Shown: positions 1 to 64,000 of the stretch, piece by piece
Numbering within the stretch: position 1 is the stretch's first letter
Layout of the letters: every line of letters starts with the position of its first letter
Assembly: GCA_949288855.1 (NCBI GenBank)
Contig: CASELS010000003.1
Span: 1-64,000 of the forward strand
From: an uncultured Collinsella sp.
Lineage (GTDB): Bacteria > Actinomycetota > Coriobacteriia > Coriobacteriales > Coriobacteriaceae
Direction: 5' to 3'
DNA length: 64,000 nt
Position numbers and translations under genes: made by a program
Notes under the pieces: model-generated
Database searches by the model: none
The model's input: the letters and a program-made list of their open reading frames with translations, nothing else
What the model was told of the DNA's origin: nothing

Positions 1-1604
1 CGCTTGAAGAGGTAATAGTCGTAGTCGCCGTCGATGACGGTCATCTTGCCGTCGCGAATGTCGATGACGCGGTTGGCGACAGAGCGGACGAGGTGCTCGT
101 CGTGGGAGATAAGCACGAGCGTGCCGGGGAAGTTTTTGAGCGCGTTCTCGAGCATGTCCACCGAGTCTATGTCAAGGTGGTTGGTGGGCTCGTCGAGGCA
201 AAGGAGCGCCTCGGGCGCTACGAGCATCTTGGCGAGTGCCAAGCGCGCCTTCTCGCCGCCGGAAAGCACGCCTACGCGCTTATCCACGTCCTCACCGGAG
301 AAGAGGAAGGCGCCGAGGAGGCTTCGCTGCTGCGGTACCGTCCAGGTGGGGGCTACCGAGTCGATCTCCTGCAGAACCGTGTTGGACTCCTTTAGGCCCT
401 CCAGCTGATGCTGGGCGTAGTAGGCAACGCCCACGTTCACACCGAGCTCGCGCGTGCCTGCGCTTGGGGCCTCGATGCCTGCGAGCATCTTCATGAGGGT
501 CGACTTGCCGGCACCGTTGGGACCTACGAGCGCCACATGGTCGCCGCGGTAGAGCGTGAGGTCAAGCCCGCTGTAGATGTGCTTGTCGCCGTAGGACTTT
601 GACACGCCCTCGAGCTTCACCACCATGTCGCCCGAGCGCGGCGGGTCGGGGAACTTGAAATCGACGTGCTTGTGGCCCTCGGGCAAGATCACGAGCTCGC
701 TCTTGATCTGTTCGATGCGGCGCATACGCTCCTGCGCCTGCGCGGCCTTAGTGGGCTTGTAGCGGAACTTGTCCACAAAGACCTGCATGTGCGCGATCTC
801 GCGCTCCTGCGCGGCGCGCTTGGCGCGCATCTGCTCGAGGTTGTCCTCGCGCTGCTTCAGGTAGGAGCTGTAGTTGCCGGTGTAGGTGGTGATACGGCGG
901 TTCTCGATGGCTGCCACATGGTCCACGCATGCATCCATAAACGCGCGGTCGTGGGATACGATCAGGACGGCGCCCTCGTAGGAGGCGATAAAGCCGCGCA
1001 GCCACTGTACGCTCTCGAGGTCGAGGTGGTTGGTGGGCTCGTCCAGAAGGAGGACGTCCGGGTGGCGCAGGAAGAGCTTGGCGAGTGCGATGCGCATCTG
1101 CCAGCCGCCGGAGAACTCGGCGCAGAGCTTCCCAAAGTCCTCAACGGGAAAGCCCAAGCCCGCCAGAATCTGGCGCGCGTTGCTCTCGAGCTCGTAGCCG
1201 CCCAGGCGCTCGAAGCGGTCGAGAACCTGGCCGTACTCGTTCAGGAGCGTCTGCGGCACATCGCCCGTCTCCCCCGCCTCGGCAATCTTCTGCTGGAGGT
1301 GCTCGGCGCGCTCACCGAGCTCGCGGATCTCGTGCGCCGAGGCCACGACCTCGTCGATAACGGGAACGTCTGAGGCAAGCTGGGTCTCCTGCTCGAGGTA
1401 GCCCACGTTCACGCCCTTGGCAAAGGTGATGGTGCCTGCATCCGGTGCGTCTTGGCCCATGATGATCTTGAGGAGCGTGGTCTTGCCGGCGCCATTGGGG
1501 CCGACGAGGGCGTAGCGGTCACGTGGATTGATCTGAAAGGACGCTCCCGAGAACAGGACGCGCGCCCCAAAGCTCTTCTCTACCTTCTCGACGGAAAGGA
1601 TCAT
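1..1604 (-). CDS. ABC-F family ATPase, 3' end outside the window
   Basis: A duplicated ABC ATPase without membrane segments, typical of ABC-F proteins that act at the ribosomal E site (translation factors or antibiotic-resistance proteins). The ATG at 1604 begins [13 protein letters not shown]. The first Walker A (GPNGAGKTT) lies near residue 35, followed by a signature (SGGWQ) and a Walker B with [12 protein letters not shown] charged linker follows, then a second Walker A (GPNGAGKST), a second signature (LSGGEKAR) and [10 protein letters not shown]. The 534 visible codons reach the usual end of the second ATPase domain, so only a short C-terminal piece is missing. The gene lies downstream of tRNA-Val and its terminator. 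Which ABC-F subfamily it belongs to cannot be decided here. Confidence 0.93.
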
Positions 1605-1632
1605 GGTTACCTACCTGCCTGCTCAACGTCTC

Positions 1633-1646
1633 AGCAACCGGTTGCT
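1633..1646. repeat. 14-bp perfect palindrome upstream of the ABC-F gene
   Basis: AGCAACCGGTTGCT reads identically on both strands. It lies about 29 bases upstream of the ABC-F start and just beyond the tRNA-Val terminator. It could be an operator for the ABC-F gene or chance; no function is shown. Confidence 0.4.
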
Positions 1647-1649
1647 AGC

Positions 1650-1677
1650 AAAAGGGCCGAGGATCTCTCCCCGGCCC
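1650..1677 (-). terminator. Rho-independent terminator of tRNA-Val
   Basis: On the - strand GGGCCGGGG pairs with CCTCGGCCC (one G-U) around a 6-base loop and is followed by TTTT. It starts about 12 bases after the tRNA-Val 3' end. Confidence 0.8.
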
Positions 1678-1689
1678 CGTCAGATTCGA

Positions 1690-1764
1690 TGGTGGGCGTT
1701 ACAAGATTTGAACTTGTGACCCCTTCCGTGTGAAGGAAGTGCTCTACCCCTGAGCCAAACGCCC
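1690..1764 (-). tRNA. tRNA-Val(CAC)
   Basis: Full cloverleaf on the - strand: acceptor GGGCGTT/AACGCCC, D arm GCTC/GAGC, anticodon stem CTTCC/GGAAG with loop TTCACAC (anticodon CAC, reading GUG), T arm ACAAG/CTTGT with TTCAAAT, discriminator A. The CCA end is encoded. It has its own promoter and terminator, so it is probably a monocistronic unit. Confidence 0.95.
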
Positions 1765-1786
1765 ATCTGCCTCTTCGGCGTAAGCT

Positions 1787-1815
1787 ATCCTAGCATGACG
1801 CCCAACGGCTGCCAA
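1787..1815 (-). promoter_or_regulatory. Promoter of tRNA-Val
   Basis: On the - strand TTGGCA, a 17-base spacer and TAGGAT end 22 bases before the tRNA 5' end. Spacing is ideal; the -10 matches 4 of 6 consensus positions. Confidence 0.6.
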
Positions 1816-1915
1816 CCCCCAATGTGAATCTTTCCACAATGTGATGGTGTCGGATAGCCTGTCCTCGGTTTGGGGGCCCTGCACCGTTAGGCAAGCAGAG
1901 GGCCGAAAGCGGCGC

Positions 1916-3751
1916 CTACTGCCTGTGATGCTCACATGCGAGAGCGCGCCCGGCCAGTATCGCACCAACGCCAAGCGTGATCGCCGCTACAGCACCGAGC
2001 ATCGGAAGGATCGAGTCCCCCGTAGGAACGATGACCTCACTCGTATGGGCTTCGACGACAGAGAAGGTCGTCTTCGCAGTTCCAGTGGAAGATACGATTT
2101 CAAGCTCGTGGCTGCCGAGTTTCAGGGTCTCGAGGTAGCTCGCCTTCAGCGTCACGACGGTGCTGCCTTTGGTCACACGGTAATGCTTCGCAGCTACGGT
2201 CTCACCATCGAGGCGCACCTCGCGGAAATCTTCATACGCGGCGTTCGAGGTGACAGTAAGGTCCTTCGCGCTCCCCTTCTGCCACGTGACGTCGGCACCG
2301 GCGACGATCTTCGGCGAGAAGTCGGGGTCGACGCCGCCGCAGACAACGCAGTGCCCGCAATCGCCGTACTCATGGCCCGTCGCAGGAACGGTTTCGCCAG
2401 TTGCGATTATGTAGCCGCAGACGGAGCAGACCGTGTCGCCGGTGTAGCCCTCCCCGATGCAGGTGGCCTTCTTCTCGTTCTCGACGGTGCGCGTGTGCCC
2501 GGCGTAGTCAAGCCTGTCGCCGCAGGCCGCGCACGCGTGCCAGTGTCCGTCCGCGTCGCTCGACCAATCGCTGGAAGGTTTGTAGACGTGCGTGACTGTG
2601 AGGGTTGCGGGGTCGCTTATGACGGCGACGCCGTCTCCGGTCACAACACAACGGTACTGGTTGCCACTCATGTCCATTGTGGTTTTCCCAGTGGTATATT
2701 CAGCTGCGTTTGCGCTAGCAATAATTGTCCAGTTATTTCCGTTATCGGTGCTTTGCTGCCACTGATAGGACAATGGCTCGGTGCCGGCGGCTTCCACAGT
2801 AAAGGTGGCGGTTTTGCCCTCGATCACAGTTTTATCTGCGGGCTGGGTGATGATGGTGCACAGGCTGCCCAGCACCACTTCCCCGTCGGCGTTCAGACCA
2901 ATGCAACAGGCGTCATTGTCGGAGGAGAAGTAGTCCGCCGGGTTTTCGCCCGCCATATTGTTGCTCCATCCGCTGATGAAGCTGCGGGGGACATTTTCTG
3001 CGTTAATGCCAATGTGCGCGCTTTCGCCCAGCGGCCCGGCGATGTTGATTGTTTGCCATCCTAAATACAGGTTGTCAGCGGTATCAGCCTTTGTATTGTC
3101 TTGAATGATGGGATTACCGGACAGATAAAAGGTGCCGTATAGACACACCCCGCCGCCATAACCGTACTTCGCGCTGTCAGTGGCGTTGCCTGTGATGGAG
3201 CCGCCGGAAAGGGTGAAGGTGCCTTCCCTAACAATCACCCCTCCCCCTCCACCTGAGGTGGCCTTGTTGTTGTTGATACTGCCGCTCTCCATAGTGAATG
3301 TGCCGTCTTTGTCCACATACACTCCGCCGCCGGCGCTGGCGGTGTTGCCGGTGATGTTTCCGCCGGTCATGGTGAAGGTGCCGCCGTCGCCCACATATAC
3401 CCCGCCGCCGTGTATGCCAGCACCGCCGGTGAGAACGCCGCCGGTGGAGCAGTCGCACAGGGTAAGACTTGCGCCGCTGCCCACGGAAATGTGTTGCCCC
3501 TTCAGATCCAGCTCCTGGCCGTTGAGACAGAGGATCACCTCGCCACTGACGGTGATGGACTCGGTGCCGGTGTACTCTACATCGCCGGACAGATAGTAGC
3601 TGCCGCCGGATAGGGTGGTGGTACCAGCCGTCATCTCCGTCCAGCCGTTGCTGTGACTGTCGTGCTCTCCCGCCGCCAGCGCCGTGGCGGGGAGCGCGAC
3701 TAAACACAGCAGTGCCGCAACGAACACGGACGCAATCGTTCTTTTCAGCAT
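1916..3751 (-). CDS. Secreted surface protein, beta-helix repeats plus Ig-like and Cys-rich domains
   Basis: A 611-residue extracellular protein. Residues 1-27 are a signal peptide (LKR, hydrophobic core, PATALAA). Then comes a Gly/Thr/Ser-rich stretch with repeats such as GGGVYV and GTFTM.GG, typical of right-handed beta-helix adhesin-like proteins. An Ig-like domain with S.QWQ and YRCVV follows, then a Cys/His-rich part with several CxxC pairs, then a C-terminal hydrophobic helix and a short charged tail. VPTGD before that helix resembles a degenerate LPxTG sorting signal lacking one residue. The start is chosen because GGAGG lies six bases before this ATG; the ATG at 3757 directly abuts GGAGG. 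The N-terminal two thirds (about 2640-3751) are visibly less GC-rich than the C-terminal third. Function (adhesion or surface layer) is inferred. Confidence 0.75.
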   Translation of the reverse strand: MLKRTIASVFVAALLCLVALPATALAAGEHDSHSNGWTEMTAGTTTLSGGSYYLSGDVEYTGTESITVSGEVILCLNGQELDLKGQHISVGSGASLTLCDCSTGGVLTGGAGIHGGGVYVGDGGTFTMTGGNITGNTASAGGGVYVDKDGTFTMESGSINNNKATSGGGGGVIVREGTFTLSGGSITGNATDSAKYGYGGGVCLYGTFYLSGNPIIQDNTKADTADNLYLGWQTINIAGPLGESAHIGINAENVPRSFISGWSNNMAGENPADYFSSDNDACCIGLNADGEVVLGSLCTIITQPADKTVIEGKTATFTVEAAGTEPLSYQWQQSTDNGNNWTIIASANAAEYTTGKTTMDMSGNQYRCVVTGDGVAVISDPATLTVTHVYKPSSDWSSDADGHWHACAACGDRLDYAGHTRTVENEKKATCIGEGYTGDTVCSVCGYIIATGETVPATGHEYGDCGHCVVCGGVDPDFSPKIVAGADVTWQKGSAKDLTVTSNAAYEDFREVRLDGETVAAKHYRVTKGSTVVTLKASYLETLKLGSHELEIVSSTGTAKTTFSVVEAHTSEVIVPTGDSILPMLGAVAAITLGVGAILAGRALACEHHRQ

Positions 3752-3920
3752 CTTCATCCTCCACCCAGCGCATGAGCCGTCGACGCAACAGGTCTTGAAC
3801 CCATTGTTGAGGACGAGGTGCCCCCTTCCCCTACCCGACAGGAAGGGCAATATGGGGAGAACGGAGGTATGGCGAATGGAAATTAGCGCGCACATCTTGT
3901 CTGAGAGCCTGCAAACCTGC

Positions 3921-5129
3921 CTACGCCAACATGAATTGCGCGAGGTCTTTGCGGCTCGATACCCCGAGCTTGCGGAATGCGTTGGACAGGCACTCCTTCA
4001 CGCGGTTCACCGAGAAGCCCATGTGCTCGGCGATCTCGGCGTTCGACCAGTCGCGCGAGGCGAGCATGCAGACCGAGAACTCGGTGGTGGTGAGGTTGTC
4101 CGCCACGTCGTCGGCCGTAGAGGGGTTGTGGACGCGCCGCCAGCCGGCACTGAAACGGTACGTGATGTCGATCATGCGCTTGAAGTCGTCCGGCCACGTG
4201 GGCTTGATCGCGGCCTCGAGCATGCCGCCCAGAAGCCCGTGGTGCTCACCGAAGGGTTGGATGAGGCCGTCCGGTCGCGCGAGGTCCCAGGCGGCGAGGA
4301 CGTGCTTGCGCGCCTCGTCGGTGCGGCGGAGCGCCATGAGGCTCATGACGGCTGCGAGGTGGAGGTAGATGGCCGGTATGGGATAGAGTGCATCCGCCAT
4401 GGCAAAGGCGCCTAGTACGATGCCGTAACTCTGCTCGTAGGCGCTCTCGAGGTAGAGGCGGTGCGCCTTGAAGTAGCAGGCGAAAAGCCTGAGGCCGGGA
4501 GGCAGGAGCGGGAGCAGGTCGGGCGCTGATGGCGCGCGCTTAGGTGCTGGTAGGTGCAACAGCGCGCTTGCGGCGTGTCCGATGAAGGCCGCCATGACTG
4601 TTGCCTCAGGAGGCGTACCCCCCCCCAACTCGGAATTCAGACTGCCGAGGGCGCCATCGAGCGCGAAGCGGGCGTCGTTGATGCGACCGAGGGAAAGATT
4701 CGAGAACGCGCAAATGAGGCAGGCGGAAAGGCGTGCCTCGGCGTCGTCACTCTTGAGGAGCGGGGCGGCGAGGTCGCGTGCGCGCCCCGCGTCGCCGGTG
4801 AAGTAGGCGAGCTCGGCCTGCGCGACGGTGGCGCGTGCTCCCTTAGTGAGGGATTTTACGAACATCGCTGCCGTGCCAGGCGTGTACGCTGTGCTCATAA
4901 GCGGCATGAGGCACTGGAAGGAGAACGTTGGAAGGGGGCTAGGCGTTTGCAGTTCGGAGGCGTGTTCTCCCCTGCGCGAGTCATCGGGCTTGACCGCGCC
5001 CTCAGGGATGCGCCATGAGCCGAGGAGTTTCTCGGCACCCGCGATGCGTCTCTGCTTGCAGTAACGCTGCACGAGGCGCGTCGTCACGCCCCAACGGCGC
5101 GCCGCCTCCTCTGCCGTGATGTAGGGCAT
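3921..5129 (-). CDS. LuxR-type transcriptional regulator with a second N-terminal HTH
   Basis: A 402-residue protein with two DNA-binding modules. Residues 3-45 (YITAEEAARRWGVTTRLVQRY then RRI..AEK...WRIP) look like a MerR/excisionase-type helix-turn-helix. The last 57 residues form a LuxR/GerE HTH with NAEIAEHMGFSVNRVKECLS. The helical middle could be a TPR-like sensor region; no receiver or PAS signature is visible. Start: ATG at 5129 preceded by GAAGGGGAG. The gene lies 169 bases upstream of, and on the same strand as, the surface-protein gene, making it a candidate local regulator of it. A repeated CGAAC motif upstream suggests autoregulation. The combination of two unlike HTHs is unusual. 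Confidence 0.8.
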   Translation of the reverse strand: MPYITAEEAARRWGVTTRLVQRYCKQRRIAGAEKLLGSWRIPEGAVKPDDSRRGEHASELQTPSPLPTFSFQCLMPLMSTAYTPGTAAMFVKSLTKGARATVAQAELAYFTGDAGRARDLAAPLLKSDDAEARLSACLICAFSNLSLGRINDARFALDGALGSLNSELGGGTPPEATVMAAFIGHAASALLHLPAPKRAPSAPDLLPLLPPGLRLFACYFKAHRLYLESAYEQSYGIVLGAFAMADALYPIPAIYLHLAAVMSLMALRRTDEARKHVLAAWDLARPDGLIQPFGEHHGLLGGMLEAAIKPTWPDDFKRMIDITYRFSAGWRRVHNPSTADDVADNLTTTEFSVCMLASRDWSNAEIAEHMGFSVNRVKECLSNAFRKLGVSSRKDLAQFMLA

Positions 5130-5187
5130 GTGCTCCCCTTCTCTGCTACAAATTGGTCCGTATTGAAAAGGAGGATAGCAGAACGAA

Positions 5188-5207
5188 CTGTTCGGCAAAA
5201 CGAACAG
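5188..5207. promoter_or_regulatory. Inverted repeat, candidate operator of the LuxR-type gene
   Basis: CTGTTCG and CGAACAG form perfect 7-base arms around GCAAAA. A further CGAAC half-site at 5184-5188 creates an overlapping CGAAC-T-GTTCG palindrome at 5184-5194, giving three half-sites in 23 bp. It lies about 60-80 bases upstream of the regulator start, next to a weak -10-like TATCCT on the - strand. Confidence 0.5.
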
Positions 5208-5233
5208 AAAAAGGCCAGACATGAAGCCTGGCC
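5208..5233 (-). terminator. Terminator after the tRNA with CAT anticodon
   Basis: On the - strand GGCCAGGC pairs with GTCTGGCC (8 bp with one G-U) around TTCAT and is followed by TTTTT. It starts about 11 bases after the tRNA end. Confidence 0.85.
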
Positions 5234-5243
5234 TTAAGATGGT

Positions 5244-5319
5244 TGGTGGGCCCAGCAGGATTCGAACCTGCAACCCAGGGATTATGAGTCCCCTGCGCTA
5301 ACCGTTGCGCCATGAGCCC
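5244..5319 (-). tRNA. tRNA with CAT anticodon (Ile2 or elongator Met)
   Basis: Cloverleaf: acceptor GGGCTCA/TGGGCCC (one G-U), D arm GCGC/GCGC, anticodon stem GGGGA/TCCCT with loop CTCATAA, T arm GCAGG/CCTGC with TTCGAAT, discriminator A, encoded CCA. The CAT anticodon fits elongator tRNA-Met or the lysidine-modified tRNA-Ile2 that reads AUA. There is no mismatch at the end of the acceptor and no run of three G-C pairs in the anticodon stem as expected of initiator tRNA. Ile2 versus Met cannot be settled without a TilS-determinant comparison. Confidence 0.9.
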
Positions 5320-5326
5320 GAATAGT

Positions 5327-5354
5327 AAAACGCCCTCCGATTTCTCGGAGGGCG
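5327..5354 (-). terminator. Hairpin between tRNA-Ala copy 1 and the CAT tRNA
   Basis: On the - strand a perfect 10-bp stem (CGCCCTCCGA/TCGGAGGGCG) with a 4-base loop is followed by TTTTACT. It looks like a terminator for tRNA-Ala copy 1. However, the CAT tRNA starts only 7 bases after the TTTT, leaving no room for its own promoter, so it must be leaky or act as a processing site in a joint transcript. Confidence 0.65.
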
Positions 5355-5368
5355 GCGGTTCACTTGGG

Positions 5369-5441
5369 TGGAGACGAGGGGGATCGAACCCCTGACCTCT
5401 TGACTGCCAGTCAAGCGCTCTCCCAGCTGAGCTACGCCCCC
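5369..5441 (-). tRNA. tRNA-Ala(GGC), copy 1
   Basis: Acceptor GGGGGCG/CGTCTCC (two G-U pairs), D arm GCTC/GAGC, anticodon stem CTTGA/TCAAG with loop CTGGCAG (anticodon GGC), T arm AGGGG/CCCCT with TTCGATC, discriminator A. The next bases are CCC, so the CCA is not encoded. The gene is identical to the copy at 5846-5918; the exact repeat spans 83 bp (5363-5445 and 5840-5922). Confidence 0.95.
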
Positions 5442-5457
5442 AAGCGGTGCGGGAAAT

Positions 5458-5486
5458 ACTATACGGAAACGTCCCATTGATTGCAA
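5458..5486 (-). promoter_or_regulatory. Promoter of tRNA-Ala copy 1
   Basis: On the - strand TTGCAA, a 17-base spacer and TATAGT lie 16 bases upstream of the tRNA. The -10 neighbourhood (TATAGTATTTCC) is shared with copy 2, so the duplication includes the core promoter. Confidence 0.7.
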
Positions 5487-5804
5487 GCCCCAAAATGAAA
5501 GAATCCAGATTGCGCGCTTAAACCGGCGTGTCCCATGTGAGATTTTGTCTGAACTAGGAATCGAGATGTTTAGGAAGTTCAAGCTTACAAGCTGAGGTTT
5601 GCTTCTTATCGATGCCTGGCATAACCAAAATTGCAAGTATTCAATAATTCGTGAGACCTCTTCAGAGTATGCGTGCTGGTTACACTCGCTATTTCCTCGG
5701 CGTTTCGATTACTGATAGGTGCTTCTAGTCCGTTCCCGGAGTACAGATTATTGAATATCTGATATTCCGCAAAATGAATGCTGTCATCATAATAGCGCGC
5801 AAAC
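5464..5804. other. Gene-free AT-richer segment between the two tRNA-Ala genes
   Basis: About 340 bases, clearly less GC-rich than the surroundings, lie between the promoter of tRNA-Ala copy 1 and the terminator of copy 2. I see no credible gene: the only - strand reading frame over 60 codons (5606-5806) starts with TTG inside a terminator and has no ribosome binding site. The segment contains an 11-bp perfect inverted repeat, TATTCAATAAT at 5638-5648 and ATTATTGAATA at 5747-5757, bounding a 120-bp block. It may be a decayed element or a spacer left after the tRNA duplication. Confidence 0.6.
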
Positions 5805-5831
5805 AAAAAGGCCCCTGGTTACCCAGAGGCC
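5805..5831 (-). terminator. Terminator of tRNA-Ala copy 2
   Basis: On the - strand GGCCTCTGG pairs with CCAGGGGCC (9 bp with one T-G) around a 4-base loop and is followed by TTTTT. Confidence 0.85.
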
Positions 5832-5845
5832 TGAAAAATCTTGGG

Positions 5846-5918
5846 TGGAGACGAGGGGGATCGAACCCCTGACCTCTTGACTGCCAGTCAAGCGCTCTCC
5901 CAGCTGAGCTACGCCCCC
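5846..5918 (-). tRNA. tRNA-Ala(GGC), copy 2
   Basis: Sequence identical to copy 1 (5369-5441): anticodon GGC in loop CTGGCAG, no encoded CCA (followed by CCC). It has its own promoter at 5934-5962 and its own terminator, so it is an independent unit. Confidence 0.95.
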
Positions 5919-5933
5919 AAGCAACGAGGAAAT

Positions 5934-5962
5934 ACTATAGGCGATGTGCTCTTCTAGCGCAA
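5934..5962 (-). promoter_or_regulatory. Promoter of tRNA-Ala copy 2
   Basis: On the - strand TTGCGC, a 17-base spacer and TATAGT. A 14-bp perfect palindrome, TTCTTGCGCAAGAA, lies 18 bases further upstream at 5981-5994, between the proS stop and this promoter. It could be a weak terminator for proS or an operator. Confidence 0.6.
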
Positions 5963-6006
5963 GGGGTGAATTGTGGCAAATTCTTGCGCAAGAAGATGCC
6001 TCTTGT

Positions 6007-7719
6007 TTAGGAACGCTTAGGGAGAACGAGGTCGCAAACGTACTGGACGAGCTTATCGACAGCAACGTCGGTGCGCTCCCCTGTCGCGCGGTCCTTGACT
6101 TCGACGGTGCCGTTCGCAAGCCCACGCTTGCCCACCACGACCTGATACGGGAAGCCCATGAGGTCGTTGTCGGCGAACTTCACGCCCGGGCGCTCGGCGC
6201 GGTCATCGAAGATAACCTCGACGCCTGCGCAGGAAAGCTCGCGGGCAAGATTCTCGGCGGCGTCGAAGGCCTCGCCCTTCTTGTCGAGGGAGATGACGGA
6301 GACCTCGTAGGGCGCGACGGAGACGGGCCAGATGATGCCCTGCTCGTCGTTGTGCTGCTCCACGATGGCGGCAAGCGTGCGGGAGACGCCCACGCCGTAG
6401 CAGCCCATGAGGAAGGGCTTCTCGCGGCCGTCCTCGTCGGTGAAGGTGGCGCCCATGGCGGCGGAGTACTTGGTGCCGAGCTGGAAGACCTGGGACACCT
6501 CGATGCCGCGCGCGCCCTGAAGGGGCCTACCGCAGTGCGGGCAGGGGTCGCCGGCGCGAACGGTGATGAGGTCCGCCCACTCGTCGACGGTGAAGTCGCG
6601 GTCCGGGCAGGCGCCGGTGTAGTGGTAATCGAGCTCGTTGGCGCCGCACGTCCAGCTCTTGGAGGCGCGCAGATTCTCGTCCACCACAAGGCGAATGCCC
6701 TCGGGCAGGTTCACAGGACCGATGAAGCCCTTGATGAGGCCGTGCTCGGTGAGCTCCTCCTCGCTCATGAGGTGATAGGAGCCAAAGAGCTTCTCGGCCT
6801 TGCAGTCGTTGAGCTCGTGGTCACCCGGAACGATGCATACAACCGGCTCGCCCTCGCCGGTGATGAGCGCGAGCGACTTGCGCGTGCCGTTTTCGGGGAA
6901 GCCAAAGAATGCGGCGACGTCCTCGATGGAGCCAAGGCCAGGGGTGTGCACCTTGGTGAGGGTACCGTCGCCCGGGCCCTCGGTGACCGCGACCGTGGTG
7001 GTGGCAGCCTCCTCGTCGGCGGCAAAGCCGCAGGAGTCGCAGTAGACAAGCGCCGCCTCGCCGGCGTCTGCGAGTGCCATGAACTCAACGGAGGTGTCGC
7101 CACCGATCTGGCCGGAGTCGGCGACCACGGGGAGCGCCTTGAGCCCGCAGCGCTCGCAGATGTTGGCATAGGCCTGCTTCATGGCGTCGTAGGTCTCCTG
7201 CAGGCTCTCCTGCGTGGCGTTGAACGAGTAGCCGTCCTTCATGATGAACTCACGGCCGCGCATGAGACCGAAGCGCGGGCGCATCTCGTCGCGGAACTTG
7301 TCCTGGATCTGGTACAGGTTGACGGGGAGCTGCTTGTAGCTCTTGAGCTCGTTGGTGATAAGGTCGGTCACCGTCTCCTCGTGCGTGGGGCCGAGGGCGA
7401 ACTCGCGCCCGTGACGGTCGGTCACGCGCATGAGCTCGGGACCGTAGGCGCCCCAGCGGCCGCTCTCGCGCCAGAGCTCGGCATCCGTGAGGATAGGCAT
7501 GAGCATCTCCTGGGCGCCGGCGGCGTCCATCTCGTCGCGCACGATGGCCTCGATCTTTTTCAGTGAGCGCCAGGCGAGCGGCAGGTAGCTGTAGAGACCG
7601 GCGGCCTGCTTGCGGATCATGCCGGCGCGCAGCATAAGCTTGTGGCTCGCGAGCTCGGCCTCCGCCGGATCCTCCTTGAGCGTCGGGGCGTAGAGCCTGG
7701 ACATGAGCATGTAAGACAT
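6007..7719 (-). CDS. proS: Prolyl-tRNA synthetase
   Basis: Charges tRNA-Pro with proline (class II aminoacyl-tRNA synthetase). At 570 residues it has the length of the bacterial type, with an insertion (editing) domain between motifs 2 and 3. Visible motifs: GPTHEE at residues 110-115; motif 2 around 135-162 (LYQIQDKFRDE, RPRFGLMRGREF); motif 3 GVGVSR near the C-terminal third. Two CxxC pairs occur (CDSC and CPHC). Start: ATG at 7719 with AAGGAG five bases upstream; an in-frame ATG at 7734 lacks a binding site. It is the last gene of the pyrH-frr-uppS-cdsA-dxr-rseP-ispG-proS run, 45 bases after ispG. Confidence 0.97.
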   Translation of the reverse strand: MSYMLMSRLYAPTLKEDPAEAELASHKLMLRAGMIRKQAAGLYSYLPLAWRSLKKIEAIVRDEMDAAGAQEMLMPILTDAELWRESGRWGAYGPELMRVTDRHGREFALGPTHEETVTDLITNELKSYKQLPVNLYQIQDKFRDEMRPRFGLMRGREFIMKDGYSFNATQESLQETYDAMKQAYANICERCGLKALPVVADSGQIGGDTSVEFMALADAGEAALVYCDSCGFAADEEAATTTVAVTEGPGDGTLTKVHTPGLGSIEDVAAFFGFPENGTRKSLALITGEGEPVVCIVPGDHELNDCKAEKLFGSYHLMSEEELTEHGLIKGFIGPVNLPEGIRLVVDENLRASKSWTCGANELDYHYTGACPDRDFTVDEWADLITVRAGDPCPHCGRPLQGARGIEVSQVFQLGTKYSAAMGATFTDEDGREKPFLMGCYGVGVSRTLAAIVEQHNDEQGIIWPVSVAPYEVSVISLDKKGEAFDAAENLARELSCAGVEVIFDDRAERPGVKFADNDLMGFPYQVVVGKRGLANGTVEVKDRATGERTDVAVDKLVQYVCDLVLPKRS

Positions 7720-7764
7720 CGCAACTCCTTGCATCTATTATTCGCGCGCCCGTACGTGCGGGCG

Positions 7765-8829
7765 TTAAAGCGTCTCGATCTCGCGCATGAGCTCATCGAT
7801 GATAGCATCCTCGCTCACTTTGCGCAGCACCTCGCCGTGGCGGAATATGAGCCCGCAGCCGCGCCCGCAGGCAACGCCCACGTCCGCCCCGGCAGCCTCT
7901 CCGGGTCCGTTCACCACGCAGCCCATGACGGCGACGGAGATGGGCTTGGTCACGCCCTTGAGCCTGCGCTCCACCTCCTCGGCGATAGGAATAAGGTCCA
8001 CCTGCGTGCGTCCGCAGGTGGGGCAGCTTACGAGCTCGGGTCCACGGCGGCGAATGCCGAGGCACTCGAGGATGCCCCAGGCAACGGGCGGCTCCTCGAC
8101 GGGGTCTGCCGTGAGGGATACACGCAGCGTGTCGCCGATGCCATCGGCAAGAAGCGCGCCCAGCCCTACGGCGCTTTTGATGGTGCCCTGCTTCACCGTC
8201 CCCGCCTCGGTGACGCCGAGGTGCAGCGGCACCTGCGGAAGCTCGCGCGAGAGAGCGCGGTAGGTGGCTATGGTTGCGGGCACGTCATGGGCCTTGGCGG
8301 AAAGGACGATGTTTTCAAACCCGCGACCTTCGAAATGCTCGACGAAGCGCAAGGAGGACGCAACGAGCTTCTCGGGAAGGGTTAGCTCCTCGTTTTGTGC
8401 GATGTCGTCCTCAAGCGATCCGGCGTTCACCCCGATGCGGATGGCGATGCCGGCTTCTCCGGCGGCGTCGATCACCGCATCCACCTTTTCCCAGGAGCCG
8501 ATGTTACCGGGGTTGATGCGAAGCTTTACCGCCCCGGCCTCGATAGCGCCGAGCGCAAGGCGATGGTCGAAGTGGATGTCGGCCACGATGGGCACGGGTG
8601 ACTCGGCGCAGATGGTGCGGAAGCTCTTGAGTGCCGCACGCGAGGGCACCGAGACGCGCACGATTTCGCAACCGGTGTCCGCAAGGGCGCGCACCTGGTT
8701 TAGCGTCGCGGTTGCGTCGACGGTATCGGTCGAGGTCATGGACTGTACGACGACGGGCGCTCCCCCGCCGATCGTCACCTTGCCCACGTGGACGGGACGG
8801 GTCTTGTTGCGTGCAGCGTTCTCAAACAT
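7765..8829 (-). CDS. ispG: 4-hydroxy-3-methylbut-2-enyl diphosphate synthase
   Basis: An [4Fe-4S] enzyme of the methylerythritol phosphate pathway that reductively converts methylerythritol cyclodiphosphate to HMBPP. At 354 residues it is the usual bacterial length. The N-terminal TIM-barrel part shows VQSMTSTDT and DIHFDH; the C-terminal part has the cluster ligands in SCPTCGR and GCVVNGPGEA. ATG start with a GGGGG-type binding site. It sits between rseP (12 bases) and proS, in the same operon as dxr, so two non-consecutive MEP steps are co-transcribed with the downstream polyprenyl synthase gene uppS. Confidence 0.97.
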   Translation of the reverse strand: MFENAARNKTRPVHVGKVTIGGGAPVVVQSMTSTDTVDATATLNQVRALADTGCEIVRVSVPSRAALKSFRTICAESPVPIVADIHFDHRLALGAIEAGAVKLRINPGNIGSWEKVDAVIDAAGEAGIAIRIGVNAGSLEDDIAQNEELTLPEKLVASSLRFVEHFEGRGFENIVLSAKAHDVPATIATYRALSRELPQVPLHLGVTEAGTVKQGTIKSAVGLGALLADGIGDTLRVSLTADPVEEPPVAWGILECLGIRRRGPELVSCPTCGRTQVDLIPIAEEVERRLKGVTKPISVAVMGCVVNGPGEAAGADVGVACGRGCGLIFRHGEVLRKVSEDAIIDELMREIETL

Positions 8830-8841
8830 GCATGACCCCCT

Positions 8842-10209
8842 CTACAGGATGAACCGGATGATATCTGCGCGGAGCAGGTAGATAAAGAGCGCACCGAACA
8901 GGGCGATGCCGATGTAGGAGAGCGCGGTCTGCACTTTTACCGAAAGCGGGCGGCGGATGACGGCCTGCACGATCTCGATCACGAGCTTGCCGCCATCGAG
9001 GGGCGGTATGGGCAGGAGGTTCATAAAGCCGAGCGAGAACGATATGAGGGCGGCCACGCTGAGGAACGTGGAGGCGCCGCTTTCCGCCGCAGCGGCGGCC
9101 ATGACGGAGATGCCCACCACCGAGGTGGAGCTGTCGAGGACCTCAAGCGTGCGCTGGGGGTTCACGAGCTGCATGATGGAATCGGCCGTGAGTGCAAGAT
9201 AAGACCAGGTCACACTTGCTGCCTGAGCGGGATTGAGGTGGACCGTCTCCTGCGGCGCGGTGATGCCGATGGCGTCGGCGCCCTCGGGGTCTATGGTCAC
9301 CGTGAGCTCTTTGCCGTCGCGGGCGAGGACCATGTCGAAGGGCTCGGACAGGTCGAGCGCGCCGATGATGTTTGCGATATCGGAGAAGCTGTCCGTGGTG
9401 GTTCCCGCAACAGAGAGGACGGTGTCCCCGGCCTCGATGCCGGCCGCTGCTGCCGGTGAGGCCGTCTCAACGGTTCCTATCGTGTTCACGTCCACGGTTG
9501 CGGTGACGCCCACAAACATGTAGATGGCCATAAGGAGCAGAAAGCCGGAGACGAGGTTCACCGCAACGCCTGCGACGAGGATGAACGCGCGGGCGAAGAA
9601 GCCTTTGCCCGCATAGGTATGGGAGCGCTCGCGCTCAAAGAAGGCATCCTCCCCCATCGGCGGCTCCCATGCCTCGCCGGAGCGAGTCGCCTCACCGCGC
9701 TTGAACTGCGCGCCATCAAGAAGCGTGGCTCCTGCCTTGTCGCGCGGAGCGGCCGCATAGGTCGAAGGGTAGTAGACGCCGGGCTTCTCGCCAGCCGCCA
9801 CATCGTACCTGCCCTCGATAGAGCCCCAGTCGAGGAGCTGCACACAGGCGGCGAGCGCGTCTTCCTCAGAGATGGAGAGCGCCTCGGAAAGCTCCGCGAC
9901 CGTTGCCGTGCCGCGGCGGTGCACCTCGGCAAGGACGCGCTTGGCGACATCGCTGTCGCCTTCGGGCTCCATGCCGCAGACCATGGCGTAGCCGCCGAGC
10001 AGAAGCGGCGTTACGCCGAACTTGGTACCGATACGGCGTGAGACGTGGTGGAGATTGAACCGGCAGGGCAGGCCGAGAAAGAACTCGGTGACGCGCACGC
10101 CGACGGCGCGCGATGCTAAGAAGTGCCCGCCCTCGTGCACAAACACGAGCGCGGACAACATGAGGAGACCCCAGAAGAGGGGTCGGATGATACCAAGGAG
10201 CGTCTCCAT
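8842..10209 (-). CDS. rseP: RseP-type site-2 membrane metalloprotease with an inserted winged-helix-like domain
   Basis: An intramembrane zinc protease of the site-2 family, which cleaves anti-sigma factors or signal-peptide remnants. The metal motif HEGGH is at residues 25-29 in the first membrane helix; the second motif, PPLDGG, ends near residue 407 in a C-terminal helix. A PDZ domain follows the helix at about 208-232. The region between GMEPEG (80) and AFFERE (189) is a roughly 110-residue insertion beginning with a winged-helix-like pattern (VAKRVLAEVHRRG, TVAELSEALSISEEDALAA, WGSIEGRY). At 455 residues it is longer than a typical 420-residue relative. It lies 27 bases after dxr in the lipid/isoprenoid operon. 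Confidence 0.92.
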   Translation of the reverse strand: METLLGIIRPLFWGLLMLSALVFVHEGGHFLASRAVGVRVTEFFLGLPCRFNLHHVSRRIGTKFGVTPLLLGGYAMVCGMEPEGDSDVAKRVLAEVHRRGTATVAELSEALSISEEDALAACVQLLDWGSIEGRYDVAAGEKPGVYYPSTYAAAPRDKAGATLLDGAQFKRGEATRSGEAWEPPMGEDAFFERERSHTYAGKGFFARAFILVAGVAVNLVSGFLLLMAIYMFVGVTATVDVNTIGTVETASPAAAAGIEAGDTVLSVAGTTTDSFSDIANIIGALDLSEPFDMVLARDGKELTVTIDPEGADAIGITAPQETVHLNPAQAASVTWSYLALTADSIMQLVNPQRTLEVLDSSTSVVGISVMAAAAAESGASTFLSVAALISFSLGFMNLLPIPPLDGGKLVIEIVQAVIRRPLSVKVQTALSYIGIALFGALFIYLLRADIIRFIL

Positions 10210-10236
10210 GGGTGACAGGCCTTTCGGTACGGGGAC

Positions 10237-11406
10237 CTAGCGGGCGCGGGCGGCGAGGTAGGCGCGCGCCTCGGAACGTGCCCAGCGGTCGATCTGCTCG
10301 AGCTGTTCGAGCGATTCTACCCGCAGCGCATCATGTTGTTCGAGGCAATGAGCCACGCAGCCGTCGATATCGGTGAATTCACACGATTCTGCAAGGAAGG
10401 CGGCCACGGCAACCTCGTTGGCGGCGTTGAGCACGCAGGGCGCGGTGCCGCCCGTGCGCGCGGCCTCCTCGGCAAGTTTAAGGCACGGGAAGGCCTCGGT
10501 GTCGGGCGCACCGAAGGTGAGCTGGGCGATCTCGCGGAAGTCGATGCGCTCCGTCGGTGTCTCCCAGCGCTCGGGGTACGAAAGTGCATACTGGATGGGC
10601 AGGCGCATGTCAGATGCGCCAAGGTGGGCGATGACCGCACCGTCGCGGTATTCGACCATGGAGTGTATGCGGCTCTCGCGCTGGATGAGGACGGGAATGC
10701 GCTCCACAGGAAGGCCGAAGAGCTGCATGGCCTCGATACGCTCGAACCCTTTGTTCATGAGCGTGGCGGAGTCGATGGTGATCTTGGCACCCATGTTCCA
10801 CGTGGGATGTGCGAGCGCGTCGGCACGGGTGACGCTTTCAAGTTCGGCGCGCGTGCGCCCGAAGAAGGGGCCGCCCGAGCAGGTGAGCCAAATGCGGTAG
10901 ACCTCCTCGGCGCGTTCACCGAGCAGGCACTGGAAGATGGCGCTGTGCTCTGAGTCGACGGGCAGCAGCTGCCCGGCAGACGCCATGGGCATAAGGAGGT
11001 CGCCTCCGACGACGAGCGATTCCTTGTTGGCAAGTGCCAAGCGCTTCTCCCCTTTTAGAACGTGGTAGCTTGCCTCGAGCCCCACGGCGCCCACGACGGC
11101 GACAAGGACCGTGTCTGCCTCGGGCGTATCGGCGAGCTCGGCAAGCGCGGAGACGCCGGTGAGAAGCTTGGTCCCCTTGGGGAGCTCAGAGAGACAGGGG
11201 TCCTGAGTATGGGCATTATCGGTAACCGCGACGAGGGGTACATTGAACTCACGCGCGGCGGCGACGAGCTCGGCGGTGCGGCTGTGCGCGGAGAGCGCGA
11301 CAACCTCGATGCGGTCGGGATGCTGGCGGCAGACGTCGAGCGCCTGCTGGCCGATGGAGCCCGTGCAGCCGAGGATGACGAGGCGTATGCGCCCGGCGTC
11401 GGTCAT
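10237..11406 (-). CDS. dxr: 1-deoxy-D-xylulose-5-phosphate reductoisomerase
   Basis: Converts deoxyxylulose phosphate to methylerythritol phosphate with NADPH, the committed MEP-pathway step. It has 389 residues, the family length. NADPH-binding GCTGSIGQ is at residues 13-20, then LANKESLVVGG, the metal/substrate motif SEHSAIFQ and NKGFE. The start ATG overlaps the cdsA stop (ATGA) and is preceded by GGGAGG at 6 bases. Operon neighbours cdsA and rseP tie isoprenoid supply to envelope synthesis. Confidence 0.97.
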   Translation of the reverse strand: MTDAGRIRLVILGCTGSIGQQALDVCRQHPDRIEVVALSAHSRTAELVAAAREFNVPLVAVTDNAHTQDPCLSELPKGTKLLTGVSALAELADTPEADTVLVAVVGAVGLEASYHVLKGEKRLALANKESLVVGGDLLMPMASAGQLLPVDSEHSAIFQCLLGERAEEVYRIWLTCSGGPFFGRTRAELESVTRADALAHPTWNMGAKITIDSATLMNKGFERIEAMQLFGLPVERIPVLIQRESRIHSMVEYRDGAVIAHLGASDMRLPIQYALSYPERWETPTERIDFREIAQLTFGAPDTEAFPCLKLAEEAARTGGTAPCVLNAANEVAVAAFLAESCEFTDIDGCVAHCLEQHDALRVESLEQLEQIDRWARSEARAYLAARAR

Positions 11407-12311
11407 AGGATGCCTCCCAGATAGAGCATGAGCATGGCTGCGATGCAGCCGAAGATGAGCGAATCGCAGCGGTCGAGCATGCCGCCATGGCCGGGGATGA
11501 GGTTGCCGGAGTCCTTAACGCCCACGCCTCGCTTGATCCGCGACTCGATAAGGTCGCCAAAGACGCCGAGGATGGCAACGACAACACCGGTTAGGAGCGC
11601 ATAGCCGAGCGACAGCGGGAAGAGGTGCGTGGCCCAGACGATGAGCCAGATGATGACCGACCCCGCGATGCCGCCGGCAAAGCCCTCCCAGGACTTCTTG
11701 GGCGAGATCTTAGGCGCCATCTTATGGCGGCCGAATTGGCGTCCAACGAGGTAGGCGAAGGAGTCCGAAACCCAAAGCGACGCACAGGAGCCGATGGCGA
11801 GAAGCGCCCCCGCAAATCCGGGGGCGGCGTCGCGCAACAGCACGATAGACGAGAGCATAAAGCCGGTGTAGAGCGGACCCATGAGTGTGACGGCCACATC
11901 GGCGATACGCGTGCGGGGCGTGTAGACGTACCAGAGGCCGCATGAGAGCACGAAGATGAAGATGAGAGCCGTCATCGCGATACTCTCCCCCAGAGCGGCT
12001 ATGGGGAATAGCGCGCTGCAGGCAACGCCGAGGGCGAGGTTGGGCACCTTGCCGTCGCGCTTTGTCATGAGGAAGAACTCATAGGCGCAAAGCCCGCTGA
12101 TGAGCGCGACGAAGATGGCGGCGGGAACAGGCCCGGCGAGAAGACAGCCGATGAAGAGCGCCGCGTACACGACGCCAGAGACGATGCGCGTGAGAAGCGC
12201 GCTCGAGCTGTCCTTAGGGGCCTCGGTCACCTTGACGCGACCGCGCGCCTGGCTAAGGACGCTCGATACGTTCGTGCGCTTATGCTCTTGTGTCTGGGAA
12301 TCGTGATCCAT
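11403..12311 (-). CDS. cdsA: Phosphatidate cytidylyltransferase (CDP-diacylglycerol synthase)
   Basis: Makes CDP-diacylglycerol, the precursor of anionic phospholipids, in the inner membrane. The 302 residues comprise a hydrophilic N-terminal tail of about 40 residues, then multiple hydrophobic helices and the C-terminal family signature SRIKRG.G.KDSG followed by PGHGGMLDRCDS. The motif KKSWEGFAGG is also present. The start is six bases after the uppS stop; its ribosome binding site lies inside uppS. It overlaps dxr by four bases. Confidence 0.96.
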   Translation of the reverse strand: MDHDSQTQEHKRTNVSSVLSQARGRVKVTEAPKDSSSALLTRIVSGVVYAALFIGCLLAGPVPAAIFVALISGLCAYEFFLMTKRDGKVPNLALGVACSALFPIAALGESIAMTALIFIFVLSCGLWYVYTPRTRIADVAVTLMGPLYTGFMLSSIVLLRDAAPGFAGALLAIGSCASLWVSDSFAYLVGRQFGRHKMAPKISPKKSWEGFAGGIAGSVIIWLIVWATHLFPLSLGYALLTGVVVAILGVFGDLIESRIKRGVGVKDSGNLIPGHGGMLDRCDSLIFGCIAAMLMLYLGGIL

Positions 12312-12317
12312 CGTGTG

Positions 12318-13109
12318 CTACGCGTCCTCCTTCTGGGAGAGACCTCCAAAGCGACGGTCGCGCCCTTGGAAGGCGAGTATGGCGCGAAGGAGCTCCCAGC
12401 GGTTGAAATCGGGCCAATAGGTCGGCGTGATGTAGAACTCGGCATAGGCGACCTGCCACAGCAGGTAGTTGGAGAGACGCATCTCGCCGGAAGTCCTCAC
12501 CACGAGCTCGGGATCGGGAAGACCGGCGGTGTAGAGGCTGTTTGCCACAACGTCCTCGTCGATGTCCTCGACAGCAAGCTCTCCTGCGGCTACGCGGGCG
12601 GCTATGAGCTTGGCAGCGCGTGCAATCTCTGCGCGGGCTCCGTAGTTGACCGCGAGAGCAAGCACCATTCCTGTGTGGTCGCGGGTCTCGGAAAGGCCGC
12701 GCTCAAATACCTCGCGCGTCTCAAGCGGAAGGGCGGAGATGTCGCCCAAGAAAACGACCCTGACGTTCTCGCGCTTGAGCAGAGGCAGCTCCTGGATGAA
12801 GGTCTGCGCGAAGAGGTGCATGAGGAGGTTCACCTCGGCCTCGGGCCTCTTCCAGTTCTCGGTGGAAAAGGCGTAGGCAGAGAGCACCTCGACGTCGAGA
12901 CGGACGCAGGCCGTGATGATCTCGCGCAGGGAGACAATGCCCGCGCGGTGCCCCTCGCCGCGGTTGAGGCCGCGGGCGGTTGCCCAGCGGCCGTTGCCGT
13001 CCATGATGCAGGAGATATGCCGGGGAATCCTCGTGCGGTCGAGCGCATCGAGATCGATATCCTCCGGAGGATTGGCGAAAAACGTCTCGAAGGTGGAATC
13101 GTCGTCCAT
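12318..13109 (-). CDS. uppS: Undecaprenyl (polyprenyl) diphosphate synthase
   Basis: A cis-prenyltransferase that extends farnesyl diphosphate to the C55 carrier of cell-wall synthesis. It has 263 residues. The catalytic Asp lies in IMDGNGRWA (residues 35-43), followed by GHRAG, FSTENWKRP and the C-terminal SNYLLWQ.AYAE motif with RTSGE. An acidic N-terminal extension of about 25 residues precedes the core. Position between frr and cdsA is the standard bacterial order. Confidence 0.97.
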   Translation of the reverse strand: MDDDSTFETFFANPPEDIDLDALDRTRIPRHISCIMDGNGRWATARGLNRGEGHRAGIVSLREIITACVRLDVEVLSAYAFSTENWKRPEAEVNLLMHLFAQTFIQELPLLKRENVRVVFLGDISALPLETREVFERGLSETRDHTGMVLALAVNYGARAEIARAAKLIAARVAAGELAVEDIDEDVVANSLYTAGLPDPELVVRTSGEMRLSNYLLWQVAYAEFYITPTYWPDFNRWELLRAILAFQGRDRRFGGLSQKEDA

Positions 13110-13112
13110 GAC

Positions 13113-13646
13113 CTAGATCTCCATGACCTCGGCCTCTTTGGCCTTCAGCATCTCGTCGATCTTCTTGATGTAGTCGTCGGTGTGCTTCTGGACCTTGGCC
13201 TGCTCGCGGCGAACCTCATCCTCAGAGAGCTCCTCGTCGCGCTCGAGCTTGTTGTTGAAGTCGCGACGGATGTTACGGATAGAGACGCGGGCCTGCTCGG
13301 CGATTTCGCGGCACTCCTTGACGAGCTCGCGGCGGCGCTCCTCGGTGGGCGCCGGGAAGGGCAGGCGCACGACGGTGCCATCAGAGCTCGGGGTGATGCC
13401 GAGGTCGGAGGCGTTGATGGCGTGAACGATGGCGTTCAGGACCGACTTGTCCCACGGCTCGATCATAAGCATGTGGGCCTCGGGGACCTTGACCGCGGCG
13501 ACCTGGGTGATGGGGGTCGGCACGCCGTAGTAGTCGACGGTGATGTCACCCAGGATGTTGGGGTTGGCGCGGCCGGTGCGCACCTTGGAGAAGTTGTGCT
13601 TGAGGCTCTCGATGGATTTGTCCATATGAGCGGTGATGTCGGCCAT
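13113..13646 (-). CDS. frr: Ribosome recycling factor
   Basis: Splits post-termination ribosomes with EF-G. It has 177 residues, slightly shorter than the usual 185. Conserved patches: KVRTGRANP, YYGVPTPI, I.PWDKS, R.LPFP and the long C-terminal helices with RDFNNKLE. GGGAGGA precedes the ATG. The gene follows pyrH by three bases. Confidence 0.97.
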   Translation of the reverse strand: MADITAHMDKSIESLKHNFSKVRTGRANPNILGDITVDYYGVPTPITQVAAVKVPEAHMLMIEPWDKSVLNAIVHAINASDLGITPSSDGTVVRLPFPAPTEERRRELVKECREIAEQARVSIRNIRRDFNNKLERDEELSEDEVRREQAKVQKHTDDYIKKIDEMLKAKEAEVMEI

Positions 13647-13649
13647 GAT

Positions 13650-14372
13650 CTAGTCCTCCCGAACGACGACGGTTCCGATAGGCTCGCCCATGAGGGCGCG
13701 CTTGATATTGTTCTCGCCCTCGATGTTGAGGACGATGATGGGCATGCGGTTGTCCTGGCAAAGGGCCGTGGCGGTGGAGTCCATGACCTGCAGGCCGCGG
13801 ACGAGCACCTCGTGGTAGGTGATGGTGTCAAAGCGGACGGCATCGTCGAACTTGGCGGGATCTTTGTCGTAGATGCCGTTGACCTTGGTGGCCTTGATGA
13901 GGCAGTCCGCGTCGATCTCGCAGGCGCGCAGCGCCGCTGCGGTATCGGTGGTGAAGTAGGGGTTGCCCGAACCGGCAGCGAAGATAACGATGTCGCCCTT
14001 CTCCAGATGGCGCATGGCGCGGCGACGGATGTAGGGCTCGCACACCTCGTTCATCTGGATGGCGCTCATGACACGACAGGGCGTGTCGGTGCGCTCGATG
14101 GCGTCCTGCAGGGCGAGTGCGTTCATGATGGTGGCGAGCATGCCGATGTAGTCGGCCTGAGCGCGATCCATGCCGCCGGCGGCACCGGCGATGCCGCGGA
14201 AGATGTTGCCCCCGCCCACGACGACGCCGATCTGGACGCCCTCCTCGTGAAGGGCCTTGATGTCGCGGGCAAGTCGATCGGTGATGGCGGGGTCGATGCC
14301 GTACTCGCCCTCCCCCATCAGCGCCTCACCGGACAGCTTCAAAAGAACGCGCTTGTACTGGTAGTCAGCCAC
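13650..14372 (-). CDS. pyrH: Uridylate kinase
   Basis: Phosphorylates UMP to UDP (bacterial hexameric type of the amino-acid kinase fold). It has 240 residues with KLSGEAL at the N-terminus, [27 protein letters not shown] and [10 protein letters not shown]-like signatures (here [13 protein letters not shown]). The start codon is GTG at 14372, fixed by AAGGAGG six bases upstream. It is the first gene after the tsf terminator, with its own extended -10 promoter. Confidence 0.97.
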
Positions 14373-14406
14373 GGAATGCCTCCTTAGGACAGCCTGAACT
14401 CAGACC

Positions 14407-14415
14407 ATTCTAGCA
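14407..14415 (-). promoter_or_regulatory. Extended -10 promoter of the pyrH-proS operon
   Basis: On the - strand TGC-TAGAAT is an extended -10 element without a clear -35; it lies right after the T-tract of the tsf terminator and about 35 bases before pyrH. Confidence 0.5.
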
Positions 14416-14427
14416 AAGATGGTCCAT

Positions 14428-14458
14428 AAAAAAGGGAAGGACCCGAGGGCCCTTCCCT
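14428..14458 (-). terminator. Terminator after tsf
   Basis: On the - strand AGGGAAGGGCC pairs with GGTCCTTCCCT (11 bp, one G-U) around CTCG and is followed by TTTTTT. It separates the rpsB-tsf unit from pyrH. Confidence 0.9.
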
Positions 14459-14483
14459 GTACGGTACGCTATCGAGCGCGAGG

Positions 14484-15356
14484 TTACTCCTCGCCGCGGG
14501 CGAGACGATCGAAGGCGACGATCTTGATGGTGTCGCCGAGCTCCTTGCTGACCTTGGCCGCATAGGCGGAGATGGTCATGCTGGAGTCCTTGATGAACTC
14601 CTGCTCGTGTAGGACGACGCCCTTGTAGTACGTCTCGAGGCGGCCGATGGCCATCTTCTCCTGAATGGCCTCGGGCTTGCCGGACTCGGCGGCCTGAGCC
14701 TTGTAGATGGAGACCTCGTGGTCGATGACGTCCTGCGGAACGTCCTCGCGCACGGCGCAGATGGGAGCGGTCGCAGCGACCTGCATAGCGACGTCGTGGG
14801 CGAAGGTCTTGAAGGCGTCCGCGGAAGCGGTCTCGGCCTTCTCGAAGGAGAACTCGACGAGAACGCCGATCTTGCCGCCCATGTGGACGTAGCTGGAGAC
14901 AGCGCCGGAAGCAGGCTTGCGCACGGCGAAGCGGGTGATCTTCATGTTCTCGCCCATGGTGTGGATGAGCTCGGTGAGCTCTGCCTGGACAGTCTCGGCG
15001 GCCATGGGGGCGGCGAGAAGAGCGTCGACGTCAGCCGGCTCGGTGGCGCAGGCGACCTCGGCGACGGAAGCGGCAAAGCCGGTGAACTTGGGGTTGGAGC
15101 CCACGAAGTCGGTCTCGCAGGCGACCTCGCACAGAGCGCCCTCGCGGCCGTCAGCGGAGACGTAGGCACCCACGGCACCCTCGTTGGTCTCACGGCCGGC
15201 CTTCTTGGCGGCGGCAGCAAGGCCGTTCTTACGGAGGATGTCCACGGCGGCGTTCATGTCGCCGTCAGCCTCGACGAGAGCCTTCTTGCACTCCATCATC
15301 GGGGAGTCGGTCATCTCGCGGAGTTCCTTGACCATAGCGGCGGTAATCTGAGCCAT
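14484..15356 (-). CDS. tsf: Elongation factor Ts
   Basis: The guanine nucleotide exchange factor for EF-Tu. It has 290 residues. The N-terminal UBA-like domain carries the family signature TDSPMMECKKAL (residues 16-27), followed by the core motif ACETDFVGSNP and a C-terminal AFDRLARGEE. GAAAGGA precedes the ATG. It is co-transcribed with rpsB (41-base gap) and ended by a strong terminator. Confidence 0.97.
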   Translation of the reverse strand: MAQITAAMVKELREMTDSPMMECKKALVEADGDMNAAVDILRKNGLAAAAKKAGRETNEGAVGAYVSADGREGALCEVACETDFVGSNPKFTGFAASVAEVACATEPADVDALLAAPMAAETVQAELTELIHTMGENMKITRFAVRKPASGAVSSYVHMGGKIGVLVEFSFEKAETASADAFKTFAHDVAMQVAATAPICAVREDVPQDVIDHEVSIYKAQAAESGKPEAIQEKMAIGRLETYYKGVVLHEQEFIKDSSMTISAYAAKVSKELGDTIKIVAFDRLARGEE

Positions 15357-15397
15357 GTTCGGTTCCTTTCTCAGCGGAAGCGTTTCCGTATTGACGG

Positions 15398-16171
15398 TTA
15401 CTCAGCGGCAGGAGCCTCAGCGGCAGCCTCGGCAGCGGGCGCCTCGGCAGCGGGCGCCTCGGCGGCCATCTCGGTCTCGGAGATCTGCTCCTTGCCGGTG
15501 CCGGCGAGGCAGGCGTCGGCCATGAGCTCGCACATGAGGGTGACGGCGGAGATAGCGTCGTCGTTGCACGGGATGCCGAAATCGACCTCGTCCGGGTCGG
15601 AGTTGGTGTCGATGAGGGCGACGACCGGGATGTTCAGGCGACGAGCCTCCTTGATGGCGTTCTCCTCGCGCTTGGTGTCGATGACGAAGAGAGCGGAGGG
15701 CAGACCCTTGAGGTCGCGGGCGCCACCGAGGTTGTTCTGGAGCTTAGCGAGCTCCTTGCCGAGAACAGCCTGCTCCTTCTTGGGGAGGACCGCCATGCGG
15801 CCGTCCTCGACCATGGTCTCGAGCTCCTCCATGCGGTTGATGCGCGAGCGGATGGTCACGAAGTTGGTGAGCATGCCGCCGAGCCAACGCTGGTTGATGT
15901 AGGGCATGCCAGCGCGCTCGGCAGCAGCGCGGACGGGCTCCTGGGCCTGCTTCTTGGTGCCGACGAAGAGCACCTTGCCACCCTTGGCAGCATTGCGCAG
16001 GAAGGAATAGGCCTGGTCGGCGTTGATGATGGTCTGCTTGAGGTCGAGGATGTAGATGCCGTTGCGCTCACCGAAGATGAACGGCTTCATCTTGGGGTTC
16101 CAGCGGCGGGTCTGGTGGCCGAAGTGGCAGCCTGCCTCGAGAAGGGTGCGGATGTTGATCTTGGTAGCCAT
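15398..16171 (-). CDS. rpsB: Ribosomal protein uS2
   Basis: A small-subunit protein near the mRNA exit. The 257 residues begin [20 protein letters not shown]; other conserved parts are [18 protein letters not shown](V)GTKKQA and the signature [13 protein letters not shown]. The last about 25 residues are an Ala/Glu/Pro repeat tail beyond the normal end. The start is ATG at 16171 with GGAGG at six bases; the 12 in-frame codons upstream are not likely to be translated. It is led by a strong promoter and a 140-base leader. Confidence 0.97.
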
Positions 16172-16311
16172 GTAAACCTCCTGTGGTTCGCCTCCGTGCG
16201 GGGTCAACCTCTCCCTACCACCCGGGACCTGCTACCCTGCCCGGGCACCACGGCGGGAAAGTAGCCGCACGTGTGTGATGAATACGCGTCGCCAGAACGG
16301 CAACGTTCGAA
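16172..16311 (-). promoter_or_regulatory. 5' leader of rpsB
   Basis: A transcribed leader of roughly 130 bases between the promoter and rpsB. The two CCCGGG blocks at 16221-16226 and 16240-16245 can pair into a hairpin about 50 bases before the start codon. rpsB leaders are autoregulated by S2 in several bacteria; whether this one is remains unproven. Confidence 0.4.
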
Positions 16312-16340
16312 ATCATAGCAGGATGCGCTCTGGTTTCCAA
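16312..16340 (-). promoter_or_regulatory. Promoter of rpsB-tsf
   Basis: On the - strand TTGGAA, an exact 17-base spacer and TATGAT form a strong sigma-A type promoter, located directly after xerC. Confidence 0.75.
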
Positions 16341-16379
16341 GTAAAATCCGCACAAAGTGAGGCTCTCTATAGAACCGCC

Positions 16380-17324
16380 TCAAGCGTCGCCACGCGGATG
16401 GGCCTGAACGACCGCACCGAGGAGCCTCTCCGGCGTGAGGTGCGTGTAGAGCTGCGTGGTAGAGAGACTCGCATGACCAAGGAGCTCCTGAACGCTCCTC
16501 AAGTCGGCTCCGCCGGCGAGGAGGTCGGTTGCGAAGGTGTGCCGCATGGCGTGCGGCGTGATGTCCGCGGGAAGCCCCGCTATGGTTGCGAGCTTGCGGA
16601 ACCGGTACCTGAGCGCCGCCGCGTCCATACGGTTTCCGCGCGCTGACAGGAACAGGGGCCTTCTGGCATCCCGTTGCTCACATCTGCCGGCGACGGCGAG
16701 AAGTGCCGGTCTCCCCTCCTCCAAATAGCGCTTCACGGCATCGAGGGCACGTCGATAGACGGGGACGATCCTCTCGCGGGACCCCTTGCCGAAGAGGCGC
16801 ACGGTCCTCGTTGCGAAGTCGATGCTCTCGATATCGAGTCGGGAGAGCTCGGAGATGCGCGCGCCCGTGGCGTAAAAGAGCTCGAGCATGCAGGAATCAC
16901 GGACGCCCTCCGGCATGGTTAGGTCGGGAGCTGCGAGCAGGTCCTCCATGGCGCTTGCCCCCACGGTTTTGGGAAGCGACTTGGGAATCTTGGGTGACTG
17001 AAGCGTGAGCGCGGCAGCAGCCGTAACGATTCCCTCGAGCTCGCACCAGCGGAAGAAGGAGCGGAGGGCCGAGAGGTGGGCGGAGACGGTCCTCGGCGCG
17101 TAACGGGCTGCATGCAGCTCCGCGAGATAGCGCCTGAGATCCCGGACAGAGGGCTTTAAGGCATCTACTGAGGCGCGCACCGTCCAGGAACCGTAGGCAT
17201 CTAGATGTCCCTCGTAGGCTCGCACGGTCTCGGGGGATAACCCCTCCACGCGCGAGATATAGGCGATGAATCCGTCGAGGGCCTCGAGAAAGTCCTCGGC
17301 AGGAAGACTAGTTCTGTCCGCCAT
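16380..17324 (-). CDS. xerC: Tyrosine recombinase XerC-like
   Basis: A site-specific recombinase that resolves chromosome dimers at dif. About 314 residues: an N-terminal core-binding SAM-like domain (DFLEALDGFIAYISRVEG) and a catalytic domain with the Arg in ATGARISELSRL, the Lys loop GKGSRERIVP, HAMRHTFATDLL (H..R), GHASLSTTQ (H) and the Tyr in LYTHL. The start is uncertain: ATG at 17324 overlaps the trmFO end by 17 bases and has a weak binding site. Location directly after trmFO matches the codV position in Firmicutes, supporting XerC rather than a phage integrase. Confidence 0.9.
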   Translation of the reverse strand: MADRTSLPAEDFLEALDGFIAYISRVEGLSPETVRAYEGHLDAYGSWTVRASVDALKPSVRDLRRYLAELHAARYAPRTVSAHLSALRSFFRWCELEGIVTAAAALTLQSPKIPKSLPKTVGASAMEDLLAAPDLTMPEGVRDSCMLELFYATGARISELSRLDIESIDFATRTVRLFGKGSRERIVPVYRRALDAVKRYLEEGRPALLAVAGRCEQRDARRPLFLSARGNRMDAAALRYRFRKLATIAGLPADITPHAMRHTFATDLLAGGADLRSVQELLGHASLSTTQLYTHLTPERLLGAVVQAHPRGDA

Positions 17325-18648
17325 CGTTGAAGAGGTCGCCTCTACTCGAGAGATAGGCGTCGAGGTCTGCGAGAGCGCGCTCGGCGTAAGCGGCGTAGCG
17401 ATCACGTTTGGAGCGGCGACGACCGTCGTCGAGAGGCGGTACGAGTCCGAAGTTCACGTGCATGGGCTGGTAGTTCTCGGTTACAGGGTCGGTTGCGTAG
17501 GCAACGAGCGATCCGAGCGCGCCGGTTACGGGAAGCGAGACCGGATCGGCCCCGATGAGGTCCGCATAGGTGTTTGCCGAGGCGAGAAGCCCCGACGCCA
17601 TCGCCTCGACGTATCCCTCCGTGCCGCAGATTTGTCCGGCAAGGCGCACCGTTGTGCCGGGAATCGCGAAGGTTTTGTCGAGTACGTGCGGCGCATCGAC
17701 GAAGGTGTTGCGATGCATGACGCCGTAACGGAAAAACTCTGCGTTCTCGAGTCCGGGGATCATGCGGAACACCCGCTTCTGCTCGGGCCAGGTGAGGTTC
17801 GTCTGGAAACCGACGAGGTTGTACGCCGTGCCCTCGGTGTTCTCGGCACGGAGCTGCACGGCAGCCCAGGGGCGGTGCCCGGTCCGGGGATCGGTGAGTC
17901 CGACGGGCTTGAGCGCGCCGAAGCGAAGCGCATCGCGCCCGGTGCGCGCGATCTCCTCCACCGGCTGGCACGCCTGGAAAAGGTCACGTGCCTCGAACTC
18001 CTTCTGCACCACACGGTCGGCTGCGAGGAGCTCGTCTATGAAGCGCTCGTACTCCTCCCGGTTGAACGGCGCGTTGAGGTAGTCGCCGGTGCCCTGGTCG
18101 TCGTAGCGCGACTGGGTGAAGAGGACGGAACGGTCGAGGGACGCGGCGTCCACGATGGGTGCGGCAGCATCGAAGAAGGCGAGCGACTCGGCACCGAGTT
18201 TCTCGCGAATACGTTCGGCGAGCGCGTCTGAGCAGAGCGGGCCTGCGGCTATGACGACGTGACCGGCAGGGATATCACGGACCTCCTTGCGAACCACCTC
18301 GATAAGGGGCTCATCTTCGATGCGCTTCTCCACTGCGGCGGAAAAGGCCTCACGGTCGACAGCAAGGGCCCCTCCGGCCGGCACAGCGGTCTCCTCCGCG
18401 CACGCCAGCAGAGAGCACCCCATCCGGCGAAGCTCCTCTTTGAGAAGTCCCGCAGCGGAGTCTCGCCTGGTGGCCTTTAGGGAGTTCGAGCAGACGAGCT
18501 CAGCAAGATGGGCCGTGTGGTGCGCCGCAGACGTCGTCTCCGGGCGCATCTCGATAAGGCGGACGGGCACGCCGCGGCGCGCGAGATCGAGGGCGCATTC
18601 TGAGCCGGCAAGACCGCCGCCGACGACGGTAACCGTGGGAAGGGTCAT
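17308..18648 (-). CDS. trmFO: Methylenetetrahydrofolate-tRNA-(uracil-5-)-methyltransferase
   Basis: A flavin- and folate-dependent enzyme forming m5U54 in the T loop of tRNA. It has 446 residues with FAD-binding GGGLAGSE at residues 10-17, then R.V.LIEMRPE and AHHTAHLAELVCSNS, which are diagnostic of the TrmFO/Gid family. The C-terminal part has Q.CGTEGYVE and PMHVNFGL. The start ATG has AAAGG upstream. It lies between dprA (33 bases) and xerC. Confidence 0.97.
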   Translation of the reverse strand: MTLPTVTVVGGGLAGSECALDLARRGVPVRLIEMRPETTSAAHHTAHLAELVCSNSLKATRRDSAAGLLKEELRRMGCSLLACAEETAVPAGGALAVDREAFSAAVEKRIEDEPLIEVVRKEVRDIPAGHVVIAAGPLCSDALAERIREKLGAESLAFFDAAAPIVDAASLDRSVLFTQSRYDDQGTGDYLNAPFNREEYERFIDELLAADRVVQKEFEARDLFQACQPVEEIARTGRDALRFGALKPVGLTDPRTGHRPWAAVQLRAENTEGTAYNLVGFQTNLTWPEQKRVFRMIPGLENAEFFRYGVMHRNTFVDAPHVLDKTFAIPGTTVRLAGQICGTEGYVEAMASGLLASANTYADLIGADPVSLPVTGALGSLVAYATDPVTENYQPMHVNFGLVPPLDDGRRRSKRDRYAAYAERALADLDAYLSSRGDLFNDGGQN

Positions 18649-18681
18649 ACAGAAACCTTTCTTGTGTGTTCGGTACGCATC

Positions 18682-19611
18682 CTATTGTGCCCCAAAGGAG
18701 GTTCTGTTGACGAGGGCCGCCGCGGTCGCCGCGTAACGACCATCAACCATCCGCTCCACAAGACCGGCCAAGGTCAGCTCCGAGAGACGCTCGAGACAGG
18801 TGCGAGTGTCGATATGCGCTGCGCGGGCGATGGCATCCACGCGCAGCGGAGTTGCCACAAGCGCCTCGAGCATCATGCTCCCGCACTGGTCCAGAGTAGG
18901 TGTGCGTGCGCCAGGGGCAGCTTCAGATCGAAGGCAGCAGAAGATGCGTGATAGAGCACAGGAGAGAGCCTCCTCATCGGCGATGATGCAGGCGCCAGAT
19001 TCGATAAGGTAATTTGATCCTCTGGATGCCGGTGAGAAGATGGACCCGGGCACGGCGAGCACCTCGCGGTCAATCTCGGTTGCCGCCTCGGCGGTTGAGA
19101 ACGTGCCCGAGGGCATGCCCGCTTCTGCCACGAACACCGCACGGCTAAGCGCTGCTATGATGCGATTTCGCTTGGGAAAGGCATAGCGCCGCGGCTGCGT
19201 ACCCCAGCGCTCGATGGAGATAACCGCGCCTCCCTGGGCGATGGTTTGCTCAACGAGGGGCTCGCTGCGCTGTGGGTAGATAACGTCCGCACCGGTTCCA
19301 AGCACGATGATATTTGTTCCGTGTTCGTCTAAAGTGGACCGCGCCGCGGCTGAGTCACACCCGATGGCGCCTCCACTCACCACGGCAATGCCAAAGGAGA
19401 CGGCCATGCGCGCGGCCAGGGTGCAGATGGCTTCGCCATAGGGGGTCATCTGCCGCGTACCGATGATGGCGAGCGCATCCTCAGCTAACACCGACGGGTC
19501 TCCCCTTCCGTATATGATCTCAGGTGGCGATGCGAGGTCCTCTAAACGATCGGGATAAGCGCACCCCCCTCGTTTGATCTCCCATCCGTCGCCGAAGGCA
19601 CCGTATCCCAT
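18682..19611 (-). CDS. dprA: DNA processing protein DprA
   Basis: Loads RecA on incoming single-stranded DNA during natural transformation. It has 309 residues. The Rossmann-like core shows IIGTRQMTPYG, VSGGAIGCDSAA, LGTGADVIYP, FPKRNRIIAALS and AVPG; a C-terminal winged helix (about 240-309) is present. The ATG at 19611 shares its A with the comM stop (TGATG). The N-terminal SAM-like domain is reduced to about 20 residues. Direct coupling to comM supports a competence or DNA-uptake role, though no other com genes are in view. Confidence 0.93.
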   Translation of the reverse strand: MGYGAFGDGWEIKRGGCAYPDRLEDLASPPEIIYGRGDPSVLAEDALAIIGTRQMTPYGEAICTLAARMAVSFGIAVVSGGAIGCDSAAARSTLDEHGTNIIVLGTGADVIYPQRSEPLVEQTIAQGGAVISIERWGTQPRRYAFPKRNRIIAALSRAVFVAEAGMPSGTFSTAEAATEIDREVLAVPGSIFSPASRGSNYLIESGACIIADEEALSCALSRIFCCLRSEAAPGARTPTLDQCGSMMLEALVATPLRVDAIARAAHIDTRTCLERLSELTLAGLVERMVDGRYAATAAALVNRTSFGAQ

Positions 19612-21089
19612 CAAAGTCTCCTATCCCCGCGGTACATTGAAGCTTCCTTCACGTGTGACTCTCGCACGAACATGGACTCATCCATATCGGCAAGCGCACG
19701 CGCCACGCGGCAGAGTCTGTCCAACCCTCGACCACTCAGATGTGTCCTCTTTGCGAGAGCGATGGCGGTCTCTTCTGCCTCGGCTGATAGCGTGTGACTC
19801 TCACTCCCTTCATCCTCGCGCCTCTGCTCACGCCAAGCTCGAAAGGCACGTCCGCGAACGACGCTTTGTGAGATTTCACTGCTTGAGAGGCCTTCGCTGC
19901 CACGAAGTACGACCTCTGGATCGGGTCTCGATACGTCAATTACAAGATCGATGCGGTCCATGAAGGGGCCCGAGAGCCGCGCTCGGTATCGTTCTATGGC
20001 GGAGGTGGTGCACTTGCAGCCAATCTCTGGGTCCCCTAGATATCCGCAAGGGCAGGGGTTGCTTGCGGCAACAAGCTGAAAGCGGCAGGCGAAGGTGTAC
20101 ACGCCATCGACGCGGACGATTCGTACCACGCCCTCCTCAGTGGGCTGGCGGAGCATATCGAGGATATTCGCGGGAAACTCCGCAAGTTCGTCCAAGAAGA
20201 GCACGCCTCCGTGCGCAAGGCTGATCTCGCCTGGTCGAACGGGACGACCTCCACCCAAAAGACCTGCCGAGGAAGCACTGTGATGCGGGCTTCTGAACGG
20301 TCTTCTTCCCGCTAGGATGTCCTCAATCGGCTCCCCCACGACCGAATGGATGCGAAGCGCTTCCTGTTTGGTTTTATCGTCAATGGGCGGAAGTATCGTA
20401 GGGAGTCTCTGGGCGAGCATGGTCTTACCCGCACCTGGTGGACCCACCATGAGAAGTCCGAGTTCCCCCGTTGCGGCGATGGCGCAGGCTCTTTTGGCAA
20501 ACTCCTGCCCTACCACGTCTGCATAGTCAAGAAGCGGAGCCAGCCCATGAGCGGACGCGGGAGCGTCATCGTAGGCATACATGCCGTGGGCAATGCCGTG
20601 GTTTAGATTTGCCAGGTTTACGATTCTCGCCGATCGGATGCCCTCCAGCGGAACATGACCTTCACTCCACCCACCGACAATGACAGCGTTGAACTCTCGT
20701 GCGAGAAGCTGATAGGCTACCTCGCCTTTAACCGGACTGACGTCTCCGTCCAAGGTGAGCTCGCCTACAAGCAGCACATCTTCGAGCCCATTTAGGGGAA
20801 TCTGTCCCGACGCCGCGAGTATGCCCACCGCGATAGGAAGATCGAGACCGGTGCCAGTCTTTCGGACATCGCCCGGGGCGAGGTTCACGGTGACGCTTTG
20901 CCTCGGTAACGTATAGCCTGAGGCGCGCAGCGCGTTTCTGATGCGCTGGCGTGCCTCGAGCACGGAGGAGTCGGGCATGCCTATGAGGTGGATACCGGGG
21001 ATTCCTCCCGATAAGGCGACCTCGACCGTTACCGGAAATGCCTCGACTCCCCTTAAGCAGGCGCCGCGTACAGAGACGACGCCGCTCAC
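19611..21089 (-). CDS. comM: ComM/YifB family AAA+ Mg-chelatase-like protein
   Basis: A hexameric helicase-like ATPase that promotes branch migration during transformation in species where it was tested. It has 492 residues: an N-terminal Lon-protease-like domain (GIHLIGMPDSSVLEARQR, LAPGDVRKTG..LDLP), then the AAA+ module with Walker A GPPGAGKTM, sensor-type FLDELAEF and NPCPCGYLGD, and a C-terminal helical domain. The start codon is GTG, overlapping the yraN stop by four bases. Confidence 0.94.
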   Translation of the reverse strand: MSGVVSVRGACLRGVEAFPVTVEVALSGGIPGIHLIGMPDSSVLEARQRIRNALRASGYTLPRQSVTVNLAPGDVRKTGTGLDLPIAVGILAASGQIPLNGLEDVLLVGELTLDGDVSPVKGEVAYQLLAREFNAVIVGGWSEGHVPLEGIRSARIVNLANLNHGIAHGMYAYDDAPASAHGLAPLLDYADVVGQEFAKRACAIAATGELGLLMVGPPGAGKTMLAQRLPTILPPIDDKTKQEALRIHSVVGEPIEDILAGRRPFRSPHHSASSAGLLGGGRPVRPGEISLAHGGVLFLDELAEFPANILDMLRQPTEEGVVRIVRVDGVYTFACRFQLVAASNPCPCGYLGDPEIGCKCTTSAIERYRARLSGPFMDRIDLVIDVSRPDPEVVLRGSEGLSSSEISQSVVRGRAFRAWREQRREDEGSESHTLSAEAEETAIALAKRTHLSGRGLDRLCRVARALADMDESMFVRESHVKEASMYRGDRRL

Positions 21090-21583
21090 ATCTCACACTC
21101 CCAATCGAACGCACCGCACGCTTGAACGATCCCCACCTGGTCGTCACCGTCTACAACGACCCCAATGGTGTCGAAGCGAAGCGACGGCACCGGGAAGTTA
21201 TCCATGAGGTAGGAAGCGGCGATTCTGCGGTAGCGCTTACGCTTGCGGACATCGACCGCCTCCTCGGGGTAGGCCCCTTGAGAAAGGCTGCGCTTGCGCC
21301 GCGTCTTGACCTCGACGAGCACGATGCATTCGTCCGCCGGATCATAGGCTACATAGTCTGCCTCGCCCTCGCGGCAGCGATACCCGTGCTCTAAGATCTC
21401 ATAGCCGTTGCTGATGAGAAAGGCCCCAGCTAGAGCTTCACCGAGGATGCCGAGCTCGTGCGGTGTGAGGTTCTCGACAGCGACGTCTGCGGGAAAACCG
21501 ATGTCTTCGGCAAGTGCATCGGTAAGTTCCGGGCTTATGTCGCCAAGGTCCCATTTCTCGGATACGGTTCTCTGTCCCAACAT
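21086..21583 (-). CDS. yraN: YraN/UPF0102 family endonuclease-like protein
   Basis: A 165-residue protein of the UPF0102 family, which has a predicted restriction-endonuclease-like fold. Family motifs: LGE.LA..FL...GYEILE, a catalytic-like E-x-D in GEADYVAY, VEVKTR and AASYLM. About 45 residues of N-terminal extension precede the core. The start at 21583 is chosen for its GAGGAGAGGAC binding site; the upstream ATG at 21625 has none. The start codon and binding site are enclosed by an 11-bp inverted repeat. Function is not established; the context (rnhB, comM, dprA) suggests DNA processing. Confidence 0.85.
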   Translation of the reverse strand: MLGQRTVSEKWDLGDISPELTDALAEDIGFPADVAVENLTPHELGILGEALAGAFLISNGYEILEHGYRCREGEADYVAYDPADECIVLVEVKTRRKRSLSQGAYPEEAVDVRKRKRYRRIAASYLMDNFPVPSLRFDTIGVVVDGDDQVGIVQACGAFDWECEM

Positions 21584-21616
21584 GTCCTCTCCTCTCGTCG
21601 AAGGTGAGGACATGTT
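21579..21616. repeat. Perfect 11-bp inverted repeat around the yraN start
   Basis: AACATGTCCTC at 21579-21589 and GAGGACATGTT at 21606-21616 are perfect arms with a 16-base loop. On the yraN mRNA the hairpin would hold the start codon in one arm and place the ribosome binding site in the arm and loop. It could be a translational switch or an operator. Confidence 0.6.
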
Positions 21617-21745
21617 CCACGGCACTTCTTACAGATTTCACGCTGACTCTTGCACAGGGGTCACCATGCGCTGAAGGGACTTTGAAAGGTTTCCAACCTC
21701 GCAGGTAGCTTGGTGGAAAACCTGCCGGGATAAGGTCGTTGCCGA

Positions 21746-22534
21746 TTAGAAGAGCGATTCTGTCTCCAGAAAGTTTCCACAGAAGCTCACGCGGTGAACC
21801 TCAGAGAGTCCCATCGCCTTGATGGCTGCGATGTGCTCCGGTGAGGCGTAGCCTTTGGAGTCGGCGAAATGATAGCCGGGGTACTCCGCGTCAAGCTCGA
21901 CCATAAGCTCGTCACGCGTGACTTTGGCAACGATGGAGGCGGCGGCTATGCAGGCGATGGTCGCATCGCCGTGGACAACATCACGCTCGTTCTCGACGGC
22001 GTGCAGCGGGTTGCCGTCCATAAGCACGCAGTCGGGCGTGATGCCGGTGTCTGCCACGGCGCGGCGCACAGCCTCCCTGAGGGCGGCGGCCATGCCCATG
22101 CGGTCGATATCGGCTGCGGGTATCTGGCCAAAGCCGATTGCTACGGCGAGCTCGGCAATCTTTTCGGCAAGCACCTCGCGGCGGGCGGCAGAAAGCTTCT
22201 TGGAGTCGTTGATACCCCAGATGATCGGCTCATCGGGAAGCGCGACGGCGGCCACCATCAGGGGACCGGCGACAGAGCCTCGACCTACCTCGTCTACGCC
22301 CACGATCACTCCATCGCCACCGACCTCGTGCATGCGTGCATACATAGATATGACGCGGTCGCGCTCCGCGCGCTCCTTATCGTTTTTTCTTTTTGCACGC
22401 TCGCATGCCTTTACCACCTGCGCACGCGGATCCTCGGCGTAACGCTCAATAAGTGCGGTAATGTCCTCAAAAGACGCGCTTGCAAGTTCGCCTGCGATCT
22501 GGGATGCGGATTGAGAGAGGTGTTGGTTTGCCAT
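21746..22534 (-). CDS. rnhB: Ribonuclease HII
   Basis: Removes ribonucleotides from DNA and RNA-DNA hybrids. It has 262 residues. An N-terminal extension of about 75 residues precedes the catalytic domain, which starts with GVDEVGRG (Asp-Glu pair) and continues with NDSKKLS, VLMDGNPL (third Asp) and AAASIVAKVTRD (fourth acidic residue). Such N-terminal extensions are common in Firmicutes-type enzymes. The gene lies after the rplS terminator, so it needs read-through or an unseen promoter. Confidence 0.96.
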   Translation of the reverse strand: MANQHLSQSASQIAGELASASFEDITALIERYAEDPRAQVVKACERAKRKNDKERAERDRVISMYARMHEVGGDGVIVGVDEVGRGSVAGPLMVAAVALPDEPIIWGINDSKKLSAARREVLAEKIAELAVAIGFGQIPAADIDRMGMAAALREAVRRAVADTGITPDCVLMDGNPLHAVENERDVVHGDATIACIAAASIVAKVTRDELMVELDAEYPGYHFADSKGYASPEHIAAIKAMGLSEVHRVSFCGNFLETESLF

Positions 22535-22554
22535 AGCCTGTCTGTCCCTTTACG

Positions 22555-22578
22555 AAAAGGGCCGCCCTGAGGCGGCCC
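22555..22578 (-). terminator. Terminator after rplS
   Basis: On the - strand GGGCCGCC pairs perfectly with GGCGGCCC around a 4-base loop and is followed by TTTT. It begins 21 bases after the rplS stop. Confidence 0.85.
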
Positions 22579-22599
22579 TTTGGTGCATATGAAATGCTC

Positions 22600-22941
22600 T
22601 TAGCGCTTCTCGGGGATGCGAGCGGCCTTGCCGACGCGATCACGGAGATAGTAGAGCTTGGCGCGACGCACGCGACCGTGACGCACGACCTCGAGCTTGC
22701 CAATCTTGGGGCTGTGAAGCGGGAAGGTACGCTCGACGCCCACACCGAAGGAGATCTTACGAACGGTGAAGGTCTCACGAGCACCGGCACCGCTCATGCG
22801 GATGACGTCGCCCTGGAAGACCTGGATGCGCTCGCGGTCGCCTTCCTTGATGCGGTAGTGCACCTTGACGTTGTCGCCGACGCGGACCTGCGGGATGTCC
22901 TCGCGGATCTGCTGACGCTCAATAGCGCGGATGTAGTCCAT
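22600..22941 (-). CDS. rplS: Ribosomal protein bL19
   Basis: A large-subunit protein at the 30S-50S interface. The 113 residues show the family signatures VRVHY-like [15 protein letters not shown] and the C-terminal [25 protein letters not shown] precedes the ATG. Here rplS has its own promoter and terminator and is separated from the trmD group by glyQS and lepB, unlike the common trmD-rplS order. Confidence 0.97.
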
Positions 22942-22966
22942 TTCTGATCCTTACTCTTGTCCAGAG

Positions 22967-22989
22967 GTGCCGCACCCGTAAGCCGGCAC
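22967..22989 (-). promoter_or_regulatory. Hairpin in the rplS leader
   Basis: GTGCCG and CGGCAC pair (6 bp, 11-base loop) in the roughly 65-base leader between the promoter and rplS. It could be an L19-type autoregulatory element; evidence is only the stem. Confidence 0.35.
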
Positions 22990-23010
22990 ATGGGTTTGAC
23001 AAACGAAATA

Positions 23011-23038
23011 AGTATACGCAAAGCGCCCGGTAAGGCAA
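23011..23038 (-). promoter_or_regulatory. Promoter of rplS
   Basis: On the - strand TTGCCT, a 16-base spacer and TATACT (5 of 6 in the -10), about 70 bases before rplS. Confidence 0.65.
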
Positions 23039-23063
23039 GTGGAGATTTGGGGAAGGTGCGCAG

Positions 23064-23096
23064 GGGGTCGTGACGTGGATTGCACGAAACGACCCC
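23064..23096 (-). terminator. Long hairpin after glyS, without T-tract
   Basis: GGGGTCGT and ACGACCCC (8 bp) enclose a 2x2 internal loop, then CGTG/CACG around CAATC. It begins 20 bases after the glyS stop and precedes the rplS promoter. Without a T-tract it may be an mRNA-stabilising 3' hairpin or a weak terminator. Confidence 0.45.
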
Positions 23097-23115
23097 GTCC
23101 CCAAACGAGTATGCC

Positions 23116-25209
23116 TTACTTCTTCTTGGCAAGCGCCCCCATGTCGGCCACATCGGCAAAGACCGCCTCGAAGCGGTTGAGCAGGCGCAGGCGGTTCTCA
23201 CGCAGGCGAAGGTCCTCGTCCATAACCATGACGTCCTCAAAGAAGCGGTCGATGGGGGCACGGAGGCCGGCGAGCGCGGAGATGACCGAGGCGAAGTCGC
23301 GCTCGGCAAGTGCCTGGGAGACGGACGCCGCGGCGGCGTCGGAGGCCTCTGCAAGCTCGCGCTCGGCATCACCGAGAAGAGCCTCGTCCACATCGCAGCC
23401 GAGCTTGCCGTCCGCAAGATGGCTTGCGCGCGCATAGGCGGTAGCGAGGTTCTCGAACGTCTCAGGATCGCTCTCGCGTGCGTCACGCAGCGCTTGCGCC
23501 AGTGCGAAGAAGTCTGCGGGGGCAGAGACGGAACCGGCAGAGACCGCGGCGACCACATCGACGGGGATCTTGGCGTCGCGCGCCATCTGCTCCATGCGGC
23601 CCTTCAGGAAGGCGCAGACCGCGTCAGATGTGGCCTCAAGGTCGAAGGCGATCCCCTGCTCGGCGAAGAGCTCGAGAGCAGCTTTGACCAGAGGCTCAAA
23701 CGCGCACCCGAGACGCTCGCGCAGAATGTTGATGACACCGATGGCGGAGCGGCGAAGCGCATAGGGGTCCTTGGACCCGGTCGGCGGCTCGCCGATGGCA
23801 AACATGCCCGCGATGGTATCGAGCTTGTCTGCAACCGCGACGATGCAGCCCTCGATGTTCTCGGGCAGCTCGTCGCCGGCGAAACGCGGACGATAGTGGT
23901 CGCGGATGGCCGAAGCGACCTCAGGGCTCTCCCCTGCCGCCAGCGCGTAGTAGCCGCCCATAACGCCCTGCTGGCTCGTGAACTCGATGACGGCGGAGCT
24001 CACGAGGTCAGCCTTGGCAAAGTGGGCAGCGCGCTGCGCGTCGGAAGCGGCATGTGCGCCCACGCGCGCCTCATGCGCGATGGCAAGCGCGAGGTCCTCG
24101 ATACGCTCGGACTTCTGCAGGACCGTACCGAGCTTCTCCTGGAAGGCGACATCGGCGAGTCGGGAGCGGAACTCCTCGAGCGGAATCTTGAGGTCCTCGT
24201 CGTAGAAGAACTTGGCATCGTAGAGACGGGCGCGGACCACGCGCTCGTTGCCGTCGATGATGGTGTCGGCGCACTCGGGGCGACCGTTTGCCACGACCAC
24301 GAACTCGCGCATAAGCTTGCCGTCCGCATCGTAGATGGGGAAATAGCGCTGGTTGGAGAGCATGGACTCACAGATGATCTCGTGCGGGACCTTGAGGAAC
24401 TCCTCATCGAAGCGTCCTACGAGAACGCTTGGCCACTCGCAGAGGTTAACGACCTCGTCGAGCACCTTCTTGGGCGTGTCGACGTGAGCGCCCTGAAGTT
24501 CGCGTTCGATCTTTGCGATACCCTCGGCGATCACCTGGCGGCGGCGCTCGTCGCCAAGAACGCCCGCCGCCTCGAGCACAGCCTCGTACCGCGCAGGCTC
24601 GGCAACGACGTGCTCACCCGGACCGAGTACACGGTGGCCGCGGGTGGTGTTGCCGGAGACTACGTCGGCATAGCGAACGGGAACGACCTCATCGCCCAGA
24701 AGCGAGCAGATCCAGCGAATCGGACGCACAAAGGTCTCGTGAGTCGTACCCCAGCGCTGGCTGCGGTAGTTTGGCCACTCGAGGGCGGCGATGGTCTTCT
24801 CGCAAAGGTCGGAGAGGATCGGAAGGGCGGGCGCTGCAGGCACGCTGCGCTCGGCGAAGACGTACTCGCGGCCGTCGGTGTCCTCGCGGCGCACGAGCTC
24901 GGTGGCGTTGATGCCGCACTTACGGGCGAAACCCTCGGCCGCTTTGGTGGGATTTCCCTCAGCATCGAAGGCAATGTTGGCGGCGGGGCCGCGCTTCACC
25001 TCGTGTACGGCCTCGGTTTCGGTCGCCACCGTCGAGAGAACGGCCAGACGACGCGGGGTGGAGAGCACGCGGATATCGCCGTGAGCAAGACCTGCCGCAT
25101 CAAGACCGTCAGCGACGAGCTTGGGCAGCTGCCTTACGGCATTCATGAGCGGCGCGGAGGGCATCTCCTCACAGCCGATCTCGAACAGGAAATCACGGGT
25201 GTCGCTCAT
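23116..25209 (-). CDS. glyS: Glycyl-tRNA synthetase beta subunit
   Basis: The tRNA-binding subunit of the alpha2-beta2 glycyl-tRNA synthetase. It has 697 residues, the family length. The start reads FLFEIGCEEMPSAPL; also present are TPRRLAVL, an HD-like region (HEARVGAHAASDAQRAA), QGVMGGYYA and a C-terminal anticodon-binding-like domain ending in Lys residues. The ATG immediately follows the glyQ stop (TAAATG). Confidence 0.97.
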   Translation of the reverse strand: MSDTRDFLFEIGCEEMPSAPLMNAVRQLPKLVADGLDAAGLAHGDIRVLSTPRRLAVLSTVATETEAVHEVKRGPAANIAFDAEGNPTKAAEGFARKCGINATELVRREDTDGREYVFAERSVPAAPALPILSDLCEKTIAALEWPNYRSQRWGTTHETFVRPIRWICSLLGDEVVPVRYADVVSGNTTRGHRVLGPGEHVVAEPARYEAVLEAAGVLGDERRRQVIAEGIAKIERELQGAHVDTPKKVLDEVVNLCEWPSVLVGRFDEEFLKVPHEIICESMLSNQRYFPIYDADGKLMREFVVVANGRPECADTIIDGNERVVRARLYDAKFFYDEDLKIPLEEFRSRLADVAFQEKLGTVLQKSERIEDLALAIAHEARVGAHAASDAQRAAHFAKADLVSSAVIEFTSQQGVMGGYYALAAGESPEVASAIRDHYRPRFAGDELPENIEGCIVAVADKLDTIAGMFAIGEPPTGSKDPYALRRSAIGVINILRERLGCAFEPLVKAALELFAEQGIAFDLEATSDAVCAFLKGRMEQMARDAKIPVDVVAAVSAGSVSAPADFFALAQALRDARESDPETFENLATAYARASHLADGKLGCDVDEALLGDAERELAEASDAAAASVSQALAERDFASVISALAGLRAPIDRFFEDVMVMDEDLRLRENRLRLLNRFEAVFADVADMGALAKKK

Positions 25210-26121
25210 TTAGGCCACCTCCCCTTCGGATTCGTTGCCATCGGTTTTGGACGCCACCTCGACAAGGTAGGCCTCGCAGCATGCCTTGGCGACGGTGCGG
25301 ACGCGCAGGATGTAGTTGGCGCGCTCGACCGCCGAGAGGGCGCCACGCGCGTCGAGGATGTTGAACGCATGGCTGCACTTCATGACGCAGTCGTAGGCGG
25401 GAAGCGGCAGCTTGGCCTCAAGGCAGGAGTGGCACTCGCGCTCGTAGTCATCGAACTTCTGACGCATCATAGGCACATCAGCGACCTCAAAGTTGTATGC
25501 AGAGAACTCACGCTCGTTCTCGAGGAAGACGTCGCCGTAGGTGATCGCGGTGCCATCCGGCAGATAGCTCCAAATGAGGTCGTAGACCGAGTCGACCCCC
25601 TGCACGTACATGGCAAGGCGCTCGAGACCATAGGTGATCTCGACCGGGACGGGGTCAACCTCGATACCGCCCACCTGCTGGAAGTAGGTGAACTGGGTGA
25701 CCTCCATGCCGTTCAGCCAGACCTCCCAGCCAAGTCCCCAAGCGCCAAGCGTCGGGCTTTCCCAGTCGTCCTCGACAAAGCGGACGTCGTGGTCTGCCGG
25801 GTCGATCCCGATAGCCTTAAGAGAGTCAAGGTAAAGCTCCTGAGAGTTCACCGGAGAGGGCTTGATGAGCACCTGGAACTGATAGTAGTGCTGCAGGCGG
25901 TTGGGGTTCTCGCCGTAGCGGCCGTCGGCGGGACGGCGGCAGGGCTGCGCGTAGCAGGTGCGCCAGGCGCCGGGCCCGAGCGAGCGGAGCGTCGTGGCGG
26001 TATGGAAGGTGCCGGCGCCGACCTCCGAGTCGTAGGGCTGCATGATGACGCAACCCTGGGAGCCCCAGTACTGCTGGAGTTTCAAGATGATGTCCTGGAA
26101 GGTGAGTGCAGATGCGTTCAT
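25210..26121 (-). CDS. glyQ: Glycyl-tRNA synthetase alpha subunit
   Basis: The catalytic class II subunit of glycyl-tRNA synthetase. It has 303 residues with [30 protein letters not shown]-like (here [12 protein letters not shown]), [34 protein letters not shown] and [14 protein letters not shown] start after a GGGG-rich binding region. No T-box leader can be recognised in the 105 bases before it. Confidence 0.97.
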
Positions 26122-26226
26122 ACGCCCCTATCTTCCCTTCTTCGTCGCGTGCAAAACATAGGATATGGTAGCCGAAGGCCGCCGTTGAGGGGACCTGACA
26201 AGGCCAATAGCTAAAAACACCCGTCT

Positions 26227-26787
26227 TTACTCGATGGCGCCGATACGGTCGAGCGGCCAGTAGCGCACGAATGCGACGGCAACGAGGTTCTCGGTCGGTA
26301 CCGCGCCAAAATAGCGTGAGTCGGCGGAGTTCTCGCGGTTGTCTCCCATAACCCAGACCGAACCCTCGGGAACCGTATAGGGAAAACTCACCGAGACGCC
26401 CGGAGCCTGCTGGGCGAGCTCATAGCTGAGGCCTGCGGCGTACGGTTCGTCGAGCTCCTGGCCGTCCACGTAAACCTTACCCGAGCGAATATCGACGGTC
26501 TGCCCGCCGATGGCGATGACGCGCTTGACGAGGACGTCATGGTCCCCGGCGCTCGTGGGGTTACGGAAGACCACGATATCGCCCGCTGAAACGTCCTGAC
26601 CGAGCTCGAGCGTCACCTTTTGGCCGAGCAGCTGATCCCCGATCATGATCGTGGGCTCCATAGAGGCCGTTGGGACGTAGTAAGGTTCAACTACGAAGGT
26701 GCGCACGATGATCATGAAGAGACAGGCGAGGGCAAAAACCGCAACCCATTCGAGCAGGCTGTAGAAAAAGGACCGAGTTCGCTCCAT
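26227..26787 (-). CDS. lepB: Signal peptidase I
   Basis: Cleaves Sec and Tat signal peptides outside the membrane. The 186 residues have one N-terminal membrane helix (about 11-29), the catalytic Ser42 in ASMEPT, the Lys88 base in LVKRVIA and the C-terminal box GDNRENSADSR.FG. The start is ATG at 26787 with GGGGGAG five bases upstream; a GTG at 26793 overlaps the trmD stop and is less likely. It is translationally close to trmD (2-base gap). Confidence 0.96.
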   Translation of the reverse strand: MERTRSFFYSLLEWVAVFALACLFMIIVRTFVVEPYYVPTASMEPTIMIGDQLLGQKVTLELGQDVSAGDIVVFRNPTSAGDHDVLVKRVIAIGGQTVDIRSGKVYVDGQELDEPYAAGLSYELAQQAPGVSVSFPYTVPEGSVWVMGDNRENSADSRYFGAVPTENLVAVAFVRYWPLDRIGAIE

Positions 26788-26789
26788 AA

Positions 26790-27563
26790 TCACTCCCCCT
26801 CTACTGAACCGTCGGCAGATTCGTCGGCCGAGGCGAGCAGGTCGCGGGCGAATGCGCGCTCCTCATCGGTGAGGTCCGCGGTCTCGATAAGGTCCGGTCG
26901 CCAGCGAACGGTACGCTCGATGGCATTGGCGCGGCGCCATGCGTCGACCTTCGCATGGTCCCCCGAGAGAAGAACCTTGGGGACGCCAGCACCGCGGAAC
27001 TCAGCGGGGCGGGTATACTGCGCGTACTCGAGAAGCCCACCACCGGCACCGGTCGCGAAGGACTCGTCTACATTGCTCATATCATCTCCGAGGGCACCCG
27101 GTATGAGGCGTACCACGGCGTCGGTCACCACCATAGCGGCGAGCTCGCCGCCGGTGAGCACATAGTCACCGATGGAGATGCGCTCGTCCGCGTAGTCGTA
27201 GGCGCGCTCGTCGATTCCCTCATAGCGCCCGCAAACGAAAAGGATGCGCTCCTTAGTGGAGAGGCGCTCGGCGGTCGCCTGCGTGAACGGTTCCCCGCAC
27301 GGTGTGAAGAAGACGATGTGGGGACGAGGGCCTTGGGCGATGAGGTCGTCAAGCGCCTCTGCGATGGGTTCGACCTTCATGAGCATGCCCTGACCGCCCC
27401 CAAAGGGCGCGTCGTCAACGGTGCGATGGCGGTCGTGGGTCCAATCCCTTAGGTCATGTGCACAAAACTCAAAGAGGCCTGCTCGTTGAGCGCGACCCAA
27501 GATAGAGGTCGTCATGACGGCATCGAACATCTCGGGAAAGACGGAGAGCGCCTCGATGCGCAT
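26790..27563 (-). CDS. trmD: tRNA (guanine-N1-)-methyltransferase
   Basis: Forms m1G37 next to the anticodon and prevents frameshifting. About 257 residues of the SPOUT fold: N-terminal MRIEALSVFPEMFD, DDAPFGGGQGM, GRYEGIDER, and the knot with ISIGDYVLTGGE plus AVVRLIPG. The start at 27563 is chosen because AGGAG is five bases away and ATG shares a base with the rimM TGA; the preceding in-frame ATG at 27566 is only two bases from AGGAG. Part of rpsP-khpA-rimM-trmD-lepB. Confidence 0.97.
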   Translation of the reverse strand: MRIEALSVFPEMFDAVMTTSILGRAQRAGLFEFCAHDLRDWTHDRHRTVDDAPFGGGQGMLMKVEPIAEALDDLIAQGPRPHIVFFTPCGEPFTQATAERLSTKERILFVCGRYEGIDERAYDYADERISIGDYVLTGGELAAMVVTDAVVRLIPGALGDDMSNVDESFATGAGGGLLEYAQYTRPAEFRGAGVPKVLLSGDHAKVDAWRRANAIERTVRWRPDLIETADLTDEERAFARDLLASADESADGSVEGE

Positions 27564-28096
27564 CATGACTCCTCGCTATCGTTCATCTCAATGAGGCCGT
27601 CCATGATGTGGACGGCAATATCGCCAGACTCGGGGATTTGGGGGATGACATCCTCAACTACGGGTATGAGCACCTCGCCATAAGACCCACCATCGACCAC
27701 CCAGACGTCGTTGGCGGGAAGCTCGAGGATGTCGCGCACGACGCCGAGCACACCAAAGCGCTCATCCACGACCGTGCGGCCCGAGAGCTCCTCCACGGAG
27801 GCGTCGAGGGGGTCGAGTTCGAGGTCGTCCTCGCGTGCGAGGACGTAGCAACCCGAGATCGCCTCGGCGTCGGTCATGGAGTCGATACCGGAGAAGGAGA
27901 CGAGGGCCCCATCTCCGCCTGTTGAGAGGTGCTCGACCGTGCACCACCGATCTCGCTTGAGGGCAGGGGGCGTCAAGGCCACGGAGAGCCCCTCGCTCAA
28001 AACGAGAGGGAGGCCGCGCACCGGTTGCACGACGACCTCCCCTGCTTTGCCGTGCGGCTTAACCACACGGGCGATATTTCGATACCGTACGGGCAA
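27563..28096 (-). CDS. rimM: 16S rRNA processing protein RimM
   Basis: Assists maturation of the 30S head domain. It has 177 residues with an N-terminal beta-barrel (VRYRNIARVVKPHGKAGEV) and a PRC-barrel domain (VEELSGRTVVDER.GVLG.V, VWVV, EVLIPVVEDVI). The start codon appears to be TTG at 28096, five bases after the khpA stop; no in-frame ATG or GTG fits the family N-terminus. It shares one base with trmD. Confidence 0.95.
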   Translation of the reverse strand: MPVRYRNIARVVKPHGKAGEVVVQPVRGLPLVLSEGLSVALTPPALKRDRWCTVEHLSTGGDGALVSFSGIDSMTDAEAISGCYVLAREDDLELDPLDASVEELSGRTVVDERFGVLGVVRDILELPANDVWVVDGGSYGEVLIPVVEDVIPQIPESGDIAVHIMDGLIEMNDSEES

Positions 28097-28101
28097 GATG
28101 C

Positions 28102-28386
28102 CTAGCCCAGGACCTCGACCTCGACAGCCGTCCCAAGACGGGCTGCGAGTGCACGAGCGAGCGTGCGAATCGCCTTGATCGTACGGCCGTGGCGACCGAT
28201 GACCTTGGCAACGTCGGAATCCGCGACGGAAACCTCGATGGTGGAGGCGTCCTCGCGGTCGATGACCTCGAGACTCACGGCATCCGGCTCGTCGACGATG
28301 CTCACGACGAGGTACTCCACCAGATCGGCGATACGATCCGAGAGGAGCTCCTCACCTTCGAGCATGCCGCTAAGCTCCTCAGACAC
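28102..28386 (-). CDS. khpA: KH-domain RNA-binding protein KhpA
   Basis: A small RNA-binding protein; KhpA relatives pair with KhpB and influence cell division genes in pneumococcus. It has 94 residues, with the KH GxxG loop as GRHG in VAKVIGRHGRTIKAIRTLA. The start is GTG at 28386; the binding site GAGGAG is formed by the last Glu codons of rpsP. It sits in its canonical place between rpsP and rimM. Confidence 0.95.
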   Translation of the reverse strand: MSEELSGMLEGEELLSDRIADLVEYLVVSIVDEPDAVSLEVIDREDASTIEVSVADSDVAKVIGRHGRTIKAIRTLARALAARLGTAVEVEVLG

Positions 28387-28389
28387 CGC

Positions 28390-28734
28390 TTACTCCTCGG
28401 CGCCCTCGGCAGCCTCGGCCTCAGCCGCCTTAGCGGCCTCCGCCTCCTTGGCGAGCTGCTTCTTGGACTTCTTGACAGCGGTCTCGGCCTTGGGGCCCTC
28501 CTCGGCGGCCTTGACGAGCGCCTTGACGGCGTCGGTCAGCTGGGCGCCCTTGGACTGCCAGTCGTTGATCTTCTCGATGTCGAGATCGATGGTCTTGGGG
28601 TTGGTGAGCGGGTTGTAGCGGCCCACCTCCTCGATCAGACGACCATCGCGGGGCGAACGGGAATCGGCGACCACGACACGGTAGTACGGACGCTTCTTAG
28701 AGCCGTGACGGGCGAGACGAATCTTGACTGCCAA
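28390..28734 (-). CDS. rpsP: Ribosomal protein bS16
   Basis: A small-subunit assembly protein. The 114 residues begin (M)[20 protein letters not shown] with [10 protein letters not shown] and the expected core of about 80 residues, then a Lys/Ala/Glu tail of about 30. The start codon is TTG at 28734, fixed by GGAGGAG six bases upstream and by the family N-terminus. First gene of the rpsP-lepB operon, with a strong promoter and a roughly 125-base leader. Confidence 0.96.
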
Positions 28735-28858
28735 TGAAAACTCCTCCAACCAGGCAGCCGGTATGGCTGCGACGACAGACAAACAAATGGGTATGATACG
28801 CCAACGGAGGGGCGTGCGTCCTGCCAACGCGCAGGAACTTCGGTATTTCCGCAGGCGG
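28735..28858 (-). promoter_or_regulatory. 5' leader of the rpsP operon
   Basis: About 125 transcribed bases. A stem TCCTGC/GCAGGA with a 6-base loop lies near its start (about 28819-28836). No known riboswitch or leader family can be recognised. Confidence 0.35.
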
Positions 28859-28864
28859 TTCCAT

Positions 28865-28892
28865 ATAATACGCACTTCTTGCAATATTGCAA
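28865..28892 (-). promoter_or_regulatory. Promoter of the rpsP operon
   Basis: On the - strand TTGCAA, a 16-base spacer and TATTAT. The -35 hexamer is one end of a 16-bp palindrome at 28878-28893. Confidence 0.7.
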
Positions 28893-28893
28893 G
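28878..28893. repeat. 16-bp perfect palindrome in the rpsP/dinB divergent region
   Basis: CTTGCAATATTGCAAG is perfectly self-complementary and covers the rpsP -35. It lies about 40 bases upstream of the dinB -10. It has the form of an operator; the regulator is unknown. Confidence 0.55.
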
Positions 28894-28932
28894 GCCCCAT
28901 TGCGTCGAATGCGCACGCAGCGCACAAGATGC

Positions 28933-28938
28933 TATACT
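28933..28938 (+). promoter_or_regulatory. -10 element of dinB (leaderless start)
   Basis: TATACT ends six bases before the dinB ATG, so transcription would start at or next to the ATG. No Shine-Dalgarno precedes the ATG, and no good -35 is seen (TGCGCA at 17-base spacing). Confidence 0.5.
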
Positions 28939-28944
28939 GCGATT

Positions 28945-30258
28945 ATGTACGATAGCGAACATACATACGCTAACAAGAGCGATCTTGCCGACGTCACCGC
29001 TGGCCTGTTTGGCGGGTGGAGGGGTCCGGCCATCGGCCTTATGGACCTCGATGCGTTCTTTGCGAGCGTCGAGCAGCTCGACCATCCCGAATGGCGCGGC
29101 AAGCCCGTCATCGTGGGAGGCAGCCCCGAGGAGCGCGGCGTCGTATCCACCGCGTCCTATGAGGCGCGGCCCTATGGCGTGCACTCGGCCATGCCCTCGG
29201 CGCAGGCCAAGCGGCTTTGCCCGGACGCCATCTGGACCCGCGGCCATTTTGACCGGTACCGCGAGATGAGCGCCAAGGTGATGGCCATCATCGCAGACGA
29301 GACGCCCTATATCGATCAGGTGTCCATCGACGAGGCGTTTTTTGACATCACGCCGGGCCGCTTCTCGCGCGAGAGCCCTGTTGAGATCGCCCAGCGCATC
29401 TCGCGGCGCGTGTCGGAGCTCGGTATTACCTGCTCCATCGGTCTCGGTCCCAACAAGACGGTTGCCAAGATCGCAAGCGAGCGCGATAAGCCCCGGGGTC
29501 TCACCGTGGTTCTTCCCGGTACCGAGGCGGCGTTTCTTGCCCCCTTACCGGTGCGTGCTATGAGCGGTATCGGCAAGGCTGCCGATGCGGCGCTGGCGAA
29601 AGCCGGCATCCGGACCCTCGGCGCGCTTGCTGACGCACCGGTGGCAAAGCTCGCCCCCATCTTTGGGTCCGCTGCGGAGATGATGAAACTGCGCGCCCTT
29701 GGGCGCGAGCAAAGCTCGGTTAAGACCCAGGACGCTCCCGACGAGGTTAAATCGGTCAGCAACGAGCGCACCTTCGCACATGACCTCACGCTGCGCGAAG
29801 ACGTGTACGCGGCGCTCGCCCTGTTGGGCGAGTCGGTCGGACGCCGGCTGAGAAGAAAAGGCCTCGTCGGTAGAACGGTTACGGTTAAGGTCCGCTACAC
29901 CTACGGAAGCGGACACACCGCGCAGCGTAAACTCCCCCACCCGACCGATGACGAGAACCTGTTTGTCTCCGTGGCTCGCGAGCTCGTCGATACGATTTGG
30001 CAGCCCGGTATGCCCGTGCGTCTCCTTGGAATAGGCGTAAGCGACTTCGAAGCCGACGAGGGCGTGCAGACCGATCTGTTCTGCGATGTGGATGAACGCG
30101 GTGCGGTCTCGAGCGATCGAAGGGGCCTCTCCGTTGCCGTCGATCAGGTGAGGGAGCGCTTTGGCAGCGGGGCGGTAAGCTTCGGGCGCGCGGCTCGTTT
30201 TGAGCGCGATCTCGTGCGAGAAGACAAGTTTCTCACGCAAAACAAGCCAACAGAATAG
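28945..30258 (+). CDS. dinB: DNA polymerase IV (Y-family)
   Basis: An error-prone translesion polymerase. The 437 residues contain catalytic [11 protein letters not shown] (Asp-x-Asp), [11 protein letters not shown], the acidic pair in VSIDEAFFD, the DNA-binding [13 protein letters not shown] and a little-finger domain. VQTDLF near residue 376 matches a beta-clamp binding motif. The start is ATG at 28945 because the polymerase fold begins soon after; there is no ribosome binding site and the -10 box abuts the ATG, suggesting a leaderless mRNA. A degenerate LexA-like CGAAC-N4-ATACG lies at 28956-28969 inside the gene. Confidence 0.94.
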
Positions 30259-30284
30259 GCCCTGCCGCCAAAGACGACAGGGCC
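30258..30284. terminator. Hairpin between convergent dinB and rsfS
   Basis: GGCCCTG and CAGGGCC (7 bp, 13-base loop) sit between two convergent stops. T-tracts are poor on both strands, so bidirectional termination is only plausible. Confidence 0.5.
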
Positions 30285-30309
30285 CATGTCACGACCGGTT
30301 CTGCGAGGT

Positions 30310-30768
30310 CTACGCGATCTCAATGCGCGGCGCGTCGCCCCAGAGCTTCTCGAGACGATAGTAATCGCGCGTCTCGGGGGTGAAGACGTGAACGATGACC
30401 GTGCCGTAGTCCATAAGGATCCAGTTTCGCTGGTCACGGCCTTCGATGGAAAACGGGTGCTCGTTGCAGGTCTTTGCAACGCGCTCCTCGATCTCGTCCA
30501 CGACGGCGTCGACGAGGCGCGAGTTGGAGGCGGACATGATCACGAAGTAGTCGCATACGTCCGAGAGCGCGGTAAGGTCGAGGACCGTGACGTCGTCGGC
30601 CTTCTTGTCGTCGCCCGCGCGGGCGGCGGTGAGGGCTACCTCACGCGCGTCGACGCCGGAGGAGGATAGCGAGGCGGCCGTGCGCTCAGCGCTGTGCGCG
30701 TAGCCGAGCTCGACGTCCTCTTCGTTTTGAATGTCCTCGATCTGGTTCTCGATGGTGGTATCGGTCAT
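30310..30768 (-). CDS. rsfS: Ribosome silencing factor RsfS
   Basis: Binds uL14 and blocks subunit joining under starvation. It has 152 residues with an N-terminal extension of about 40 acidic or unstructured residues before the core: D.TVLDLTALSDVCDYFVI, S.NSRLVDA, GRDQRNWILMDYG.VIVHVF and RDYYRLEKLWGD. GAAGGG precedes the ATG. It follows yqeK by two bases, in the usual nadD-yqeK-rsfS order. Confidence 0.95.
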   Translation of the reverse strand: MTDTTIENQIEDIQNEEDVELGYAHSAERTAASLSSSGVDAREVALTAARAGDDKKADDVTVLDLTALSDVCDYFVIMSASNSRLVDAVVDEIEERVAKTCNEHPFSIEGRDQRNWILMDYGTVIVHVFTPETRDYYRLEKLWGDAPRIEIA

Positions 30769-30770
30769 GT

Positions 30771-31403
30771 TCAGCCCTTCTTGGTCATATAGTCGTTATA
30801 GATGGACACGGTGCCAGGATAGAGGTAGCGCCTCGTCTCGAGTACGTAGGAGATGCCGCCGATGAAGCTCGTTAAGAAGAGCTCCTCAAGCGTCACGTCG
30901 CCCACAAGGTCCCTCTGGTGCTCGGCGTAAGCACCGTGGCGGTTGGGCTCGATGCCGTCTGCGACGAACACAACCATATCAAGCGGCGTCATATCCGGCG
31001 CAGCAAGGGTGTGGCGTGCAACCGCTTGGAACACCTCAGAGGGAAGCTCTCCAAAGAGCTCGACGAGCTCGCGCGCGGCAACCGGTCCGTGCAGAAGCGG
31101 GGACGCCTGCGCGGGATCGCCCTCAATGGGGATATGGTAGCGAAGCGCACGGGCAAGCACCTCGTCATCGGGAATCACTTTATCCCAATCGTGGATAAGG
31201 CCTGCAGCGTACGCCGAAAACACATCGACGTCGTATACCAATGCAAGCGAGGCTGAGGCCCTGGCGACGCCGAGCGAATGGCGATGGCGCTTTGCCGCAT
31301 CCTTCATGCGGACCGCCAGTAAATCGCGCATACGACGAATGGTCGCATCCTTCTCCTTGTCAAAGGATATGGCGTCGTCTTCTAGCATCCAGTTGCGGCC
31401 CAA
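30771..31403 (-). CDS. yqeK: YqeK-type HD-domain hydrolase (diadenosine tetraphosphatase family)
   Basis: An HD-superfamily protein; YqeK relatives hydrolyse Ap4A symmetrically. About 210 residues. HD-type motifs: RHRHSLGVA, AGLIHDWDK (His-Asp pair), YHIP and ARHT...DMTPLDMVVFVADGIEPNR. The start is chosen as TTG at 31403, six bases after AGGAGG; the ATG at 31388 is 21 bases away from that site. It lies between nadD and rsfS. Confidence 0.88.
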   Translation of the reverse strand: MGRNWMLEDDAISFDKEKDATIRRMRDLLAVRMKDAAKRHRHSLGVARASASLALVYDVDVFSAYAAGLIHDWDKVIPDDEVLARALRYHIPIEGDPAQASPLLHGPVAARELVELFGELPSEVFQAVARHTLAAPDMTPLDMVVFVADGIEPNRHGAYAEHQRDLVGDVTLEELFLTSFIGGISYVLETRRYLYPGTVSIYNDYMTKKG

Positions 31404-31425
31404 AGCGCCCCTCCTTACGGCGTCC

Positions 31426-32079
31426 CTACATGTGGTAGAGACGGTTCTTGTTGATATAGCCCATGACCGACTCGCTCGTGAGGTAGCGAACGCTCTTGCC
31501 GAGCCGAACACGGTCACGGATGTTGGTCGAGCTTATGGCGAGCGCGGGAATCTGGATATAACGGACGTCGAAGTCGATGCCCGACGCCGCGATGCGCGCC
31601 TGAGCCTGACGAATATCGTAGCCCGGACGCGTTGCGGCGATGAGCGTGGCGAGGCTTGCGATCTCTGCCGCATCATGCCAGGTGACGATATCGATGATTG
31701 CATCGGCACCGGTGATGAAGTAGAGGTGCACGTTCTCAGGATAGGCGCTCCTGAGCGCCTTGAGCGTATCCACCGTGTACGTCACGCCGAGGCGGTCGAT
31801 CTCAAAGCGGCTTGCGTAAAACGACGGGTTCGCAGCGGTTGCGAGCACGGTCATCGCATAGCGATCCTCCGGGCTCGTGACCTCTCGGTCCTGCTTGAAA
31901 GCAGGGCTTCCCGCCGGCATGAACAGGACAAGGTCGAGCGCGAGCGCCTCGCGCGCCTGCTCGGCAGTAACGAGGTGCCCGTAGTGGATGGGGTCGAAGG
32001 TGCCGCCCATGATGCCGAGGCGGTACTCACGGCCAGGATCCTGCCCGAGCTCGGGAAGTTGAGAGGCACTGCGGTCCAC
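31426..32079 (-). CDS. nadD: Nicotinate-mononucleotide adenylyltransferase
   Basis: Makes deamido-NAD from nicotinate mononucleotide and ATP. The 217 residues show GGTFDPIHYGHL (nucleotidyltransferase motif), D....FITGADAI and the C-terminal ISSTNIRDR. An N-terminal extension of about 20 residues is present. The GTG start at 32079 has AGGGGAG upstream. Neighbours obgE and yqeK are the common context. Confidence 0.96.
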   Translation of the reverse strand: MDRSASQLPELGQDPGREYRLGIMGGTFDPIHYGHLVTAEQAREALALDLVLFMPAGSPAFKQDREVTSPEDRYAMTVLATAANPSFYASRFEIDRLGVTYTVDTLKALRSAYPENVHLYFITGADAIIDIVTWHDAAEIASLATLIAATRPGYDIRQAQARIAASGIDFDVRYIQIPALAISSTNIRDRVRLGKSVRYLTSESVMGYINKNRLYHM

Positions 32080-32094
32080 GCGCTCCCCTTTCGG

Positions 32095-33546
<1,452 letters not shown>

Positions 33547-33563
33547 CTATGAAGGGTGAGCTG

Positions 33564-33830
33564 CTACGCCTCGACAGCCTCGGCAGCGGGAATGACGCTC
33601 ACGCGGTGCTTGACGCCCTTGTGGTACTGAACGGTACCGTCAACGAGAGCGAACAGCGTGTCGTCCTTGCCACGACCGACGTTGGCGCCGGGGTGGATAT
33701 GCGTGCCGCGCTGGCGAACGAGGATGTTGCCCGCCTTCACAACCTGACCGCCGAAACGCTTGCAACCAAGTCGCTGGGCGTGGGAGTCACGGCCGTTGCG
33801 GGAGGAACCGAGTCCTTTTTTGTGTGCCAT
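33564..33830 (-). CDS. rpmA: Ribosomal protein bL27
   Basis: A large-subunit protein whose N-terminus reaches the peptidyl transferase centre. The 88 residues start [16 protein letters not shown] with the family signature [20 protein letters not shown]. There is no cleavable N-terminal extension of the Firmicutes type, consistent with absence of a prp protease gene between rplU and rpmA. Confidence 0.97.
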
Positions 33831-33871
33831 GTCTTTACCTGCTCTTTCAAACTACGTGCGGAGTGCCTGTG

Positions 33872-34237
33872 CTACTCGGCAGCCGGAGCCTCAGCCTCAG
33901 CGGTGGCCGTCTTCTTGGCGGCACGCGAGGTGGCCTGGACCTTGGTGACCTTCAGCTTGGTGAGCTGCTGACGGTGACCCTTGAGGCGACGATAGCGCTT
34001 GCGCTTCTTGAACTTGAAGACGATCTGCTTCTCGCCCTTGAACTGATCGACGATCTCAGCCGTGACCTTAGCCTTAGCGAGCTTGGTGGCGTCGGTGACG
34101 ATCTTCTTGCCGTCATTCAGGAAGATGACGGGGAGCTCGACCTTATCGCCGACGTTGCCCTCGAGCTTCTCGACGGTGATGACGTCGTCGGTGGCGACTT
34201 TGTACTGCTTGCCGCCGGTGGAAACGATTGCGTACAT
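33872..34237 (-). CDS. rplU: Ribosomal protein bL21
   Basis: A large-subunit protein. The 121 residues begin MYAIVSTGGKQYKV and contain KFKKRKRYRR..GHRQQLT near the normal end. An Ala/Glu/Pro tail (TATAEAEAPAAE) extends it, very like the tail of uS2 in this window. First gene of the rplU-rpmA-obgE-nadD-yqeK-rsfS run, with a near-consensus promoter. Confidence 0.97.
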   Translation of the reverse strand: MYAIVSTGGKQYKVATDDVITVEKLEGNVGDKVELPVIFLNDGKKIVTDATKLAKAKVTAEIVDQFKGEKQIVFKFKKRKRYRRLKGHRQQLTKLKVTKVQATSRAAKKTATAEAEAPAAE

Positions 34238-34278
34238 TCTCTAGACCCTTCATGCATCTGTTAGTGCAACAGCCGAGA

Positions 34279-34307
34279 ACTATAGCAGCCTCTGAGGTGC
34301 ACGTCAA
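34279..34307 (-). promoter_or_regulatory. Promoter of rplU-rpmA
   Basis: On the - strand TTGACG, an exact 17-base spacer and TATAGT (5 of 6 at both elements). The leader is about 35 bases and contains a small CTGTT/AACAG stem. Confidence 0.8.
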
Positions 34308-34360
34308 TGAAAATTCCCAGCTCGTACACAAGTTTTTGACACCTTATCGGTGCGGGACGC

Positions 34361-35104
34361 CTACAGGGGGTCGATGCGACCGCCCTCATCGTCTTCTCCG
34401 TATTGATCTGCGCGCTCAACCTCGATACGTGTGAAGCATGCGAGCTCAGGTGTTCCGGTCGAGGTGATAGGCTCTGTCTCCAGCGTGCCGGTGAGCACAC
34501 GGTCGATTGCCGTGAGGAGGATCTCCGGGCGAAGGGAGCCCTCGTTGCTGGAACGGGTTTTGAGCGTGATGCTCACGCCCCCGTCGGCTGGCTCCACCGA
34601 CCACGTTGCGAGCGTGGTGGCAAGATCGAGCACCTTTTCCTTCTTTCCGCGCAGGTAGTTCACCTTGCCCTTTGCCGCCACGGAACCGAGTGAGCGGTCA
34701 ATCTCCTCCGCCGCATGCGACGTGGCGAGGTAGATGCGGTAGTCCTGACGCGTGATTAGAAGACCGAGGGTGGGCGCGCGCATATCGATGTAGCCGGCCT
34801 GCACCGGTGCCAGGTCCTTTGGTGTTGCGGCGGTGAGCTTCTCAAGCGCTTCTGCGGCGGGGACGTAGCTTTTGAGAACAAGGTCGTACCATTCGCAGGC
34901 AGACGAGGTGGCTACCGGCAAAGCCGATGAGAACGCGATGCGCATATGCGGCGAGAAGCCCTGCGTGACGGCATAAAGCAGCCCCGCGCGGCGCACGGAC
35001 CGCTCGACGGTGCGCGCAACCTCCAGATGTCCCAGGTGTCTGAGTCTCCCCTGCTTGACGTAACGGACGCGCAGGCAGAAGAGCATGGGTTCCGCTACCG
35101 TCAT
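34361..35104 (-). CDS. TIGR03936/DUF2344 family protein
   Basis: A 247-residue protein of the DUF2344 family, normally encoded after or fused to the radical-SAM partner found here. It begins with (L)RVRYVKQGRLRHLGHLEVARTVERS, then GFSPHMRIAFSSALPVATSS, the family hallmark. The function is not established; the family is often discussed with ribosome or RNA modification because it neighbours rplU and RNase G genes. The ATG overlaps the radical-SAM stop by four bases (ATGA) and has GGGGGAGAGG upstream. Confidence 0.88.
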   Translation of the reverse strand: MTVAEPMLFCLRVRYVKQGRLRHLGHLEVARTVERSVRRAGLLYAVTQGFSPHMRIAFSSALPVATSSACEWYDLVLKSYVPAAEALEKLTAATPKDLAPVQAGYIDMRAPTLGLLITRQDYRIYLATSHAAEEIDRSLGSVAAKGKVNYLRGKKEKVLDLATTLATWSVEPADGGVSITLKTRSSNEGSLRPEILLTAIDRVLTGTLETEPITSTGTPELACFTRIEVERADQYGEDDEGGRIDPL

Positions 35105-36978
35105 GACCTCTCCCCCATCAGAACGTTTTCTGCGCCGAGCGTGGGGCACACACCGCAACCGGTGCAGCTTTCCCTCGTGCAATCGGCCGTGGTCTTGCCT
35201 GCAAGCGCGCGCCGCCATTCCCGCTCGAGAAAACCGCGCGATACACCGGGGCTCGTGTGCTCCCAGGGAAGGCGCGCGTCGAACGGGAACTCCTCATGCG
35301 CCACCTCGCGAAGATCGAAGCCGCATGCGGCGGCCGCGTCGAGCCAGCGACTGAGCTCAAAGTGCTCGGACCACGCGTCAAAGCGCTGCCCGCGCTCCCA
35401 GGCACCGAGGATGACCGGCGCGAGGGCGCGTCCGCCGCGCGACAGGACGGCCTCGATAAGGGATGTCTCAGCGTCATGGTAGTGCACGCGCACAGCCTTG
35501 TTGCGCACGCTTTTGAGCAGGAGCTGCTGACGCCGCTTGACCTCATCATCATCTAACTGCGCGCACCACTGGAAGGGCGTCCATGCCTTGGGGATAAATA
35601 CGGCGACCGAGATGGAGACGGAAAGGCCTCCGCGCCGGCCTTTGGGAACGACCTCGCGCGCGATGTCGAGGACGTGGTCGGCGAGCTCGGCAATAGCGAC
35701 GATGTCCTCGTCGGTCTCGCCGGGAAGGCCCATCATAAAGTAGAGCTTGCAGCGGCGCCATCCCGCCTCAAAGGCCGCACGGACAGCGCGCTCAAGATCC
35801 TCTTCCGTCACATTCTTGTTGATAATGTCGCGCAGGCGCTGGCTTCCCGCCTCCGGCGCAAAGGTGAGACCGCCCTTCTTCTCGCCTGCAACGGCAAGAG
35901 CCATCTCCACGCCAAAGGAGTCAAGGCGCTGGGAGGGCACCGAAACAGAGACGCCGGTCCCTTCCAGTCGATGGTTCAGCCTTGTGAGGATCTCTTTCAC
36001 GCAGGAATGGTCGGTTGTGGAGAGCGAGGTGAGCGAGACCTCGTCGTACCCGGTCTTCTCGAGACCGCGCATGACGGAGGAAACCACCTGGTCGGCGGTG
36101 CGCTCGCGTACGGGGCGGTAGGTGATGCCCGCCTGACAGAAGCGGCAGCCGCGCGCGCAGCCGCGCAGCACCTCGACCGACAAGCGGTCGTGGACAAGCT
36201 CGGTATAGGGAACGATGGACTGCGCCAAGGGGTCGGTCGCACCAAAGTCACGCACCACGCGCTTGTAAACGACAGAAGGCACCTGGTCGTCGCTAACTGG
36301 TACGGTATAGCCCCAGCGCGTGCACGGCCCATCATGGCGGACCTCATAGAGCGAAGGAACGTAAACGCCACCTACCTTGGCGAGTTCGAGCAACATCTCG
36401 GCCCGCGAGCGCCCCTCATCGCGCAGACGACGATGAGCCTCGCAGAACTCGACAATCTGCTCCTCCCCCTCGCCGATGAGGATGGCGTCGAAGAAGTCGC
36501 AGTAGGGCTCGGGGTTGTAGATGGAAGGTCCGCCGGCGATGACGAGCGGGTCATCCTCCCCGCGATCGGCGGCAAGCTTGGGGATTCCAGCGAGGTCGAG
36601 CCCCTCCAACACATTGGTGACAGCCATCTCGTGCGGGATATGGAACCCAACAACGTCAAAGGATGCGACCGGGGCGGCACCCTCGAGCGAAAGGAGCGGG
36701 ATGCCGGCCGCGCGCATCGCATCGGCCATATCGACCCAGGGGATGTAGCCGCGCTCGCATGAGATGCCGGGCGCCTGGTTGAGCGCCGCGTAGAGGATGG
36801 CGATGCCCTGGTTAGGCAGGCCGACGTCATACACATCCGGGTAGATGAGGCAGGCGCGGTATGAGGCATCCTGCTCGGAGAGCGTGCCCCACTCGTGGTT
36901 GATATAGCGGCTCGGCTTCTCTACATGGGCGAGGAGCGGCTCAATGTCAGCGAATCGGTTCTCGTACGGTGTGCGCAC
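35101..36978 (-). CDS. B12-binding-domain radical SAM protein (TIGR03960 family)
   Basis: A 625-residue radical SAM enzyme of unknown substrate. The N-terminal part (about 1-200) has cobalamin-domain-like DVYDVGLPNQGI and GFHIP.EM..TNVLEGLDLAG; the radical SAM cluster motif CARGCRFC (CxxxCxxC) is near residue 275, followed by TGYDEVSLTSLS.TD. A C-terminal CTGCGVCP motif could bind another cluster or metal. The start is GTG at 36978. It is coupled to the DUF2344 protein and lies at the end of the cell-shape run. Confidence 0.88.
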   Translation of the reverse strand: MRTPYENRFADIEPLLAHVEKPSRYINHEWGTLSEQDASYRACLIYPDVYDVGLPNQGIAILYAALNQAPGISCERGYIPWVDMADAMRAAGIPLLSLEGAAPVASFDVVGFHIPHEMAVTNVLEGLDLAGIPKLAADRGEDDPLVIAGGPSIYNPEPYCDFFDAILIGEGEEQIVEFCEAHRRLRDEGRSRAEMLLELAKVGGVYVPSLYEVRHDGPCTRWGYTVPVSDDQVPSVVYKRVVRDFGATDPLAQSIVPYTELVHDRLSVEVLRGCARGCRFCQAGITYRPVRERTADQVVSSVMRGLEKTGYDEVSLTSLSTTDHSCVKEILTRLNHRLEGTGVSVSVPSQRLDSFGVEMALAVAGEKKGGLTFAPEAGSQRLRDIINKNVTEEDLERAVRAAFEAGWRRCKLYFMMGLPGETDEDIVAIAELADHVLDIAREVVPKGRRGGLSVSISVAVFIPKAWTPFQWCAQLDDDEVKRRQQLLLKSVRNKAVRVHYHDAETSLIEAVLSRGGRALAPVILGAWERGQRFDAWSEHFELSRWLDAAAACGFDLREVAHEEFPFDARLPWEHTSPGVSRGFLEREWRRALAGKTTADCTRESCTGCGVCPTLGAENVLMGERS

Positions 36979-36981
36979 GCT

Positions 36982-37935
36982 CTAGATCACCTCCTGAGAG
37001 GCCTGGGGCTGAGAGGCGCCGGCCCTAACTTGGTTCACGAGGTCGTTACCGCGTGATATCGCTTCGCGCGCGACGCCGGCAGCCGTTCTCACCCGTTCGT
37101 TCAGCCGGTCGTACTCAAGGCCGTGCGCGTAGAGGGCGGCAAGGGCCATGCCCATTCCGTAGGTGCCGAATCCGCCGATGAGGCCTTTTACAGCAAAGGA
37201 AAGACGCGGCACCTGAGCGCAGGCGGCGCGCGACAGGGTGCGGAGCACAAGCCCCGAAAGCACCACGCCAGCAATCTCATAGCCGCGCTCAGGACGCAGG
37301 CGGTAGCCGTAGGTAGAGGCCAGCTTGAGCGCCATACCCACCTCAGCGAAGGTCATGACCGGGAAATTAGAACCAGGCATGAACACGAGGACGCCGGTGG
37401 CGAGGTTCGCAAGTGCGGTGGTGGTGACGATGCGGTTCGCCGCCGCCTCGCGCATGAACGGGAAGTTGGCGGCAAAGGCCGCGTCCTTCTCGGTGCGGTC
37501 GAGAATCCAGCGAGACAGCGCATCTTTAAGATGAGCGGGGTCAGAAGCCGCGATGAGGCCAAGGAGCGGCGTATCGGCCTCGATGAACGGCACCTCGACG
37601 CTTGAGTCGGCGATTACGCAGACAGGCGCACCGCCGATCACGAGCTTCTGCACGGCATCTTCAAGGTAGGGAGAGCCCGAGGTGAGTACGAGCACCACGT
37701 CCGTATCCGCCTTGGGTACGACAGGTTCGGCCACGAGACGCTCCACACGCACGAGTGCAGAGGTGGTCTGCGGTATGAAGGCGTCGCGAACCGCCTCGAC
37801 GGTTGCGCGTGGAGCGGTGGCGTCAACGTAAACAGCCACGCGAACCGGCGTATCCGATTCAAGCGTAGCGTCCATGCCGAGCTTGAAAGCGTTCATGACG
37901 CCGCTTAGGGGAAGCTGCTCCCAGGGGATCTTCAT
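36982..37935 (-). CDS. DUF697-like membrane protein in the cell-shape operon
   Basis: About 317 residues. The N-terminal half (1-150) looks like an alpha/beta domain (VRVAVYVDAT, DVVLVLTSGSPYLEDAV, GAPVCVIADSS), reminiscent of a degenerate nucleotide-binding fold without a P-loop. The C-terminal half (about 168-275) carries hydrophobic helices with a DUF697-like pattern (TALANLATGVLVFMPGSN, MALKLASTYGY). The start is ATG at 37935 with GAAGGG; a GTG at 37965 overlapping the rodA stop is an alternative. Position between rodA and the radical-SAM gene suggests an envelope role, but the function is unknown. Confidence 0.7.
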   Translation of the reverse strand: MKIPWEQLPLSGVMNAFKLGMDATLESDTPVRVAVYVDATAPRATVEAVRDAFIPQTTSALVRVERLVAEPVVPKADTDVVLVLTSGSPYLEDAVQKLVIGGAPVCVIADSSVEVPFIEADTPLLGLIAASDPAHLKDALSRWILDRTEKDAAFAANFPFMREAAANRIVTTTALANLATGVLVFMPGSNFPVMTFAEVGMALKLASTYGYRLRPERGYEIAGVVLSGLVLRTLSRAACAQVPRLSFAVKGLIGGFGTYGMGMALAALYAHGLEYDRLNERVRTAAGVAREAISRGNDLVNQVRAGASQPQASQEVI

Positions 37936-37961
37936 GATGAGCCCTTCGTCAGAGGTCTTTG

Positions 37962-39167
37962 TCACGCTGCCTTAGCGCGACATCTCCAGATTGATTGTAC
38001 GATGCCCACGGCCGTGCACTGCGCGATCATGGAAGATGAACCAAAGCTTATGAAAGGCAGCGGGATGCCCGTGATGGGCATGAGGCCAATGCACATGCCG
38101 ATGTTCTCAAAGATCTGGAACATCCACATGCCCACAATGCCCACGCATACAAGACGCAAAAACAGGTTGTCGCTCTTTACCGCCACATGGATAGTCGAGA
38201 GCATGAGGGTGGCAAAGAGGATGAGGACGAGCATGGCGCCGGCGAAGCCGAACGTCTCGGATAGAAGCGCGAACACAAAGTCGGTATGCGCCTCGGGCAA
38301 GAAGCCAGACCCGGACTGGGTGGCGTTTCCGATGCCCTTGCCAAAGAATCCGCCGGAGCCCACGGCAATCAGCGACTGCAGGAGGTTGTAGCCGTCGCTC
38401 GACGTATCGGCAGAGGGGTCGATGAAGACGAGCAGGCGGTTCATCTGATACTGCTTGATAAGCGAGGCGCTGTCTCCAAAGAGGCCGTCAATGACCGAAT
38501 CGGTTGCCAAGATGAGGGACACAAGGCCGATAATGAGAGCGATGGTTGAGAGCACCCACTCCTTGCGCGCTCCGCTCATCATGATGATCACTGCTCCGGC
38601 AAAAAACACCACGAGCGAGCTGCCCAGGTCACCTTGGATGATGATGCATACGAACGGGATGGCGAGCATGCCGCAGAGCTTCATGTAGTCGCGCACGGTG
38701 TCGATGCGTCCGTTGTACTGCGCGCCGAGCGAAGCCATGAAAAAGACCGTGAGAAGCTTTGCAATCTCTACCGGCTGGAAGGTGAGTCCGATGAGCGGAA
38801 AGCGAATCCAGCCCGTCATGCCCTGCGCGTTATGGGAAAGGCCGGGCACGAACGGCAGGAAGATGCAGACGATGTCGGCCACAAGGAGTGCGGTCGAGAT
38901 ATTGGCGAGGTTGCGGAGGTCCGAGCGCCAAACGGCGGTCGCGCAGATGATGCCGAGCGCGATGCCGAGCAAGTGGCGCGAGAAGGAGGCGTCGGCGATG
39001 GTGAGCGATGCGGACCAGATCACCAGGGAGCCAAACGCCATAAGGCCGACCCATGCGGCCAGCACGCCAACCTGCAACGTGGAGCGCCAGCTACCCTTAG
39101 CTTGCGAACGAGAGCGGTTTACGCGGCGGAGGCTGCTCTGAGAGCGCGACTGTGCTTGAAGCGGCAT
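37962..39167 (-). CDS. rodA: SEDS peptidoglycan glycosyltransferase RodA
   Basis: Polymerises glycan strands of the elongasome together with PBP2. The 401 residues include about ten hydrophobic segments and the SEDS signatures GMTGWIRFPLIGLTFQPVEIAK-like (QPVE, KL), GDLGSSLVVF, GFL.EAHTDFVFALLSE and TGIPLPFISFGSS. The start is ATG at 39167 with GGGAGG eight bases upstream. It is next to mrdA, supporting RodA rather than FtsW. Confidence 0.95.
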   Translation of the reverse strand: MPLQAQSRSQSSLRRVNRSRSQAKGSWRSTLQVGVLAAWVGLMAFGSLVIWSASLTIADASFSRHLLGIALGIICATAVWRSDLRNLANISTALLVADIVCIFLPFVPGLSHNAQGMTGWIRFPLIGLTFQPVEIAKLLTVFFMASLGAQYNGRIDTVRDYMKLCGMLAIPFVCIIIQGDLGSSLVVFFAGAVIIMMSGARKEWVLSTIALIIGLVSLILATDSVIDGLFGDSASLIKQYQMNRLLVFIDPSADTSSDGYNLLQSLIAVGSGGFFGKGIGNATQSGSGFLPEAHTDFVFALLSETFGFAGAMLVLILFATLMLSTIHVAVKSDNLFLRLVCVGIVGMWMFQIFENIGMCIGLMPITGIPLPFISFGSSSMIAQCTAVGIVQSIWRCRAKAA

Positions 39168-39181
39168 ATGGTCAACCTCCC

Positions 39182-41239
39182 TTAACGGACCGCGCTGTTG
39201 CCGGAGTCGGACGAGGTATCGGGCGCATCGTAGATAACGCCGAGGACATCGCGGATGGCGCGCGATGCCGTAGCGGATCCGCCGCCACCCTGCTCGAGCA
39301 CGGCAGCGACCACGTACTTGGGATCGTCGGCCGGCGCATAGGCGCAGAACCACGCGTAGTCGTCCTCGTTGTTCTTCTGACCCGTTCCCGACTTACCGGC
39401 GACCTCGGCGGGGAGGTTGTTGAAGTGCGAGGCAAGGGACCGGTCCGTGGAGTAGATAACGTCATGAATGCCACGCTTCACGAGCGCGAGGTCATCCTCT
39501 GAGTTGATCTTTGCCTCGAGACGTACCTTCTTACCGGATTCGTTGTAGAGATAGGCGTCCCCCTCCCCTTCTCGGGAGACCGCGGAATGAAAGACATGCG
39601 GCGTGTACTCGACGCCGTTCATGGCAATACCGGCGTAGACGCAAGCCATCTGAAGCGGCGTGACCAAGATGTCGCCCTGACCGATGACGATGTTGGTCAT
39701 GTCACCCGGGTTCCACGTACGTTGGTCGGCGGGCCAGTCCGAGAAATACTCCTCTTTCCACTTGGCATCGGGGACGCGTCCTTCAGCCTCACTAGGGAGG
39801 TCGACTCCCGTCCGCGAGCCCAGGCCCCACCGGCGGAACATCTCCTGGAGGCCTTCGGGCGCCTTGTCGTAGTAGAAGAAGTCACGGCCGATATCGTAGA
39901 ACACCGGGTCGCAGGAGTTGGCGATGCCGGATTGCAGATTCATGGTGCCATGGCCGGATTCGAGCCAGCACTTCTTGCCGTCCGCTTCGCCGTTGCCCGT
40001 CCAGAAACCGGTGCACTCCGTTGTGCGGGACGATGAGTAGATACCGTACTCAAGACCGGCGAGAGCCGAGAGGACCTTGATGGTGGATGCGGACATGTAC
40101 TGACCGTTAATGGCACGGTCGAGCATGGGGGTTCCGCTCTCCTCGCTGTTAAGTTCGTTCCACACCTCGGTGGACACGCCGCCCACAAAGACGCTCGGGT
40201 CGAAGGTAGGCAGGCTCGCGAGGCCAAGAATCTCGCCATTGGTGCAATCGAGGCACACGCAGGCACCGGCGCCCGCGTTTTCGTAGCCGGACTGCTTGGC
40301 AACGTCGATGGCATGCTTAAGGCCGTCCTCGCATGCCTGCTGGATCTTGACGTCAATGGTGAGTTTGATGTCCGAACCGGCGCGCGCCTCAACCGAGGAG
40401 CTCTGACCGGTTACGTTGCCCGAGGCATCGACGGTCACGATCTGTTCGCCCTTGATGCCCTGCAACAGCGACTCGTACTCGTATTCGACGCCGGCCTGGC
40501 CAACGACATCGCCCGAGCTGTAGGTGATCTGGCTGGCGTCGCCGGAGCCCACTTCCTTTTGGGCGTCAAGCTGCTCTTGGGTGACGGTGCCGGTATACCC
40601 AAGAACGTGTGCCGCGAGCGAGCCGTAGGGGTACTGGCGCTCGGTGCGCTCGTCCACCACAACGCCGGTAAAATCAGCGGCGTGCTCCTGAATGTAGGCA
40701 ACGGTGGAGCGGCGCACGTCGGTGGCGATGGTGTGGCGAGCCTGCGCGCCCTCGGTGTTGTCCTGAATGTTGCGGAGCGCGGCGACATACGGAATGCCGA
40801 GCACATTGGAGAGGTGACGCACGAGGACCGTGTCCTCGGCAAGGTCTCGGTAAGCCGTCACCGCAAGAGAGGGACGGTTGGTGACGAGCGCGTTGCCGTT
40901 ACGGTCGAGAATACGACCGCGCGGGGCCGAGGTGCGGACGGTACGCGTCTGGTTTTGCTGCGAGAGCGTGTCGTAATAGTCGGAGCTGACCATCTGCATG
41001 CTCCAGAGCTTTGCCGTAAGAGCGGCAAACATCGCACCTACGCCTGCCATGAGGAAACGGAAACGCCCCTTAAAGGTGACGCCGAGGGTGTTGCCCTCCC
41101 CTTCCGACGCGCGTGGGCGCGTGCCGTTGGCCGTGTCGTAGGTGTACTTCCCCGAGTAGCCCCTCAAAAAGATGAGCGATGCGATGATGACGAGAAGCAG
41201 CACCAAACCGGCTACGAGAACGATGATCTGAGCATCCAT
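39182..41239 (-). CDS. mrdA: Penicillin-binding protein 2 (elongation transpeptidase) with an extra N-terminal helix
   Basis: A class B PBP that crosslinks peptidoglycan during elongation. It has 685 residues. Dimerisation domain: PRGRILDRNGNALVTNRPS; transpeptidase motifs: S-T-I-K (in SASTIKV), S-C-D (in ANSCDPVFYD, the usual SxD of PBP2) and K-S-G (in AGKSGTG). Two N-terminal hydrophobic segments are visible, about 4-26 and 60-82; the second is the normal anchor, so the first 58 residues are an added membrane segment. It lies between mreD and rodA. Confidence 0.95.
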   Translation of the reverse strand: MDAQIIVLVAGLVLLLVIIASLIFLRGYSGKYTYDTANGTRPRASEGEGNTLGVTFKGRFRFLMAGVGAMFAALTAKLWSMQMVSSDYYDTLSQQNQTRTVRTSAPRGRILDRNGNALVTNRPSLAVTAYRDLAEDTVLVRHLSNVLGIPYVAALRNIQDNTEGAQARHTIATDVRRSTVAYIQEHAADFTGVVVDERTERQYPYGSLAAHVLGYTGTVTQEQLDAQKEVGSGDASQITYSSGDVVGQAGVEYEYESLLQGIKGEQIVTVDASGNVTGQSSSVEARAGSDIKLTIDVKIQQACEDGLKHAIDVAKQSGYENAGAGACVCLDCTNGEILGLASLPTFDPSVFVGGVSTEVWNELNSEESGTPMLDRAINGQYMSASTIKVLSALAGLEYGIYSSSRTTECTGFWTGNGEADGKKCWLESGHGTMNLQSGIANSCDPVFYDIGRDFFYYDKAPEGLQEMFRRWGLGSRTGVDLPSEAEGRVPDAKWKEEYFSDWPADQRTWNPGDMTNIVIGQGDILVTPLQMACVYAGIAMNGVEYTPHVFHSAVSREGEGDAYLYNESGKKVRLEAKINSEDDLALVKRGIHDVIYSTDRSLASHFNNLPAEVAGKSGTGQKNNEDDYAWFCAYAPADDPKYVVAAVLEQGGGGSATASRAIRDVLGVIYDAPDTSSDSGNSAVR

Positions 41240-41248
41240 GCGCTACTC

Positions 41249-41803
41249 CTAACGGATGCCCTTAAAGCGCGTTCCCTTGCCGCGAGCGCTGAAGCTTCGG
41301 CTTGAACCAGAGGCTTGGGAAAGCCCCATCATAAAGAGTGCTCCGATGATCGAGGAGAGTATACCGCTCGCAAGACCATGCCCAAGCAGCGCGGTGAGGA
41401 TACTTCCCTCGATGCCCATGATGACAAGAACAAGGCCGTAAACGAGATTCTCGGCAATGAGCGTGATGGCAAGGAACTGGAAGGAGCGGGATGAAAGCGC
41501 ACCGCCCACGCCAGCGCTGGCTGTGGCAAGTGAGAACGAGCCGACGGTGAGGATGAGGGCCATAAGACCGACGGGAACTGGTGCAGATAGGTCGTAGCTG
41601 AGGCCTGCGATAAAGCCGACAATGGCCGCAAGACCCGCATCGCCCTGAAGAGCGATGGCGCAGGCGAATGCGGCCATGAAGTTAATGCGGCCACCGAAGA
41701 CAGAGATTTGCGGACCCAAGGCCACTTGGAGAATGAAAGCGATGGCGCCCGCAATGATGATGGCGCGGTTGCCGCGTCCCGTATCGCGGTAATCAAAAGG
41801 CAT
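41249..41803 (-). CDS. mreD: Rod shape-determining protein MreD
   Basis: An integral membrane protein of the elongasome. About 184 residues with several hydrophobic helices, including ISVFGGRINFMAAFACAIA and GFIAGLSYDLSAPVPVG (the G..Y D motif of MreD), and a basic C-terminal tail. ATG at 41803, nine bases from GGGGAG; a GTG at 41809 overlapping the mreC stop is an alternative. Confidence 0.9.
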   Translation of the reverse strand: MPFDYRDTGRGNRAIIIAGAIAFILQVALGPQISVFGGRINFMAAFACAIALQGDAGLAAIVGFIAGLSYDLSAPVPVGLMALILTVGSFSLATASAGVGGALSSRSFQFLAITLIAENLVYGLVLVIMGIEGSILTALLGHGLASGILSSIIGALFMMGLSQASGSSRSFSARGKGTRFKGIR

Positions 41804-41805
41804 CG

Positions 41806-42786
41806 TCACTCACTCCCCTCGGTTGTGTCGGTTGATTCAGTCGAGCCTTCGCCAGATGTGTCACCCTGGCTGCGCTCTCCGCCGGCGGGCGTATTGTTTG
41901 CCGAAGCAACGTCTTGGTCAGTGGCGGTCTGCTCCTCGGAAAGAGAGGTTATTACCAAAACCTCCTCGTTGCTCTCGGTTCTCGATGCAGAGCTCACAAT
42001 AATCGTGTAGTAGACATCGTTGGAGTTCTTGGTAACGGAGGCAACCGTACCTATGGGAAGGCCCTTGGGATACACGCCGCCAATGCCTGAGGTGATGATG
42101 ATGTCCCCCTCTTTGACGTCTGCATCGACGGAGACGTAATCCATGCGCAGCGTGCCGTCAGGCTGACCCTGGACCATGCCCTGTGCGCGCGTATCCTGGA
42201 TCATTGCCGAGACGCCAGACCCCTCGTCCGTTAGAAGGCGAACCGTGGAGGCATTGGGAGCAACCTCGATAACCTGGCCGATAACACCCGTGGAGTTAGT
42301 GACGGGCATGTTCACGGAAATGCCGTCGAGAGACCCTTTGTCGATGGTGACCGTGTCAGACCAGGCGTCCGAGGACTGGCCGATGATGCGGGCGGCTGTC
42401 GACTGGAGGTTATAGGTAGACTGCAAATCGAGCAACTTCTCGAGCCGCTCGGATGTTGCCTGATACTCAGCGAGCTCGGCCACGCGTGCGGTAAGCTCGG
42501 CATTCTCTGCCTCGAGCTCGTCAAGTGTGGCACGCGAGGCAGTGAGGTTGCCAAAGATATTCCCGACAGCGTTGAAGGGAGCCGAGACGAGATTACCGGC
42601 CATGCGCGCAGGCGTGGTGATTGTCGTGACGCCGGCGCGCAGGGTATGGATGGGACCGGACTCCCCCTCACGAAGGTAGAACGTGAGGACGAGAATCGAT
42701 ACCACACATAAGACAATCAACGGGCGCAAACCCGTTGATTGCCGTCTTTGATTCAGGTTGGTCGAGTAGCTCTGATACTTAGGCAA
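41806..42786 (-). CDS. mreC: Rod shape-determining protein MreC
   Basis: A bitopic protein that activates PBP2/RodA. The 326 residues have a membrane helix at about 21-39, a coiled coil at about 80-120 (ATLDELEAENAELTARVAEL), then beta-domains with VTIDKGSLDGI, GVIGQVIEV and EGDIIITSGIGGVYPKGLPIG. The last about 45 residues are a Ser/Thr/Glu/Gly-rich tail. The start appears to be TTG at 42786 with AGGAGG ten bases upstream. Confidence 0.94.
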   Translation of the reverse strand: MPKYQSYSTNLNQRRQSTGLRPLIVLCVVSILVLTFYLREGESGPIHTLRAGVTTITTPARMAGNLVSAPFNAVGNIFGNLTASRATLDELEAENAELTARVAELAEYQATSERLEKLLDLQSTYNLQSTAARIIGQSSDAWSDTVTIDKGSLDGISVNMPVTNSTGVIGQVIEVAPNASTVRLLTDEGSGVSAMIQDTRAQGMVQGQPDGTLRMDYVSVDADVKEGDIIITSGIGGVYPKGLPIGTVASVTKNSNDVYYTIIVSSASRTESNEEVLVITSLSEEQTATDQDVASANNTPAGGERSQGDTSGEGSTESTDTTEGSE

Positions 42787-42802
42787 GAGCTATAGCCCTC
42801 CT

Positions 42803-43846
42803 TTAAGCATTGCTCTGGACGAAGCCGCCGTCGAAGGCGTTGGCTTCCAGCACGCGCGCGCAGCCGTTAACGACATTGTCGAGCGCGGTGGGGCTCACGT
42901 TGACGGCCACGCCGGTCTCATCGCGCAGGCGCACATCGAGACCGCGCAGAAGCGCGCCGCCGCCGGTGAGCAGGATGCCGTAGTACATGAGGTCGGAGGC
43001 AAGGTCGGGCGGAGTTGCGTCAAGCGCGTCCTTTACCGCCTTGGTCATCTCGTCAAGCGGCTTCTGCAGAGCGCGGCGGATCTCCTCGCTCTCGATGCGC
43101 ACGGTCTTGGGCAGACCAGTGATGACGTCGCGACCGTTCACCTCGACGTCGAGCTCGTCTTTCAGCGGAACGGCAGAGCCGACCTTGATCTTGATGTCCT
43201 CAGCCGTACGCTCACCGATGGCGAGGTTGTAGGCATCGCGGACATGGGAGAGGATCGACTGGTCAAACTCGTCGCCGGCGACACGGATGGAACGCGAGAC
43301 GACGATGCCGCCCATGGCGATGACGGCAACCTCGGTGGTGCCGCCTCCGATATCGATAACCATCGAACCGGTAGGCTCCTCAACAGGCAGGTCGGCACCG
43401 ATGGCGGCTGCCATAGGCTCCTCGATAAGGTAGGCCTGGCGGGCGCCGGCGGAAATGGTGGCTTCAAAGACCGCGCGCTTCTCGACCGACGTCACGCCAG
43501 AAGGCACGCAGACGACCACGCGAGGACGCGGCGTCCAGGGGTAGCGCTTCTCGCTCGCCTTGTCGATGAAGTAGCGAAGCATGGCCTCGGTAACATCAAA
43601 GTCGGCGATAACACCATCCTTTAGAGGGCGCACAGCAACGATGTTGCCGGGCGTGCGGCCGAGCATGCGCTTAGCCTCGATACCCACGGCCAAGATGCGC
43701 TCATCGTTCTTATCGATGGCAACAACAGAGGGCTCGCGGATGACAATGCCCTTACCGCGCACGGAAACAAGGGTGTTTGCCGTGCCGAGGTCGATGGCGA
43801 GGTCACCAGCGTACTGTCCAAATAACATATCCGTCAGAGAAAACAA
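42803..43846 (-). CDS. mreB: Actin-like cell-shape protein MreB
   Basis: Forms membrane-bound filaments that position the elongasome. The 347 residues show phosphate-1 DLGTANTLV, VVVCVPSGVTSVEKRAV, IEEPMAAAIGADLPV, phosphate-2 VIDIGGGTTEVAVI and adenosine-site LTGGGALLRGLD. The start is TTG at 43846 with GGGAG five bases upstream; the next ATG (43828) would delete six residues. It heads the long mreB-to-radical-SAM run. Confidence 0.96.
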   Translation of the reverse strand: MFSLTDMLFGQYAGDLAIDLGTANTLVSVRGKGIVIREPSVVAIDKNDERILAVGIEAKRMLGRTPGNIVAVRPLKDGVIADFDVTEAMLRYFIDKASEKRYPWTPRPRVVVCVPSGVTSVEKRAVFEATISAGARQAYLIEEPMAAAIGADLPVEEPTGSMVIDIGGGTTEVAVIAMGGIVVSRSIRVAGDEFDQSILSHVRDAYNLAIGERTAEDIKIKVGSAVPLKDELDVEVNGRDVITGLPKTVRIESEEIRRALQKPLDEMTKAVKDALDATPPDLASDLMYYGILLTGGGALLRGLDVRLRDETGVAVNVSPTALDNVVNGCARVLEANAFDGGFVQSNA

Positions 43847-43923
43847 CGCAGCTCCCCGATCGTTCGAACATCATGAAGCGGAGCTCGAAGAATGCACGAG
43901 CCCCTTCGGCTAGTGTAGAGCAA

Positions 43924-43954
43924 AGGCCGCATACCGGCAGAGCGCATGCGGCCT
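43924..43954 (-). terminator. Terminator after the TPR protein gene
   Basis: On the - strand AGGCCGCAT and ATGCGGCCT form a perfect 9-bp stem (13-base loop) followed by TTTG. It separates the ppi-TPR unit from mreB. Confidence 0.65.
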
Positions 43955-43972
43955 CACATCAAAATACCCATA

Positions 43973-45349
43973 CTAGGCTGCAGAACCGTCCGCCCCAGCA
44001 GTCTCTTCGGCCGTGGTGTCAGCAGGGGCCTCATCAGTCGTGCCCTCACCAGAATCATCGGACGTGGACACAGTGTTGGATCCGCTGAAGTCGATATCGA
44101 TGGACGCGACCGCCCAGCCGATGTGGTTGGCCGTGCGGACGAAGTCGACAGTATAAGTCTGGGTGCCGCCGAGCGAGAGCTCCACCTCAACCTCAGCCTT
44201 GGAGGAGGTCATGTTCTGATCCATGGCGGTGATGGTGGGAGTGGCGCCCTCGGGGATGGTAGAGGTGATGAGCGAGCGAGAAGCCTCGTCAAGACCCGGA
44301 GCGAGGTAGGAGCTCGTGTCCTCGCCCTCGGTGACGGCGTTGAAAAGACCCGTCAGCGCATCCTGCTGGGAGGGGAAGCCAAGGCCGCGCGAATAGGCGA
44401 AGCCAAGGCCGCCGGCGGCGATGAGGAGGAGCAGCAGAAGGACAATGAAAACCTTGAGGCCGGTGTGGCGCTTCTTGCGACGCACCTTCATGGACTCGCG
44501 ATCCTGCTGGATGAGCTCGGACTCGCTCATCGTAAAGAAGCCGGTGTCGGAGGGGTCGGGCATGAACGCACCGGACTTGCCGAGCGGATCGAGCGGGTCG
44601 ACGGGAGCGGACGGAGCCGTACCCGTGGGCGCCATGGCACGCTGAGCATTGAGCGCGTCGAGCGCATCCTGCGCGCGGGCAAAATCATCCTGCTGCTCGC
44701 GCGTGAGCTGGTAGATACCATCTGCCGTGGCGGCAGTAAAGGCATCGACGGCGTCGGCCGGACGATTCTGCGCAATGAGCGCCTGGCCGAGACCGGCGTT
44801 GATCGCGCGGGTGTCATCGCGCGGGGTCGCAAAGTCGAGTGCCGTGCGGTAGGTCTCGACAGCGTCTCCGGGACGACCGAGCTTAATGAAGCAGGAGGCA
44901 AGATCGGCAAGCGCGCTCGAAGGAGCGGGGTTAGCCGCATCGATCGCCGCCTGACGGAAAGCGGTACCTGCCTCCACGACGTTATCCTGCGCGAGAAGGG
45001 CGTTGCCAAGGCCGAGATAGGCCTTATAGGGCGTAGCGTAGGTGGCGTCCTTCACGGCCTCGCGGAAGCTGTCGGCGGCGCGATCGTACTCCCCCGCCGC
45101 AGCGTAAGCCTTACCGAGGTTCGTATGAAGGGCTCCCCGCTTACCATAGGCAGCGTCGGAGAGAGCCTGCTCGTACGCGGACGCGGCGTCACGCCAAAGC
45201 CCGAGCTTCATGAGCGAGTTGCCACGAAGGTGATCCACCTCGCCTGCAACTTCGTTGGCATCCTTGGCAGCGGCGAACATCTGGGCAGCGGCAGAGAAAT
45301 CGCCGGCACGATAGGCGCTGCGCGCCTGCTCGAGATACTGGTTGTTCAT
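43973..45349 (-). CDS. TPR-repeat membrane protein
   Basis: A 458-residue protein without an assigned function. Residues 1 to about 220 form tetratricopeptide repeats (for example LEQARSAYRAGDFSAAAQMF, TNLGKAYAAAGEYDRAADSF). A linker with Pro and Asp follows, then a basic stretch (RRKKR) and one membrane helix at about 290-312, then an extracytoplasmic domain of about 145 residues ending in a Thr/Ala/Glu/Asp-rich tail. By the positive-inside rule, the TPR part is cytoplasmic. Start ATG 45349 with GGGGGAG, four bases after the cyclophilin gene, so co-expressed with it. Confidence 0.8.
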   Translation of the reverse strand: MNNQYLEQARSAYRAGDFSAAAQMFAAAKDANEVAGEVDHLRGNSLMKLGLWRDAASAYEQALSDAAYGKRGALHTNLGKAYAAAGEYDRAADSFREAVKDATYATPYKAYLGLGNALLAQDNVVEAGTAFRQAAIDAANPAPSSALADLASCFIKLGRPGDAVETYRTALDFATPRDDTRAINAGLGQALIAQNRPADAVDAFTAATADGIYQLTREQQDDFARAQDALDALNAQRAMAPTGTAPSAPVDPLDPLGKSGAFMPDPSDTGFFTMSESELIQQDRESMKVRRKKRHTGLKVFIVLLLLLLIAAGGLGFAYSRGLGFPSQQDALTGLFNAVTEGEDTSSYLAPGLDEASRSLITSTIPEGATPTITAMDQNMTSSKAEVEVELSLGGTQTYTVDFVRTANHIGWAVASIDIDFSGSNTVSTSDDSGEGTTDEAPADTTAEETAGADGSAA

Positions 45350-45353
45350 ACGG

Positions 45354-45908
45354 TTACTCCCCCTTGCTGGAATGTACGATCTCAATATGCTCGATCACAT
45401 CACCGGCGCGAAGCTCGCGCTCGACCTCGATACCCTCCACGGTGGTGCCGAAAACGGTGTACCCGGAATCAAGGTTATGCTGCGGACCGAGGCAGAAATA
45501 GAACTGGGAACCGGCGGAATCCGGACGCTGCGAACGCGCCATGGCGAGCGCACCGTCGACGTGGCTGTTGCGCGGGTTGGTGCCAAACTCCGCCTTGATG
45601 CAGTAACCGGGACCGCCCGTGCCAGGCATGCCATCGGGACCGGGCTTGCCCGCGGCAACGTCCTCGGGAGTCATATCCCGCGTGTTGGGGCAGCCGCCCT
45701 GGATAACAAAGCCAGGAACATAGCGATGGAACTTCAACCCATCGTAGAAACCGCTCGAAGCAAGTTCGCAGAAATTAGCAACGTGAATCGGCGCGCCATC
45801 ACCGTCAAGGTGAACGCGGATGGTGCCGCGGCTCGTCTCGATGACAGCCTCCTCGTCGCCCTCAAGCTGATAGGCGGGCGTATATAGGTCTGGAATAAAC
45901 CCAAACAT
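45354..45908 (-). CDS. Cyclophilin-type peptidyl-prolyl cis-trans isomerase
   Basis: Catalyses proline isomerisation in protein folding. The 184 residues contain the cyclophilin core: FHRYVPGFVIQGGCP, GTGGPGYCIKAEF, GALAMARSQRPDSAGSQFYF and TVFGTTVEGIEV. No signal peptide is seen, so it is cytoplasmic. ATG start with GGGAGG. Co-transcribed with the TPR membrane protein. Confidence 0.95.
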   Translation of the reverse strand: MFGFIPDLYTPAYQLEGDEEAVIETSRGTIRVHLDGDGAPIHVANFCELASSGFYDGLKFHRYVPGFVIQGGCPNTRDMTPEDVAAGKPGPDGMPGTGGPGYCIKAEFGTNPRNSHVDGALAMARSQRPDSAGSQFYFCLGPQHNLDSGYTVFGTTVEGIEVERELRAGDVIEHIEIVHSSKGE

Positions 45909-45946
45909 GCAAGGTCCTCCCCGAAAACGATACGTATACGCTCGCT

Positions 45947-45976
45947 ATTCTAGCAATAACCTCGCAATTTCACCAA
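45947..45976 (-). promoter_or_regulatory. Promoter of the cyclophilin-TPR unit
   Basis: On the - strand TTGGTG, an 18-base spacer and TAGAAT, about 40 bases before the start codon. Confidence 0.5.
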
Positions 45977-46006
45977 GTGAGCATGCAAGATGCCCAGAGC
46001 GCACAC

Positions 46007-47098
46007 CTAATGCTGTACGGGTTTCCACTGATAGTAGTTTTCCTCAAATAAGGTGAGGTTCTGGTTTTGGCCAGACCCATCCAGTGCGTCGCGGAGGGGC
46101 TGGGATATCTCGGACTTGTGGGCAGAAAGGCTTTCGCCATCGGGGTAGCTCAAAGAGATATCCCAGGAATCGCACAGCACATCAACTCGGTTATACATCC
46201 AAGTTGCGAGCTGGACCAGGTGATCGAGGTCCTCTGTGTAGGGGGAACCGTCCTCAAGGTGAATCTCGGCGAGCTCGTCGAGGGTTGCTTGGACCTGGTC
46301 GCGCAAGGCGTAGGCGCTCGCCGAGGCCTCACGGCGGCGCTCGAGGTTGGACAGGAGGAAGCCCCCGTTATAGTCGTAGATGACATCGCCCAGCGGGTCC
46401 TGGTAGCCGCCGATCTCCTCATAGATGCGCGTAAGCGTATCGTAGGCCTCGTCATCGGTGAGCAGGGCCTCGTCGGTAAGCTCGATCTCATCCTCTTCAG
46501 GCGAAGTCTCCTCTTCTTCGGCTTCACCATTCTCCTGCTCTTGGGTCGCAGCGCCCTGGCGCGAGGGGAACATCTCCGCCGCCTGACGTTCGATCTCGGA
46601 ATAGACGCCGGGCATGACGCCGAAGGGATCCGCCACCACAAAGAAGGCGCAGGCGCCGATAAGCGCAACGACGGCAATCGCGGCGACGATTTTGCCCACG
46701 GGACGGCGGTGCGCATGATAGGGATCCTCGTCATGGGAGGAGGCAGCCGGAGCATCGTCGGTGAACTTGAGGACGTTGGTGGACGATGGGTCGAGACTTA
46801 CATCGAGCACCTCCGCCGCAGACGGACGCGTGCGAACGTCCTTGTCGGTCAACTTGGGAAAACTCGCGGTCTTGCCGGCCGCAAGATCTGCTGCGGACGC
46901 CTCGGTAGAGAGGATTCCCGGCGCAGGTCGTCCGCATTTGGGGCAGGTGCGGTCCTTGGGAGTGAGGCGCGCGCCGCAGCCCTCGCAGAAAATGAAGTCA
47001 TGTGTGGAGGCGCCCCCCGAAGTACCGATGAGCGCGCTGCAATGCGGGCATACCGTAGATCCGTCGGGAACGGTTGTGTTGCAATGCGGACAAATCAC
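46007..47098 (-). CDS. Zinc-ribbon membrane protein of unknown function
   Basis: A 363-residue protein. Two zinc ribbons open it: C3/C6-C17/C20 (CPHC, CPHC) and C38/C41-C52/C55 (CEGC, CPKC). A flexible linker leads to one membrane helix (about 134-157), a strongly acidic segment (about 184-220) and a C-terminal, probably extracytoplasmic, domain of about 140 residues that I do not recognise. The start is GTG at 47098 with GAGGAG eight bases upstream. It follows acnA by 30 bases. Zinc-ribbon/helix proteins of this layout are common in Actinobacteria and Firmicutes, but a role cannot be assigned. Confidence 0.75.
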   Translation of the reverse strand: MICPHCNTTVPDGSTVCPHCSALIGTSGGASTHDFIFCEGCGARLTPKDRTCPKCGRPAPGILSTEASAADLAAGKTASFPKLTDKDVRTRPSAAEVLDVSLDPSSTNVLKFTDDAPAASSHDEDPYHAHRRPVGKIVAAIAVVALIGACAFFVVADPFGVMPGVYSEIERQAAEMFPSRQGAATQEQENGEAEEEETSPEEDEIELTDEALLTDDEAYDTLTRIYEEIGGYQDPLGDVIYDYNGGFLLSNLERRREASASAYALRDQVQATLDELAEIHLEDGSPYTEDLDHLVQLATWMYNRVDVLCDSWDISLSYPDGESLSAHKSEISQPLRDALDGSGQNQNLTLFEENYYQWKPVQH

Positions 47099-47128
47099 GG
47101 AAGCGACTCCTCACTCGGCCAGCTAGCG

Positions 47129-49801
47129 CTACGCGCGCTCAAGAACCTGATTCAGTACAAATGGCAGGATACCACCGGACGCGAGATAGCGGGCCTCAGT
47201 TGGCGTATCAACGCGGACGATAACGGAAAACGCCGAGGTATCTCCGTTTGGGCGGCGGAGGACAACGCTGGTCTCAACCGGGAGAGCACCCCATGTGGAG
47301 AAATCGATGGGAGAGATCTCTATGTCCTCATTACCGGTGATGCCAAGGGATGCAACCGACTCTCCCTCGCGGAACTGCAGCGGGATGATTCCCATGCCAA
47401 TAAGGTTGGAACGGTGGATACGCTCGAAGCTCTCGGCAACGACGGCGCGCACGCCGAGAAGCATCGGGCCCTTTGCGGCCCAGTCGCGCGAGGAGCCCGA
47501 TCCGTACATCTTGCCGGCAAAGACCACAAGGGGAATCTTGTGGTCGCGCGCCGTCTGCGAGGCATCGAAGATGCGCACGGTCTCGCCGGTCAGCGGGTCT
47601 TTTGTCCAACCGCCGCGAAGATCGGGAGCCATCTGGTTCACAAGGCGCACATTAGCGAACGTACCGCGCATCATGACCTCGTGGTTGCCACGTCTAGATC
47701 CGTAAGAATTGAAATCGCCTTGGGATACGCCTCTATCCTTCAAATAGGAAGCCGCAGGGGAATCGGGAGCAATGGAGCCTGCCGGAGAGATATGATCGGT
47801 GGTCACAAAGTCTCCGAGCACCGCGAGGGCGCGGCCGCCTTCAATAGAGAAAACATCCGAGGCGGAGACATCGTCGACAAACGTCGGGCGACGGACATAG
47901 GTCGAGACCTCATCCCAGGTGTAAGTCGTTCCCTGGGCAACCGGGAGAGCTTGCCAAGCAGCGCTTCCCGTAAGCTCGCCGTGAGAGACCTTTGCATACA
48001 CGTCTGAGAGGTCAACGGCAACAAGCGCCGCCGCGATCTCCTCGTCGCTCGGCAAGAGGTCGGAAAGGTACACGGGACCATGCGAACCGGCGCAAAGCGG
48101 CTCGCATGACGGGTCGATGTCGACGGTACCCGCGAGTGCAAGCGCGATGACGAGTGCGGGAGCACAGAGATAGTTCTGGCTGACATCCGGCGAGATGCGG
48201 CCTTCGAAATTGCGGTTTCCGGAAAGCACGCTCGTGAGCTCGCAAGAGGAGGCAATAGGCTTCAGCATGTCTAAAATGGGGCCCGAGTTGCCGATACAGC
48301 TCATGCAACCCCATCCACAAACGGCAAACCCAAGCTCCGAGAGCGGTTCAAGAAGCCCGGCGCGTTCAAGCATCTCGGTGTTGGCGTGCGAGCCGGGTGC
48401 AAGCACGCACTTCACCCAAGCGGGAACCTTGCACCCGAGTTCAACCGCGCGCTTAGCCGTAAGTCCGGCCGCAATCATCATGGCGGGGTCGGTCGCCGTA
48501 GTGCAGCTCGTAACCGCCGCAATAGCGATGGTACCGTGATGCAGCGTTTCCTCTTGACCCCCAGCATCGATGGTAAAGGATTCTTCCTTCTCTCTCCCCT
48601 GCTTTGCAAGCGTCGCACGGAAGCGTGAGCGGAGCTCGCGCACCGGCAAGCGATCATGGGGGCGCGAGGGTCCCGCCAGAGACGGCTCGATACCGGAGAG
48701 ATCGATGTCTATAACACGGTTGTAGACGACGTCGCTCGCATGACCAAACATGCCCTGGGCGATAAGGTAGGCGCGGGCGAGTGCGACCTCATCATCACTT
48801 CTTCCAAAACGCGTAAGCTCTGCCAGGGTCGCCTCGTCTGCCGGGAAATAGGTGGCAGTGGCGCCGTATTCCGGCGTCATGTTGGCGATGGTCGTACGCT
48901 GGGTAACACTGAGCGCCTCAACGCCAGGGCCAAAGCACTCAACGAGGCAGCCCACGACGCCCTCTGCACGCAGCCTCTCGGCAAAGGAGAGCGCAACGTC
49001 CATGCCGCTCACTCCGCTAGCAAGTTTACCGGTGAGATGAACACCGACCACCGGGGGCACGCTCATGGTGATGGGCTGCCCCAGAGCCGCAGCCTCGGCC
49101 TCGATTCCGCCAACACCCCAACCGAGTACGCCAAGACCGTTGGCGGTGGGCGTATGGGAGTCCGTTCCTACGAGAGTATCGAAATAGGCAACGTCTCCAT
49201 CAGTCCATACTACGCGGCAAAACCGCTCAACGTTGAGCTGGTGGCAGATGCCGACCCCCGGCGGAACGATGTTGACGTTGTCAAAACTCGATGCCGCCCA
49301 TTTGAGAAACGAGAATCGCTCGGCATTGCGCTCTGCCTCGATGCGCGCATTCTCCGTTGCTGCACAAGCGCATGAGGTGACATCGGCCGTAACGGAATGA
49401 TCGATCACGAGCGTGCAAGGGATGAGCGGATTCACGCTCGCGGGGTCTTTTCCGCGAGCCGCCGCCTCGTCGCGCATGGCGGCAAAATCGGTGAAGACAG
49501 GCACGCCGGTGAAGTCTTGGAAAAGCACGCGCGCTGGCATGAACTCGATCTCGGATGTCGTTGAGCCAGAAAGCGCAGCATCCACGATGTTGGCAGCGGC
49601 AGCCCGCGCGGCCTCGTTATCCGTAGACCTTCTCACGACGTTTTCGATCAGCACCCTAAGACAGAAGGGGACCTTATCGATACCGTCGATAGCGGAGAGG
49701 CTGCTTATCCTATACGTCCCGCCGCGTACTTCTATGGTGCGCTCGAGAGGCAATTTTTCGGAGAATCCGGAAACATCGTGCTCTACATGCGAAGGGTTCA
49801 T
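47129..49801 (-). CDS. acnA: Aconitate hydratase A
   Basis: Isomerises citrate to isocitrate using a [4Fe-4S] cluster. The 890 residues match AcnA/IRP1-type length. Cluster ligands lie in VTSCTTATDPAM and GCMSCIGNSGP; other signatures are GVGICHQL, VGTDSHTP, GWGVGGIEAEA, GNRNFEGR and GSRRGNHEVMMRGTFAN. GAGGAGG precedes the ATG. It is 20 bases after the P-type ATPase gene. No citrate synthase or isocitrate dehydrogenase gene is in this window. Confidence 0.97.
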   Translation of the reverse strand: MNPSHVEHDVSGFSEKLPLERTIEVRGGTYRISSLSAIDGIDKVPFCLRVLIENVVRRSTDNEAARAAAANIVDAALSGSTTSEIEFMPARVLFQDFTGVPVFTDFAAMRDEAAARGKDPASVNPLIPCTLVIDHSVTADVTSCACAATENARIEAERNAERFSFLKWAASSFDNVNIVPPGVGICHQLNVERFCRVVWTDGDVAYFDTLVGTDSHTPTANGLGVLGWGVGGIEAEAAALGQPITMSVPPVVGVHLTGKLASGVSGMDVALSFAERLRAEGVVGCLVECFGPGVEALSVTQRTTIANMTPEYGATATYFPADEATLAELTRFGRSDDEVALARAYLIAQGMFGHASDVVYNRVIDIDLSGIEPSLAGPSRPHDRLPVRELRSRFRATLAKQGREKEESFTIDAGGQEETLHHGTIAIAAVTSCTTATDPAMMIAAGLTAKRAVELGCKVPAWVKCVLAPGSHANTEMLERAGLLEPLSELGFAVCGWGCMSCIGNSGPILDMLKPIASSCELTSVLSGNRNFEGRISPDVSQNYLCAPALVIALALAGTVDIDPSCEPLCAGSHGPVYLSDLLPSDEEIAAALVAVDLSDVYAKVSHGELTGSAAWQALPVAQGTTYTWDEVSTYVRRPTFVDDVSASDVFSIEGGRALAVLGDFVTTDHISPAGSIAPDSPAASYLKDRGVSQGDFNSYGSRRGNHEVMMRGTFANVRLVNQMAPDLRGGWTKDPLTGETVRIFDASQTARDHKIPLVVFAGKMYGSGSSRDWAAKGPMLLGVRAVVAESFERIHRSNLIGMGIIPLQFREGESVASLGITGNEDIEISPIDFSTWGALPVETSVVLRRPNGDTSAFSVIVRVDTPTEARYLASGGILPFVLNQVLERA

Positions 49802-49821
49802 GGACGCCTCCTCAACAAGGG

Positions 49822-52659
49822 TCAGTCGTGGTCTCTCATCCTACTTGATTTACGAGATGGCATAGACACGCGTATTCCCTGCGCTGATTTTGTAACAGTA
49901 CGTTTTCTCTTCTTGTTTGGACTCGCGACCTCACTGGTTGAAACGCGCTTGCCTGAGGCGCCAGAGGACTTCGCTCGCCGATCGGGAACACCGGGAGCGG
50001 GAGCCTCGTTGGGGATCTCGGAACGAAGGGCGGTATCGGCGGCTCGCATCTCCTCGGCATGCTTTTTGTCTGCGAGATAGCGGTTGATGCGGTCACACGA
50101 GCGCCAGACAAAGCGACGGAGCGACGAACGTGTGGACCGAACGCTTCGCCTACCGGAACGGCTCATCTTCACTTGGACGCCACGCCCGAAGCCGGTTGCC
50201 GCAAACGAATGCCGAGGCTGGCGTCTGTCCATAATCCCTGCAAGGGCGAAGAAGATGAATGCGGCGACAAGGCTTATCACCAGAAGCGTGATGGCGACAC
50301 CGAGGGTGAGGCGCGCGATGGAGAAGAAGTCCGAAAAACCGATGATTCCAACAGCAAGGCCGGCAACGATAACACCGAGTAGCACAGCGCGAAGCGGCGT
50401 GAACGGCCAAGAGATGCGCGCGATGAGGCAACATCCCACGGCGCTCGTGGTTACAAGACACATGGTGGACAGGGTTGTACCGTCAAGTTCCGCAAAGGAG
50501 CACACCGCCATATTGAGGCAGGCTGCTACGAGAACCGCGCAGGATGCAGGGAGAGCGCGCTTCACTACGTTGGTGAGGAATACTCCCTCGACGCGCGCAC
50601 GGTTGGCCTCCAGTCCGAGCACAAAGCCCGGGAAGCCGATGCAGAAGAAATTGATAAGCGTCATCTGGATGGGCTGGAAGGGATAGGGCGGAAACGCGAT
50701 GCAGATGGCGGCAAGGCCCATAGAGAATAGGGTCTTAGTCAAGAAGAGCGCCGCCGAGCGCTGAAGGTTGTTGATCGAACGTCTGCCCTCCGCCACGACG
50801 GCAGGCATGGCGGCGAAGTCGTTGTCCACAAGAACAATCTCGGCAACGTTGCGCGCGGCATCGGAACCAGCGGCCATCGCGACCGAGCAATCCGCTTCCT
50901 TGAGGGCGAGCACGTCGTTGACGCCGTCCCCCGTCATGGCGACCGTGTGGCCGCGGCGCTGAAGCGCCTGCACCAGCTCGCGCTTTTGAATGGGCGTCAC
51001 GCGTCCAAAGACATGATATCTATCAACAGCGGCGTCAACCTTTGCCGGCGTATCGAGTGTGGTCGCATCAACGTAGGCGCTCGCCCCGGGGATGCCCACC
51101 ACCTGGGCAATCGAGGAGACCGTTCGGGGGTCGTCGCCCGAGATAACGTTTAAGGTCACGCCCTGTTCAACAAAGTATCCGATGGTCTCCGCAGCCGAGG
51201 AGCGAATCTCGTCACGAATGGTGACAAGGCCGATGGGCGTTACGCGTCCAACCATATCGCCGTCCTCATCAAAACCGTCCACAGCGGCCACCACAAGGAC
51301 ACGACAGGTTGACGCAAGGCGTGACACCTCGGCGGCGACCTCCGCGTACGCGTCGGGCGGGAGCACAAACTGGGCCGCGCCCATAACGAACGACCCGCAG
51401 CTGAACGCAGCGCCGCTCCACTTCTTTGCAGAAGAGAACGGGATGGCTCGCACGAGCTCCGCCTGAGGAACATCGTTCTCAGGACGTGCATAGTAATCGA
51501 GAAGGGCTTTTGCGGTCTCGTTAGCATCCTCGGCAGATGCACGTGCGATGTTGGCGAGAGCATAGTCCAGAGCGGTGACTCCCTCCGGGACCCCGGACAG
51601 CGCCTCCCCAAAGGATGCGGCTACGGCTATGGGATAGGTTCCTTCGACCTCCATACGTCCAGAGGTGATGGTGCCCGTCTTATCGAGGCAAAGTACGTCT
51701 ACACGCGCCAACGTCTCGATGCAGTAGAGCTGCTGGGCGAGCACCTTGCGGCGCGCGAGCCTCACCGTGGCGATGGCAAGCACCGAAGAGGTGAGAAGAA
51801 CGAGTCCCTGCGGAATCATGCCGAGAAGCGCACCGACCGTTGAGAGGATGGCCACGCTGACATGGGACCACGAATCGCCGCCAGAGAACACCCAATCGAT
51901 GAATCCAGCCGAGGAATCCGGGGTAAGAGCCGCCCAAGCCTCATAGCCCTCGTGCACGCTCGCGTAGAACAAAGCAAGCCCCAAGGGGACCATGATGATG
52001 CTCGCAAAGCGCACGATGGCGTTAAGAGCGCGCATGATCTCGGAGTTTACCTTTTTAACGTACTTGGCTTCGTTGTTGATGCGAGCTACGTAATTGTCAG
52101 CACCCACATGAATGACGCGGGCATATACGAGGCCGGAGTCCAAGAAGCTGCCGCTCATAAGGGTCGAACCGGGGTCTTTGCGAATAAGGTCGCTCTCGCC
52201 GGTGAGCAGGCTCTCGTTCACTTGCGCCGTGCCGTCAATCACGACCGCATCAGCCGGAATCTGGTCGCCACGACCGATCTTTACGATGTCATCGAGAACG
52301 ATTTCCTCAAGATCGAGCTCGACCTCTTCCCCATCGCGCATAACACGCGCTTTCTTGGTGGCAAGTAGTGTGAGCTTGTCCACCATGCGCTTAGAGCGCA
52401 GCGCCTGGACGATGCCGATTCCGGTGTTTAAGACGACGATGGCAAGGAAGGTGAGGTTCTTCCATGAGCCCGCCGCGATCACGAGGACGGCGAGTACGAT
52501 ATTAATAAGGTTGAACAGCGTGCACAGGTTCTCGATAACGAGCTGGCGAACGCTTTTGGTCTTGAGCTCCATGTTAAGGTTGACCTGACCGCGTTCAACG
52601 CGTTCGGCAACCTCGGCTGCGGTGAGTCCCGTTAAGGGCTCGGTATGGTCTTGGGGCAT
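49822..52659 (-). CDS. P-type cation-transporting ATPase, CtpE-like, with a basic C-terminal tail
   Basis: A P-type ATPase of 945 residues. Core motifs: TGES at 153-156, phosphorylation site D326 in CLDKTGTITSG, MTGDGVNDVLALKEADC hinge, and about ten membrane helices. The transmembrane motif preceding the phosphorylation domain reads MIPQGLVLL (residues 281-289) instead of the PEGL of classical Ca/Na-K pumps; CtpE-like pumps, implicated in calcium uptake in mycobacteria, share this type. The last about 135 residues are an Arg/Lys/Ser-rich cytoplasmic tail. Substrate is inferred, not shown. GAGGAG precedes the ATG. First gene of ATPase-acnA-zinc-ribbon. Confidence 0.88.
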   Translation of the reverse strand: MPQDHTEPLTGLTAAEVAERVERGQVNLNMELKTKSVRQLVIENLCTLFNLINIVLAVLVIAAGSWKNLTFLAIVVLNTGIGIVQALRSKRMVDKLTLLATKKARVMRDGEEVELDLEEIVLDDIVKIGRGDQIPADAVVIDGTAQVNESLLTGESDLIRKDPGSTLMSGSFLDSGLVYARVIHVGADNYVARINNEAKYVKKVNSEIMRALNAIVRFASIIMVPLGLALFYASVHEGYEAWAALTPDSSAGFIDWVFSGGDSWSHVSVAILSTVGALLGMIPQGLVLLTSSVLAIATVRLARRKVLAQQLYCIETLARVDVLCLDKTGTITSGRMEVEGTYPIAVAASFGEALSGVPEGVTALDYALANIARASAEDANETAKALLDYYARPENDVPQAELVRAIPFSSAKKWSGAAFSCGSFVMGAAQFVLPPDAYAEVAAEVSRLASTCRVLVVAAVDGFDEDGDMVGRVTPIGLVTIRDEIRSSAAETIGYFVEQGVTLNVISGDDPRTVSSIAQVVGIPGASAYVDATTLDTPAKVDAAVDRYHVFGRVTPIQKRELVQALQRRGHTVAMTGDGVNDVLALKEADCSVAMAAGSDAARNVAEIVLVDNDFAAMPAVVAEGRRSINNLQRSAALFLTKTLFSMGLAAICIAFPPYPFQPIQMTLINFFCIGFPGFVLGLEANRARVEGVFLTNVVKRALPASCAVLVAACLNMAVCSFAELDGTTLSTMCLVTTSAVGCCLIARISWPFTPLRAVLLGVIVAGLAVGIIGFSDFFSIARLTLGVAITLLVISLVAAFIFFALAGIMDRRQPRHSFAATGFGRGVQVKMSRSGRRSVRSTRSSLRRFVWRSCDRINRYLADKKHAEEMRAADTALRSEIPNEAPAPGVPDRRAKSSGASGKRVSTSEVASPNKKRKRTVTKSAQGIRVSMPSRKSSRMRDHD

Positions 52660-52810
52660 GCAGGCTCCTCGGGTAGGCTAGACCGTGATATACCCAACCG
52701 CCCCCGCAAAGCGGATCCGGTTCCGGTGATCATACGAATCTACGACATTAAAGCACATCACAGGGGTATTAGGAGATCGGGCCGTCTGCGACGGTCATGC
52801 ATGCGGTAAC

Positions 52811-52827
52811 ATCAATCACGTATTGAT
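52811..52827. repeat. 17-bp inverted repeat upstream of the orphan gene
   Basis: ATCAAT and ATTGAT flank CACGT, 22 bases before the start codon at 52849. It is placed where a repressor could block transcription of the orphan gene. Confidence 0.45.
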
Positions 52828-52848
52828 ACATGAGGCAACAGGAGTTCT

Positions 52849-53250
52849 ATGGAACGCTATGTTTTGCGAAACGCAGGTGCTAACGCTCCGGAGAGCCTAC
52901 AGCGCGGCATCGATTGGCTGATAGCGCAAGGTGGCGGCACCGTGGCGGCTGATTCCCGTGAAGTCATCCAGCGTATGATCGGGTTCGAGTCAGGCGTTGA
53001 TGTTGACGCGTTCTTCAAGCAGTTTAAAGACCAGGGTATTAAGTTTGGACACATGCGGCGAGGGCTTCCCTTTAAGGGAAATGTCGTCGCTGCATTCACC
53101 TCAGACGGTATCCTCCGCATGCTCGACAATCGTCCGGGAATCACACAGCTGCTCGTTTTAGAAGGAAACGAGCGCGATACCCGATGGTGGATTGTTCGCA
53201 GAAATCCCGCAGAGATCCACGACGCCAACGACGCTGACACGGTTGCCTAG
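52849..53250 (+). CDS. Small conserved-looking protein of unknown function
   Basis: A 133-residue soluble protein, not recognised. Visible parts: an amphipathic helix (PESLQRGIDWLIAQGG), VAADSREVIQRMIG, a lysine/arginine-rich middle (KQFKDQGIKFGHMRRGLPFKGN) and a beta-rich end (NVVAAFTSDGILRMLD, ITQLLVLEGN, TRWWIVRRNP). No signal peptide or membrane segment. ATG with CAGGAG six bases upstream. It is divergent from the P-type ATPase gene and convergent with tRNA-Arg, hence monocistronic. Confidence 0.8.
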   Translation: MERYVLRNAGANAPESLQRGIDWLIAQGGGTVAADSREVIQRMIGFESGVDVDAFFKQFKDQGIKFGHMRRGLPFKGNVVAAFTSDGILRMLDNRPGITQLLVLEGNERDTRWWIVRRNPAEIHDANDADTVA

Positions 53251-53273
53251 ACCGTAGGAGATCAAACGGCAAA

Positions 53274-53303
53274 GGGCCCGTTAGCAAGAGTGCTAACGGG
53301 CCC
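53274..53303. terminator. Bidirectional hairpin between the orphan gene and tRNA-Arg
   Basis: A perfect 13-bp stem (GGGCCCGTTAGCA/TGCTAACGGGCCC) with loop AGAG lies between convergent genes. On the - strand it is followed by TTT, on the + strand by TGTGTGG, so it terminates tRNA-Arg best. Confidence 0.8.
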
Positions 53304-53317
53304 TGTGTGGTTGAGGG

Positions 53318-53392
53318 TGTCCCGTGCAGGATTCGAACCTGTGGCCTTCTGCTCCGGAGGCAGACGCTCTATCCAGCTGAGCTAACGGGACA
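53318..53392 (-). tRNA. tRNA-Arg(CCG)
   Basis: Acceptor GTCCCGT/ACGGGAC, D arm GCTC/GAGC, anticodon stem TCTGC/GCAGA with loop CTCCGGA (anticodon CCG, reading CGG), T arm with TTCGAAT, discriminator A. The CCA is not encoded. It has a consensus -10 box upstream and a strong hairpin downstream. Confidence 0.95.
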
Positions 53393-53403
53393 TGACGCAA
53401 GCC

Positions 53404-53409
53404 ATTATA
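53404..53409 (-). promoter_or_regulatory. -10 box of tRNA-Arg
   Basis: A perfect TATAAT on the - strand 11 bases before the tRNA. The -35 (CTGGCG at 17-base spacing) is weak. Confidence 0.6.
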
Positions 53410-53469
53410 CCCAAATCGTCTGCGCGCGCCAGTCTGCCGGGAGGGGCTGCTGATGACAGAGTTAATTCT

Positions 53470-53503
53470 CTATGTACGCGAGATACTTCGCGTTACTATG
53501 TAC
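53470..53503 (+). promoter_or_regulatory. Direct repeat in the aro operon leader region
   Basis: CTATGTAC occurs at 53470-53477 and 53496-53503, 26 bases apart, upstream of the first aro gene; TACTAT inside the second copy could be a -10. It is a candidate control site for the operon, with no known counterpart. Confidence 0.35.
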
Positions 53504-53541
53504 CAACGTTGACGGTTATACGCTGAGCCCGAGGAGCCCAG

Positions 53542-54567
53542 ATGATTGCTATTTTGAAGAAGAACGCTGACTCAAATGCGGTCGCCCACCTTGTTTCATG
53601 GATCGAGAAGAAGGGCCTCACGGCGCACGTGAGCCATGGAGAGAATGAGACGATCATAGGCCTTGTGGGCGATACCACCAAGATTGACCCGTTCCTCCTG
53701 GAATCTATGGATATCGTTCAGCGCGTTCAGCGTGTGTCCGAACCGTTCAAAAAGGCGAATCGCAAGTTCCATCCCGCAGACTCGGTCATTGACTGCGGCG
53801 GCGTTCCCATCGGCGGCGGCAACTTCCAGGTTATCGCCGGTCCTTGCTCGGTTGAAGGCGATAATCTCCTCCGTATCGCCCGTCGCGTGAAGGAAGCGGG
53901 CGCCACGATGCTCCGAGGCGGCGCCTACAAGCCCCGCACATCCCCGTACGCCTATCAGGGCATGGGTCCCCGCGGCCTCGACCTTCTGCTGGAAGCGCGC
54001 GCCGAGACCGGACTTCCCATCGTCACCGAGATTATGGATCCGCGTGATATTGACGAGTTTCTTTCGCGCGGCATCGACGTCATGCAGATCGGCGCGCGTA
54101 ACGCCCAGAACTTCCCCCTCCTAAAGGAGGTCGGAAAGACCCGCGTGCCCGTCCTTCTCAAGCGCGGTCTCGCAGGCACAATCGATGAGCTCCTGATGGC
54201 TGCCGAGTACATCATGAGCGAGGGCAACGACAACGTCATCCTCTGTGAACGCGGCATCCGAACGTTTGAGACACGCACGAGGAACACCTTCGATCTCAAC
54301 GCGGTACCGGTGCTCCACGAGCTCTCCCATCTACCCGCTGTTGCCGACCCGAGCCATGCGACGGGCTACACGCGCTACGTCGAGCCCATGGCGCTTGCCG
54401 CCGTGGCTGCCGGAGCCGACGGTCTTGAGGTCGAGGTCCACGACGACCCGGCACACGCCTGGTCTGACGGCGCCCAGGCCCTTACGCCCGAGATGTTCGA
54501 TGATCTTATGGCGCGCATCCGCATCATCCGCGAGGCGATCACTGCCGACACCGGCCAGGAGAGATAA
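53542..54567 (+). CDS. aroF: 3-deoxy-7-phosphoheptulonate synthase, type I-beta
   Basis: First shikimate-pathway step: condenses phosphoenolpyruvate and erythrose-4-phosphate. The 341 residues have an N-terminal ferredoxin/ACT-like domain of about 70 residues (IAILKKNADSNAV) followed by a TIM barrel with VIAGPCSVE, LRGGAYKPRTSPYAYQG, MQIGARNAQNF and DPSHATG. This layout is the regulated I-beta class. GAGGAG precedes the ATG. It heads the operon and shares a base with tyrA (TAATG). The symbol aroF or aroG is arbitrary here. Confidence 0.96.
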   Translation: MIAILKKNADSNAVAHLVSWIEKKGLTAHVSHGENETIIGLVGDTTKIDPFLLESMDIVQRVQRVSEPFKKANRKFHPADSVIDCGGVPIGGGNFQVIAGPCSVEGDNLLRIARRVKEAGATMLRGGAYKPRTSPYAYQGMGPRGLDLLLEARAETGLPIVTEIMDPRDIDEFLSRGIDVMQIGARNAQNFPLLKEVGKTRVPVLLKRGLAGTIDELLMAAEYIMSEGNDNVILCERGIRTFETRTRNTFDLNAVPVLHELSHLPAVADPSHATGYTRYVEPMALAAVAAGADGLEVEVHDDPAHAWSDGAQALTPEMFDDLMARIRIIREAITADTGQER

Positions 54568-55526
54568 TGGACGAGGTAGACGCTTTGCAGGCGACAAGCA
54601 TCGATGATGGCGGCGGGAAACGTTGTCCCACGGTCGGCATCGTCGGCCTCGGTCTCATAGGTGGAAGCTTTGCCAAGGCCTATGCTAAGGCCGGCTGGCG
54701 CGTGCTTGCGAGTGATATCGACCCCAATGTGATGGACGCGGCGCGCATCGAGACCATCCAGGGAGCACTTGATGACCGTTCTCTAGGTGAGTGCAAGCTC
54801 ATCATACTCGCCGCCTATCCTGATGCGTGCATCGCATGGCTCGAAACTCACGCTGGCGCCTTATCCAAAGCGGCCGAGCTCTCGCGTGACGCAGACCCGA
54901 CGCTTCACGAGTGTCAGGCCGGGCCTTTGGTTATCGATGTCGCGGGTGTCAAAGGGGCAATCTGCACGCAGGCGTTCGCCATCGCCCAGGCAGCGCGCTT
55001 CCCGTTCCTGGGAACACACCCCATGGCGGGAACCGAGATGTCCGGCTTTGCCTTCTCTCGCGCCGACCTGTTCGTAGGTGCTCCCATGGTCCTCGTCCCA
55101 CCCGAGCTCGACGACATCTCGCGCCTTCTTCTTCTCGACCGAGCGCATGACCTGCTCCTGCCGGTCGGTTTTGGCAGCTTCAGCGTCACCACTCCGGAGG
55201 CTCACGACAGGGTCATCTCCTACACGAGCCAACTCGCACATGTGGTATCGAATGCCTACGTCAAAAGCCCCACGGCGCAGGAGCACCACGGGTTTTCCGC
55301 CGGTAGTTATCGCGACCTTACGCGCGTCGCCCATCTAAACCCTTCCATGTGGTCCGAGCTCATGATTGATAACGCCGACAATCTTACGGAAGAGATCTCT
55401 CAGCTCATGGATTCACTTGGCGCGTACCGCGACGCCCTCGTTTCGCGCGATACGCCTCGACTCAAGGCGCTCCTTGCCGAGGGTGACCGCATCAAGCGCG
55501 CGCTCGATGACGATTCGGAGGCATGA
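54567..55526 (+). CDS. tyrA: Prephenate dehydrogenase
   Basis: Oxidatively decarboxylates prephenate to 4-hydroxyphenylpyruvate for tyrosine. The 319 residues show the NAD-binding VGIVGLGLIGGSFAKAY near residue 22, DVAGVKGAI, FLGTHPMAGTE and a helical C-terminal dimer domain. No ACT domain is present, so feedback by tyrosine is not obvious. The ATG shares its A with the previous stop codon. Confidence 0.95.
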   Translation: MDEVDALQATSIDDGGGKRCPTVGIVGLGLIGGSFAKAYAKAGWRVLASDIDPNVMDAARIETIQGALDDRSLGECKLIILAAYPDACIAWLETHAGALSKAAELSRDADPTLHECQAGPLVIDVAGVKGAICTQAFAIAQAARFPFLGTHPMAGTEMSGFAFSRADLFVGAPMVLVPPELDDISRLLLLDRAHDLLLPVGFGSFSVTTPEAHDRVISYTSQLAHVVSNAYVKSPTAQEHHGFSAGSYRDLTRVAHLNPSMWSELMIDNADNLTEEISQLMDSLGAYRDALVSRDTPRLKALLAEGDRIKRALDDDSEA

Positions 55527-55530
55527 TTGT

Positions 55531-56640
55531 ATGGACACGCTCACCGTTGACGTGAATGTCTCTCGCCCTTATCGCGTACATGTGGGTACGCGCCTTCTAG
55601 AGCAAGTCGGCGAGATCGTTCGTCCGCTCGTTGCAGGCGCACGCGCGGCCATTGTCACCGATTCCAATGTGGCACCCCTGTACGGCCCTATCGTTGAGGA
55701 GAGCTTGGCTCAGGCCGGCTTTAAGACAACGACCTTCGTCTTTGCTGCGGGTGAATCTAACAAGACGCTCGCAACCTATGAGGAGATACTCGCCCACCTC
55801 GCTGACAACCATCTTGACCGCGGCGACGTTGTCATAGCTCTCGGCGGTGGCGTTACGGGCGACATGGCAGGCTTTGCCGCCGCAACGTATCTGCGTGGCA
55901 TCGCATACGTTCAGGTGCCGACAAGCCTGCTTGCCATGGTGGACTCCTCTGTTGGAGGGAAGTGCGCCGTCGATCTCCCCCAAGGGAAAAACCTCGTGGG
56001 AGCCTTCTGGCAACCCAAGACGGTGATTGCCGACGTGGGGTGTCTGGGCACGCTTTCTGCCGAGCAGCTGGCTGACGGCTGCGGCGAGGTTATCAAGCAT
56101 GCGGTCATCGCTGACGCAAATCTTCTCGACATTCTGGAGGCGCATCCGATCACCCTCGCGTCCCTCTTCGAGAATCTGCCCCTTATCGCCGCTATTGTGG
56201 CACGCAACGTTGAGATCAAGCGCAATGTCGTTGTTCAAGACGAGCGTGAATCCGGAGTGAGGAAACTGCTGAACTTTGGCCACAGTATTGGTCACGCCAT
56301 AGAAGCAAGGTCTCACTTTGCGCTCGGCCACGGCACCTCTGTCGCCATGGGTATGGTCGCTATCACGCGCGCCACGGCCTCCGTGGCCGATGACCCAGTG
56401 CAGCTCGACGAGCTCGCCCATCGTATCGCCAAGGTTTGCGAGGCGCATGGCCTTACAACGACCTGTCCGTATGAGGCAGAAGAGCTTGTAGCATCCGCTC
56501 TTCACGACAAGAAGCGCCGAGGCGACGCGATTGATCTGGTGCTCCCCTTGGGAGTTGCCTCTTGCACTATTCAGACAGTCGACCTCGACCAGTTTTTCGA
56601 ACTCATGAGAATCGGCCTTTCCGAAGAGGAGCTGAACTAG
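55531..56640 (+). CDS. aroB: 3-dehydroquinate synthase
   Basis: Second shikimate step, NAD- and metal-dependent cyclisation of DAHP. The 369 residues contain FVFAAGESNKTL, ALGGGVTGDMAGFAAATY(L)RG, VPTSLLAMVDSSVGGK, GCGEVIKHAV and metal-binding NFGHSIGHAIE and LGHG. The start is ATG at 55531, four bases after tyrA, with GGAGG nine bases upstream. Confidence 0.97.
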   Translation: MDTLTVDVNVSRPYRVHVGTRLLEQVGEIVRPLVAGARAAIVTDSNVAPLYGPIVEESLAQAGFKTTTFVFAAGESNKTLATYEEILAHLADNHLDRGDVVIALGGGVTGDMAGFAAATYLRGIAYVQVPTSLLAMVDSSVGGKCAVDLPQGKNLVGAFWQPKTVIADVGCLGTLSAEQLADGCGEVIKHAVIADANLLDILEAHPITLASLFENLPLIAAIVARNVEIKRNVVVQDERESGVRKLLNFGHSIGHAIEARSHFALGHGTSVAMGMVAITRATASVADDPVQLDELAHRIAKVCEAHGLTTTCPYEAEELVASALHDKKRRGDAIDLVLPLGVASCTIQTVDLDQFFELMRIGLSEEELN

Positions 56641-56641
56641 C

Positions 56642-57964
56642 GTGCTTGCAACCATCGAACCCCGCGACCTTGCTGGCGAGGTCGGCGCCATCTCATCCAA
56701 ATCGGTGGCGCATCGACTGATCATCGCCGCAGCGCTCGCGAACGGAAAGACCGAGCTTGCCTGTGCGACCACCTGCGACGACATTGACGCGACAGTGCGT
56801 TGCCTCACTGCGCTCGGAGCTCATATCGATAGAACGGATACGGGCTATATCGTCTCCCCCATTCCCAAAAGTCGCGAACAGGGCATTCTCTCCGCACTTA
56901 AGGCCCGTGAGCTCGACTGCAGTGAATCCGGTTCCACGCTACGCTTTATGCTTCCCGTTGCCTGTGCGCTCGGCGCCGACGCGGTCTTTACCGGTTCCGA
57001 GCGCCTGGGGCAGCGCCCCCTTGGCGAGCTCGCCGGAGAGATTGTTGCAGCCGGCTGCGATATCACGGGACTTGGCTCCTTCCCGCTCGGAACCTCAGGT
57101 AGAATGCGCCCTGGCAGGTTCATTCTACCGGGAGATGTGAGCTCGCAGTACATCTCGGGCCTCCTTCTTGCCGCGCCGCTTCTGCCGGGCGAGGTCGAGA
57201 TTCTGGTACGGGGACGCATCGAGAGCAAGCCATATGTGTCCTTAACCGTGCAGGCGCTCGAATCATTCGGCGTGTCCGTGAGAACGAGGAAGCTCGTCGG
57301 CGCCACTGCAGAGGAGCCGCAGACCCTTTACACCGTACAGGGAGAAGGATACCGGACCCCCGGAACGGTCGCCGTCGATGGCGACTGGTCAAATGCCGCC
57401 TTCTGGCTCTGCGCGGGCGCCCTGGGAAAGGATCCCCTCACGGTTCGCGGTCTGTCGCCTCGCTCAGTTCAAGGAGATCGAAACATCACCGCGGCGCTCG
57501 TCTTGTTTGGGGCGAAAATCGTTCGCGGGGCTGATTCGGTTACGGTAAGGCCGGACAGGCTGCACGGCATCAAGCTTTCGGCAAAAGACATCCCCGACCT
57601 TGTTCCCGTGATATCCGCCGTTGCCGCATGCGCCGAGGGACGTACGGTCATCGAGGATTGCGCGCGCCTGCGCATAAAGGAATCTGACCGCATGGCCACG
57701 ACGACTGAGATGCTGCGCGCCCTTGGTGCCGATATCCGTATCGAGGGAGACTCGCTCGTCATTGACGGCAAGCCCTCACTTACAGGCGGAACGGTGCAGG
57801 CGCATAACGATCATCGCATCGCCATGACCGCTGCCGTCGCAGCCGTTCGTGCGGAAGGGCCCGTCATAATTGAAGGTGCAGAGGCGGTAGCAAAGTCCTA
57901 CCCGGCCTTCTTTGACGACTATCGAAAGCTTGGCGGCGACGTACGCACCCAGGAGGCGATCTAA
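56642..57964 (+). CDS. aroA: 3-phosphoshikimate 1-carboxyvinyltransferase (EPSP synthase)
   Basis: Sixth shikimate step; the target of glyphosate. The 440 residues show GAISSKSVAHRLIIAAALA, SGSTLRFMLPVA, the loop around the conserved RPLGEL (LGQRPLGEL), SSQYISGLLLAAPLL, LRIKESDRMAT and NDHRIAMTAAVAA. The loop that decides glyphosate sensitivity reads CESGSTLRF in place of the class I GNAGTAMRP, which suggests a class II-like enzyme. The start codon is GTG at 56642, one base after aroB. Confidence 0.96.
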   Translation: MLATIEPRDLAGEVGAISSKSVAHRLIIAAALANGKTELACATTCDDIDATVRCLTALGAHIDRTDTGYIVSPIPKSREQGILSALKARELDCSESGSTLRFMLPVACALGADAVFTGSERLGQRPLGELAGEIVAAGCDITGLGSFPLGTSGRMRPGRFILPGDVSSQYISGLLLAAPLLPGEVEILVRGRIESKPYVSLTVQALESFGVSVRTRKLVGATAEEPQTLYTVQGEGYRTPGTVAVDGDWSNAAFWLCAGALGKDPLTVRGLSPRSVQGDRNITAALVLFGAKIVRGADSVTVRPDRLHGIKLSAKDIPDLVPVISAVAACAEGRTVIEDCARLRIKESDRMATTTEMLRALGADIRIEGDSLVIDGKPSLTGGTVQAHNDHRIAMTAAVAAVRAEGPVIIEGAEAVAKSYPAFFDDYRKLGGDVRTQEAI

Positions 57965-57966
57965 CC

Positions 57967-59094
57967 ATGTCTTCCACCATCGGCAACGTCCTCAAGCTCT
58001 CAATCTTTGGCGAGTCTCACTCCCCTGCCATCGGCTGCTCGCTTGACGGGTTGCCTGCCGGCATCCCCATCGATATGGACGCGCTGCAAGCCTTTCTCGA
58101 GCGCCGTGCTCCGGGCAGGTCCAAGACGGCGACAGAACGGAATGAGGCGGATAAACCCGAGATTCTGTCCGGTATACATGAGGGCGTCACCGATGGTGCG
58201 CCCTTTGCCGCGATCATCCGCAATGCCAACGCGCGCAGCAAAGACTATGAGGGCCTGAGGTCCGTACCGAGGCCCGGGCATGCGGACTATCCCGCACGCA
58301 TCAAGTTTGGTAACTGGCACGATGTCGCGGGCGGCGGCCACTTCTCCGGACGTCTCACAGCGCCTCTCTGCATCGCCGGCGGCATCGCCCTGCAGGCGCT
58401 CGCCTCTCTTGGTATCACGGTAGCCGCCCACATCGCCTCTCTTGGGCCAGACGGAATTGCGGACGAAGGACTGGACGAACTCGCGCTTGACGAGTCACAG
58501 CTTGCGCGGCTTCGAGTGCGGGCCTTCCCCACCATCTCCTCTGATGCCGAGGAGCGTATGACACAAGCCATACTCGATGCGCGCGCATCAAAAGACAGCA
58601 TCGGCGGCATCATCGAATGCGCCGCATACGGCGTGCCCGCCGGCATCGGAGACCCCATGTTCGACGGGCTCGAGAATCGCATAGCGCGTTTGGCCTTTGG
58701 CATCCCTGCCGTGAAAGGCGTTGACTTTGGCGCTGGGTTTGCGGCAGCTTACCTCAAGGGCAGCGAGAACAACGACCCGTACCGCATCATCGATGGTGCG
58801 ATTTCTACTGAATCAAACAATGCCGGCGGTATTCTCGGTGGTATCTCCACTGGCATGCCGCTCATTTGGCAAATGGCGGTCAAGCCCACGCCCTCGATTG
58901 CAGCACCCCAGAAGAGCGTCGATATGGACGCTATGCAGGTTGCCGAGCTCGTTGTCCGCGGGCGGCACGACCCCTGCATCGTTCCGCGCGCCGTGCCGGT
59001 TGCCGAGGCGGTATGCGCGCTTGCGCTCCTCGATGCCCTTCTGGAAGATGGGCGTTTTCCCCAGCCGGACCCTCAGGTCATTGCGGACCGTTAG
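57967..59094 (+). CDS. aroC: Chorismate synthase
   Basis: Seventh and last shikimate step; needs reduced FMN. The 375 residues contain FGESHSPAIGCSLDGLPAG, RAPGRSKTATERNE, RPGHADYPA, GGGHFSGRLTAPLCIAG and GGILGGISTGMPL. AGGAGG lies ten bases before the ATG, and the gene follows aroA by two bases. Confidence 0.97.
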   Translation: MSSTIGNVLKLSIFGESHSPAIGCSLDGLPAGIPIDMDALQAFLERRAPGRSKTATERNEADKPEILSGIHEGVTDGAPFAAIIRNANARSKDYEGLRSVPRPGHADYPARIKFGNWHDVAGGGHFSGRLTAPLCIAGGIALQALASLGITVAAHIASLGPDGIADEGLDELALDESQLARLRVRAFPTISSDAEERMTQAILDARASKDSIGGIIECAAYGVPAGIGDPMFDGLENRIARLAFGIPAVKGVDFGAGFAAAYLKGSENNDPYRIIDGAISTESNNAGGILGGISTGMPLIWQMAVKPTPSIAAPQKSVDMDAMQVAELVVRGRHDPCIVPRAVPVAEAVCALALLDALLEDGRFPQPDPQVIADR

Positions 59095-59101
59095 GAGAGA
59101 T

Positions 59102-60247
59102 ATGGAGCTCACCGAAATTCGCGATAGGCTCGATACCATTGATGCTCAGCTTCTCGACCTGTTCTGCGAACGCATGAAGCTTGCAGCCGAGGTAGCCGCA
59201 TCGAAGAAGAAGTCCGGTAAGGCCGTATTCGACCCCGCACGCGAGCGCGAGAAGCTCTCCCGTGTCGCCGAACAGGTACCGGAAGAGCTCGTACCTCAAG
59301 CGGTGGCACTGTTCTCGCTCTTGATGAGCATGAATAAGGCGGAGCAGTCCCGCATCCTCTCTGCCGGCGACCCGCACAGCATCGCCGAGATGACCAAATC
59401 CGCCCTCAAGCCCGCCGATGTCCCCTTCCCCGCACGCGCATCCATTGCCTGCCAGGGTGTGGAGGGAGCGTACAGCCAGATCGCCGCGAGCCGCCTCTTC
59501 AGGCTGCCGAGCATCACGTTCTTCGCCTCCTTTGATGGTGTCTGCCGCGCGGTCAAGGACGGCCTCGTGCGTTACGGTGTCCTTCCCATTGAGAACTCAA
59601 CGGCCGGCTCGGTAAACGCCGTATACGACCTGCTGGCCGAGTATCGGTTCCATATCGTGCGCTCCATCCGCCTTAAGATCGATCACAATCTGCTCGCCAA
59701 ACCCGGAACGCGTATCGAGGGCATTCGCGAGGTCTGGTCCCATGAGCAGGCAATCGCTCAGTGCGCTGGCTACCTCGAATCTCTCAGTGTACGCGTTCAT
59801 GTATGCGAGAACACGGCTCAGGCAGCGGAGGCCGTCGCATCTTCTTCGCGCACCGATGTCGCAGCCCTTTCCTCTCGCGTCTGCGCCGACCTGTACGGGC
59901 TCGATCTCCTCGACGAAGACGTCCAGGACTCGGACAACAACTACACGCGGTTCGTCGTGATATCCGCTGAGCCCGAAATCTACGCTGGCGCAACGCGCGC
60001 CTCCCTCATGCTGACCGTAAGTCACGAGCCCGGTTCGCTCTATCGCGTGCTCGAGCGCTTTTATGCCCTCGGTATCAATCTCGTGAAACTCGAGAGCCGC
60101 CCGATCCCGGGTCGTGATTTTGAGTTCATCTTCTACTTCGACCTCGACTGTCCGGTGAGCGCCCCCTCCTTTATCGAGCTCCTCGATTCACTGGGGGATG
60201 TATGCGAGCGCTATTGGTACTTTGGCAGCTATACGGAGGTGCTCTAG
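59102..60247 (+). CDS. pheA: Bifunctional chorismate mutase / prephenate dehydratase
   Basis: Converts chorismate to prephenate and on to phenylpyruvate. The 381 residues are: an AroQ-type chorismate mutase (about 1-90; MELTEIRDRLDTIDAQLLDL), a prephenate dehydratase domain (about 110-290; GVEGAYSQIAA, GVLPIENSTAGSV, NNYTRFVVI) and a C-terminal ACT domain (about 300-381; ASLMLTVSHEPGSLYRVL, KLESRPIPGR) for phenylalanine feedback. ATG with TAGGAGAG. Its stop is immediately followed by the aroE-aroK ATG. Confidence 0.96.
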   Translation: MELTEIRDRLDTIDAQLLDLFCERMKLAAEVAASKKKSGKAVFDPAREREKLSRVAEQVPEELVPQAVALFSLLMSMNKAEQSRILSAGDPHSIAEMTKSALKPADVPFPARASIACQGVEGAYSQIAASRLFRLPSITFFASFDGVCRAVKDGLVRYGVLPIENSTAGSVNAVYDLLAEYRFHIVRSIRLKIDHNLLAKPGTRIEGIREVWSHEQAIAQCAGYLESLSVRVHVCENTAQAAEAVASSSRTDVAALSSRVCADLYGLDLLDEDVQDSDNNYTRFVVISAEPEIYAGATRASLMLTVSHEPGSLYRVLERFYALGINLVKLESRPIPGRDFEFIFYFDLDCPVSAPSFIELLDSLGDVCERYWYFGSYTEVL

Positions 60248-61552
60248 ATGACGTCCCACCAGCAGAACCACGATGTTGCCGGAAGCCGGCCTTACGGTGT
60301 TCTCGGTCGTGTGCTCGGTCACAGCTACACCCCCACCATCTATCGCGAGCTCGCAGGCCTTGACTACGTTCGCTTCGAACGGGAGCCAGAAGACGTTGAG
60401 GCTTTTCTGCGCGGTGGCGAATGGGAGGGCGTGAACGTCACCATTCCCTACAAGAAGCTCGCTGCCGAGATAGTGGATGAGCTCTCCCCCATCGCGCAGC
60501 GCCTGGGAAACGTGAATACGATTACGCGCCTTGCGGACGGCCATCTGAAGGGTGACAACACCGACTACTTTGGCTTCAAGATGCTTGCGGAAGCACTCGG
60601 GCTCGAGCTTGCCGGCAAGCGCGCACTCGTTTTCGGTGGCCATGGAGGCGCCGGCTCCACGTGCATGGTCGTACTCGGAGATCTGGGTATGGAGCCTGTC
60701 GCGGTATGCCGCACCGCAGAAAGCGCCGAGCAGGCTGGAGCCGCCTCGGCGTTTCCGAGCATCACGTATGAAGAGCTCGATGCATATCGCGATGCTGCTC
60801 TCGTAGTGAACGCGACACCCGTTGGGATGTATCCCAACTGTCCGGAAACCATCTGGCCTCTCGATGCATTTCCCTCCCTTCTGGCCGTGGTCGACATCGT
60901 GTACAACCCCGCGCGAACAGGTCTTATGATGGAGGCGGAACGTCGCGGCATCCCCACCATCGGCGGCCTTCTTATGCTCGTCGCCCAAGCCGCGGCCGCT
61001 GTGGAGCGGTACACGGGAAACACCGTTACCATCGAGCGCATCCGTGAAGTCACCGCGGCACTTGATGCGGCGGAGGAAAACATCGCTCTTATTGGAATGC
61101 CCGGCGCCGGCAAGACCCGGGTGGGATCTGAGCTCGCCGCACTTTTTGGTCGTGAGCATATCGACATCGACGCAAATCTTGAGAATGCCCTTGGAATGTC
61201 CTGCTCCGTTTTCATCACGTCTCAGGGTGAGGAAGCATTTCGGCGTGAGGAGACAAAGGCGCTGCGCCGTATAGCCGGTCGCAGCGGACTAGTCATCTCC
61301 TGCGGCGGAGGCGTTGTGACGCGTGAGGAGAACTACGCGCTTCTGCACCAGAACTCCCGCATCGTCATGCTTGACCGACGATTGGAAGAGCTCTCTAGCA
61401 AGGGTCGCCCGATTTCCGCTCGTGACGGTGTAGAGGCGCTTGCAGCCCAACGTATGGATCGCTATCGTGCCTGGGCCGACATCGTTATCCGTTCCCGTGA
61501 GAGCGCCGCAGCCACCGCCCATGCGCTGAAGGAGGAGCTATGCGCGCACTAG
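60248..61552 (+). CDS. aroE-aroK: Fused shikimate 5-dehydrogenase / shikimate kinase
   Basis: A 434-residue fusion that carries out two consecutive steps, dehydroshikimate to shikimate to shikimate-3-phosphate. Residues about 14-275: dehydrogenase with LGHSYTPTIY (substrate site, here Y-T instead of the usual S-L-S), catalytic K69 in NVTIPYKK and D106 in NTDYFGF, and the nucleotide loop GGHGGAGS. Residues about 278-434: kinase with Walker A GMPGAGKT (283-290), the Asp in HIDID, FRREE and SCGGGVVTREE. The fusion is a known domain arrangement in some gut Firmicutes and Actinobacteria. Its 3' end overlaps aroQ by 13 bases. Confidence 0.94.
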   Translation: MTSHQQNHDVAGSRPYGVLGRVLGHSYTPTIYRELAGLDYVRFEREPEDVEAFLRGGEWEGVNVTIPYKKLAAEIVDELSPIAQRLGNVNTITRLADGHLKGDNTDYFGFKMLAEALGLELAGKRALVFGGHGGAGSTCMVVLGDLGMEPVAVCRTAESAEQAGAASAFPSITYEELDAYRDAALVVNATPVGMYPNCPETIWPLDAFPSLLAVVDIVYNPARTGLMMEAERRGIPTIGGLLMLVAQAAAAVERYTGNTVTIERIREVTAALDAAEENIALIGMPGAGKTRVGSELAALFGREHIDIDANLENALGMSCSVFITSQGEEAFRREETKALRRIAGRSGLVISCGGGVVTREENYALLHQNSRIVMLDRRLEELSSKGRPISARDGVEALAAQRMDRYRAWADIVIRSRESAAATAHALKEELCAH

Positions 61553-61977
61553 TCATCAACGGTCCCAACCTCAACATGCTCGGCATACGTGAGCCGGGAA
61601 TCTACGGGAACGATTCCTATGACGACCTTGTTGCCCTATGCGAGACGGCTGGAGCAGAACTTGGTTTTGAGCAGGTCGAGGTGTTTCAATCGAATCATGA
61701 GGGCGCCATCATCGATAAGATCCAAGAGGCATATGGCGCCTTCGACGGCATCGTCATCAATCCTGCCGCCTATACGCACACGAGCGTGGGCATCCTCGAT
61801 GCGCTCAAAGCGGTGAGCATACCTGCCGTTGAGGTCCATATCTCTGACGTTGATTCGCGAGAGGACTTCCGTCAGATCTCGTATGCCGGTATGGCCTGCT
61901 TTGCACGGGTATCGGGAGAAGGCCTTGAGGGATATCGACACGCGCTAAAGCTTCTTGCGGATCGCCTCACGTTATAG
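61540..61977 (+). CDS. aroQ: 3-dehydroquinate dehydratase, type II
   Basis: Third shikimate step, dodecameric class II enzyme. The 145 residues begin MRALVINGPNLNMLG with REPGIYG (catalytic Tyr), QSNHEG, INPAAYTHTSVGI (active-site His) and VEVHISD. GGAGGAG is inside the end of the fused aroE-aroK gene. Last gene of the operon. Confidence 0.97.
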   Translation: MRALVINGPNLNMLGIREPGIYGNDSYDDLVALCETAGAELGFEQVEVFQSNHEGAIIDKIQEAYGAFDGIVINPAAYTHTSVGILDALKAVSIPAVEVHISDVDSREDFRQISYAGMACFARVSGEGLEGYRHALKLLADRLTL

Positions 61978-62073
61978 CCTCGCGCATGTGCATGTAGCAC
62001 GCTTCATGTGCGATTAGAACAACTTGATTGCACGGGAATGTGGTACTTGTACGCGACAAGATTACTGTGACTT

Positions 62074-62116
62074 TAAAAAAACCGGAGGGTCGGCTCGATG
62101 GGAACCGACCCTCCGT
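62074..62116 (-). terminator. Terminator of pnp, possibly bidirectional with aroQ
   Basis: On the - strand CGGAGGGTCGG pairs with CCGACCCTCCG (11 bp, 11-base loop) followed by TTTTTTT. On the + strand the same stem is followed only by TTCTAAC, so aroQ termination is weaker. The stretch 61978-62073 between aroQ and the stem shows no gene. Confidence 0.9.
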
Positions 62117-62145
62117 TCTAACTACCTACAAGTATCGAGGTGTTC

Positions 62146-64000
62146 TTACGCCTCGTGATGGCGGCGCGGAACACGACCGTTGCCGCCGTTGTCACCGGGA
62201 CGGCGAGGACGATCGCCGTGACCGCGGCGCTCGCGATCCTTGGAATCACGACGCGGACGGCCACCGAAACCACGGCCGTCGTCGTGAGAGGCACCGTTGC
62301 CGGAACCGGCGGGAGCCTCGGGCTTATCGAGGCGGTCGAGCGAGATCTTGCCACGCTCGTCAACCTCGATAACCTTGACCTTTACCTCATCGCCGATGTT
62401 GAGGACATCCTCGACCTTCTCGACGCGGCCCTGGGCGACGCGGCTGATGTGCAGCAGGCCGTCCTTGGAGGGCGTAAGCGAGACGAAGGCGCCGAACGGC
62501 TGAATCGAAACAACGCGGCCGCAGAACTCCTCGCCCACCTCGGGCTCGTGCACGATGAGCTTGATGCGCTCGATGGCCTCATCAACCGAGGTGCCCACGC
62601 CGCCAACGTAGACGGTGCCGTCCTCCTGGATATCGACGGAAGCGCCGGTTTCGTCCTGGATGCCGCGGATGGTCTCGCCGCCCTTACCGATGACCTCACG
62701 GATTTTGTCGGTCGGGACGGTGATGGAGGTGATGCGCGGCGCGGTCGGACGGGTCTCCTCGCGCGGGCCGGGAACGACCTCGAGCATCTTGTCGAGGATG
62801 AACGCACGACCCTCCTTGGCCTGCTGGAGCGCAGCCTTAAGGATCTCGAAGGTAAGGCCGGTTGCCTTGTTATCCATCTGAAGGGCGGTGATGCCGCGCT
62901 CGGTACCGGTCACCTTGAAGTCCATGTCGCCGAGGAAGTCCTCGATACCCTGGATGTCGGAAAGGACGACGGTCTTGCCCTCCTCCTGGATAAGACCCAT
63001 GGCGATGCCGGAGACCGGGCGGGCGATAGGCACGCCGCCGTCCATAAGGGCGAGGCAGCTCGCGCAGGTCGACGCCATGGACGAGGAGCCGTTGGACTCC
63101 ATGACCTCGGAGACGACGCGGATGGCGTAGGGGAACTCCTTCTCGTCGGGAAGGACGGGCAGAAGGGCGCGCTCGGCAAGGTTGCCGTGGCCGATCTCGC
63201 GACGCTTGGGGCTGCCGATACGACCGGTCTCACCGGTGCAGAACGGCGGGAAGTTGTACTGGTGCATGTAGCGCTTGCCCTCGACGGGCTCGATGGTGTC
63301 GAGGCGCTGACCCTCGTTGAGCATACCGAGGGAGAGCACCGAGAGAACCTGCGTCTGACCGCGCTGGAAGAGGCCGGAACCGTGAACGAGCGGCAGATAG
63401 CTGCCCTTCACCATGATCGGACGAATCTCGTCCGCACGACGGCCGTCAACGCGTTCACCGGTCTCGACGACCATGGTGCGCATGGCCTTCTTCTCGAGCT
63501 TCTTGAGATTGACGGGAATCTCACGCTCCCAAGCGAGCTGCTCCTCCTCGGAGAACTCGGCGCGGATGCGCTCCTTCAGATCCTCAACCTTGGCGATGCG
63601 CGAGAGCTTGTCGGCGTCCGCGAGGGCGGCGGCCATCTCGTCGTAATGGGCGAAGATGCGCTCCTCCACCTCGGGGACCGGCTGGTCGAGGATGTACTCC
63701 TTCTGCTGGATGGCGCCGTTGACGCGCTCCCACTCCTCGACGAACTCGCGCTGGGCCTGGCAGAAGGCGCCGATGGCCTCCTGGCCAAACTGCATGGCGG
63801 CAAGCATGTCGTCCTCGGTGACCTCGTCGGCGCCGGCCTCCACCATGGAGATGAAGTCAGCGGTGCCGGCAAGCTCGAGGTCGAGGTCGGACGCCTCGCG
63901 CTCCTCATAGGTGGGGTTGACGATGAACTCGCCGGTCTCGGTGTTGCGGCCGATGCGCACACAGGCGAGCGGACCTTCGAACGGCACGCCACCGAGCGTG
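62146..64000 (-). CDS. pnp: Polyribonucleotide nucleotidyltransferase, 5' part outside the window
   Basis: A phosphorolytic 3'-5' exoribonuclease of the RNA degradosome. 617 codons plus one base are visible; the protein start is missing. Order: end of the first RNase PH domain (LGGVPFEGPLACVRIG), helical domain, second RNase PH domain (REIGHGNLAERAL, VSEVMESNGSSSMASTC, SDIQGIEDFLGDMDFKVTGT), KH domain (IREVIGKGGETIRGIQDETG) and S1 domain (GRVVSIQPFGAFV...KDGLLHISR). An Arg/Gly/Asp-rich tail of about 50 residues ends the protein and may bind RNA. Confidence 0.97.
   Translation of the reverse strand, partial: TLGGVPFEGPLACVRIGRNTETGEFIVNPTYEEREASDLDLELAGTADFISMVEAGADEVTEDDMLAAMQFGQEAIGAFCQAQREFVEEWERVNGAIQQKEYILDQPVPEVEERIFAHYDEMAAALADADKLSRIAKVEDLKERIRAEFSEEEQLAWEREIPVNLKKLEKKAMRTMVVETGERVDGRRADEIRPIMVKGSYLPLVHGSGLFQRGQTQVLSVLSLGMLNEGQRLDTIEPVEGKRYMHQYNFPPFCTGETGRIGSPKRREIGHGNLAERALLPVLPDEKEFPYAIRVVSEVMESNGSSSMASTCASCLALMDGGVPIARPVSGIAMGLIQEEGKTVVLSDIQGIEDFLGDMDFKVTGTERGITALQMDNKATGLTFEILKAALQQAKEGRAFILDKMLEVVPGPREETRPTAPRITSITVPTDKIREVIGKGGETIRGIQDETGASVDIQEDGTVYVGGVGTSVDEAIERIKLIVHEPEVGEEFCGRVVSIQPFGAFVSLTPSKDGLLHISRVAQGRVEKVEDVLNIGDEVKVKVIEVDERGKISLDRLDKPEAPAGSGNGASHDDGRGFGGRPRRDSKDRERRGHGDRPRRPGDNGGNGRVPRRHHEA

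Follow-up and report, generated by a model that had tools for sequence, protein, structure and literature searches.

The analysed window is a stretch of 64,000 nucleotides from an uncultured Collinsella sp., and it carries rseP on the reverse strand at positions 8842–10209. The sequence of the 455-residue product identifies it as RseP, a group I site-2 protease: TIGR00054 scored 179.8 bits against a curated cut-off of 147.55, and PF02163 scored 144.8 bits against a cut-off of 27.2. The nearest named relatives were Collinsella records with 96–97% identity. As in the window, ispG was located downstream and dxr upstream of rseP at all 54 of the Coriobacteriia loci examined that were longer than 7 kb. 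Three tRNA genes, one tRNA-Met and two tRNA-Ala (GGC), were located downstream of proS at positions 5244–5319, 5365–5442 and 5842–5919 of the window. A second, short M50 match was present elsewhere in the same genome (G000:C2:764-1297; loci L002 and L003), in an open frame of 252 aa.

The window RseP keeps the usual order of HEGGH, reentrant loop with GGY, TM2, PDZ and LDGG. The HEGGH zinc site (residues 25–29, positions 10123–10137) was invariant in an alignment of 49 sequences. The membrane-reentrant beta-loop region comprised residues 62–79 (positions 9973–10026, with GGY at residues 72–74) in the alignments, and the insertion described below follows directly after it. The PDZ domain covered residues 236–323 approximately (positions 9241–9504), as judged from the strands of the model and from PF17820, which matched residues 244–282 with 34.4 bits (cut-off 27). 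In the third zinc-ligand motif, LDGG (residues 404–407, positions 8989–9000), D405, G406 and G407 were invariant in the same 49 sequences and L404 was nearly so. All of these features lie on the reverse strand. The matches of the whole RseP model in the PDB were RasP and the RseP proteins of E. coli, K. koreensis and A. aeolicus, and the model aligned with entries 9a6w, 7w6x and 9j83. The putative function of the window protein is the intramembrane cleavage of substrates.

The Insertion in RseP and Its Predicted Fold

Between the substrate-binding reentrant beta-loop and TM2, the window RseP contained about 115 residues, while roughly 8–22 residues filled the same slot in three aligned relatives that are not members of the class (L064, L066 and L079). 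The alignments and the fold of residues 80–195 alone placed the insertion at residues 82–195 (positions 9625–9966, reverse strand), with a winged-helix core at residues 86–153 (positions 9751–9954, reverse strand; H1, S1, H2, H3, S2, wing and S3) according to DSSP on the AlphaFold2 model and to the structural and profile matches. A sequence-only reading of this DNA had proposed a winged-helix-like insertion at positions 9640–9969, or residues 81–190 of the open reading frame 10209–8842. The AlphaFold2 models and the alignments bore this out, with the limits corrected to about 82–195 for the insertion and about 86–153 for the winged helix. The insertion in RseP was thus confirmed as a real feature.

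The AlphaFold2 model of the whole protein was built from the 49-sequence alignment and had a mean pLDDT of 89.6; by blocks of ten residues, pLDDT was 95–97 for residues 91–130 and 81–87 for the wing (residues 131–150). DSSP assigned helices to residues 86–99, 104–111 and 115–127 and strands to residues 101–103, 131–134 and 150–153. This order, H1-S1-H2-H3-S2-wing-S3, is that of a winged helix-turn-helix in the predicted models and in their structural matches. When residues 80–195 were folded alone, the same fold was obtained with a pLDDT of 93.4 and a pTM of 0.86. The extension beyond the winged helix (residues 154–195) was ordered in the whole-protein model, with a pLDDT of 92–95, and was shorter in the alignments in many other families. 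In the established topology of RseP, the segment between TM1 and TM2 is on the cytosolic side of the membrane, opposite the PDZ domain. Since the insert lies between TM1 and TM2, it is placed on the cytosolic side.

Foldseek with the lone insert returned no match at E ≤ 0.001 (best 0.022, probability 0.99). The rows listed were mostly MarR, ROK, heat-shock and other regulators or proteins bearing a winged helix-turn-helix, and a few were not. The best VIA-align match of the lone insert was a Z-alpha domain, with Z 7.7 and 1.7 Å over 61 residues, closely followed by entries for Mlc, MarR-type, ArsR-type and IclR-type proteins and VPS36. Among 999 chains, 573 reached Z 5 and none reached Z 8. 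VIA Z values of 7–8 are usual even where no true relative exists and may reflect only a common arrangement, so that a test on sequence profiles matters here. The structural matches were not used to exclude any family.

In hhalign, 41 inserts gave 96.5% (E 8.5e-10) against 20 DeoR domains, 94.0% (1.4e-7) against 20 MarR domains and 0.2% against 10 PDZ domains as a control. In the Pfam scan, the window insert was below every HTH cut-off, including those of the MarR and DeoR DNA-binding families: MarR_2 reached 15.6 bits against a cut-off of 27, and HTH_DeoR was not listed. When the 41 inserts were scanned singly at E 0.1, MarR_2 was matched by 14 and TrmB by 9, with a best value of 0.00021; MarR_2 was also matched by 6 of 28 longer insert pieces, with a best value of 7.9e-6. 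The single insert found no match when searched against the sequences of solved structures. The best profile match among the searches with the insert was DDRGK1, which was weak (sequence-level value 0.0012, best-domain value 1.1) and was also found in a fusion with UFL1. A disordered loop or an enlarged PDZ-like fold, either of which would have spoken against the first reading, was seen in neither model, and the PDZ control in hhalign was negative. A confident match to a winged helix-turn-helix, named beforehand as support, was found with AlphaFold2 in the protein and alone, in the structural matches and in hhalign. By prediction, the fold of the insert is a winged helix-turn-helix.

Distribution of the Insert

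The insert was present at the slot in all 61 non-redundant rows of the alignment, the window included, and, as read by eye, in each of 20 additional genomes representing 17 families that do not belong to the order. The alignment was made without L001, L082 and L060, in which the frame was not continuous, and without L064–L081; L002, L003, L059, L076, L116 and L121 yielded neither a match nor an open reading frame that could be used. The helix-turn-helix pattern was less clear by eye in L057, L123, L127, L128 and L130, and long extra loops were present in the inserts of L124, L126 and L128. By its presence across these rows and genomes, the insert is more than a product of chance.

A profile of the insert plus its flanks matched 286 of 296 Coriobacteriia genomes, 282 of them at E ≤ 1.4e-18, which is the conservation in other Coriobacteriia that the first reading had named as support; positions along the protein were taken from the matches listed, which cover part of the 296 genomes. 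Among the ten genomes without a profile match, six were also without any RseP match, G134 had only a C-terminal piece of RseP, and the others were G407, G493 and G539. The four weaker matches (1.1e-6 to 4.1e-8) were all from family f13, and in these four genomes a short linker replaces the insert in RseP (L170–L173; genera g49, g58 and g64). The profile matched three genomes of g50, another genus of family f13, at 3.6e-42 or better. Because these four f13 genomes have RseP without the domain, RseP as such can do without it. The insert marks the class Coriobacteriia, whose members live in the gut and in the environment, and from these alignments it looks ancestral to the class, with loss in f13.

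Outside the class, 225 genomes of the phylum sample gave six continuous profile matches (41.3–48.9 bits) among the matches listed; the rest of the 225 gave only flank or partial matches among those listed. In other Actinomycetota RseP proteins (L160–L165 and L167–L169), the slot held different, mostly helical-looking inserts by eye; L166 had no usable match in this comparison. From the phylum of a Clostridia record, 249 genomes gave five continuous matches at E ≤ 1e-6, again with another insert. In these RseP/RasP-type proteins of Bacillota (L234–L238), the insertion slot is the same as in the window, but the insert was beta-rich by eye and showed no helix-turn-helix pattern. No match at E ≤ 1e-6 was found in 151 genomes from the phylum of a Chloroflexi record, a set that had no positive control, and nine single genomes at other loci gave flank or partial matches, or none. 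The insert was also considered as a widespread bacterial feature, which was rejected, as the matched genomes outside the class carry other inserts when the alignments are read by eye. This comparison spans few phyla, and a winged helix may occur in RseP elsewhere.

PDZ Presence and Sequence Constraint

The insert was kept without a Pfam PDZ match in four of six other class members scanned (L131, L132, L062 and L063), two of them from family f2, presumably Eggerthellaceae, and two from other Coriobacteriia records. Both domains were found in the remaining two. The f13 proteins showed the reverse, with a PDZ domain, as judged by eye, and no insert. The PDZ domain and the insert vary independently.

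In five of five pairs, dN of the insert (0.03–0.37) was below dS (0.30–1.46). In the three more distant pairs, dN was 0.31–0.37 for the insert and 0.53–0.59 for the PDZ domain. In the two close pairs, dN of the insert and the PDZ domain was 0.039 and 0.062, and 0.030 and 0.021, respectively; the closest pair (L004) was the one with the higher value for the insert. Within the near group, which comprised 32 of the 61 rows, identity averaged 0.49 for the insert core, 0.56 for its tail, 0.37 for the PDZ domain and 0.64–0.80 for the membrane core.

Charge of the Recognition Helix

Charge was compared over an almost ungapped alignment of the inserts of 78 RseP homologues with 21 DeoR and 25 MarR domains taken from these genomes and from related ones. 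L124, L126 and L128 were left out, and partial, near-identical and edge loci were dropped from the original 30 DeoR and 30 MarR loci. The recognition-helix segment used was residues 114–126 (SEEDALAACVQLL; positions 9832–9870, reverse strand). Over its first seven positions, mean net charge was −2.38 for RseP, +1.19 for DeoR and +0.36 for MarR, and the mean numbers of basic and acidic residues were 0.49 and 2.87 for RseP, 1.90 and 0.71 for DeoR, and 1.12 and 0.76 for MarR, respectively. Over all 13 positions, mean net charge was −2.71, −0.81 and 0.04 for RseP, DeoR and MarR, respectively, for homologues that are not independent of one another. The strand and the start of the wing had mean net charges of −1.03, +1.33 and +0.52 in the same order. 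The basic start of the recognition helix seen in MarR and DeoR is thus absent from the RseP insert. Directly after the helix, Trp128 (positions 9826–9828, reverse strand) was matched by Trp in 69 of 78 RseP homologues, and the DeoR and MarR controls mostly had polar residues or Ala in this column.

DNA binding by the insert is disfavoured because acidic residues prevail in the first half of the recognition helix, and it appears unlikely from these sequences; nucleic-acid binding through another face of the insert is possible. An acidic helix would be expected in a winged helix whose role is to contact proteins, although this is not proof. The sequence-only reading had allowed for a module that binds either nucleic acid or protein. 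Its first option is weakened by the acidic helix, and protein binding, to a putative partner, is the better guess.

Discussion

The protease of the window is of an already known kind, and what appears new in it is the built-in winged helix. HExxH, LDG, a reentrant GGY loop and a PDZ domain are shared with the group I site-2 proteases E. coli RseP, A. aeolicus RseP and B. subtilis RasP; relative to these, the window protein has one PDZ domain and adds, before TM2, a segment of about 115 residues that contains a winged helix. It has the fold of the MarR, DeoR and TrmB winged helices and aligns almost without gaps across H1-turn-H2-turn-H3-S2, but it differs from them in its Pfam scores below the cut-offs, in the acidic start of its recognition helix and in being embedded in a membrane protease. 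Group III site-2 proteases carry their CBS domain at the C-terminus, in the cytosol. PDZ and CBS are the accessory domains named in a passage of a review of bacterial site-2 proteases, and the group III enzymes SpoIVFB and mjS2P, which also have an accessory domain, are described there with CBS and without PDZ (PMC10202637). Searches of an open-access library listed no paper describing a winged-helix insert in RseP.

A winged-helix domain was probably inserted into the group I site-2 protease at an early stage in the evolution of the class, on the cytosolic side and a few residues past the substrate-binding strand of the reentrant loop. The reentrant loop of E. coli RseP is a substrate-binding element, with residues 69 and 71 in contact with substrates (PMC4597795). 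Aligned through the shared GGY, these residues correspond to residues 74 and 76 of the window protein, and the insert starts about six residues later. Because the insert adjoins, on the cytosolic side, the strand that contacts substrates, we propose that it is a docking or gating module. With its acidic rather than basic recognition helix, the winged helix would act on proteins and would hold a cytosolic partner at the entry to the active site, adding a cytosolic check to the selection of substrates. The partner could be the cytosolic part of the substrate or an accessory protein such as EcsA for RasP; part of one report states that RasP function requires EcsA (PMC10128001). Among the matches, DDRGK1 and the ESCRT-II protein VPS36 are precedents, the former from the profile searches and the latter from the structural ones. 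For FeoC, another winged helix-turn-helix protein, a review states that binding to DNA has yet to be shown (PMC7762939). The predicted fold and the conservation were shown by computation; the step from these to a class-early docking or gating module with a putative partner is one to which we give an even chance.

The main rival to docking or gating is an internal lid or brace, in which the winged helix packs on the cytosolic gate of the protease itself and stabilises or gates it with no partner, and we consider this somewhat unlikely but the most serious of the alternatives. Docking and an intramolecular role would be expected to leave similar traces. In favour of a lid or brace, the insert adjoins the substrate-binding loop, the extension at residues 154–195 is ordered in the whole-protein model, and the conserved Trp may point towards the protease. 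It fits less well that the domain folds alone with similar confidence, that in the near group the membrane core is better conserved than the insert, and that the domain is missing in the four f13 genomes. Those four genomes without any insert would also suit a slot that merely tolerates insertions, with the insert fixed by chance as a passenger that has no function of its own, and so would the different insertions with which other lineages fill the slot. Retention throughout the class sample, dN well below dS and the four proteins that keep the insert without a PDZ match argue against such a passenger, which we regard as improbable.

A tether to the chromosome, by which the winged helix would bind DNA and bring RseP or a locus to the membrane, is suggested by the DeoR and MarR profile matches and by the regulator helix-turn-helix families MarR_2 and TrmB, which were those most often touched by the inserts. 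We rate this the least probable reading, in view of the scarcity of basic and the excess of acidic residues at the start of the recognition helix relative to DeoR and MarR, and of the acidic strand and wing start.

On the docking or gating reading, the acidic winged helix may further serve as a built-in cytosolic receptor. It would bind a soluble adaptor or those segments of membrane-tethered regulators that reach into the cytosol, and would license their cleavage from inside, so that substrates would be chosen in the cytosol as well as outside, or, in lineages without PDZ, instead of outside. We offer this more specific version tentatively. Three Sigma70_r4_2 matches were found in the genome of the window. 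The classical anti-sigma link, zf-HC2, had no match in this genome, which is 89% complete, and was positive in only 3 of 14 control genomes, so that its absence carries little weight.

To our knowledge, control of site-2 proteases from the cytosolic side is poorly understood. The findings also point to the loop ahead of TM2 in RseP/RasP proteases as a site at which individual lineages carry cytosolic inserts of their own. In Coriobacteriia, the slot holds a discrete, removable domain at the substrate gate that is kept across the class, is missing in a few genomes and is kept without PDZ in some, and cytosolic control would thereby become directly testable.
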